From positions 1-32,450 of IMG/VR virus record IMGVR_UViG_3300025141_000440: DNA of 32,450 nucleotides; one strand, written 5' to 3'. The position numbers were made by a program, and so were the translations under genes. The DNA comes from a virus. The notes under the pieces were generated by a model. That model was not told the DNA's origin and made no database searches. It saw nothing but the letters and a program-made list of their open reading frames with translations. Shown piece by piece: positions 1 to 32,450 of the stretch (positions within the stretch are counted from its first letter, which is position 1; every line of letters starts with the position of its first letter).

Positions 1-204
1 AATCGTCTGAGCGAGGCTGAAGGTGAAACACCACAAGATGTTGCGGCAAGAATCAGCAACATTCCGGGATCAATGAAATTCGGAGCGATTGATGATCTTC
101 ATAATATGAAGGACGGTAGCGATGAGATGGCATCATATTATCCTCACGTTCAAGATCTAGTGGCTTTCGCGACCGAAGTACTAGAACTATTAGGCGAGAT
201 ATAG
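1..204 (+). CDS. 3' end of an unrecognised phage protein (partial)
   Basis: An open frame runs from the first base of the window to a TAG at 202-204 and encodes 67 residues of a C-terminus that I do not recognise. It is acidic and mostly helical in character, ending in LELLGEI, with no cysteine and no membrane segment. It ends 10 nt before the start of the prohead protease gene, so it probably belongs to the same late head-assembly operon. In T4 this position is held by prohead core genes (67/68) downstream of the portal gene. That is only positional reasoning; no motif of those proteins is visible. The true start lies outside the window. Confidence 0.6.
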   Translation, partial: NRLSEAEGETPQDVAARISNIPGSMKFGAIDDLHNMKDGSDEMASYYPHVQDLVAFATEVLELLGEI

Positions 205-214
205 GATTTAAACA

Positions 215-814
215 ATGCCCCAACTTCTCCGAGAATTTTATGAACTATGCGAAGGCGGCGTCTGTCAGGACTTACTGACGGAAGCCGAGAAGAGCTTTGT
301 GCGCAACGGCGGTATGATGCTAACTGGCAAATTGCAAGAAGCAGATGTGCAGAATGGCAACGGTCGCGTGTATCCGATGGGTATTATGGAGCGCGAGGTA
401 AAGAAATATGCCGAGGTCGTTAATGACCACCGCGCTCTTGGTGAACTTGATCACCCCGACTCTTCTATCATTAACTTAGTTAATGTATCACACATGGTGA
501 CTGAGGTATGGATGGACGGCTCTTCGGTTATGGGAAAGATAAAAGTTTTGGAAACCCCATCAGGTCAGATCCTAAAGGCTCTTGTAGAGTCAGGGGTGAA
601 GACGGGAATCTCGTCTAGGGGAATGGGCTCAGTGAAGGAGCAGATGGGTAAGACAATTGTAGAAGATGACTTTCAACTCATTTGTTTTGATATTGTATCC
701 GAACCCTCCACACCAAATGCGTTTATGGCGCTCTCGGAAAACAAACTCATGAACGAGCAGATCGAGAAAAACAATAAGGTTCTTGGCTTAATTGACAGTA
801 TCTTAAAGGATTAA
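215..814 (+). CDS. 21: Prohead core protein protease (T4 gp21-like)
   Basis: This is the serine protease that sits inside the prohead and, after capsid assembly, cleaves scaffold, capsid and core proteins, generally after an (L/I)-x-E motif. The 199-aa length is close to T4 gp21. Two family motifs are visible. GELDHPDSS carries the probable catalytic His80, and GISSRGMGS carries the probable catalytic Ser133 or Ser134. They are about 53 residues apart, as expected for the phage maturation-protease fold. The N-terminal LTGKLQEADVQNGNGRVYP segment is also typical. The start is ATG with a weak AGGA at 203-206. The gene ends 2 nt before the GTG of the next gene. The position just upstream of other head genes fits the role, although in T4 the scaffold gene 22 follows directly and here it is 9 kb away. 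Confidence 0.9.
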   Translation: MPQLLREFYELCEGGVCQDLLTEAEKSFVRNGGMMLTGKLQEADVQNGNGRVYPMGIMEREVKKYAEVVNDHRALGELDHPDSSIINLVNVSHMVTEVWMDGSSVMGKIKVLETPSGQILKALVESGVKTGISSRGMGSVKEQMGKTIVEDDFQLICFDIVSEPSTPNAFMALSENKLMNEQIEKNNKVLGLIDSILKD

Positions 815-816
815 TC

Positions 817-2538
817 GTGAAAATATCGGGCATCGAATTAGAAAGGTTGATCAAGGAAGAACTAAAAGAAGCCCTTGAGCAATACCCTGCTGATGCCATG
901 GCCGAGATTACGGCGACTATTTTTAGTCTTGCTGATCAAGCCGGAGTAGAAACTACCGGAGACCAACGACAGGATATAGTTGGCGAACTAGAGGAGCTGT
1001 TAAAAGGACAGGGCTTTGAACTGCACGAACAGGGCTTGGTGTTCGCCGAGCCTCTCAGACTCGATCTCTATAAATCCCCTCTGCTCTTGGATCTCATAAT
1101 CAATATCATCGATGTCCTCGGCGACGCTGCCGAGGACCGAATAGTTAAAGCGTTTGAGCGCGGAGGTATCGATGTTGTTCCGGATACTGTACCAGAAGAG
1201 GAACCATCCGATGAAGAAGATCAAACGGATACCGTTGTGGTGCCTCCTGTTGAGCCGCCACCGGTGGTGCCTCCTGTTGAGCCGCCACCTGAAGATGGCC
1301 CAGAATCTGTCGATGCATCCGAATTCAATAAGTTTTTCTTAACTTTGGACGACCAGAGTATGAAGGCACTTATAAAGGAGGTGACCACAATCTTGATCAT
1401 GCCCTTCACCGGTGCGCTTATGGGCGCTGACGATGCAACTAAAGCTCGTTTCTATGAGTTTATGTCTCCAAGAGCCCAGGAATATCTGGAAGATGACCAG
1501 AAGATCATGAGGGGAGCCGACGGCACCTCCGTGGGACCTGAAGACATTCACAGATACCAGCAGGAGGTATTAAAATTCGCTAGGGATATGGGACTAGGCG
1601 AAGAAGAATCCTTTGAGAATCCCTGGGCTTTCAAATGGTTCTGGGAAGACGGCGCCCTCGATGATTTGGGCGACGACAGAGAAGACTCAGAGGTCGTTCG
1701 CAATCTCAAGTCCATCCCCACCGGCAAAGAGATTACAATTGGGATCCTAGCAGGACTCGCCGGCACCGCCGGACTTTACGCACTGTGGAAATATCTATTT
1801 GGCGCCGAAGACGACGAAGACCTTCCACCGGGTCTGGCTCAATCCGTGGCCGATCAGGCGGAAGACCTTGAAGCTTTGACTGGAATAGATGTTCAGGACC
1901 CCGAGTTTGTAGTGAGCGTGCTAAAGTGGGTTCTTTCACTGACCTTAGATGAGGGACAGATGGTGTGGGTGGACCGCCTTGAACCGATTATTCGCGTGCT
2001 CTCTCAACAAGACATCACGCCTGAAGCACTATCTTCTTTGTTGGATGAAGTCCCGGGGATTGAATTGATAGACAAGCTCCCCGGCGGCCGGGAAAAGGTC
2101 GTCGAAGTAATGATGGATAAGTGGGATGACATGTCGGACAAAGAGCGCCTTGATTTGATTCTTATGCTTGCCCCAGAAGAATATCTGGAGATGCTGGATC
2201 AAGTCTTGAAAACTTCACCTAGGATGAGCGATATTCCTGGTATGGATTTCCCTGGAGTCAAATCTGGCCTATATGTCTGGCTCGAAGATGGGCCTGTCTT
2301 GCCACCGCGCGGCGACTTTGATCCACCGCTGTGGGAATTCCTGCTCTTAGCGGCCGCGCGCCTGGGACTAGTCGACGGCAAGCATGTCACCATGGCCCAC
2401 CAGATCATAAGTGACCTCTGGGACTCTTTAGAGGAAAGCAAAGAAGATGGCAAGGTTAAGCGCGGCATGAAGTTGATGAAGATGCTGCTCCAAGAACAAC
2501 AACTAAACAGAATGAAAGTGTTAGCAGGTGTAAAATGA
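817..2538 (+). CDS. Large acidic protein with a central transmembrane segment, unknown function
   Basis: A 573-aa protein that I do not recognise. The start is GTG, chosen because AAAGGA at 805-810 sits 6 nt upstream and the gene abuts the protease stop. Residues 1-20 form a charged amphipathic helix (ISGIELERLIKEELKEAL). Residues about 141-158 are a duplicated VVPPVEPPP linker. Residues about 305-328 are a glycine-rich hydrophobic helix (ITIGILAGLAGTAGLYALW) that looks like one membrane-spanning segment. The remainder is acidic and helical. There is no signal peptide. It overlaps the next gene by ATGA. Its place beside the prohead protease and the similar N-terminal helix in the next gene suggest a prohead internal or core protein, perhaps one ejected with DNA, but this is inference. 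Confidence 0.75.
   Translation: MKISGIELERLIKEELKEALEQYPADAMAEITATIFSLADQAGVETTGDQRQDIVGELEELLKGQGFELHEQGLVFAEPLRLDLYKSPLLLDLIINIIDVLGDAAEDRIVKAFERGGIDVVPDTVPEEEPSDEEDQTDTVVVPPVEPPPVVPPVEPPPEDGPESVDASEFNKFFLTLDDQSMKALIKEVTTILIMPFTGALMGADDATKARFYEFMSPRAQEYLEDDQKIMRGADGTSVGPEDIHRYQQEVLKFARDMGLGEEESFENPWAFKWFWEDGALDDLGDDREDSEVVRNLKSIPTGKEITIGILAGLAGTAGLYALWKYLFGAEDDEDLPPGLAQSVADQAEDLEALTGIDVQDPEFVVSVLKWVLSLTLDEGQMVWVDRLEPIIRVLSQQDITPEALSSLLDEVPGIELIDKLPGGREKVVEVMMDKWDDMSDKERLDLILMLAPEEYLEMLDQVLKTSPRMSDIPGMDFPGVKSGLYVWLEDGPVLPPRGDFDPPLWEFLLLAAARLGLVDGKHVTMAHQIISDLWDSLEESKEDGKVKRGMKLMKMLLQEQQLNRMKVLAGVK
1237..1290 (+). repeat. 27-bp tandem duplication encoding VVPPVEPPP twice
   Basis: Two adjacent 27-bp units (1237-1263 and 1264-1290) differ only at their last base. 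They encode a nine-residue proline-rich linker twice, in frame. The near identity at third codon positions shows a recent slippage-type duplication rather than selection for the protein alone. Confidence 0.9.
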
Positions 2539-2981
2539 AAAAATCAGAATTGAAAAAGATTCTTAAACCCTTAGTGCATGAATGTATTAAAGAGTCGCTG
2601 TTAGAGGACGGACTTATTTCAGGGATAATTGCTGAGGTTGTAAAGGGAATGGCAACACCTCAGCCCTTAGTAGAAGCAGTTGCTCCCAAAGTCGATCCCG
2701 TCAAAGAAAGAATGCGTCGGAACGCATTTACGTCCGAGCAATCGACAAAGTTAAAAGAACACAAAAACAAGCTCATGTCGGCAATCGGCGGGAACAGTTA
2801 TAACGGTGTGGACCTTTTTGAAGGAACAACCCCCGGCGCATCCCAGGCTTCACCACAACAGCCGGCTAGCCCTTTGGCCGGCCAAAATCCCGGAGATCCC
2901 GGGGTTGATATTACCAGCTTGTTTGGATCAGTAGGACGAAACTGGAATGCTCACATGAGCGATGTGAAAGAAGGAAAGTAG
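2535..2981 (+). CDS. Small prohead-region protein, unknown function
   Basis: A 148-aa protein overlapping the previous stop by ATGA, so probably translationally coupled to it. Residues 1-40 are a basic then acidic helix (KSELKKILKPLVHECIKESLLED) with the same pattern as the start of the preceding protein. The middle is charged and the C-terminal part is Pro/Gln/Gly-rich and low in complexity, ending in a short hydrophobic patch (VDITSLFGSVGRNW). I do not recognise a domain. Short proteins with a KSELKKIIKPLVKECIKE-type N-terminus are, to my recollection, common in marine T4-like phages next to head genes. A role as an internal head or core protein targeted by its N-terminal helix is possible, by analogy with T4 internal proteins, but is not shown. 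Confidence 0.7.
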   Translation: MKKSELKKILKPLVHECIKESLLEDGLISGIIAEVVKGMATPQPLVEAVAPKVDPVKERMRRNAFTSEQSTKLKEHKNKLMSAIGGNSYNGVDLFEGTTPGASQASPQQPASPLAGQNPGDPGVDITSLFGSVGRNWNAHMSDVKEGK

Positions 2982-2988
2982 GTATATT

Positions 2989-3210
2989 GTGGCAACGAAT
3001 GTATACGTAGAGCTTAGGCGCGGCGAGAGTGGAGAACGATTGATAAGGCGGTTCATAAAAAGGTGCAAGAAAGAACGAGTAGTTGAAATCTACCGCGCCC
3101 GCACCGACCACTATATCAAACCATCAGTTAAGAAAAAACTCAAAAGACAGAAGGCTATGAGAGAAAGGCAAAAACTTGAAAAAAAGAAACACAAGAAAAT
3201 GTTTAGATAA
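2989..3210 (+). CDS. rpsU: Ribosomal protein bS21, phage-encoded
   Basis: A 73-aa, very basic protein with the whole layout of bacterial small-subunit protein bS21. It has an N-terminal VYVELRRGES strand, then LIRRFIKRCKKERVV (compare the ALRRFKRSCEKAGV region of E. coli S21), then YRARTDHYIKPSVKKKLKR, then a long Lys/Arg helix ending KKMFR. Cellular bS21 sits on the 30S platform next to the anti-Shine-Dalgarno end of 16S rRNA and takes part in initiation. Phage bS21 genes are known from environmental phages, and the proposed role is replacement of host bS21 to favour phage messages. The start is GTG at 2989 with an AAGGAAAG site upstream. It lies among head genes, so it is probably transcribed with them. 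Confidence 0.85.
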   Translation: MATNVYVELRRGESGERLIRRFIKRCKKERVVEIYRARTDHYIKPSVKKKLKRQKAMRERQKLEKKKHKKMFR

Positions 3211-3223
3211 AAGGAGCACTTCG

Positions 3224-3250
3224 ATGCTACTTATTAGAAGGAGAGAATAA
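3224..3250 (+). CDS. Eight-codon mini-ORF MLLIRRRE, possible leader peptide
   Basis: An ATG with a consensus AAGGAG (3211-3216) 7 nt upstream opens an 8-codon frame encoding MLLIRRRE and a TAA at 3248-3250. Its three arginine codons are AGA AGG AGA, and these same bases form the Shine-Dalgarno sequence (AAGGAG at 3238-3243) of the next gene, whose ATG begins 5 nt after the mini-ORF stop. A ribosome translating the mini-ORF would cover that site, so translation of the leader could control or couple to translation of the gene at 3256. It may instead be two SD-like sites by chance in a purine-rich gap. Confidence 0.35.
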   Translation: MLLIRRRE

Positions 3251-3255
3251 AAGAA

Positions 3256-3651
3256 ATGGCGACTTATGAATATAAACCAGGTCTGGGAAATGCCGCATCG
3301 TTTCAGGTGTCGGGAAAACCCTATGTAAAGGGCAACGTCGATGCTAGTGCTAATCCCGTGATAGCGTTTCCCTCCGTAACCAGTTGGATTGTGGTTCACG
3401 CTAACAATGGTGACTGCAAAGTGGGCTTTTCGGCAAACGGGGTGGCAGGAAGCAACTATTTAACTGTTCCGTCGGGAAGCATATCTCCACGTTTAGAGGT
3501 TAAAGTTACAGAATTATATTTGGGTGGTGCTGCAACGTCAGTTGATGTCATGGCCGGCCTTACCTATATTACTAGCGAACAAATTAATAATGCTTCTGTC
3601 TCGCCATCGGGCTCGAACTGGTCAGGCTCTCTGGGTGCTGAGGTAGGATAA
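3256..3651 (+). CDS. Small beta-rich virion protein, putative head decoration
   Basis: A 131-aa protein of alternating small and hydrophobic residues with almost no predicted helix (NAASFQVSGKPYVKG, SWIVVHANNGDCKVGFSANG, LEVKVTELYLGG). This looks like a single beta-sandwich, as in small capsid decoration or fibre-tip proteins. No named family is certain. There is no signal peptide or membrane segment. The start ATG is preceded by AAGGAG 12 nt upstream, inside the mini-ORF described at 3224. Its location between bS21 and the neck/fibre genes, within the head module, supports a structural role in the particle. The Ser/Gly-rich C-terminus is probably flexible. Confidence 0.65.
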   Translation: MATYEYKPGLGNAASFQVSGKPYVKGNVDASANPVIAFPSVTSWIVVHANNGDCKVGFSANGVAGSNYLTVPSGSISPRLEVKVTELYLGGAATSVDVMAGLTYITSEQINNASVSPSGSNWSGSLGAEVG

Positions 3652-3692
3652 GGAGGATATACAAAATCCTTTTCTAATGGAGGGTGCCCAGA

Positions 3693-5417
3693 GTGTCAGA
3701 TCCGAAATATAAATGGAAACAACCGGTGGCTCCTCCTCCGCCTATGTTTTTTGGTGGCAAAGAACGTGACCTAGTAAAGCAAGTTAATGATGAACTTGCT
3801 GAAAGAGTCATTGGCCAAACCATTGCTTATTATCCAATAAGCATTGAAGAGTCTAACTTTAATGAAACGTATGGCGAAGCGATTGATAAGGTCTCGCTCC
3901 CTCCTGTACGGGTTTACGCGTTCGTCGAGGTAGAAAACGAACAATCCAATGAGAAATTTGGATATGAATATCAGACGAAGCTGACTGTAAACTTTCACCG
4001 TCGCCGTCTCGTTGAAGATCAAAACCTTTACGTTCGGGTGGGCGACTTTGTACAATACGGCGAGCAGTTTTACGAAATTGTACGCACCTATAACGATACC
4101 CGCTTTCTTTTCGGGCAAGTCCAACACAAGTTTCAAATCAGCGCTGAGTGCGTCCGTGCCCGCCGCGGCCTCTTCCGTGTCATGCCCAGCGTGGATCGCC
4201 CGACTGACGGAGAAGTTATCCCGGGAGAAGGAGGTGCCGCGCCCGCGCCGCGACCCGCACCCTATCCGCCGCTTGATGCCTCTTACATCGTAGTATCCGA
4301 AACGTCAAAGCTTCCAAACGATCGAGTCCTCACCGCCGGCACGAATATTACTATTACTGATGGGGGCCCGAACAGCAGTTTGACAATCGCCGCCACTAGT
4401 GCCGGTAATGCGTCTGCTCAAGGCCCAGTTGGGTCCCTCCAGTTTCAAACCGGCTCCGGCGGCCTTAGCGGAAGCGCTAATCTAACATTTCTTTCGGCCA
4501 GCAATCGTTTGGGGATTGCAACTGACACTCCCACCCATAATTTAACTATCATAGGTAATATGTCGGCCTCGTCCGATGTGTTAATAGGCGGCGATTTGAC
4601 TGTTCAAGGGGTTGTCATTGGAGGCTCCCCACTTCAAGTATCGGGTACTATCGAGATAGTTGATAGTACCGGTACCGTTATATCCGTATTGGGCTCTTCT
4701 TCTTTGGGCCCTGATGTCATTTCCTCTAGTCTGGGGATACTCACGGACCTTACGGCCTCGGGGCTGGTATCTGCGAGTTACTTCTATGGCGATGGGTCTA
4801 ATCTAAGCGGCATCAGTTCGGGTGGCGGAATCTTCAGCATCATTGATGGGTCCAATGCCTATGTGACAAGTAGTCTGAATATTGGGGGTAATACCGCTCC
4901 CGATCATCAATTGGTTGTCAGTGGCACGGTATCCTCCAGTGTCAATATATCAGCGTCCGCGTACTACGGCGACGGTTCGAACCTGAGTGGGATAACAACG
5001 ACAGCCGCCGGCGCAACGACTCAGCTACAGTTTAATACAAGCAATGCCTTCGACGCGTCTGCCAATTTGACCTATGATGGGTCTACACTCCTTGTTAAGG
5101 CTGCCTCGCATCTTTCCGGAGGACTTGTCCTTAAGCGCACCCCGGTCACAAACGACTATAGTATTGCGTTGACAGACTATTATGTAGGAGTGGATACTAC
5201 TTCTAACACAGTAGACCTTACAATCCCCCAGGCGTCCTCGGCCACTGAGGGACAAACTTTTGTAATCAAGGACGAGGGCGGAAACACAACCACCAATGTT
5301 ATTACTATTCTCCGCTCCGGATCGGATACAATTGATGGCGCGACCAGTGTAGAAATTAATTCTCCCTATGGATCCTTCAGTCTTTATACTGACGGCGCCA
5401 ACTGGTTCATATATTAA
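3693..5417 (+). CDS. Neck protein (gp14-like domain) fused to a fibre
   Basis: A 574-aa protein. I chose GTG at 3693 because GGAGGG at 3679-3684 is 8 nt upstream; an in-frame GTG at 3684 would overlap that site. Residues 1 to about 165 form a compact domain (MSDPKYKWKQP, QTKLTVNFHRRRLVEDQNLYVRVGDFVQYGEQFYEIV) whose pattern of ARRR/HRRR, GD-x-x-x-Y and a terminal beta strand resembles the T4 gp14-type neck protein of marine myoviruses. After a Pro/Ala linker come fibre-type sequences: an AGTNITITDGG strand, two YYGDGSNLSGI motifs (about 4779-4815 and 4962-4995), and a C-terminal domain ending DGANWFIY that is shared with the next two genes. It probably caps the head and carries a neck fibre. 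The fibre part is secure; the gp14 relation is a pattern match by eye. Confidence 0.55.
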   Translation: MSDPKYKWKQPVAPPPPMFFGGKERDLVKQVNDELAERVIGQTIAYYPISIEESNFNETYGEAIDKVSLPPVRVYAFVEVENEQSNEKFGYEYQTKLTVNFHRRRLVEDQNLYVRVGDFVQYGEQFYEIVRTYNDTRFLFGQVQHKFQISAECVRARRGLFRVMPSVDRPTDGEVIPGEGGAAPAPRPAPYPPLDASYIVVSETSKLPNDRVLTAGTNITITDGGPNSSLTIAATSAGNASAQGPVGSLQFQTGSGGLSGSANLTFLSASNRLGIATDTPTHNLTIIGNMSASSDVLIGGDLTVQGVVIGGSPLQVSGTIEIVDSTGTVISVLGSSSLGPDVISSSLGILTDLTASGLVSASYFYGDGSNLSGISSGGGIFSIIDGSNAYVTSSLNIGGNTAPDHQLVVSGTVSSSVNISASAYYGDGSNLSGITTTAAGATTQLQFNTSNAFDASANLTYDGSTLLVKAASHLSGGLVLKRTPVTNDYSIALTDYYVGVDTTSNTVDLTIPQASSATEGQTFVIKDEGGNTTTNVITILRSGSDTIDGATSVEINSPYGSFSLYTDGANWFIY

Positions 5418-5491
5418 TTTAAATTTTATTGGCCGTTTGACAATTCTGGGATATATATGTTTTAGATAACCGGCCGTGGATAGCTATATCA

Positions 5492-5581
5492 ATTTTTTAC
5501 TCCTCCGAATGAGTGTTCGCGAACAAATTTATGATTTTTTCACCCGTTTAGTCATTTAATCTATAGGAGGATTTAAAAAAT
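5492..5581 (+). promoter_or_regulatory. Possible RNA switch hiding the ribosome site of the 5580 gene
   Basis: In the 162-nt gap before the gene at 5580, ATTTTTTA (5492-5499) and TCCTCC (5501-5506) are complementary, in the right order, to TAAAAAAT (5574-5581) and GGAGGA (5566-5571). This is 14 pairs with only a 1x2 internal loop, closing a 59-nt loop. Folded, the stem would bury the Shine-Dalgarno site and the first bases of the ATG. An anti-SD hexamer upstream of a strong SD is the telling part; the A/T part is weaker evidence. I see nothing else gene-like in this gap. TTGACA at 5437 lacks a good -10 element. Confidence 0.35.
5514..5525. promoter_or_regulatory. 12-bp perfect palindrome, possible operator
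   Basis: TGTTCGCGAACA is a perfect 12-bp palindrome in the gap between two fibre genes, lying inside the loop of the possible RNA switch. Its size suits a dimeric DNA-binding protein, but no partner gene or second copy was seen. Confidence 0.25.
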
Positions 5582-7787
5582 GGCATACAAATTTCAAATC
5601 GGAACCGCATATGTTTCCGGTAATATTGAATTACAACCCGACTATGATTTATTAGTCGACAAAGATGGCGTCTCTGATCTTGGTTCATCGGCTAAACGTT
5701 TTGCAAACGCATACGTTGACAGTTACTACGGAGACGGATCAAACTTAACAGGCATTTCGTCTGACAATGTGGACGTTACTGGTTCAGCCGTCGACGCCGC
5801 ACTGATGCTCGTGGGTGCACAAACTGCTAGCGCTAGTGGTGTAGGCTTGGCGGTCGCGACCTCCGACGGCAGCACAAACCCCACCAACGCTCTGCTGACT
5901 TTCAACCCCAGTAGCGGGCTGCTTTCCGGTTCGGGTGCAATCCAAGGCAACAGCCTTTCATTGAATGGCGCTGCTGCAATTAGCAATCAAGGTGCAGTTT
6001 CAGGTGTTACGACTATTGCCGCTTCTGGACTTATGTCTGTCGCCTCCATCTCGATGGACGACGGCTCTACTCTCGGCCCGGATTCGGTTGCAGATTTGGT
6101 TACTTTTTCTGCTGATGGTGACATCACCATTAAAGACGGTGCATATGATTTCAATATCGCTGCACACGATGGTACAAATGGTCTGGCCCTCGGTGGTACC
6201 ATTGTTGGTGCTAGCGCCAATGAACTTAATTATAACCAGGGTGTGACTGCGGGTACAGCTATTGCTAGTGCAACGGTTGTTCTTAACTCAAGCAAAGACG
6301 TTACTGGTATTAACGGGCTTACGGCTTCGTATTTCTATGGCGATGGTTCTAACATTACAGGCCTTTCCTCAGACAGTGTGGATGTTACTGGTTCAGCCCT
6401 TGACGGTGCGCTTATGCTTGTCATGTCTCAGACTGCTAGTGCTAGCGGCGCCGCCCTCGCTGTCGCTACTTCCGATGGTAGTACAAACCCAAGCAATGCA
6501 ACCTTGACCTTCAACCCCAATAGTGGGCTGCTCTCTGGTTCAGGTGCAATTCAGGGCAATAGTCTTTCCCTAAATGGGGCTGCTGCAATTAGCAATCAAG
6601 GTGCAGTTTCAGGTGTTACGACTATTGCCGCTTCTGGACTTATGTCTGTCGCCTCCATCTCGATGGACGACGGCTCTACTCTCGGACCGGACTCTGTTGC
6701 TGATTTGTGGACCTTCAGTGCTGATGGCGATACGACACAGAAGGATGGTGCGTATGATTTTGATATTGCATCGCACGATGGTACAAATGGTCTTAAGCTT
6801 GCAGGTACCCTCGTCACTTCGACTGCTGCTGAGCTTAACTATGTGGATGTTACGGCCGGTACAGCGACTGAATCCAAGGCTGTCGTGCTCGATGCTAGCA
6901 AAGATATCGCTGGACTCAATGATGTCTCAGCTGCTGGTTTGACTTTGTCAGATCTAGATGAAGGCGGCATCCTGATCGCCGGCGCATCCGGTGTGCTAAG
7001 CACCTCCGTTGACAACCTCGAGTGGACCACCGACCGCGAAGACAACAACGGCTATTTAGCTCTGGTCGTTTCTTCTTCTGCTAGTGGTAGTGCCGTACTC
7101 GGTGACGGGTTCTTTATGATGACGGACGAAGAAGACGAGGACATCTGCTTTATCACTGCCGACGGCGCCGAATTCGCAGTCGACATCGCCGTCGACGCAG
7201 ATGTTGATCTAGATGGGGCCACCGCCATTGGTGGTACACTTAGTTTTGATGAAGGCTCTTCGCAGACCATTGACATGACTACGAATGCCGTGACAATCCA
7301 GCTCGCGGAAGACACATCGGGCACCAATGGTGCTCTCTTGTTCTACACGGGCTCGGGTGGCGACTTCATGAAGTTTGACACTCAGTATGACTATGTTGCA
7401 ATCCAGCAGGACTTTAGTGCGTCGTGCTCTAATGTCTACCTTGGTAGTGGCGCTAGTGCTGCAGTCAACGTCGTGGGGCGCCTGGACATTGGATCTGGCG
7501 TTCGTTACGATAGTGTGGCCGTTAAGACCACAACTGCAACTCTGGACAACCAGGATAGTTATGTTATTTGCCAGGGTGGTGGCTCTGCCTTCACCGTCAC
7601 TTTGCCGGCCTCGCCGACAAATGGTGAGTTCTTTGCCATCAAGCGTGCATCTACGATGAGTGCTGATTTGACAATTAGCGGCAATGGCAACAACATTGAT
7701 GGACAAAGTACCATCATCTTGGAGTCGGCTGGTGCTGCAGTGTCGGTGGTGTATGATTCAACTGGTGATCAGTGGAACGTATTCTAA
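5580..7787 (+). CDS. Fibre-like virion protein with duplicated 203-aa repeat
   Basis: A 735-aa, Ser/Ala/Gly/Asp-rich, cysteine-poor protein typical of phage fibres. The start ATG follows AGGAGG at 5565-5570. Order: an N-terminal segment (MAYKFQIGTAYVSGNIEL); two tandem 203-residue repeats from about residue 49 to 454, each beginning YYGDGSN or FYGDGSN and including DDGSTLGPDSVADL and a C-terminal AELNY-VTAGTA segment; then a unique acidic part; then a C-terminal domain (VTLPASPTNGEFFAIK to DQWNVF) related to those of the two neighbouring fibre genes. AELNY-VTAGTA and GDGSNLTG motifs recur in tail-fibre proteins of marine phages. It is followed by two hairpins, one a terminator, so the 3.7-7.8 kb genes may form a unit. 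Whether it is attached to the head, neck or tail cannot be told from sequence. Confidence 0.7.
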   Translation: MAYKFQIGTAYVSGNIELQPDYDLLVDKDGVSDLGSSAKRFANAYVDSYYGDGSNLTGISSDNVDVTGSAVDAALMLVGAQTASASGVGLAVATSDGSTNPTNALLTFNPSSGLLSGSGAIQGNSLSLNGAAAISNQGAVSGVTTIAASGLMSVASISMDDGSTLGPDSVADLVTFSADGDITIKDGAYDFNIAAHDGTNGLALGGTIVGASANELNYNQGVTAGTAIASATVVLNSSKDVTGINGLTASYFYGDGSNITGLSSDSVDVTGSALDGALMLVMSQTASASGAALAVATSDGSTNPSNATLTFNPNSGLLSGSGAIQGNSLSLNGAAAISNQGAVSGVTTIAASGLMSVASISMDDGSTLGPDSVADLWTFSADGDTTQKDGAYDFDIASHDGTNGLKLAGTLVTSTAAELNYVDVTAGTATESKAVVLDASKDIAGLNDVSAAGLTLSDLDEGGILIAGASGVLSTSVDNLEWTTDREDNNGYLALVVSSSASGSAVLGDGFFMMTDEEDEDICFITADGAEFAVDIAVDADVDLDGATAIGGTLSFDEGSSQTIDMTTNAVTIQLAEDTSGTNGALLFYTGSGGDFMKFDTQYDYVAIQQDFSASCSNVYLGSGASAAVNVVGRLDIGSGVRYDSVAVKTTTATLDNQDSYVICQGGGSAFTVTLPASPTNGEFFAIKRASTMSADLTISGNGNNIDGQSTIILESAGAAVSVVYDSTGDQWNVF
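5724..6941 (+). repeat. 609-bp in-frame tandem repeat (two units), with a 107-bp exact core
   Basis: Unit 1 is about 5724-6332 and unit 2 about 6333-6941, with a constant offset of 609 bp, exactly 203 codons. The block 5970-6076 is identical base for base to 6579-6685 (107 bp), while the flanks have diverged at synonymous and some non-synonymous sites. The patchwork of exact and diverged parts suggests an older duplication partly re-homogenised by gene conversion. Confidence 0.9.
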
Positions 7788-7796
7788 GAAAACTCT

Positions 7797-7817
7797 AACC
7801 TCTCTTCGGAGACGGTT
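7797..7817 (+). other. Hairpin with UUCG loop upstream of the terminator
   Basis: AACC-TCTC-TTCG-GAGA-C-GGTT forms an 8-bp stem with one bulged C and a TTCG tetraloop. It begins 10 nt after the stop codon of the fibre gene and lies 10 nt before the terminator hairpin. It may protect the transcript 3' end or support termination. Confidence 0.5.
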
Positions 7818-7827
7818 ATACAACACG

Positions 7828-7860
7828 GGGCGGGTATCTTTCGAGGTGCCCGCCCTTTTT
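7828..7860 (+). terminator. Intrinsic terminator after the 5580 fibre gene
   Basis: GGGCGGGTATCT (7828-7839), loop TTCG, AGGTGCCCGCCC (7844-7855) and TTTTT (7856-7860) make a 12-bp stem with two G-T pairs, a UUCG tetraloop and a U tract. It ends 24 nt before the next start codon, so the 7884 gene probably relies on readthrough or on a promoter not recognised here. Confidence 0.9.
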
Positions 7861-7883
7861 GTATTTGAGATTCTATATATGAT

Positions 7884-9704
7884 ATGGCTTATAAATATTC
7901 AAAAGGCAAGACTTATCAGGGCGACATCTATAATGAAGATGACACCCAGAGAAATACTTATTTAGACTGGAGTGAAGATGCAGTTGGAATCGTAGCCGGC
8001 GGTGAGCTGGCTTTCACTATCTCGGGATCCAATGATGAGATTAGTTCGTCGTACAATCTTTCTGCGTCTGCCTTCTATGGCGATGGTTCGGCGCTCTCAA
8101 ACATCACAGCCACAGCATCCCCAGCCGGATCCGACACAAACGTTCAATATAATGATGGCGGTAGTACGGGCGGCGACTCTGGGTTTGTTTATGATGGCGC
8201 TGGGTCAATCACGGTCACCAATTCTGTAACAGCATCTAACGGCATTAAGTCTGACGGGGTTAATCAATTTACCGCAGGTACCTGTTTCTCTCCTCCCGTG
8301 GCCGTTACCTCAAGTATAAAATACTACCCCCAAGTTCTCAGCTGGCAGCACTACTCACTCCCGGCTACGGGAGCTTTCGTGATTCACACAAATATAACGG
8401 CCAGTAGCCACGAGATGTTTGAGATCAGGGTACACGGATATAATTATTTTGGCGCCGGTATGATTGACTTTACGATAGGAGGCTACGCCTACGCCACCAT
8501 GGCGCGTACAATATCTGGAACCGGTTCCGCGGCCTATGGTAGTATAACAGATAACGGATCAGATGGGTACAGGAAATGGCTCGGTATTGATGCTAATGGT
8601 TATGTGTCCATAGCTATTGGTGATTATGATCTGTCAAACACGAAAGATCACTATTTCTGGAACCTGAGTGCTGATTTTTGGTCGTTACGGAATCTATCCA
8701 ATCCATATGAAGGTGATCCCTGGAGCGTGGAACTCAGCGCTGTTGAGGGTTTTGGATGGACAGATATACGAGGGGTGTATGGACAGGCGGGCGTTCCCAT
8801 GACTGCCCCTATTACCTCTAAGGCTACATGGGGTAATTCCTGGGTTATGATTAATACCGGTTCCTCCGGAGGAGAGTCCAATCCCCCACTATACACCCTG
8901 GACGTAAATGGTGACATCCGTGTAAGTGATGATCTGTTTGTTGATGATTTTGCTAGCCTTGACTCTTGTAGAATTGGCACGACACAGACAGACCCAGGCA
9001 CCGGCAACCTAGTTGTTGAGGGCAACGTCGGCATCGGTACCGATACGCCGGCGTACACCCTTGATGTACAAGGATATATGAGTGTCGGCACGGCAGGCAC
9101 TGCTTATATTATTAATAATAATGACACTAACACTCATATTAAACTTGGTGGTGGTGGTGAGCCAGGGCTTGATGGAATGACCTTTACCTGCGGCGGCAAA
9201 GCTATGCTGACCCTAGACGAGAACGGTCTAGATACCGTGACAGTCGGTACCACGGGCGACGCAACGGACTTTAAGGTTATGACAGCCAATACCGACTATG
9301 CTCTATACGTGTCGGGAGGAGCTGATAGAGTCGGCATCGGCACGGCAACACCCAACTCCACCTTTGAAGTTAGTGGCTCTCAAGCAGGCAACTATACAGT
9401 TATTACTGGTGATATGACGCTAGATGAAACTCACTACATAGCAGACCTTGCGACAAATGCCACAACAACCGTAACTCTCCCAGCTGCTAGCGGAGTTACC
9501 GGAAGAACATATCACATTTTGAGTACCGGCAATGGCGATGACACGCTTACGATTGACTCCAACGGCGGTCAGTTTATGGGTTCCAACCAGAGTGAGGGTC
9601 CAGAGGATTCAATCGAAATCGAGGGTAGCGCGCAGAGCGTTACGCTGGTGAGTACTGGCACGTATTGGTTTATTTTAACAGATAACAGGCAGCAGGGACA
9701 CTAG
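7884..9704 (+). CDS. Fibre-like virion protein with a central sugar-binding-like region
   Basis: A 606-aa protein, the third of the fibre group. It starts MAYKYSKGKTYQGDIY, similar in style to the start of the previous gene. It has an FYGDGSALSNI motif (about 8072-8105), a DTNVQYNDGGS segment, then a region unique to this copy (about residues 130-300) rich in Tyr and Trp (SWQHYSLP, HEMFEIRVHGYNYFGAGMI, YRKWLGID). That pattern is common in beta-sandwich fibre or receptor-binding domains. Then come repeats of the type NVGIGTDTPAYTLDV and VGIGTATPNSTFEV, typical of fibre shafts, and a C-terminal domain (TVTLPAASGVTGRTYHIL to TYWFIL) shared with its neighbours. The ribosome site is weak (TTGAGA), unlike most genes here. 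Host binding is a reasonable guess for the central part only. Confidence 0.7.
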   Translation: MAYKYSKGKTYQGDIYNEDDTQRNTYLDWSEDAVGIVAGGELAFTISGSNDEISSSYNLSASAFYGDGSALSNITATASPAGSDTNVQYNDGGSTGGDSGFVYDGAGSITVTNSVTASNGIKSDGVNQFTAGTCFSPPVAVTSSIKYYPQVLSWQHYSLPATGAFVIHTNITASSHEMFEIRVHGYNYFGAGMIDFTIGGYAYATMARTISGTGSAAYGSITDNGSDGYRKWLGIDANGYVSIAIGDYDLSNTKDHYFWNLSADFWSLRNLSNPYEGDPWSVELSAVEGFGWTDIRGVYGQAGVPMTAPITSKATWGNSWVMINTGSSGGESNPPLYTLDVNGDIRVSDDLFVDDFASLDSCRIGTTQTDPGTGNLVVEGNVGIGTDTPAYTLDVQGYMSVGTAGTAYIINNNDTNTHIKLGGGGEPGLDGMTFTCGGKAMLTLDENGLDTVTVGTTGDATDFKVMTANTDYALYVSGGADRVGIGTATPNSTFEVSGSQAGNYTVITGDMTLDETHYIADLATNATTTVTLPAASGVTGRTYHILSTGNGDDTLTIDSNGGQFMGSNQSEGPEDSIEIEGSAQSVTLVSTGTYWFILTDNRQQGH

Positions 9705-9740
9705 AAATCACAACTATTAGTCATTTCCCCATCTTACGAA

Positions 9741-9747
9741 CTATTTA
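9741..9747 (+). promoter_or_regulatory. CTATTTA motif upstream of the scaffold gene
   Basis: One of five CTATTTA copies found in gaps before virion genes. It lies 40 nt before the ATG of the scaffold gene, in a 76-nt gap with no sigma70 promoter. It is a candidate late promoter element. Confidence 0.4.
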
Positions 9748-9780
9748 TTTTTGATAAGTCATCAGATTTGGAGTAATTCT

Positions 9781-10878
9781 ATGTCTTCACTATTAGAAGA
9801 AGCGATTGTAGACGCTAAAGCCCTCAAGGAAGCCGCACTTAAAAACGCGGAAACAGCCGTGCTAGAGAAGTACGCCGGCGAAGTTCGCGGAGCCCTTTCG
9901 TCTTTACTAGAGCAGGATGAGTTGGGCCTAGGTCTTGAGGAGGAAGAAGCCCCCGAGGCGGATGCCACCTTTATGGAAGACGTACCCTTTGCCTTTCAGA
10001 ACGAAGAAATTGATGCCCCCGCTGACGACGAGTTGGTGGAAATAGACTTCAGTCAACTCAAGGCACGCATCGAGGAAGAGGAGGCTGCAGGCGCAGAACC
10101 GGCGGCTCCTGAACTTAATGATGCTTTGGGCCTCGCCGACACTTTAGCGGAAGAAAGCGAGACAGAAGACGAGGAAGAGATCATGTCGGCCTCCGCGAGT
10201 GAGGACGATGCTGAACTAGCTGGATCTTCCGCGCGCGTCGACTTAGAAGAAGACGCAGACATTGCTCTCAGCGAAGAGGTGTTATCTGATCTTATCGAAG
10301 AATTAGTTGTGGACATGGTCCCCCGACCTCAAGGATGGTCGGCTGAAGGATCTACCTACAACAGTATTGAGCAGGCTAACGATGATGCCATGCTCGCAGC
10401 ATTGGAAGCACACCCGGAGGGCGTGGAAGACGAGGACGAAGAAACTCGAACCGCCCCAGATGTAGTTTCCGATGATGAGTTATTTGAAACCAAATACTCT
10501 GAACTTAAAGAATCAACGGAAGAGCTACGTGCTCTTCTATTTGAAGCCAAGACTCAGCTTACTAAGTTGAACTTGGAAAACGCCAAGCTTGTTTATCAAA
10601 ACAAGGCACTAAGCAGCGCCTCCTTGAATGAGCGACAAAAGAATAAAATTGTCGAAGCTGTTCAACTTGCCAATTCTGTTGAAGAAGCGAATATGATTTT
10701 TGAAACAATTCAAAACGCAGTGGGGATCCCGAACTCTAATAATAGTTCGAGACCACAAACACTTCGTGAAGCGGTTCAGAGACCTACATCGCTTTTGATC
10801 AACTCTAAGAAAAACAACGAGGCAACACACGATCCTAATATGGATCGTATGCTGCGTTTAGCAGGTTTGAATAAATGA
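9781..10878 (+). CDS. 22: Prohead core scaffolding protein (T4 gp22-like)
   Basis: The main internal scaffold around which the capsid shell assembles; it is degraded by the gp21 protease before DNA packaging. The 365-aa product is strongly acidic in residues 40-250 (runs of Glu/Asp/Ala), mostly helical, and has a coiled-coil-like stretch (SELKESTEELRALLFEAKTQ). The C-terminus has the gp22 pattern: ERQKNKIVEAVQLANSVEEA, then LREAVQRPTSLL, then DRMLRLAGLNK. I chose ATG 9781 over an upstream TTG at 9751 because TGGAG at 9769-9773 is 7 nt before it and the N-terminus MSSLLEEA suits the family. It precedes the capsid gene by 31 nt. It is longer than T4 gp22 because of the acidic region. Confidence 0.85.
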   Translation: MSSLLEEAIVDAKALKEAALKNAETAVLEKYAGEVRGALSSLLEQDELGLGLEEEEAPEADATFMEDVPFAFQNEEIDAPADDELVEIDFSQLKARIEEEEAAGAEPAAPELNDALGLADTLAEESETEDEEEIMSASASEDDAELAGSSARVDLEEDADIALSEEVLSDLIEELVVDMVPRPQGWSAEGSTYNSIEQANDDAMLAALEAHPEGVEDEDEETRTAPDVVSDDELFETKYSELKESTEELRALLFEAKTQLTKLNLENAKLVYQNKALSSASLNERQKNKIVEAVQLANSVEEANMIFETIQNAVGIPNSNNSSRPQTLREAVQRPTSLLINSKKNNEATHDPNMDRMLRLAGLNK

Positions 10879-10909
10879 CATTCAACAACAAATTATAGGA
10901 GGTTATAAA

Positions 10910-12661
10910 ATGTCTATTGTACAGAAATTAACCGAAGGTATCGTTAACCGCGATCTCTCAGCCGAAGGTGCTGCCCTCATTGGAAAATGGGAACAGACCG
11001 GACTGCTTGAGGGTATCGGCGACGACACCGCTCGGAACGGAATGGCCCGATTGCTTGAGAACCAAGCAAAAGAGTTACTTCGAGAGTCTTCATCCATGGC
11101 GGGTGGAGACGTTGAGGGCTTTGCGGCTGTCGCATTCCCCCTCGTTCGCCGTGTATTCGGCTCCCTGATCGCCAACGATCTCGTTAGCGTTCAGCCGATG
11201 AGTTTGCCCTCGGGCCTCATCTTCTTCCTGGATTTCACCACTTCGGATAGTGGCCCAGGACTCCCGCGCTTGGGCTATGGTCAGATTGACGGAACCGCTC
11301 AGGGCCGAGAGGCTTCTCTCTTCGGTGGCGGACGCGTAGGCGCCCAGATCACCGGTGGTGTCCTCTTGACGGGACTCAACGCCGAGGCTGGCCCTTATGC
11401 GTTGAACAATGGTTACTCGTCTCCGACGGGTTCCGCGACGATCGTGACAACCCCGCGGGCTTCTGGCTCAGTTGGTGTAGGTGGAATCCCCCAGTGGGAT
11501 AGCGATGATAATGTCGTCTCAGTAGGAGCGTACGGTGGCGATAGTGTTCTGCAGTACGACCCGGATCTGACTTCCGGTTCTGCTTTCGCTCAGAATACTA
11601 TTACTCTGGCGTCCCTGTCCCTGGCCGATGGTACTGGCTTTAACAAAGAGGACCTCGTGGCTTGCGAGTTCCCGCTGGATCAAGGCCTTGACGGACAGCT
11701 TGTTCGTCGTTTGACTCGCATAGATAAGAACGACAGCGACCTGGTTCTTCTGACCGTTGTTGCTAGTGGAGCTGTTACCCCAGCTGCCCTTGATGCACTT
11801 CTCGATGGCGCGGTCACTATTAACGTGCCGATCAACGACAACTTTATTGACGGCGGGCCGCTTGGTTCCGTTATCGGTGCTGATACTTGGGGATTGGAAG
11901 GTAATGCGAACATTCCTGAGATCGACATCCGAGTCGACAGTGTGTCCGTTACGGCAGTCACCAAGAAGCTCAAGGCCAAGTGGACCCCGGAGTTAGGACA
12001 GGATCTTAACGCCTACCACAACCTTGATGCCGAGGTCGAGCTTACTCAGATTCTGTCTGAGCAGATCGCTCTTGAGATTGATCGTGAGATCCTTGAGGAC
12101 CTCGTCCGCGGCTCAAAGGCTGGTATTCGTTACTGGTCTCGCCACCCGGGTCAGTTCCTCAACCGAGAGACAGGTGTTGTTTCCACGGTTACACAGGACT
12201 TCACGGGTAACGTGAGCGAATGGTATGAGACCCTCATTGAGACCATCAATGATGTCTCTGCACAGATCCACCGCAAGACTCTGCGTGGTGCTGCTAACTT
12301 CTGCGTCGTTGGACCAGAGGTTGCCAACATCCTTGAGTTCACTGCCGGCTTCCGTGCCAATGTGACTGCTGATAGCGACCGCGGAGATGCGGGTGCTGTT
12401 AAGGTTGGTTCCCTTTCGAAGAAGTTCGACATTATTGTCGATCCTTACTTCCCGCGTAACTTGATCCTTGTGGGTCGACGCGGAAGTAGCTTCCTTGAGA
12501 GTGGTTATGTGTACGCACCTTATGTGCCGCTGCAGACCACCCCGACGATCTTCGGCGTTGAAGACTTCGTGCCTCGCAAGGGCGTGATGACTCGATATGC
12601 CAAGAAGATGGTTCGTCCGGATATGTATGGACTTGTTATTGTCCGCGGTCTTGAAGACTAG
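10910..12661 (+). CDS. 23: Major capsid protein (T4 gp23-like)
   Basis: Main shell protein with the HK97 fold. The 583-aa product has the gp23 signature FAAVAFPLVRRVFGSLIANDLVSVQPM followed by PSGLIFFLDF. The C-terminal part (FDIIVDPYFPRN and YVYAPYVPLQTTPT) is also typical of the family. The N-terminal 59 residues look like the delta domain removed by the prohead protease: LLRE at 56-59 fits the (L/I)-x-E rule and is followed by SSSMAGGDVEGF, so cleavage after Glu59 is likely (T4 cuts after Glu65). An AGGAGG at 10897-10902 gives a strong ribosome site, and a terminator follows the stop. It is somewhat longer than T4 gp23 (521 aa). Confidence 0.95.
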   Translation: MSIVQKLTEGIVNRDLSAEGAALIGKWEQTGLLEGIGDDTARNGMARLLENQAKELLRESSSMAGGDVEGFAAVAFPLVRRVFGSLIANDLVSVQPMSLPSGLIFFLDFTTSDSGPGLPRLGYGQIDGTAQGREASLFGGGRVGAQITGGVLLTGLNAEAGPYALNNGYSSPTGSATIVTTPRASGSVGVGGIPQWDSDDNVVSVGAYGGDSVLQYDPDLTSGSAFAQNTITLASLSLADGTGFNKEDLVACEFPLDQGLDGQLVRRLTRIDKNDSDLVLLTVVASGAVTPAALDALLDGAVTINVPINDNFIDGGPLGSVIGADTWGLEGNANIPEIDIRVDSVSVTAVTKKLKAKWTPELGQDLNAYHNLDAEVELTQILSEQIALEIDREILEDLVRGSKAGIRYWSRHPGQFLNRETGVVSTVTQDFTGNVSEWYETLIETINDVSAQIHRKTLRGAANFCVVGPEVANILEFTAGFRANVTADSDRGDAGAVKVGSLSKKFDIIVDPYFPRNLILVGRRGSSFLESGYVYAPYVPLQTTPTIFGVEDFVPRKGVMTRYAKKMVRPDMYGLVIVRGLED

Positions 12662-12688
12662 CATACCTGACGTAAGGTCAAAATAGTT

Positions 12689-12718
12689 AAAGCCCCGTCT
12701 CTTTTGAGGCGGGGCTTT
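12689..12718 (+). terminator. Intrinsic terminator after the capsid gene
   Basis: AAAGCCCCGTCTC (12689-12701), loop TTTT, GAGGCGGGGCTTT (12706-12718) is a 13-bp stem with one G-T pair, ending in TTT. The A-rich 5' arm makes it potentially bidirectional. It lies 27 nt after the capsid stop codon. Confidence 0.9.
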
Positions 12719-12725
12719 CTATTTA
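12719..12725 (+). promoter_or_regulatory. CTATTTA motif before the neck gene
   Basis: CTATTTA directly follows the capsid terminator stem and lies 32 nt before the ATG of the gene at 12751. It is one of five such copies. The terminator-then-motif order suggests that a new transcript begins here. Confidence 0.4.
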
Positions 12726-12750
12726 GTAACAGAGCACACGAGGAACTTTC

Positions 12751-14022
12751 ATGGCGATCCCTAATCTACAACCTGCCTCTACATCTAATTCAAATGTCCT
12801 ACCGGTCACCGGATCCACAGCAAATGTGGGCGCAACACTGCCTTTTGGTGTTTATGCTGGTTCTGGAGCATTTGTTTCAGGGGCGGCCGACCAGGTGGCC
12901 TATACATATAAAAAACTGGGGGGCGACGTCCTAGATATTGAACTGGCAGAAGGAAATGTTTATGCCGCCTATGAAGAAGCGGTTTTAGAATATTCTTATT
13001 TGGTTAATTTACACCAAAGCAAGAATTCTTTATCTGATCTGCTAGGGGCTGCCACCGCCTCTTTTGACCAAGACGGCCAAATTGAGTCAGGTCATGCACT
13101 CTCTGGGTCAGATGTCGAACTACGTTATCCTCGCTTTGATTATGGCTTCTCACGCCGCGTATCCGAGAGATCAATTACTGAAGTGGGATTAGGAGGAACT
13201 CTCCCTATCTACTCTGGCTCCATTGATAAAGTATCAGGCCAGCAGGATTATGATTTGCAGGCCCTTCTTTCGGCATCCTCTGCCACCAATACCGACGCCT
13301 CCTTTTTTGGCCAGATCGGCGATAAACGGGTGCAGATTCGTAAAGTATTCTTTAAAACCCCACGAGCGATGTGGCGCTTCTATGGATATTATGGTGGATT
13401 TTCCGTCGTGGGCAATATGCGCACCTACGGCCAGTATGCAGACGACTCAACGTTTGAAATAGTCCCAGTCTGGCAAAACAAGCTTCAAGCCATGGCCTAC
13501 GAGGATGCTCTCTGGACGCGTATTTCTCATTATTCATATGAAATTAAGAATAATATGTTGCGTATCTATCCTCGACCTCAGGGAACATCCCCAGAGAAAT
13601 ATTGGGTAGAATTTACAATTGAAAACCAATATGCACCCTGGGAAGAGGGTACAGGGCAGCCCAAGTCTGGTATTGAGGGTATTAATAATATGAATACTCT
13701 ACCATTTGCTAACATTCCTTATGCAAAGATTAACTCGATTGGTAAGCAGTGGATCCGGCGGTTTGCTTTGGCACTCACCAAAGAGATTTTGGGACAAGTG
13801 CGCGGCAAGTTTGCAACAGTGCCGATCCCGGGCGAGAGTGTAACTCTAAATGCTGCCGAACTCCTGGGTCAGGCAAAGGCCGAGCAAGATATGCTCCGCG
13901 ATGAACTTAAGACGATTCTAGATGAGTTAACTTATACTGAAATGGCTGCCAAGGATGCCACTTTGCAAGATTCTACCAAGAAAGTGATGGAAAACATCCC
14001 CACCGGCATCTACGTTGGATAG
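12751..14022 (+). CDS. Neck/head-completion protein (T4 gp13-like candidate)
   Basis: A 423-aa virion protein. The segment YKKLGGDVLDIELAEGNVY followed by AAYEEAVLEYSYLV resembles the N-terminal helices of head-tail adaptor proteins. The later part AMAYEDALWTRISHYSYEIK followed by NNMLRIYPRPQG matches, by pattern, the YYE-(helix)-N-x-L-x-I stretch of gp13-type neck proteins in marine T4-like phages. Residues 1-45 are Ser/Thr/Gly-rich and probably disordered. The start ATG has GAGGA upstream (12740-12744). It sits between the capsid gene and the gp15-like gene, as gp13 and gp14 precede gp15 in T4. The match is by eye, so the safe call is a structural protein of the head-tail junction. Confidence 0.5.
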   Translation: MAIPNLQPASTSNSNVLPVTGSTANVGATLPFGVYAGSGAFVSGAADQVAYTYKKLGGDVLDIELAEGNVYAAYEEAVLEYSYLVNLHQSKNSLSDLLGAATASFDQDGQIESGHALSGSDVELRYPRFDYGFSRRVSERSITEVGLGGTLPIYSGSIDKVSGQQDYDLQALLSASSATNTDASFFGQIGDKRVQIRKVFFKTPRAMWRFYGYYGGFSVVGNMRTYGQYADDSTFEIVPVWQNKLQAMAYEDALWTRISHYSYEIKNNMLRIYPRPQGTSPEKYWVEFTIENQYAPWEEGTGQPKSGIEGINNMNTLPFANIPYAKINSIGKQWIRRFALALTKEILGQVRGKFATVPIPGESVTLNAAELLGQAKAEQDMLRDELKTILDELTYTEMAAKDATLQDSTKKVMENIPTGIYVG

Positions 14023-14032
14023 GGGATAGACA

Positions 14033-14980
14033 ATGGCACGCAAGGATAGGCGAACACAATTACAAATCCAGAACACCAAGGGGCACGAATACGATTATAT
14101 TGGCGATAAAGGCGTTGAGGACAAACTTCATGAAGTTCAGTTTGCTCCTTCGTCCTTAGAAACCATTGATGGCGCCATGATGAACTTTATTAACGAGGAA
14201 TTGAATTTATCCATCACAACGAATGATGGTTTTGAAAAGGTTCCTGTGTTGTGGGTTACTTCGGAGCGAGCATATCAGATTAAACATAACAAAGAACTTC
14301 GGGACACCGAGCAGACCTTAATTTTGCCTCTAATTGCTGTAAATCGCGCTAATGTTACAAAGGATCCCAACTTTAAGGGCACCATATTTGCGAACTTATA
14401 CCCCCAACCCGGTGCACAGGGCGGAACTATTCAAATAGCTCGCCGAATCAATCCTAAAAAAACAGCAGAATTTCAAAATGCGTACTCCAAGCGCAAGTAT
14501 GGCGCCAATAAAGATGTAGATTCGAAAAACCTTAATACAAACAAGCGCAACATGTCGACCCAGCGGGTGGTGTACGAGACAATGACCATTCCCATCCCTA
14601 CATGGGTAAAGGTAAACTATGAGGTTATCTTACGGACCGAGTACCAGCAGCACTTGAATGAGCTGGTGCGGCCCTTTATCACCGTCCCCGGCAATTCGCG
14701 CACTCCGCGCCGCATCACGCAGGATGGTCATTACTATGAGGTGTTTATCGACGGCGGCTTTACGAACGAGTCCAATCAGGCCGCCCTCGGAATGGAGCAG
14801 CGGAACTATGAGACCACTATCTCTATTGAGGTGCTGGGGTATCTGGTCGGAGAGGGCGAGAACCAAGAATCACCCACCATTGCTATCCGCGAAAACGCCG
14901 TGGAAGTTAAACTGGGGCGAGAGAAAACCATCTTTGGGGAAATACCCGAGAATATTAAGGATGGATTTTATAGAGAATAG
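14033..14980 (+). CDS. 15: Tail terminator / sheath stabiliser (T4 gp15-like)
   Basis: In T4, gp15 forms the ring that caps the finished tube and sheath and joins the tail to the head. This 315-aa protein shares the order of landmarks with gp15: VPVLWVTSERAYQIKHNKE near the start, LPLIAVNRANVTKDPNF, then VNYEVILRTEYQQHLNELVRP, which corresponds to the IYELSIFTRYEDDM-type strand and helix of gp15. A final YETTISIEVLGYLVG strand precedes a charged C-terminus. It starts 10 nt after the neck gene stop and lies just before the sheath gene, the same neighbour as in T4. The start has GGGGAT only, a modest ribosome site, so coupling to the upstream gene is likely. Confidence 0.65.
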   Translation: MARKDRRTQLQIQNTKGHEYDYIGDKGVEDKLHEVQFAPSSLETIDGAMMNFINEELNLSITTNDGFEKVPVLWVTSERAYQIKHNKELRDTEQTLILPLIAVNRANVTKDPNFKGTIFANLYPQPGAQGGTIQIARRINPKKTAEFQNAYSKRKYGANKDVDSKNLNTNKRNMSTQRVVYETMTIPIPTWVKVNYEVILRTEYQQHLNELVRPFITVPGNSRTPRRITQDGHYYEVFIDGGFTNESNQAALGMEQRNYETTISIEVLGYLVGEGENQESPTIAIRENAVEVKLGREKTIFGEIPENIKDGFYRE

Positions 14981-15001
14981 TACGATTGAGAGTGAATAAT
15001 A

Positions 15002-15008
15002 CTATTTA
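15002..15008 (+). promoter_or_regulatory. CTATTTA motif before the tail sheath gene
   Basis: CTATTTA in the 64-nt gap before the sheath gene, 43 nt upstream of its ATG. It is one of five copies and a candidate late promoter element. Confidence 0.4.
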
Positions 15009-15044
15009 CTTAGAAGATTCTGTAATCTAGGGAGAACCAAACGA

Positions 15045-18000
15045 ATGTCAGTGAAAAATTTCAGATTTGTATCGCCGGGAGTGTTCGTCAACGAGATTGA
15101 CAACTCCCACCTTCCAGCATCACCTGTTGGAATCGGACCAGTTGTGATTGGCCGAGCAGAAAAGGGCCCTGCATTGCGCCCTGTTACCGTTAATTCGTTT
15201 TCCGAGTTCGTTCAAAAGTTTGGTACTCCTAGCCCGGGCGAACCCGGTGATGACGTATGGCGCGCGGGCAACAATAAATCTGCCCCCACCTATGGTATGT
15301 ATGCTGCGCAGGCTTACTTGCGTAACAGCTCTCCTTTAACCTATATTCGCCTTCTTGGCACAGAAACAACCGCTGGTACCCTGAGTGCAGGCGGCCAAGC
15401 CGGTTGGAAGACTGACGATGCTTGGGGCATCTTTATTGCCGAGTCGGGTTCGGCTGATCTAGAGGTCACAGGCGCGCTCGCGGCTATCATCTATACCAAC
15501 GGTACCGCCCGCCCGGTTATCTCGGGATCATTAATGACAAATGGTGCAGCGATCGCTGCAACCGGCTCCATCACGTGTATCTCAGGAGCCGCGGCCCAAC
15601 AGGTCGGCTCAACCATAAAACTCGATCACTACACCTCAGGCCGCAGTTACACCTTTACATCGGTGAGTAGCTCCAATGATGTGGCTTCTGCCAATCAATA
15701 CGCTATTGGTGCACCTGACGATAGTACGCCCGGGACAAGTGCTACTTTTGCCACCAATCTCGCCGCCGTTATTAATGCCAGTGCATCTGCAGATTTCGCT
15801 GCATCAGTTATTGGAACGACTATGGTTCAGATTCAAGGAGCCACCGGTTCAGCCGAACTGACCGGGGAGTATGCTGTCACTGGTACGCTGTCCGCCACCG
15901 TCCGCACCGCAACAACTCTTGGTGCTGTATTTACCTGGGATATGGGATCGACCATGAACCCCAACCCGCCTGGTACCGATTCGGGCGCCAGCGCCACGCA
16001 GAATGGACGCCTCACCGGTGGTTCTGCAGCCACCGGAATTGCGGTGTCTTCGTTAAATGTTACCGGCACAAACTATGTTGTAGCCGACGATGGAACCCGT
16101 AACCAGTTCAGGCTTATAATCCAGAACTATAAGGGTACGGATTCTCTCACAACTACCTTTAACCTTGATGAGAATAGTCCTCGGTATCTGCGAAAGGTCC
16201 TGAATACTAACCCCCAACAGTCAAATAGTGGGATTGTGGAAGATGAATTAAATTACTTCCTCGGGGAGACCTTCGATCGCCACGTTAGTTCCAATATTAA
16301 CGCCACTAGCGACCAGACCCGAACGATGGCAACCATTTTGAAACTCTACAAGAGTACTTCGACTGTTGCTTCGGCCAGCGTTTACCAGGACGGCGTCCAA
16401 AATGCCCAAACTCCTTGGGTTACGAGCGGTGAGCTGGGATCTGGCATTTCTAATCTCTTTAAGTTCCACGCTTTGGATCAGCAGGGAGATTGGACCAACA
16501 AGAACCTGAAGGTTTCGATTTCTGACATTAAGGTATCGACTAATGATGCGACCGATTACGGTACGTTCTCAGTTGTGATTCGACACCTCAGCGATTCGGA
16601 TAATGTGGTTCGTATTGTGGAGCAGTTCGACAACTGCGACCTTAACCCTAATTCCCTTAACTATATTGCTCGTAAGATTGGTGATCGCTACCGCGATTGG
16701 GACGAAGACGAGCGCCGCTACATCCAGAAGGGCGATTGGCCCAACAATTCTGACTTTGTGCGCGTCCAAGTTTCTTCGGACATTGACGCTGGTATTGCAA
16801 ACGCAAGTTTCCTTCCTTTCGGTTGGCGAGGAATCGTCAAATATACCGATGAGGCAAATCTCCAAGGCGCCGAAGCAGGCAATTGGGTGACAGGATCGTT
16901 GCCTGATGTTTCTAGCACACAAATTGCTCGTGGTCCGGGCGACATTCTGGTTATGAGTGCCTCCAACGGTGTTCCGATTAATGCGGTCAACGGCACCTTG
17001 CTTTACCCGGCACCCGAATTTCGCGTGAACGCGTCGGATGGCAACCTGAGCAACGTTACAGACGCCTACTTCGGACTTCAGACCACCAAGACAGCCGGCG
17101 GAAGCGTCTTCGCCCCGTCGACCATTGATACCCTCCGCCCGCGCGGCGGCGCCGTTGGCAATATGTTCTCTCTCTTTCAGGGAAGCAGTACATCTTCCGG
17201 CCTTGAGGCCTCGATGGCCTTCAGTCTAGACGACTTGTCGGGTTCCGCTGCGGCCACTACTTCGTGGCAGAGCGGCTCTTTCGCCGGCGGAACATCTTGG
17301 ACAGCCACTAACGGCTACCTTACTGGTGTTCTTGATCAAGGCTTCGATCGCTTTACGGTCCCCCTCTTTGGTGGATTTGATGGTGTCGATGTTACAGAGA
17401 TGGATGCGTTCGCTAACCGAAACATTCCAACCTCATCGCCGTCGGACCAGAACAGTTATGTATTCAACTCGATTCGTCGAACGATTGACGCTATTTCCGA
17501 TCCTGAGGTGGTTGAGATGAATCTCGCAGCTGTCCCTGGACTCACACAGGCAGGCTTGACTACAAACCTTATCAATGTGTGTGAAGATCGAGGCGACGCG
17601 TTGGCAGTCATCGACCTCCCCGACGCCGGCTATGTCCCGCGTCAGGAAGGCACTGCTGCCGCGCGCAAGAATACTGGCTCTAACCTGCGGCAGGTCATTT
17701 CAGCCCTCCGCTCACGCGGCCTTAATAGTTCGTACGGTTGTACTTTCTATCCATGGGTCCGTGGACGAGACTCCATTAATGGGGCCTTCGTGTGGTTACC
17801 TCCCTCTATCGCAGCCCTGGGTACTTTCTCAAGTTCCCAGCGTAAGACGCAGGTTTGGTTTGCACCCGCCGGCTTCAATCGCGGTGGACTCACAGAGGGT
17901 TCGGCTGGCATTCCCATCACCGATGTGGCTCACCAGTTGCGCCGCAAGGATCGGGATGACCTCTACTCGGCAAACATTAACCCCATTGCCAAGTTCCCCG

Positions 18001-18374
18001 CAGAAGGAATTGTAATCTTTGGTCAGAAGACCTTGCAGGTTACGCCTTCGGCACTGGATCGCATTAACGTGCGCCGCCTGATGATCTTCGTTAAGAAGCG
18101 CATCTCGCAGCTGGCAACCACGATTCTCTTTGATCCGAACGTTCCGACAACTTGGGCTCGATTCAAGTCCGTCGCCGTTCCCTTCCTTGAGGATGTCAGG
18201 ACAAACTTTGGTCTTTCCGACTTTAGGTTGGTCCTCGACGGGACAACCACAACACCAGACCTGATCGACAGAAATATTCTGTACGCCCGGATCTACTTGA
18301 AGCCCACTCGCGCCATTGAATTTATCGCGATTGATTTCAACATTACAAGAACGGGAGCATCGTTCGAGGATTAA
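15045..18374 (+). CDS. 18: Tail sheath protein (T4 gp18-like), unusually long
   Basis: Contractile sheath subunit that drives the tube through the host envelope. The N-terminus FRFVSPGVFVNEIDNSHLPA and the following IGPVVIGRAEKGPALRPV are classic sheath sequences. The C-terminus (RLMIFVKKRISQLATTILFDPN, then YLKPTRAIEFIAIDFNITR) holds the conserved strands that lock neighbouring subunits. At 1109 aa it is far longer than T4 gp18 (659 aa). The extra material includes Ser/Thr/Ala/Gly-rich beta sequence at about residues 145-330, probably surface-exposed domains on the sheath. The start ATG has GGGAG at 15031-15035. A hairpin follows the stop codon. A clear homologue despite the insertions. Confidence 0.92.
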   Translation: MSVKNFRFVSPGVFVNEIDNSHLPASPVGIGPVVIGRAEKGPALRPVTVNSFSEFVQKFGTPSPGEPGDDVWRAGNNKSAPTYGMYAAQAYLRNSSPLTYIRLLGTETTAGTLSAGGQAGWKTDDAWGIFIAESGSADLEVTGALAAIIYTNGTARPVISGSLMTNGAAIAATGSITCISGAAAQQVGSTIKLDHYTSGRSYTFTSVSSSNDVASANQYAIGAPDDSTPGTSATFATNLAAVINASASADFAASVIGTTMVQIQGATGSAELTGEYAVTGTLSATVRTATTLGAVFTWDMGSTMNPNPPGTDSGASATQNGRLTGGSAATGIAVSSLNVTGTNYVVADDGTRNQFRLIIQNYKGTDSLTTTFNLDENSPRYLRKVLNTNPQQSNSGIVEDELNYFLGETFDRHVSSNINATSDQTRTMATILKLYKSTSTVASASVYQDGVQNAQTPWVTSGELGSGISNLFKFHALDQQGDWTNKNLKVSISDIKVSTNDATDYGTFSVVIRHLSDSDNVVRIVEQFDNCDLNPNSLNYIARKIGDRYRDWDEDERRYIQKGDWPNNSDFVRVQVSSDIDAGIANASFLPFGWRGIVKYTDEANLQGAEAGNWVTGSLPDVSSTQIARGPGDILVMSASNGVPINAVNGTLLYPAPEFRVNASDGNLSNVTDAYFGLQTTKTAGGSVFAPSTIDTLRPRGGAVGNMFSLFQGSSTSSGLEASMAFSLDDLSGSAAATTSWQSGSFAGGTSWTATNGYLTGVLDQGFDRFTVPLFGGFDGVDVTEMDAFANRNIPTSSPSDQNSYVFNSIRRTIDAISDPEVVEMNLAAVPGLTQAGLTTNLINVCEDRGDALAVIDLPDAGYVPRQEGTAAARKNTGSNLRQVISALRSRGLNSSYGCTFYPWVRGRDSINGAFVWLPPSIAALGTFSSSQRKTQVWFAPAGFNRGGLTEGSAGIPITDVAHQLRRKDRDDLYSANINPIAKFPAEGIVIFGQKTLQVTPSALDRINVRRLMIFVKKRISQLATTILFDPNVPTTWARFKSVAVPFLEDVRTNFGLSDFRLVLDGTTTTPDLIDRNILYARIYLKPTRAIEFIAIDFNITRTGASFED

Positions 18375-18381
18375 TAATAAA

Positions 18382-18409
18382 AGTACGGGGGATACTTTAT
18401 CCCCCTACT
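18382..18409 (+). terminator. Hairpin after the sheath gene, probable terminator
   Basis: AGTA-C-GGGGGATA, loop CTT, TATCCCCC-TACT: 8 bp of perfect stem extended by 4 bp across a bulged C, 8 nt after the sheath stop codon. It is followed by ATTTAAATT rather than a clean U run, so termination may be partial, letting some transcript continue into the tube gene. Confidence 0.6.
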
Positions 18410-18414
18410 ATTTA
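18408..18414 (+). promoter_or_regulatory. CTATTTA motif before the tail tube gene
   Basis: CTATTTA overlaps the foot of the sheath hairpin and lies 30 nt before the tube ATG. It is one of five copies, again terminator then motif. Confidence 0.4.
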
Positions 18415-18437
18415 AATTAAACAGGAGCACTATACAA

Positions 18438-19022
18438 ATGGCATTTTGGACATCAGCAGCATCAGAACCTAAAAGGCAACATAGATTTATTTTGAGGCTG
18501 CCACAGCTTCAAAGTACTGAAGGGGGTGCTTACGCTGAGTATCTTTGCAAGTCAGTAACTAAGCCTTCGTATAGTATCTCCGAGACTCCTCACCAGTTCC
18601 TGGGAAACACATACTATTATCCTGGAACCGTTACGTGGAATACGGTCTCTGCCACTATTGTTAACTCCATCGACCCTGATGGCAACGCTCTTCTTTATGA
18701 GGCTCTGGTTAACTCTGGTTACCTCAAGCCCAATTTGCAGGCAGAGCGTGTGACAGAAGCCGGCGCAATTAGTTCTGGTATTTCCACAGTCAACAAGCGA
18801 ATGGCACTCGGTGCTCTGGGTTCCGTTAGCATTGAGGAACTGACTGGCGAAGGTCAGGTGGTCTCCATCTGGACACTTAAAAATCCCTTTATTACGGAAG
18901 CCAAATTTGGTGAACTTGACTATGCTGGTGATGAATTACTTAATTTAGAGGTGACTTTCCGGTATGATTGGGCTGAGTATGAGATTGGCGAAGGACTTGA
19001 ACTCGTCCGCGCTATTTCGTAA
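18438..19022 (+). CDS. 19: Tail tube protein (T4 gp19-like)
   Basis: Subunit of the inner tail tube through which DNA passes. The 194-aa protein has the tube-family pattern: RQHRFILRLPQL near the start, CKSVTKPSYSISETPHQFLG, then YYYPGTVTWNTVSATIVNSI, and a C-terminal LNLEVTFRYDWAEYE strand. It is slightly longer than T4 gp19 (163 aa). It follows the sheath gene as in T4 and has a good ribosome site, AGGAG at 18423-18427. The C-terminus ends a few residues past the last predicted strand, so there is no added surface domain. Confidence 0.88.
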   Translation: MAFWTSAASEPKRQHRFILRLPQLQSTEGGAYAEYLCKSVTKPSYSISETPHQFLGNTYYYPGTVTWNTVSATIVNSIDPDGNALLYEALVNSGYLKPNLQAERVTEAGAISSGISTVNKRMALGALGSVSIEELTGEGQVVSIWTLKNPFITEAKFGELDYAGDELLNLEVTFRYDWAEYEIGEGLELVRAIS

Positions 19023-19044
19023 AAGAAAAGAAAGCAGGTAATGA

Positions 19045-19908
19045 ATGGCTAGAAGAAATAACTCCGGGAGAACTGGTTCTCCTGACGCGCCCTTCGACAG
19101 CAATCCCCCAATTCCCGCAGCACTGCAAGAAGAAACAGATAGTTTATTTTCCTTTGTAACGCCCACGGAATTTGTGGATTTGCCCAGTAGAGGCGAACCC
19201 TATGAAGAGGGTCACCCCCTCCACAACACAAGTACAGTTGAAATCCGACATATGACGGCCAAAGAGGAAGATATTCTATCTTCTGAGTCGCTGCTAAAGA
19301 AAGGACTCGCTTTGGATAGACTCTTGCAGTCTGTTTTGGTGGATAAACGTATAAAAACTGATGACATGTTGGTGGGAGATAAGAATGCGGTACTAATTGC
19401 AACACGCATTACAGGCTTTGGCCCAATTTATGAATCTACAGTTACGTGTCCCAGTTGCTTTGCGTCTGCTGCACACCGTATCGATCTAGATGAAATTGAA
19501 ACCAAAGAGCCCTCCCTCCCTCCCCAGGTGACTCTCCGCGAAGATGGTTATTATGATATTTTTATTGAAAAATACAAATTAACAGTTACAGTGCGGCTCT
19601 TAAAGGGCGGCGACGAGAAGCGGGTAACGCAGCAGCGTGACAAACGCAAGAAAATGAAGCGCCCCGAGGCTAATGTTACCGATCAACTCGGCGCCATTAT
19701 CGTTGAGGTTGATGGTCATGACGACCACGAGACCCTTAAGCACTTCATCAGTGTCGTCCCGGCCACCATCTCACGACAGATTCGTACTGTTTATGATGGA
19801 ATCGTTCCCAACCTAGATTTAACGGTTGAGTATGAGTGCGAAACCTGCAGCTACGAAGGAAGAGTAGGTCTGCCAATGACGGCAGAGTTTTTTTGGCCTG
19901 GGTCCTGA
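19045..19908 (+). CDS. 26: Baseplate hub assembly protein (T4 gp26-like), zero-frame product
   Basis: A 287-aa protein of the T4 gp26 baseplate family. Landmarks are FVDLPSRGEPYEEGHPLHN, STVEIRHMTAKEEDILSS, LLKKGLALDRLLQSVLVDKR and GDKNAVLIATRITGFGP. Two CxxC pairs (Cys135/Cys138 and Cys265/Cys268) probably bind one zinc ion. It starts at ATG 19045 with a modest AGCAGG site. The zero frame ends only 4 residues after a run of seven T (19888-19894), and an open, conserved-looking frame continues past the stop in the +1 phase (see 19880-20086). By analogy with the G/GT tail chaperones of lambda, two products, 287 aa and about 346 aa, are likely. It lies between the tube and tape-measure genes, the usual place for tail chaperone-type genes. 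Confidence 0.75.
   Translation: MARRNNSGRTGSPDAPFDSNPPIPAALQEETDSLFSFVTPTEFVDLPSRGEPYEEGHPLHNTSTVEIRHMTAKEEDILSSESLLKKGLALDRLLQSVLVDKRIKTDDMLVGDKNAVLIATRITGFGPIYESTVTCPSCFASAAHRIDLDEIETKEPSLPPQVTLREDGYYDIFIEKYKLTVTVRLLKGGDEKRVTQQRDKRKKMKRPEANVTDQLGAIIVEVDGHDDHETLKHFISVVPATISRQIRTVYDGIVPNLDLTVEYECETCSYEGRVGLPMTAEFFWPGS
19869..19894 (+). promoter_or_regulatory. Hairpin plus seven-T slippery site at the end of the gp26-like gene
   Basis: TCTGCC (19869-19874), loop AATGAC, GGCAGA (19881-19886) is a perfect 6-bp stem, one base before TTTTTTT (19888-19894). In the zero frame the run reads TTT TTT TGG. Removing one T, or moving the ribosome +1 or -2, joins the gp26-like frame to the downstream open frame. 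The structure could act as a transcriptional slippage site, a ribosomal frameshift site, or a weak intragenic terminator. Confidence 0.55.
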
Positions 19909-20086
19909 ATATCAGCAAGGGGTGTATGAAGAACTCTTCGCCCTTAAACATCACGGCGGCTGGTCTTTCCTAGAGGCCTATAACCTACCCATTCAGTTGC
20001 GCCGCTGGTTCGTGGAGCGCCTCGTTAAAGAATTTGAGGCACAAAACAAGGCTATGGAAGACGCGAACGACACCTCTCGCACATAG
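19880..20086 (+). CDS. Frameshift-expressed extension in gp51 position
   Basis: In the +1 frame relative to the gp26-like gene, an open stretch begins after TGA 19877-19879 and runs to TAG 20084-20086. From 19895 it encodes 63 residues (GLGPEYQQGVYEELFALKHH, GGWSFLEAYNLPIQLRRWF, then a charged helix). The YNLP-x-x-LRRWF-x-x-RL pattern resembles small proteins that follow gp26 in marine T4-like phages, at the position of T4 gene 51. There is no ATG in frame. The only candidate is GTG at 19922, whose AAGGG abuts it too closely, and starting there would drop the well-formed FFGLGPEYQQ part. Expression as a C-terminal extension of the gp26-like protein through the seven-T tract is therefore most likely. 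A sequencing indel in the T run is the main alternative. Confidence 0.65.
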   Translation, partial: RQSFFGLGPEYQQGVYEELFALKHHGGWSFLEAYNLPIQLRRWFVERLVKEFEAQNKAMEDANDTSRT

Positions 20087-20111
20087 TAGGTGCCCCTTTT
20101 TGTTTAAATAA

Positions 20112-20118
20112 CTATTTA
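20112..20118 (+). promoter_or_regulatory. CTATTTA motif before the 20137 gene
   Basis: CTATTTA in the 50-nt gap before the 107-aa gene, 25 nt upstream of its ATG. It is the fifth copy of this intergenic motif. Confidence 0.4.
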
Positions 20119-20136
20119 CATCAGGAGTGTATCTCA

Positions 20137-20460
20137 ATGGACAATTCTCAAGAGCCAATAATTATTGATTTAACCGACAACTCGCTCAATGAGTATGTTT
20201 ATAGTCAATTTTCTAATAAAGTTAATATACTCCTACAGGGTCTTTATCAGGCCGGCATAGATATCCCCCTCTCAATACGGGGCACCCAAGATCAGGTGGA
20301 TGCTTTTTTTAATTCTCTAAAAGGAGAGAAAAGATACATGGATAGCTATATGAAGAATGGTCTCAATAATTCAAAAACCATGATTGAGAAACGCTCTCTT
20401 GAAAAAGCCGTGAGTCGCTTTGAAACGGAAACTGGCTTACGCTGGCCGTTCAAAAACTAG
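20137..20460 (+). CDS. Small tail-region protein, unknown function
   Basis: A 107-aa protein that I do not recognise. The first 15 residues are acidic (QEPIIIDLTDNSLNEYV). The middle is probably helical with hydrophobic spacing (KVNILLQGLYQAGIDIPLSI), and the C-terminal half is a charged helix ending in TGLRWPFKN. There is no membrane segment or signal peptide. A clear AGGAG site is at 20123-20127 and a CTATTTA motif is upstream. The gene ends 17 nt before the tape-measure gene, so a part in tail assembly is probable from position alone. Confidence 0.7.
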   Translation: MDNSQEPIIIDLTDNSLNEYVYSQFSNKVNILLQGLYQAGIDIPLSIRGTQDQVDAFFNSLKGEKRYMDSYMKNGLNNSKTMIEKRSLEKAVSRFETETGLRWPFKN

Positions 20461-20477
20461 GGAACTAAAGGCATCAA

Positions 20478-22874
20478 ATGACCGACGCGTTAACACCAGA
20501 TCAAGAGCTCGCCTTGGCGGAGCGTCGACGCATCAGTCATGAACTCAAACTCGAACGCCAAGAAGAAGAACTCAAATCTCTTAAAAGATTAGCCGAACAG
20601 CGCAAGAGAATGGTCAGGATGGTTAAAGAGGAAGAAGATGCGGAGACCGGTAAAAAAGCTTCTTTAGATAAGATCAATGCAGCGCGTACTGAGTGGCTTG
20701 AGGCACAGATCAAGATTCTTGATACCCTTGAAGAACAGGGCAAAGCGACACCGCAACAGATAAAGCAACAAGATCGTCTCAGAAAGATGGTCAAGAAACT
20801 AAAGGAAGAGACCGAGGAATACACCAAAGCTCAAGAAAAGCTTAAGCAAGAAATGGCTGAAGGTGAGCGCATCTCAAGGAATTATACCACAGCCCTTTTC
20901 GGCTTGAGTGGCGAATTCGATAGCCTTTATACGAAATACGTTCCGAAGACTACGGGCGAAATAATAGGGATGACCAAAAGCATTGTTTTGAGCATTGTGA
21001 CGCTTAGCGCTTTTCGTAATGCCACCTTAAAAATTATTAACAGTTCGGTGAATTTGGCGTTCGCCCAAGACAAGGCTTCGTCTGCTTTTCAGCAGGCCAC
21101 CGGAGCAGGAAATGAGTTTAACACTACGCTATACGACATTGAGCGCGCCGGGGCAGGTGCGGGCGTGACAATCGACGAAGCCGGGCAAGCTACACTATCC
21201 TTGTTCAATAATTATAGGGATTTTACAAACCTTAACGAGGCCGAAGCAAAAAGAATTGGCACAACCGTCGCTCTAATGAACGAGTTGGGGGTCTCCACGG
21301 AAACATCTAGCAAGATTATGGACCAAGCCACCAAATCGCTACGCATGACATCGGGGGAAGCCGAAGAGACCCTCAGAACCTTGGCATCAACCGCTAAACA
21401 AATTGGAAAACCAATGTCCGAGGTGGCAGAAGACTTTGCTTCCGTCGCCCCTAAGCTGGCGTTCTACGGCACACAGATGATGGGCGTGTTCCAAAAGCTT
21501 GAACAGCAATCTAAGTCAACTGGCATGTCTGTAGACGAACTGATGGGCCTCGTGGGGGACCCCTTTGATACTTTTGAGGGCGCCGGCCAAAAAGTCGGCC
21601 GTTTGAATGCTATTTTGGGTGGCCCCTATTTAAACTCTATTGATATGCTCAACGCTACTGAGGCAGAGCGTCTAGAACTTATGAAACAATCTATTGAGGC
21701 CGCCGGCGTTAGTATTGATATGATGAGCAAGCAGGAACAACAGGCGCTTGCGAATGCGGCCGGCATGTCGGTTGATCAGTTGCGACGCTCAATGGGCGCC
21801 CTCTCGGACGAGGAAGAGAGGCAGGCCATGGAACAAGAGCGCTTGGCTGAACTGGCGGCCGAAACCAAGAGTGTTTTTGACGAGCTTAAAAATGCAATGC
21901 GCACCTTAATCGTTGAAAACCGCGAGTGGTTTACAAGTTTTGCCGAGGGAATTTCGAAGTTTAGTAAATGGATTAAAGAGCTTGATAGGGGAACCGTTAA
22001 GGCTGTTCTCTTTACTACAATTTTGATTGGGGTTACATCCAAATTATACATGTTAATTAAGGGAATGATGATCGCGAAATCCCTTTGGACTGCCAGCGGG
22101 ATGTCCTTAAAAATGTTCAGCGCTGCACTCAAGCTTTTTACTGCGACTCAGAAGTCGGCTAGCATTGCGGTGAAGATGTTCGGCATAGCATCAAAGGTGG
22201 CCTGGGGCCCGTATCTCCTCGTTGGAGTCGCCCTGGGACTGGTTATTGGCCACATTATAAATATGCGCAAGCAGGGAATGAGCTGGACCGAGATTTTAGT
22301 TGATATGACACAAAAGGTACTATTGTTCCTTGGTCCGATCGGCATGGCCATAAGCTTCTTCATATCCTTTTTCAAGCACGTAAAGGACGGAAGGGGGTTC
22401 GTCGACGCTCTTGTAGAATCACTTAAAGATTTGGCCAATAACCTGTCCTTCGGCCTCGCCGGCAAGCTTTTTGGCTTCGGCACCAATATAGAACGAGCAA
22501 AAGCCCGCAAAACCAACGATGTCATCGTCACCAGTGGTGGCGAAGTCATTGAGCCTTCTTCCGACGACACCATCATGGCCACCAAACCAGGCGGCCCCAT
22601 TTCAAAAGCCTTCAGCGGCCTAGGCGGACTGGCAGCTAGCGGACCTGCCGGGATGATGATGCAGGGCGCCCTCCGGCAGATCATGGGCCCTCTCCTCAAG
22701 GAGGCAATCACCGACCCTGTTGTGGCAGCACTCACCGGCACACAGGGGGGCGACCAGAAACAGCCAATCAATATTGTTGTGAAGATTGGAGAGAAAGAAT
22801 TGAACGACCAAATAATTACAGCACTAAACTCACCTCAGGGATCTCGGGCAATCAGTCCGTTTTATCAGGGGTAG
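20478..22874 (+). CDS. Tail tape-measure protein (functional counterpart of T4 gp29)
   Basis: A 798-aa protein with the build of a tape measure, which sets tube length and later leaves through the tube. Residues 1-135 are a long charged coiled coil. Residues about 180-480 are helical with Ala/Thr/Gly-rich tape-measure wording (ATGAGNEFNTTLYDIERAGA, TSSKIMDQATKSLRMTSGEA). Three hydrophobic helices follow at about 505-530 (AVLFTTILIGVTSKLYMLI), 574-596 (GPYLLVGVALGLVIGHII) and 614-632 (VLLFLGPIGMAISFFISFF). The C-terminus is Gly/Ala-rich. The hydrophobic helices are common in tape measures and may enter the host membrane. It is longer than T4 gp29 (590 aa), so a longer tail than T4's is expected if the scaling holds. 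It lies between tube/hub genes and the tube-cap gene. Confidence 0.85.
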   Translation: MTDALTPDQELALAERRRISHELKLERQEEELKSLKRLAEQRKRMVRMVKEEEDAETGKKASLDKINAARTEWLEAQIKILDTLEEQGKATPQQIKQQDRLRKMVKKLKEETEEYTKAQEKLKQEMAEGERISRNYTTALFGLSGEFDSLYTKYVPKTTGEIIGMTKSIVLSIVTLSAFRNATLKIINSSVNLAFAQDKASSAFQQATGAGNEFNTTLYDIERAGAGAGVTIDEAGQATLSLFNNYRDFTNLNEAEAKRIGTTVALMNELGVSTETSSKIMDQATKSLRMTSGEAEETLRTLASTAKQIGKPMSEVAEDFASVAPKLAFYGTQMMGVFQKLEQQSKSTGMSVDELMGLVGDPFDTFEGAGQKVGRLNAILGGPYLNSIDMLNATEAERLELMKQSIEAAGVSIDMMSKQEQQALANAAGMSVDQLRRSMGALSDEEERQAMEQERLAELAAETKSVFDELKNAMRTLIVENREWFTSFAEGISKFSKWIKELDRGTVKAVLFTTILIGVTSKLYMLIKGMMIAKSLWTASGMSLKMFSAALKLFTATQKSASIAVKMFGIASKVAWGPYLLVGVALGLVIGHIINMRKQGMSWTEILVDMTQKVLLFLGPIGMAISFFISFFKHVKDGRGFVDALVESLKDLANNLSFGLAGKLFGFGTNIERAKARKTNDVIVTSGGEVIEPSSDDTIMATKPGGPISKAFSGLGGLAASGPAGMMMQGALRQIMGPLLKEAITDPVVAALTGTQGGDQKQPINIVVKIGEKELNDQIITALNSPQGSRAISPFYQG

Positions 22875-22893
22875 ACCAAGGGAGATATGAAAA

Positions 22894-24123
22894 ATGAGTG
22901 ACGCACCAGCAAGAAATGATGGCCAAGCGCCCCGACCATTTAGTGTTTCCACCAGCCAGTTCGCCGGCAACTATCAGCAACGCCAGGCTCAACGAGAGCG
23001 ACGCTCCGGACGCGGCGGCCGCGGCCGGATAGGTGAAGAGCCTGTGGACTTCGTCGCCGCTAGTGGCCAGACACCTCGTTCCGGCGAGAGGCGCTCTCTG
23101 GCTAATGCCGCGGGCCCTTCGTACGCGATGTTGCAGGCGTTACAAGATGCCTCGGGCCACGACCCGCGCGCCCAGAACGCCGTCGCCGATCTTCAGGTGG
23201 CCAATCCTAGGAAGAATCCTTATTTTTCCATTGAAGTGGAACACCTTCCCACCCAGTCTAAAGTACGGTTTGATGGCTGGGTTACTACTTTTGCGGACAA
23301 CTTTACATCGCAGTGGAACGGCACCCCTGCATATGGTCGTATGGATGACATGTACACCTTTCAACGAACCGGACGAAAGATTAGTCTCGCTTTTGATGTG
23401 GTCGCAGTGGATAAAAACGAGGCAACGCTGAATCAACACAATATGAATCGTTTAGCTCAGTTTCTTTATCCGGTATATTCCAGCGACGCAGACCCCCAGT
23501 TTCAAGTGCTGACTGCGGCCCCTCTTTTGCGGATGAAGTATAGTGGCCTGGTGGCCAATGCGCGCGACAACGAGGGCCTCGTCGGATTTCTACAGGGATT
23601 TTCATATGCGCCAAATGTGGCCGCTGGCCCCGTCATAACAACGGGCCCGGCCGCCCAGGCCCCCAACTTACTTTATAAGGAACATTCTGTTCAATTAGAG
23701 TTTACTGTTCTTCATACACACAAGGTAGGCTGGGGCGCTGCGAGCAACGGGGTCGGGGGATCTAAATACTCCTTCGGAGATTTCAGCGAAGAGGGAGCGA
23801 AGAACTTTCCTCACGCACTTGCTAGAGAATTTGATCCAGGGAGTTCGGATGAGATGATGAACCAGTATGTTAATAGGCTCCCCAACCCTCAAAGAAGTGC
23901 TGCATCCATGACTCTTGAGAATGAGTCAGCCGAACGACTTCTCAAAATTCAAGAACAGCAACGTCGACAGCAGGAACAAGAAGCGGCACGCCAAAGTGAG
24001 GTGCTTGATGCACGTTTGGCGCGAGAAGGTCGCCAGAATAGGCGCTGGGAGAGGAACCACCCGCGCAGGGTCGCAGCCGGTGAACGAGGCCATCCGCGAA
24101 ACCGGACCACGGGCGGTCAATGA
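22894..24123 (+). CDS. 48: Baseplate tail-tube cap protein (T4 gp48-like)
   Basis: A 409-aa protein with a core (about residues 105-300) matching the tube-cap pattern of marine T4-like phages: YFSIEVEHLPTQSKVRFDGW, YGRMDDMYTFQRTGRKISLA, NMNRLAQFLYPVY, LLRMKYSGLV, and a final VQLEFTVLHTHKVGW strand. In T4, gp48 and gp54 sit on the baseplate hub and start tube growth. Two unusual tails flank the core: an Arg/Gly-rich N-terminus (RRSGRGGRGRIGEE) and a Gln/Arg-rich, very basic C-terminus (about residues 345-409), probably disordered and possibly RNA- or DNA-binding. The ATG follows GGGAGA. The next gene is the LysM baseplate protein, which supports the assignment. gp48 versus gp54 cannot be separated by eye. 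Confidence 0.65.
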   Translation: MSDAPARNDGQAPRPFSVSTSQFAGNYQQRQAQRERRSGRGGRGRIGEEPVDFVAASGQTPRSGERRSLANAAGPSYAMLQALQDASGHDPRAQNAVADLQVANPRKNPYFSIEVEHLPTQSKVRFDGWVTTFADNFTSQWNGTPAYGRMDDMYTFQRTGRKISLAFDVVAVDKNEATLNQHNMNRLAQFLYPVYSSDADPQFQVLTAAPLLRMKYSGLVANARDNEGLVGFLQGFSYAPNVAAGPVITTGPAAQAPNLLYKEHSVQLEFTVLHTHKVGWGAASNGVGGSKYSFGDFSEEGAKNFPHALAREFDPGSSDEMMNQYVNRLPNPQRSAASMTLENESAERLLKIQEQQRRQQEQEAARQSEVLDARLAREGRQNRRWERNHPRRVAAGERGHPRNRTTGGQ

Positions 24124-24145
24124 CCCGCGGAGAGGATAACAACAA

Positions 24146-24478
24146 ATGAGCGATAGATATCTAAAACGACGGCTTCTAAGAAACAATATGGACGCGTACG
24201 CCAAGCTCTTCGAAGAGAGAGACGTTAAAGCCATTACGCAGTATAATACAGCCATTTTCAATTATCCTAGTGCTGATGACATTAGAGAACTAACAAGCGT
24301 TCAGCACATCTGGCATACGGGAGACCGCTACTATAAGCTGGCTGCCAAATATTATGGGGAACCCACTTACTGGTGGGTCATTGCCTTCTATAATAAGGCT
24401 CCCACAGAAGCCCATCTTAGTCTGGGGGATGTCATCGATATTCCGCTGCCACTGGAGAGGGTTTTATCCTACTTTTAG
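24146..24478 (+). CDS. 53: LysM-domain baseplate protein (T4 gp53-like)
   Basis: A 110-aa protein. The C-terminal half is a LysM-type fold: HTGDRYYKLAAKYYGEPTYW, then WVIAFYNKAPTEAHLSLGDV, then IDIPLP. This matches the G-D-x-x-x-x-L-A-x-x-Y-(Y)G-x-P-x-x-W-W-x-I pattern seen in phage baseplate LysM proteins, including T4 wedge protein gp53. The N-terminal half is basic and helical and probably docks onto other wedge or hub subunits. The ATG at 24146 is preceded by GGAGAGGATAAC, and the gene ends 6 nt before the large hub gene. It is shorter than T4 gp53 (196 aa), so it may be the minimal form. Confidence 0.75.
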   Translation: MSDRYLKRRLLRNNMDAYAKLFEERDVKAITQYNTAIFNYPSADDIRELTSVQHIWHTGDRYYKLAAKYYGEPTYWWVIAFYNKAPTEAHLSLGDVIDIPLPLERVLSYF

Positions 24479-24484
24479 GAAGTT

Positions 24485-27400
24485 ATGACTGAAGAAACAT
24501 CCCCGCCACCAATCCCGGATGCGATCAAAGAGACCAAAGAGAAGTGGGACTCCTGGGCCGACCTTTTTGTTGAGATTCACATAACGACACAATTGTCGAA
24601 GGTGGGAAGACCTGGATACTCCGACGCCGACAAAGCGGAGTTCATGGAGAGACTAAATTCTCTGGATCATGGTCTTATGCACGGTGGCGAGCCATATGTT
24701 TTTACGGCTGACCGCTTCGATGAGGTGATTGAGATAATGGAATCACCGGGGAACATTTACCCCGGCGCCAACGCGCGCGCATGGTGGCAAGCCGCCGGCC
24801 CGGCAGGCGGATCGGCGCCGAGTTCGATTAAGGCTCTCAATGAAAGAGCCCTTAAACAAATCCGAAAGATATATGGTGAACCAGAGCATGTGTTTAAGGC
24901 AGTCGCTAACTCTCAAGCCCACCAAGAAGTGTTTAATTCGGTTTTTCAGTCAGACGAGGGCAGCACAGGATGGGATGGGGGAGACGCCTATATCCACCCG
25001 GAGACTTTTGCGCTTTATATCTCCGCCATCGCCCTCGGGGGGCAATTTGGGCCCAATAAAATGGCCGGCGCTTGGGAATACCCGGGCCCCAAATTTATGA
25101 CAATGAAACCACGCGATGCCCTTCTCAATAAAAAGTGGCCGCAGTACCTCCCCTATGAGACGGTGGAGCTCTTCATCAGCACCTCATATTCGGGGCAAAG
25201 GACCAAGTCTTGGCAGTGGGTACCTGCTGCTCGTATTGGGAAGTTTGATGCGAAATACTTCATTCCCGAGGCCACTGCGACCGCGGCAATCGCTGCCTTC
25301 CAAATGGAAGCTTCCAACAAGACTCTCTCAGACTTGGGTTCTAACTTTAGTCCCGCCAACCCGCTTTTTACCAAACTCAATGACTCGCCTAAATGGTACG
25401 CCGACGGGGATGTGTTTTATTACCGTATCGGTGACTTTAATAATCCACCGCCGCAGGGCGTTCCGGCTCCGTGGAATCAAAAGTGGGCTATGGAGACCAA
25501 CGACTTTGTAAATCGCATCGCCCGCAACTACCCGAAGAAGATTGAACAAGCGTTTCTGCCTCTGTTGCAAAAGCTCATGCAGAATGATCCTGATGTTGAA
25601 GTCGACACCAATCCCAATGATGAACCCGATGGATCCGAATATGGCGAAGGCGCTGCACCACCGCCCAGTTATATACAGAGCCCCTCAGATCTGGCACCGG
25701 TTGATCTTCAGTGTTTCTTATTTGAAAATATCCGCCTCTTAACCGACCGCGCTCAGGAAGCTCGCGATCCTAGTAAAGGAGGAGAAGCATTCCAGCACTT
25801 TAGTATGCTTAATGGAGGGAAAGGTACCCCCGGTAATTTAATTTCTTATTTGCAAGCGGGCGACGACGCCGCCGGCACCGCATTTTTGAATATTTGCCCC
25901 GATGTGTATGCTCTTCTTACCCCCTTTATGAGATTTTATCGCGTGGACTACAAGGATGAGGACAAGCTTAAACCCTATAAAGAAACTAGAATTCCCTTTC
26001 CCAACTTCATCAACCCGAGTGATATTGAGAATATCACCAAGTATAGATGGGGTCGGTTCAGAGGCGCCGGCATTAAATCCTTTTCGTGGAAACTTGATGG
26101 CGTCCAGCCTGCCGAAGTGGAAAACAATATTTCCGCCAATTTAAATATTTACTTTCAGACTCTCCAGGATATGTTCTCCCTTAATTGGAAGGGCGGCCGC
26201 GCCCAAGCGGGCATCCCCAACCAGGCCGGCTATTTGGATTTGATTATTGGCTCCGGTACATCTTTCCGTGGCGAAGGGGAGCAAATTGATTCGTCGGCAC
26301 TGGGCGAATCAGTCGCCTGTGATGCTATCAATGAGCGGTATAAGGGAGAAAATTTTAGAATTAAGGCGGTGGTAGGCTGGTCGGTACCCGAAGGCTTTAG
26401 GGAGGCTTGCGCCGCCATGGGGGTAGATCGCCAGCAAGCCGCCTCCCTAATAGGAGCAATTGAGAAAGCCAAAACGGCACTCTATCTTCAGATTGTGTCC
26501 CACAACGTAACCTTCAACGAAGACGGCTCCGTCGATCTCTCTATTGATTATCAAGCGGCCCTCTCTGGGATCCTTCGCGCGCCGAGTGCGGACCTTTTTA
26601 TCGGCAAAGATGTATATACCCTGGAAACCGAGGACATCAAGACAAAGATCGCCCAAGAACGGAAGCGCCTCCCGCGCGGTACCGACTCAAGCCCCAAACT
26701 AGAAGAGCTGCTTAAGAAGAAAGCGTCTCTTTCCTCCCGAAATCGGGCTGCCAAATATAAGAAGTTCCTGGCCGGCCTGTATAATAGCGGCCGCGTTTAC
26801 GTCATGCCTATCGGCCCCGACATGTGGCAATCCGGGCTGTTAAGAGATATGGGAGTCGACGAACGGGCCCGAGAATCTATTAAAAGAATCACCAACCAGC
26901 TGAATCCCGACTCCGACCCGGCGATTTCGGGCAGACCTTTTCCCGCTAATCACATCAATATGGATGGTATCAACAGGCTAGCCGACCATCAGGCCGCCCG
27001 GAATGCGGACGAACCCGGCGACGATGCTGAAACTGAAGTGGAGAGGGTAAATCGACACTTCTTTGAACAGTTCCTCCTATCGGCCAGCCCCGCCTACCGA
27101 CAGAACCTTATACAAATACCCTTTATATATTTTGGAGATCTGGTGGATTGGATTTTAGATGAATTGAGTCACGTGAGTGATAATAGTTTTAACTTTTATA
27201 TGGCAGAGACGGAACTCCTCGACCCCCTCCGCGCACATCAGGTGCGAGAAATTCAACTTAGTTGTCCGAACATGCCAGGTGAACTCATTTGGGAAGAATT
27301 AGAAAATTTGGATCCTATGCGTTTTGGAAATCTCCTGAGGGAGGCCACTGGTAATGAGGTCATGCTGCGAACCAATATAGCGCACATCCCCATCTCTATA

Positions 27401-28225
27401 AAATATTTTCAAGAATGGTTCGTCAACAATGTGGTGAGACCACAGAGAGAAATATACCCACTTCTTAAGTTTATGAAGGACATGTGCTCAGGTATCATCG
27501 GAAAGGCGTTTGGTAATATATGCTTTAACAAGAGCCTCCCGACCCAAGTTAAGTTTGATACCTCTATTTTTACGCAGAAAGGCACACGCCGCCTAGGCGA
27601 AGATGTGGGTCAGATCTACCGCGACTCGTTTAAGAGGAATATTGATGAAGGTCGAAAGGTTGCTGCCTCCTCAGCCGGTGGCCACGCCACCTCCCCCGCA
27701 CTTGTACTCTACTCTGTTGATTCTAAGCCGGCCGCTGAGGGCAAACGCGGAGAAGATCATGAGCAGGGAATCTATCACTATGCTATGGGCGCCCGATGTG
27801 GGCTAGCCAAAAAGATTTCCTTCAACCGGGTTGACCAACCTTATTTGCGCGAAGCGCGCATCGCCAGGGTGGGCGCCCTAGGCGCCGAACAGCTACGTGA
27901 ACTTTATACGGTCGAGATCGACATGGTGGGGAATACCCTCCATAAGAACGGTCAATATCTTTATGTAGAACCGATCACTATTGGGTCGGGCGCAGGCTTC
28001 AATCGCAGTGCTACAACAAATCTCGCACAGCGTCTGGGTTTTGGCGGCTATTACCTAATTACTTCGGTGGCGAGTTCTATTTCTGACGCCGGCTTTGATG
28101 TGCAGGTCTCCGCTCTTCAAGAGGGGATTAAATTTAGCTCCGGCACCGCGGGCAACGAGTTTAGAACGGTCTCGGGCAATGACTATATTTATACGGGCGC
28201 CGGGGTGCCCCCGACAATCCTATAG
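24485..28225 (+). CDS. Very large baseplate hub-type structural protein
   Basis: A 1246-aa protein, the largest here. The N-terminal third is helical and unlike anything I recognise. Around residues 470-610, segments such as YALLTPFMRFYRVDYKDEDK, GIKSFSWKLDGVQPAEVENN and ISANLNIYFQTLQDMF resemble hub/structural proteins of marine myoviruses. A second related block (FGNLLREATGNEVMLRTNIA, HIPISIKYFQEWF) follows at about 950. The C-terminus (ELYTVEIDMVGNTLHKNGQY, LYVEPI, LGFGGYYLITSVASSI) has the pattern of a hub tube-like domain. Its position after the tube-cap and LysM genes fits the T4 gp27 role, but it is three times longer than gp27, so it may combine several hub parts. It starts at ATG 24485 with AGGAAG overlapping the previous stop. 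Confidence 0.6.
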   Translation: MTEETSPPPIPDAIKETKEKWDSWADLFVEIHITTQLSKVGRPGYSDADKAEFMERLNSLDHGLMHGGEPYVFTADRFDEVIEIMESPGNIYPGANARAWWQAAGPAGGSAPSSIKALNERALKQIRKIYGEPEHVFKAVANSQAHQEVFNSVFQSDEGSTGWDGGDAYIHPETFALYISAIALGGQFGPNKMAGAWEYPGPKFMTMKPRDALLNKKWPQYLPYETVELFISTSYSGQRTKSWQWVPAARIGKFDAKYFIPEATATAAIAAFQMEASNKTLSDLGSNFSPANPLFTKLNDSPKWYADGDVFYYRIGDFNNPPPQGVPAPWNQKWAMETNDFVNRIARNYPKKIEQAFLPLLQKLMQNDPDVEVDTNPNDEPDGSEYGEGAAPPPSYIQSPSDLAPVDLQCFLFENIRLLTDRAQEARDPSKGGEAFQHFSMLNGGKGTPGNLISYLQAGDDAAGTAFLNICPDVYALLTPFMRFYRVDYKDEDKLKPYKETRIPFPNFINPSDIENITKYRWGRFRGAGIKSFSWKLDGVQPAEVENNISANLNIYFQTLQDMFSLNWKGGRAQAGIPNQAGYLDLIIGSGTSFRGEGEQIDSSALGESVACDAINERYKGENFRIKAVVGWSVPEGFREACAAMGVDRQQAASLIGAIEKAKTALYLQIVSHNVTFNEDGSVDLSIDYQAALSGILRAPSADLFIGKDVYTLETEDIKTKIAQERKRLPRGTDSSPKLEELLKKKASLSSRNRAAKYKKFLAGLYNSGRVYVMPIGPDMWQSGLLRDMGVDERARESIKRITNQLNPDSDPAISGRPFPANHINMDGINRLADHQAARNADEPGDDAETEVERVNRHFFEQFLLSASPAYRQNLIQIPFIYFGDLVDWILDELSHVSDNSFNFYMAETELLDPLRAHQVREIQLSCPNMPGELIWEELENLDPMRFGNLLREATGNEVMLRTNIAHIPISIKYFQEWFVNNVVRPQREIYPLLKFMKDMCSGIIGKAFGNICFNKSLPTQVKFDTSIFTQKGTRRLGEDVGQIYRDSFKRNIDEGRKVAASSAGGHATSPALVLYSVDSKPAAEGKRGEDHEQGIYHYAMGARCGLAKKISFNRVDQPYLREARIARVGALGAEQLRELYTVEIDMVGNTLHKNGQYLYVEPITIGSGAGFNRSATTNLAQRLGFGGYYLITSVASSISDAGFDVQVSALQEGIKFSSGTAGNEFRTVSGNDYIYTGAGVPPTIL

Positions 28226-28242
28226 GGGAGAGGAGCAAAAAC

Positions 28243-29676
28243 ATGGCGCGTCAAAGAAACAAAGCATTCCTGGCCGACCTCACGGTGTATGATATAACCC
28301 ACCCGGTGGGGAGTAATGCGTTGAGTCCCAGGGCCAAATTCTATCAGCGCACCATTTACGAAAGAAATGTCTATCCTTCTTCCTTGACTAAGCCCATGGA
28401 TACATGGTATAGTAAGAATCTATTTGGAAGAATAGACAGGCTTCAATATACGATTGTGCCTAAGGAGGGGGCTTTAACGCCTGTGCAAAATGCTGCGAAC
28501 CCTAATGTTTATTGTTTAGGATTCGTCAACGACGCATTTAGGGATTTTGTCGCACACATGAAGAGAGCTTCTATTACTAATTGTTTGGATCCTAACGGTA
28601 ATTCCGAGATCATTAGCCCAGAGGCGGTGATGGGGTGGTCCTCTCCGACACAGTTATGGAATAATTATAAGTCGGGGATCATCCAGGCCTATATTCGCGC
28701 CTTCCGCCCCAATCCTCGCAAATTAATTAAAAACTATAGCGACTTTAAGCCCAATTTTATTGCCTACTTAAAACAAATTGCCAAAATGTCTGCGCTAACG
28801 AAGACAAACTTGTTCTTAACCAATCAAGTTAATCCTTTTATGGGAGGACTTACACTTTCCATCAGTGGTGCGGACTGCGGCGCTGATGAGAATAAGTACA
28901 CCAACTGGATTAAGGACCCTAATTACACCTTTTATGTACAGGCGGCAAAGAAATTTGGTTTTGCCGTTAACAAGAACATGCCATGGCAACTATCGGCTGA
29001 TCTGTTTACGGATGCCATACAGAAATACATTTCCGGCTATCGCTACTCAGCTAGTGGGGTGCGTATAGAGGATATCACCACGGCCACCAACCCTCTCGAT
29101 ACTTTTGTGGATGAGGTTTCGGTGGATCCGTCCAACTTCTTTGATGCATTTTATAATAGAGCCTACGTAAGCGACCTAGAGGATCTGAATGATTTCGTTT
29201 TAGATGCATATCTTCAGTTCTCGGACACTCTTCCTAACTATTCGGAGGAATCGACTAAGTATCTGCCTGCGTGTGACAATGTCCTGGTCACGAAACACTA
29301 CATGCGCGAGCAACTATATACTCGCCGTCCCCGACTAGCCGCCAAAGAGTTACTGGACTTATACATCGATATTAGATTTCTGGAGGCGCGAGAGCCCACA
29401 GATATTACTTTATTGGTCATTCGCCATCGTACTTATGAGCTGTATCGCCACCGCCTGTCGGCCGGCGACAGTCGTACTGAGGCCCTAGGAGAACCATTGC
29501 GCTACATCAACTCTCTTTTCAAAAATTATGTCTATCCCACCACCTATACTAACATTAATCCGTCTTATTATGTTGACAGCCGCGGCTCAAGTGATATAAT
29601 AGATACAGCGGGTGAGATTAGCTTTGCCACATCCGGTGTTGCGCCGGGAGGAAACTCTGGTCCCACCTCCTATTAA
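28243..29676 (+). CDS. Conserved-looking virion structural protein, unknown role
   Basis: A 477-aa protein, soluble, with many aromatic residues and no signal or membrane segment. Visible landmarks: SPRAKFYQRTIYERNVYPSS, FVAHMKRASITNCLDPNGN, a Lys/Phe-rich FRPNPRKLIKNYSDFKPNFI, MPWQLSADLFTDAIQKYI, and a C-terminal RYINSLFKNYVYPTTYTNIN. I do not know its T4 counterpart. Gene order, directly after the putative hub, suggests a baseplate or tail component. GAGGAG 9 nt before the ATG gives good translation. A near-consensus sigma70 promoter for the next genes lies in its last 100 bp, at 29573-29600. Confidence 0.7.
   Translation: MARQRNKAFLADLTVYDITHPVGSNALSPRAKFYQRTIYERNVYPSSLTKPMDTWYSKNLFGRIDRLQYTIVPKEGALTPVQNAANPNVYCLGFVNDAFRDFVAHMKRASITNCLDPNGNSEIISPEAVMGWSSPTQLWNNYKSGIIQAYIRAFRPNPRKLIKNYSDFKPNFIAYLKQIAKMSALTKTNLFLTNQVNPFMGGLTLSISGADCGADENKYTNWIKDPNYTFYVQAAKKFGFAVNKNMPWQLSADLFTDAIQKYISGYRYSASGVRIEDITTATNPLDTFVDEVSVDPSNFFDAFYNRAYVSDLEDLNDFVLDAYLQFSDTLPNYSEESTKYLPACDNVLVTKHYMREQLYTRRPRLAAKELLDLYIDIRFLEAREPTDITLLVIRHRTYELYRHRLSAGDSRTEALGEPLRYINSLFKNYVYPTTYTNINPSYYVDSRGSSDIIDTAGEISFATSGVAPGGNSGPTSY
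29573..29600 (+). promoter_or_regulatory. Consensus sigma70 promoter for the replication genes
   Basis: TTGACA (29573-29578), 16-nt spacer, TATAAT (29595-29600): both hexamers are perfect. The expected start near 29607 gives an 80-nt leader before the polymerase gene at 29688. It lies inside the 3' end of the last virion gene and marks the change from late to early-type transcription. Confidence 0.8.
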
Positions 29677-29687
29677 ATGGGAGAAAC

Positions 29688-30875
29688 ATGCTGTTTCAAA
29701 TTTTAGACACTAAGGGCGATTGCGCTGGCTATTATGCCAATAATTTTATTTATCCGGGAGTCGACCCACCACTTGAGGGTGCCACGTGGGATTATTCTCC
29801 CCATCTACAGGGCAATAGGCATGAGTTAGGGCGCCTCTACGCCGCCGGAGCGACGCTTACAGACGTTTGTCCGCCGGATATGAAGGAAGACTGGGAAAAG
29901 ATCAAGAAGACGCTTAGATCGTGTCTCAAGGCCTTTGATACTTCTGCCCTTTCACTAGAGGATAATTGTTTTTACGATGTGCTGCCGGAATATTTCCTAT
30001 ACCAGTACCTAGAAGCCAAGAATAAGATTACCCAACACGCCCTTGAGACCCTTCCACGCCCCACCAATTATAATTTTATGCATAACCTTGTAGAGATGCT
30101 CTCGGACATTCGATCGCGCCACGTGAGCGTCGATGTAGGCCCCATTAAACATCTTCTGAGTAGCGTTCGTGGGCAGAATTTTCATCGTACTTTGCGTTCA
30201 GTAAAACATGCTTGCGATTACAACGCCTGGGGAACCATAACAGGTCGGCTAGCCACGAGCCCCAATAGTTTTCCCATCCTTACCATGAACAAGGAATTCC
30301 GCGCCTGCATTAAACCAAAGAACGATTGGCTTGTGGAACTTGATTTCAACGCGGCCGAGTTACGTACGCTGTTGGCGCTCTCCGGAGAGGAGCAGCCTCC
30401 AAACGACATTCATGACTGGAATGTGAAGAATGTTTTTGATGGCAACCTGACCCGAGAGGAGGCCAAGGTGCAAACCTTCGCGTGGTTGTATTCTAGTAAG
30501 GAAAACAAGGACTTAGAGCGCCTCTACAACAAGGATTTGGTGCGGAATAAGTACTGGGATGGCTTAAAAATTGAGACAGATTATGGTAGAATAATAGAGA
30601 ATGTAGATGAGCACCATGCTCTCAACTACATCGTTCAGAGCACCACAATTGATATGGTGCACGAGCAGGCTTACAAAGTCTATGAGCTTTTGAAGGGGAG
30701 AAAAAGCCACATCGCATTTCTTATTCACGACGCTGTGTATATCGACCTCGCCGAAGAGGATCGGTACGAAATATTAAATTTACTTGACACGTTCAGGAAA
30801 ACGCGTTATGATATGTTCAAGGTTAACGTCTCCGCTGGAAAGAACCTCGGAGCAATGAAGGAATTAAAATTATGA
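29688..30875 (+). CDS. Compact family-A DNA polymerase (palm/fingers domain only)
   Basis: A 395-aa protein with the pol I-type motifs. TGRLATSPNSFPIL (185-198) is the segment before motif A. Motif A is VELDFNAAELRTLL, with metal ligand Asp219 plus Glu224 and Arg226. Motif B is TREEAKVQTFAWLYSS (Arg256, Lys260, Phe264, Tyr268), the O-helix that binds the incoming nucleotide, and NYIVQSTTIDMV follows. Motif C is LIHDAVYIDL with His347 and Asp348. The usual motif C HDE is HDA here. No 3'-5' exonuclease motifs are seen in the 180 N-terminal residues, so proofreading must come from another protein or be absent. T4 itself uses a family-B enzyme, so this is a marked difference. A perfect sigma70 promoter lies upstream, and the stop overlaps the next ATG. 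Confidence 0.8.
   Translation: MLFQILDTKGDCAGYYANNFIYPGVDPPLEGATWDYSPHLQGNRHELGRLYAAGATLTDVCPPDMKEDWEKIKKTLRSCLKAFDTSALSLEDNCFYDVLPEYFLYQYLEAKNKITQHALETLPRPTNYNFMHNLVEMLSDIRSRHVSVDVGPIKHLLSSVRGQNFHRTLRSVKHACDYNAWGTITGRLATSPNSFPILTMNKEFRACIKPKNDWLVELDFNAAELRTLLALSGEEQPPNDIHDWNVKNVFDGNLTREEAKVQTFAWLYSSKENKDLERLYNKDLVRNKYWDGLKIETDYGRIIENVDEHHALNYIVQSTTIDMVHEQAYKVYELLKGRKSHIAFLIHDAVYIDLAEEDRYEILNLLDTFRKTRYDMFKVNVSAGKNLGAMKELKL
30784..30812 (+). promoter_or_regulatory. Near-consensus sigma70 promoter inside the polymerase gene
   Basis: TTGACA (30784-30789), 17-nt spacer, TATGAT (30807-30812), one mismatch in the -10. The predicted start near 30819 is about 53 nt before the ATG of the 75-aa gene, giving the small-protein/MazG/FtsZ-like genes their own transcript. 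Confidence 0.65.
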
Positions 30876-31099
30876 AGAGCAATGTGATAGATATAAACGC
30901 GGCCAAGTACCATATCCCGTCCCCGAAGCGTTATACTGGTGGCAGCCACGAAACCGATAGTGTCTCAGGATACTTCAGGATGGAAATTATCGGGATCTTA
31001 GAGGAGTGCGCCATAGCATTTGAGTGTGACTACCAAGAACTGACCGTTGGTGATGTGTTAGAGTATTTGGTGGCCCGGGAAGAAGAGCGTCGGCGATGA
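30872..31099 (+). CDS. Small protein of unknown function in the replication operon
   Basis: A 75-aa protein overlapping the polymerase stop and the next start, each by ATGA, so it is probably co-translated with both. The N-terminus (KSNVIDINAAKYHIPSPKRY) is basic and probably unstructured. The rest is an acidic helical domain (MEIIGILEECAIAFECDYQE, LTVGDVLEYLVAREEERRR). I do not recognise it. Its tight coupling to a polymerase and a nucleotide hydrolase suggests a role in replication or nucleotide handling, but no motif shows it. Confidence 0.65.
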   Translation: MKSNVIDINAAKYHIPSPKRYTGGSHETDSVSGYFRMEIIGILEECAIAFECDYQELTVGDVLEYLVAREEERRR

Positions 31100-31413
31100 A
31101 CAAGATTTACCAGAAGCTAGTCCGGGATCGTATCCCAGAGATCATCACCGAAGCCGGCAAGGAGTTTTCGGTGTGCCAAGTGAGGGGCGAACGCCTTAAA
31201 GACTATGCAATGAAGAAGCTTCAAGAGGAAGTACAGGAATTCGTTGAGGACCCCTGCGCCGAAGAGGCCGCAGACATTATGGAGATCTTCCATTTTATCT
31301 GCGATCGCCTAAGCATCAAAGACAGCGAAATTATGGCCCAATCAACCGCCAAGCGTATTACTCGCGGCGGATTTGATATGGGCTTTATTCTGGAGTGGGT
31401 TGAAGAGGAATGA
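31096..31413 (+). CDS. MazG-like nucleotide pyrophosphohydrolase
   Basis: A 105-aa all-alpha protein of the MazG/PRA-PH type, which hydrolyses nucleoside triphosphates or related nucleotides to monophosphate and pyrophosphate. It opens with YQKLVRDRIPEII, the hallmark of one subfamily. It then has the metal-binding helices KLQEEVQEF (Glu44, Glu45, Glu48) and EEAADIMEI (Glu56, Glu57, Asp60), and closes with RGGFDMGFIL. Phage MazG proteins have been proposed to alter (p)ppGpp or clean the nucleotide pool; the substrate cannot be read from sequence. It overlaps both neighbours by ATGA, consistent with stoichiometric co-expression with the polymerase-operon genes. Confidence 0.8.
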   Translation: MNKIYQKLVRDRIPEIITEAGKEFSVCQVRGERLKDYAMKKLQEEVQEFVEDPCAEEAADIMEIFHFICDRLSIKDSEIMAQSTAKRITRGGFDMGFILEWVEEE

Positions 31414-32249
31414 AAGTAATCGGTCTCGGCAGCGCTGGATGCAATATCGCTAAAGCATTTTCAAAATTTCCCCAATACGACACGTGGGGTATCGACGTAC
31501 ATCAAGACGCCGATATTACTATTAAAAAAAGAGATAATCATGAGGCCTATGACGAACACTTTCCTAATCTGAAGCGTAAGTTAAAACTGAAGGGCGACGA
31601 CGTCTGTGTGGTAGTATGCGGCGCCGGCACCATATCAGGTGGTGTCCTGCGCCTTTTGGAACAGCTGCAAGATAATCGGATAAGTGTCTTGTATATCTCG
31701 CCCGACTTGGCGCTAGCCAGTGAAATTCAAAAGACACAAGAGAGAGTTGTAAGAAATGTTCTTCAAGAATATGCCCGATCAGGAAGAATTGAGGGGATAT
31801 GGCTTGTGGACAATCAGCTTGTGGAGAAGGGCATCGGCGATGTACCGATCATGGGGTACTATGATGTTCTCAATCAGGCCGTTGTTAATACTCTTCACAT
31901 GATAAATGTTTTTAAGCACTCAGAGCCAGTTATAGGCCACTATGCCGAGCCCTCTGGCTTAAGCCGGATTATGACTTTGGGAATTTTGGACATTGAGGCA
32001 GAAAAAGAAAAATGGTTTTATGACTTGACACGGCCGCGAGATGTGGTATACTATTATGGTATCAATGAAGACCAACTTAAGGAGGACGGCACTTTGTACA
32101 AGACGATTACCAATTATGTGAAGGCGCAAGCAGACACTGACGTTAACGTTTCGTACGGTGTCTTCACAACAGGCTACGAACAAAAATATTGTTATTGCAT
32201 TAAGTATTCATCTATGGTACAATCATATGCAGAACTTTTAGGCGATTAG
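31410..32249 (+). CDS. Putative FtsZ/tubulin-fold protein
   Basis: A 279-aa protein that I read as a divergent member of the tubulin/FtsZ superfamily. The N-terminus KVIGLGSAGCNIAKAF has the Rossmann beta-loop-alpha pattern of FtsZ-type G-x-G-G-x-G-C/N-N. CVVVCGAGTISGGVLRLLEQ stands where the GGGTGTG signature follows a beta strand, though the motif itself is altered. Then come VLYISPDLALAS, a long helix (TQERVVRNVLQEYARSG), and IEGIWLVDNQLVE, corresponding in order to the strand and Asn-bearing loop after the core helix in FtsZ. A similar gene is, from memory, common in marine T4-like phages. A filament or DNA-positioning role, as for jumbo-phage PhuZ, is only a hypothesis. GTP binding may be lost. 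It overlaps the MazG gene by ATGA. Confidence 0.5.
   Translation: MKVIGLGSAGCNIAKAFSKFPQYDTWGIDVHQDADITIKKRDNHEAYDEHFPNLKRKLKLKGDDVCVVVCGAGTISGGVLRLLEQLQDNRISVLYISPDLALASEIQKTQERVVRNVLQEYARSGRIEGIWLVDNQLVEKGIGDVPIMGYYDVLNQAVVNTLHMINVFKHSEPVIGHYAEPSGLSRIMTLGILDIEAEKEKWFYDLTRPRDVVYYYGINEDQLKEDGTLYKTITNYVKAQADTDVNVSYGVFTTGYEQKYCYCIKYSSMVQSYAELLGD
32025..32052 (+). promoter_or_regulatory. Near-consensus sigma70 promoter upstream of the gp32 gene
   Basis: TTGACA (32025-32030), 16-nt spacer, TATACT (32047-32052), one mismatch, inside the FtsZ-like gene. The expected start near 32059 gives a 235-nt leader to the gp32 ATG. It has the same geometry as the promoter at 29573. Confidence 0.65.
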
Positions 32250-32293
32250 GATATTTGCTAATCGTACTTTAACCCAACTATAAGGAGATAAAA

Positions 32294-32450
32294 ATGGGTA
32301 TTAATTTAGACAAGATGAGAGAAAAGCTCTCGTCACTACGCGGAGAAGGAAACTCCTCAAATGACACATTCTGGCGCCCCGAGGACGGGGAACAGACTAT
32401 TAGAATCGTTCCGACAGCGGACGGAGACCCCTTCAAGGAAATGTGGTTTC
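32294..32450 (+). CDS. 32: Single-stranded DNA-binding protein, 5' part (T4 gp32-like)
   Basis: The first 52 residues of a protein cut by the window end. MGINLDKMREKLSSLRG followed by FWRPEDGEQTIRIVPTADGD is the N-terminus of T4-type gp32 as seen in marine phages: a basic helical segment used for cooperative binding (compare the LAST-type region of T4), then the first OB-fold strands. gp32 coats single-stranded DNA and organises replication, repair and recombination. The ATG has a strong AAGGAG at 32282-32287, and its own upstream promoter is at 32025. The zinc-finger cysteines and acidic C-terminus would lie beyond the window. Confidence 0.85.
   Translation, partial: MGINLDKMREKLSSLRGEGNSSNDTFWRPEDGEQTIRIVPTADGDPFKEMWF

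Follow-up and report, generated by a model that had tools for sequence, protein, structure and literature searches.

A gp14-type head-closure protein that probably carries its own neck fibre in uncultivated relatives of phage T4

The window (the whole stretch analysed, positions 1 to 32,450 of IMG/VR virus record IMGVR_UViG_3300025141_000440) is a virus fragment of 32,450 bases in which a distant relative of T4 is represented by its block of head and tail genes, with a gp21-type protease, a gp23-type capsid protein, a gp13-type adaptor, a gp15-type terminator, a sheath, a tube and a gp26-like hub. A scaffold gene is presumed in the head block from its position only. The top-ranked isolate match of the capsid protein is Microcystis phage Mel-JY01 (35% identity). 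The window also contains genes of other kinds. In the interval from the head protease gene to the fibre genes, 817-2538 (+) encodes a 573-aa protein that passes the curated cutoff of Pfam FliG_C (E 5.7e-8). Within the head genes, 2989-3210 (+) encodes a 73-aa homologue of ribosomal protein bS21 (PF01165, E 3.1e-10); bS21-like frames were seen by eye at loci L068, L070, L074, L011 and L095, and the head block of Mel-JY01 has a gene annotated as RpsU. Past the structural genes, a match to the DNA polymerase A family (PF00476, E 1.4e-13) is found at 29688-30875 (+).

The gene considered here lies on the plus strand, in a reading frame that is open from 3684 to 5417 and corresponds to 577 amino acids. 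The start codon is most likely the GTG at 3693, giving a product of 574 amino acids (3693..5417), because a Shine-Dalgarno-like GGAGGG (3679..3684) is located 8 bases upstream and homologues start at the same codon; purine-rich runs also precede the start of 11 other fused genes that were compared. Residues 1-163 (3693..4181) constitute an N-domain assigned to the gp14/Hc2 type of head-closure (stopper) proteins using AF2, Foldseek, VIA-align, synteny and a 3x3 hhalign comparison. It is followed by a Pro/Ala-rich linker from residue 164 to about 196 (4182..4280), delimited by alignment of the fused proteins, in which the fraction of P + A is 0.38 over residues 164-200; among 12 fused proteins the linkers are alignable, long and variable. 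A first fibre module (YIxV...LPNxRVLTAGxNI..., 4281..4410), also delimited by alignment, occurs in other phage proteins too. The shaft then displays two YGDGSN motifs, at residues 365-370 (4785..4802) and 425-430 (4965..4982), and the last 90 residues or so (5145..5414) form a fibre-tip domain. Just upstream of the gene, 3256-3651 (+) encodes a 131-aa protein without a Pfam or PHROG match, which is kept just upstream of the fibre or neck-fibre gene in many relatives and is possibly a decoration or fibre-anchor protein.

For the C-terminal part, two PHROG families of the fibre or baseplate kind were matched, phrog_20556 (E 7.1e-8, residues 385-576 of the 577-aa frame) and phrog_972 (E 1.2e-5, residues 500-576 of the same frame), and the tip thus has homology to known fibre proteins. 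By eye, the tips of two other fibres of the window (5580-7787 and 7884-9704) resemble it. A PDB sequence search with the fibre part gave no match. Using tblastn, 17 GenBank phage and archaeal-virus records were matched, 12 of them solely within residues 454-573 and five solely in the N-domain. The original prediction had described a two-part protein, in which a neck-type N-domain precedes a shaft with two YGDGSN motifs and a tip, and this description is confirmed by the motifs at 365 and 425 and by the PHROG matches of the tip.

The N-domain was modelled with AF2 on an alignment of 84 rows. The model is moderate (pLDDT 73.8, pTM 0.61), with residues 1-20 at pLDDT 55-59; an earlier model from 12 rows was poor (pLDDT 61.5), and the neck chains at the top of its structural list all stayed short of E 1e-3. 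In a Foldseek search of the PDB, T4 gp14 from the virion (9mkb_0) ranked first (E 6.5e-6, TM 0.62 over the query), and the ten chains with E <= 1e-3 were all phage neck, connector or stopper by title or came from a gene-transfer-agent particle (6tba); baseplate-initiator chains of phage A-1(L) appeared at ranks 14 and 17 (TM 0.20). VIA-align superposed model residues 1-159 on residues 11-177 of T4 gp14 (9lu7_M) with a Z of 9.3 over 132 residues and a high rmsd (6.0), and also returned neck chains of phage Chi (8vhx_F, Z 10.8), Pam3 (9.8) and phage 812 (9.4); Z values below 8 may reflect a common arrangement, and these named neck rows are all above 8. Judged by title, 34 of the first 36 VIA-align rows belong to necks, connectors, portals or whole particles; the first tail-tip or baseplate chain comes at rank 37 (Z 6.2), and the gp7 neck chain of A-1(L), at rank 40, falls below some of these chains. 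The comparison of the fold of residues 1-165 with T4 gp14, proposed together with the original prediction, was thus positive. A baseplate or tail-hub origin of the N-domain was considered and rejected among the families listed, such chains being found only from VIA-align rank 37 onwards.

Sequence comparisons were less telling when each was taken singly. The N-domain of the window has no Pfam or PHROG match; single-sequence searches (N-domain against PDB sequences and Pfam, whole protein against PHROGs) gave no significant match for it, and a 12-row profile searched against PDB sequences gave chance matches only. Among 84 family members, the two PHROG Hc2 families were touched weakly by six and by four members (best E 0.0026); similarly weak E values link 19 of the 84 to a family without assigned function and 10 to Pfam TssN. 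Profile alignment with hhalign against T4 gp14 gave E 0.0012 and a probability of 19%, which is weak taken alone. The corresponding values were E 2.5e-10 (97%) for the gp13-type protein of the window against T4 gp13 and E 2.8e-4 (41%) for the gp15-type protein against T4 gp15; the six crossed neck pairs lay at E 0.1-0.57 and a tube-protein negative control at 0.21-0.36, and the three neck proteins of the window therefore form a clean diagonal with those of T4. Among 50,697 phage records, the only isolates matching the N-domain (E <= 0.01) were four Flavobacterium immuto records and Mel-JY01, at 30-35% identity. Unlike the window protein, the immuto and Mel-JY01 homologues are unfused (about 174-182 aa), lack a fibre and are located between gp13 and gp15.

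Relatives of the domain were collected from IMG/VR, from two GTDB contigs, whose copies sit in metagenome bins of uncertain host, and from two isolates. The gene order of T4 is 13-14-15, and the T4-type order is named Ad2-Hc2-Tc2 by Lopes et al. in the accessible part of PMC4362835. An unfused copy of the domain, in a frame of 159-190 codons, is located between gp13 and gp15 in 174 of the 175 loci (not dereplicated) in which all three genes are found, the exception being L070. Because the relatives place the domain in this slot, it is considered as the orthologue of gp14. From the modelled fold plus the gene order, the N-domain is a gp14-type neck stopper, and the neck assignment made in the original prediction is in this way supported.

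In the window itself, the gp13-type adaptor (Ad2), which is the expected partner of a stopper, lies at 12751..14022 (+; phrog_211, E 4.4e-11; hhalign to T4 gp13). The gp15-type tail terminator begins 10 bases past it (14033..14980, +; hhalign to T4 gp15, with the T4-gp15_tss profile at E 0.0029, below cutoff), followed by sheath and tube. The slot between gp13 and gp15 is empty, and the fusion gene, at 3693, lies outside it. This displacement lowers the positional claim, not the claim of orthology; as the copies at L099, L124 and L140 also lie outside the slot, after gp15, synteny supports the identity of the domain, not the position of the window gene. Both neighbours are visible, among the matches listed, in 16 fused contigs, and in every one of them gp13 and gp15 lie side by side, only about 4-28 bases apart and with no gp14 between them; these 16 are the window, five contigs and a further ten, the latter coming from 16 records searched, six of which had neither gene. 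At L070 (2688-3200), an unfused gp14-type gene already stands beside fibre genes, with gp13 and gp15 adjacent elsewhere, and this locus looks like an intermediate state in which the gene has moved and is still unfused.

The domain is fused to a fibre in at least 25 IMG/VR contigs, window included. In the first set, 14 of 95 loci (window included) carry 360-1253 further residues past the domain. The linker region, used as a query, gave 79 loci among the matches listed. Of these, 19 are fused (8 on contigs already counted); in the other 60, which bear out the occurrence of the first fibre module in other proteins, no stopper domain was found in the same frame. Both scans returned the best 80 of more matches, and the fused total is therefore a minimum; L071 and L072 encode the same protein and others are near-identical, which brings the number of distinct proteins below 25. 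Over the contigs counted, the fused frames run from 509 to 1425 codons, and one further copy ends at a contig edge. An assembly artefact was considered and rejected, the same in-frame fusion being present in at least 24 other IMG/VR contigs. For 12 distinct fused proteins (526-1419 residues), the median pairwise identity is 81% in the N-domain (66 pairs) and 42% past residue 205 (66 pairs), the second value being probably too high, as it comes from global alignment of Ser/Gly-rich sequence. The type of tip, compared by eye, is common to 11 of the 12, and the end of L068 differs.

A tree was built from 44 rows, selected on identity, and eight outgroups, with 11 later-found fused contigs outside it and with L060, L061, L010 (partial), L072 (same protein as L071) and L075 (identity and ending as in L076) left out. 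Thirteen fused and six unfused copies fall in one well-supported clade (100/98), within which fused and unfused copies are mixed, the starred branches forcing at least two changes of state. One gain with losses and two gains would both fit this tree. Gene order, with L070 as the moved but unfused state, suggests a path for the origin of the fusion: the gp14 gene would have left the 13-14-15 slot, settled immediately ahead of the fibre genes and been fused to a fibre.

Extensions of other kinds were also observed on the same stopper. At L099 (2848-3777), L124 (2958-3776) and L140 (6400-7347), the domain gene follows gp15 and has a different C-terminal extension of 104-149 residues; at L097 it occupies the canonical slot and has an extension of 119 residues. 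In the immuto-like IMG/VR contig L244 (4001-5524), a 507-aa protein encoded between gp13 and gp15 continues for about 330 residues past the domain. This homologue is like the window protein in joining a stopper domain to a long C-terminal extension, but it keeps the gp13-gp15 slot. No Pfam or PHROG family was matched by the extensions of L099, L124, L140, L097 and L244; the stopper part of L124 and that of L097 have weak matches to the PHROG Hc2 family. Judging from these sequences, the C-terminus of the stopper appears to be an attachment point that was used more than once.

The readings that compete with a working stopper bearing its own fibre differ in what they make of the N-domain and of the chain. 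It is possible, though unlikely, that the stopper domain is an anchor only, with the fused chain in some of the six places of the ring, or at a site of its own, and the closing of the neck left to an unfused stopper. Such an arrangement is easiest to picture in the nine of 25 fused contigs that have two copies, an unfused frame of 171-180 codons lying directly upstream of the fused one, where mixed rings or a division of labour would be possible. A profile search found a single stopper copy in the remaining 16 of 25, among them one record of 193.8 kb and another of 116.8 kb, which argues against an anchor; both counts hold among the matches listed and come from records that are fragments or of uncertain completeness, the window with its one copy extending over 32 kb. 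The closed gp13-gp15 gap in every fused contig where it is visible, among the matches listed, points the same way, as does the core conservation of the fused copies, which is near the canonical level. Over 52 columns in which 53 canonical copies (selected by a text pattern among 72 candidates, so that columns inside the pattern are conserved by construction) show at least 97% conservation, the mean number of deviations is 1.64 in fused single copies (14 rows, from 15 such loci, L348 being missed and L072 absent from the set), 1.78 in fused tandem copies (9 rows) and 2.44 in unfused tandem copies (9 rows). By this measure the stopper core of the fused copies is not decaying; the fibre part varies in sequence and length.

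A separation of the product, through cleavage of the linker or an internal start, into a stopper and a fibre that is free to attach at another site is considered very unlikely. The linker is long, Pro/Ala-rich and variable, a Met is present at residue 164 in seven of 12 fused proteins, and the module that follows the linker also occurs in other phage proteins, all of which would suit a separation; yet by eye no cleavage motif is conserved over the 12 linkers, none of the seven genes has a Shine-Dalgarno-like run ahead of Met164, and the other five lack this Met. The least probable reading takes the protein for a tail or baseplate fibre, with a tail terminator, hub or adaptor as its N-domain. 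The tip domain does resemble baseplate and tail-fibre proteins, and tail-tip or baseplate chains do enter both structural lists, but in the VIA-align list they stand below the block of neck, connector, portal and whole-particle rows at its head; moreover, a terminator, a tube and a gp26-like hub are each encoded by other genes of the window, and relatives carry the domain between gp13 and gp15.

We therefore consider the gene, with a probability of about 0.8, to encode a head-closure (stopper) protein, orthologous to gp14/Hc2, that covalently carries its own neck fibre. The fold, the gene order, the recurrence, the copy number in available records and the conservation of the core are established. 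The formation of a ring or hexamer, the side on which the fibre leaves, its exposure and its function we infer from genes and models. If the neck is built as in T4, a ring of six N-domains would sit under the gp13 dodecamer, close the DNA channel and dock the terminator gp15. Because the fibre starts at about the point where the outer, gp15-contacting region of T4 gp14 starts, the chains would emerge laterally from the neck at the stopper-terminator (head-tail) junction, as whiskers or collar fibres; that they project as whiskers would follow from the identity of the N-domain, as read from the genes. With no stopper other than the fused one, each of the six subunits would bear a fibre chain. 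Phage fibres are usually trimeric; if this one is too, six fused chains would give two fibres per hexamer; genomes with two copies could form mixed rings.

In the accessible part of a preprint on T4 (PMC12270204), gp14 is described as a hexamer under the gp13 dodecamer, with residues 178-256 disordered before tail attachment and in contact with gp15 in the virion. The window protein is like T4 gp14 (PDB 9mkb, 9lu4-9lu7) in its fold, its predicted N-terminal arm, its layout of helix and beta-barrel and the 13-14-15 order of its relatives. It differs in that a linker followed by a fibre of about 380 residues stands in place of the C-terminal part (about 80 residues contacting gp15 in T4, according to the same text), the linker beginning about where the gp15-binding region of T4 gp14 begins, and in that the gene has been relocated upstream of the fibre and capsid genes. 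Likeness to T4 fibritin (wac) lies in the presumed outcome, fibres at the neck; fibritin is encoded by a separate gene beside gene 13 and binds gp13, according to the accessible sources, whereas the window fibre is one chain with the stopper. General family scans found no fibritin match among the window ORFs scanned. The statement in the original prediction that T4 uses separate proteins for neck and whiskers is borne out, with one correction taken from the available text of PMC12270204, namely that the whiskers bind domain III of gp13, giving twelve fibres, and not gp14. The view that the fusion would be a different solution to the building of whiskers gains support, both from the single chain and from an attachment point that would differ from that of T4.

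Neck appendages are described in other phages, in the parts of the papers that were accessible. Anabaena phage A-1(L) has neck fibres gp82/81/80 docked on a gp5 pentadecamer (PMC10966104); as is presumed here, these are neck fibres on a contractile-tailed phage, but they are made of three separate proteins. The whiskers gp30/gp31 of Shigella phage Sf14 are placed on the adaptor gp37 (PMC11821841), and the collar spikes of XM1 (gp40) and the appendages of phi29 (gp12) are mentioned in the Milano paper (PMC10491603); these too are neck appendages, but all are separate proteins. In the accessible text of PMC4360716, on Far-T4 phages, gp13, gp14, neck, tail fiber and synteny were not found as words. 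A search of titles and abstract openings among the papers listed (outside subscription papers and bioRxiv) found no published description of a stopper-fibre fusion; within these titles and abstract openings, the neck protein is of a known type, and it is its covalent joining to a fibre for which no report was found.

Host or surface binding and control of the tail fibres are the candidate functions of the fibre. The variable length and tip of the fused proteins suggest a surface-binding role, and a whisker-like role in holding tail fibres, by analogy with T4, is equally open. Where the fused copy is the only stopper, the fibre would form one mechanical unit with the DNA gate, and a pull or binding on it could also act directly on the ring and help to trigger or license the opening of the gate; we regard this as doubtful, but if true it would make the neck a surface-sensing genome gate, unlike T4, in which whiskers and gate are different proteins.

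In an uncultivated T4-related phage lineage recovered from many metagenomes, the DNA gate itself would bear a fibre covalently, and present-day contigs display all the states, with the gene in its canonical position, moved, in a tandem pair or present as the fused copy only. The arrangement raises a question of symmetry between six chains and fibres that are usually trimeric, and would be an example from nature of fibres being mounted on the head-tail junction. A gene that was unannotated may thereby be given a predictable and testable position in the particle.
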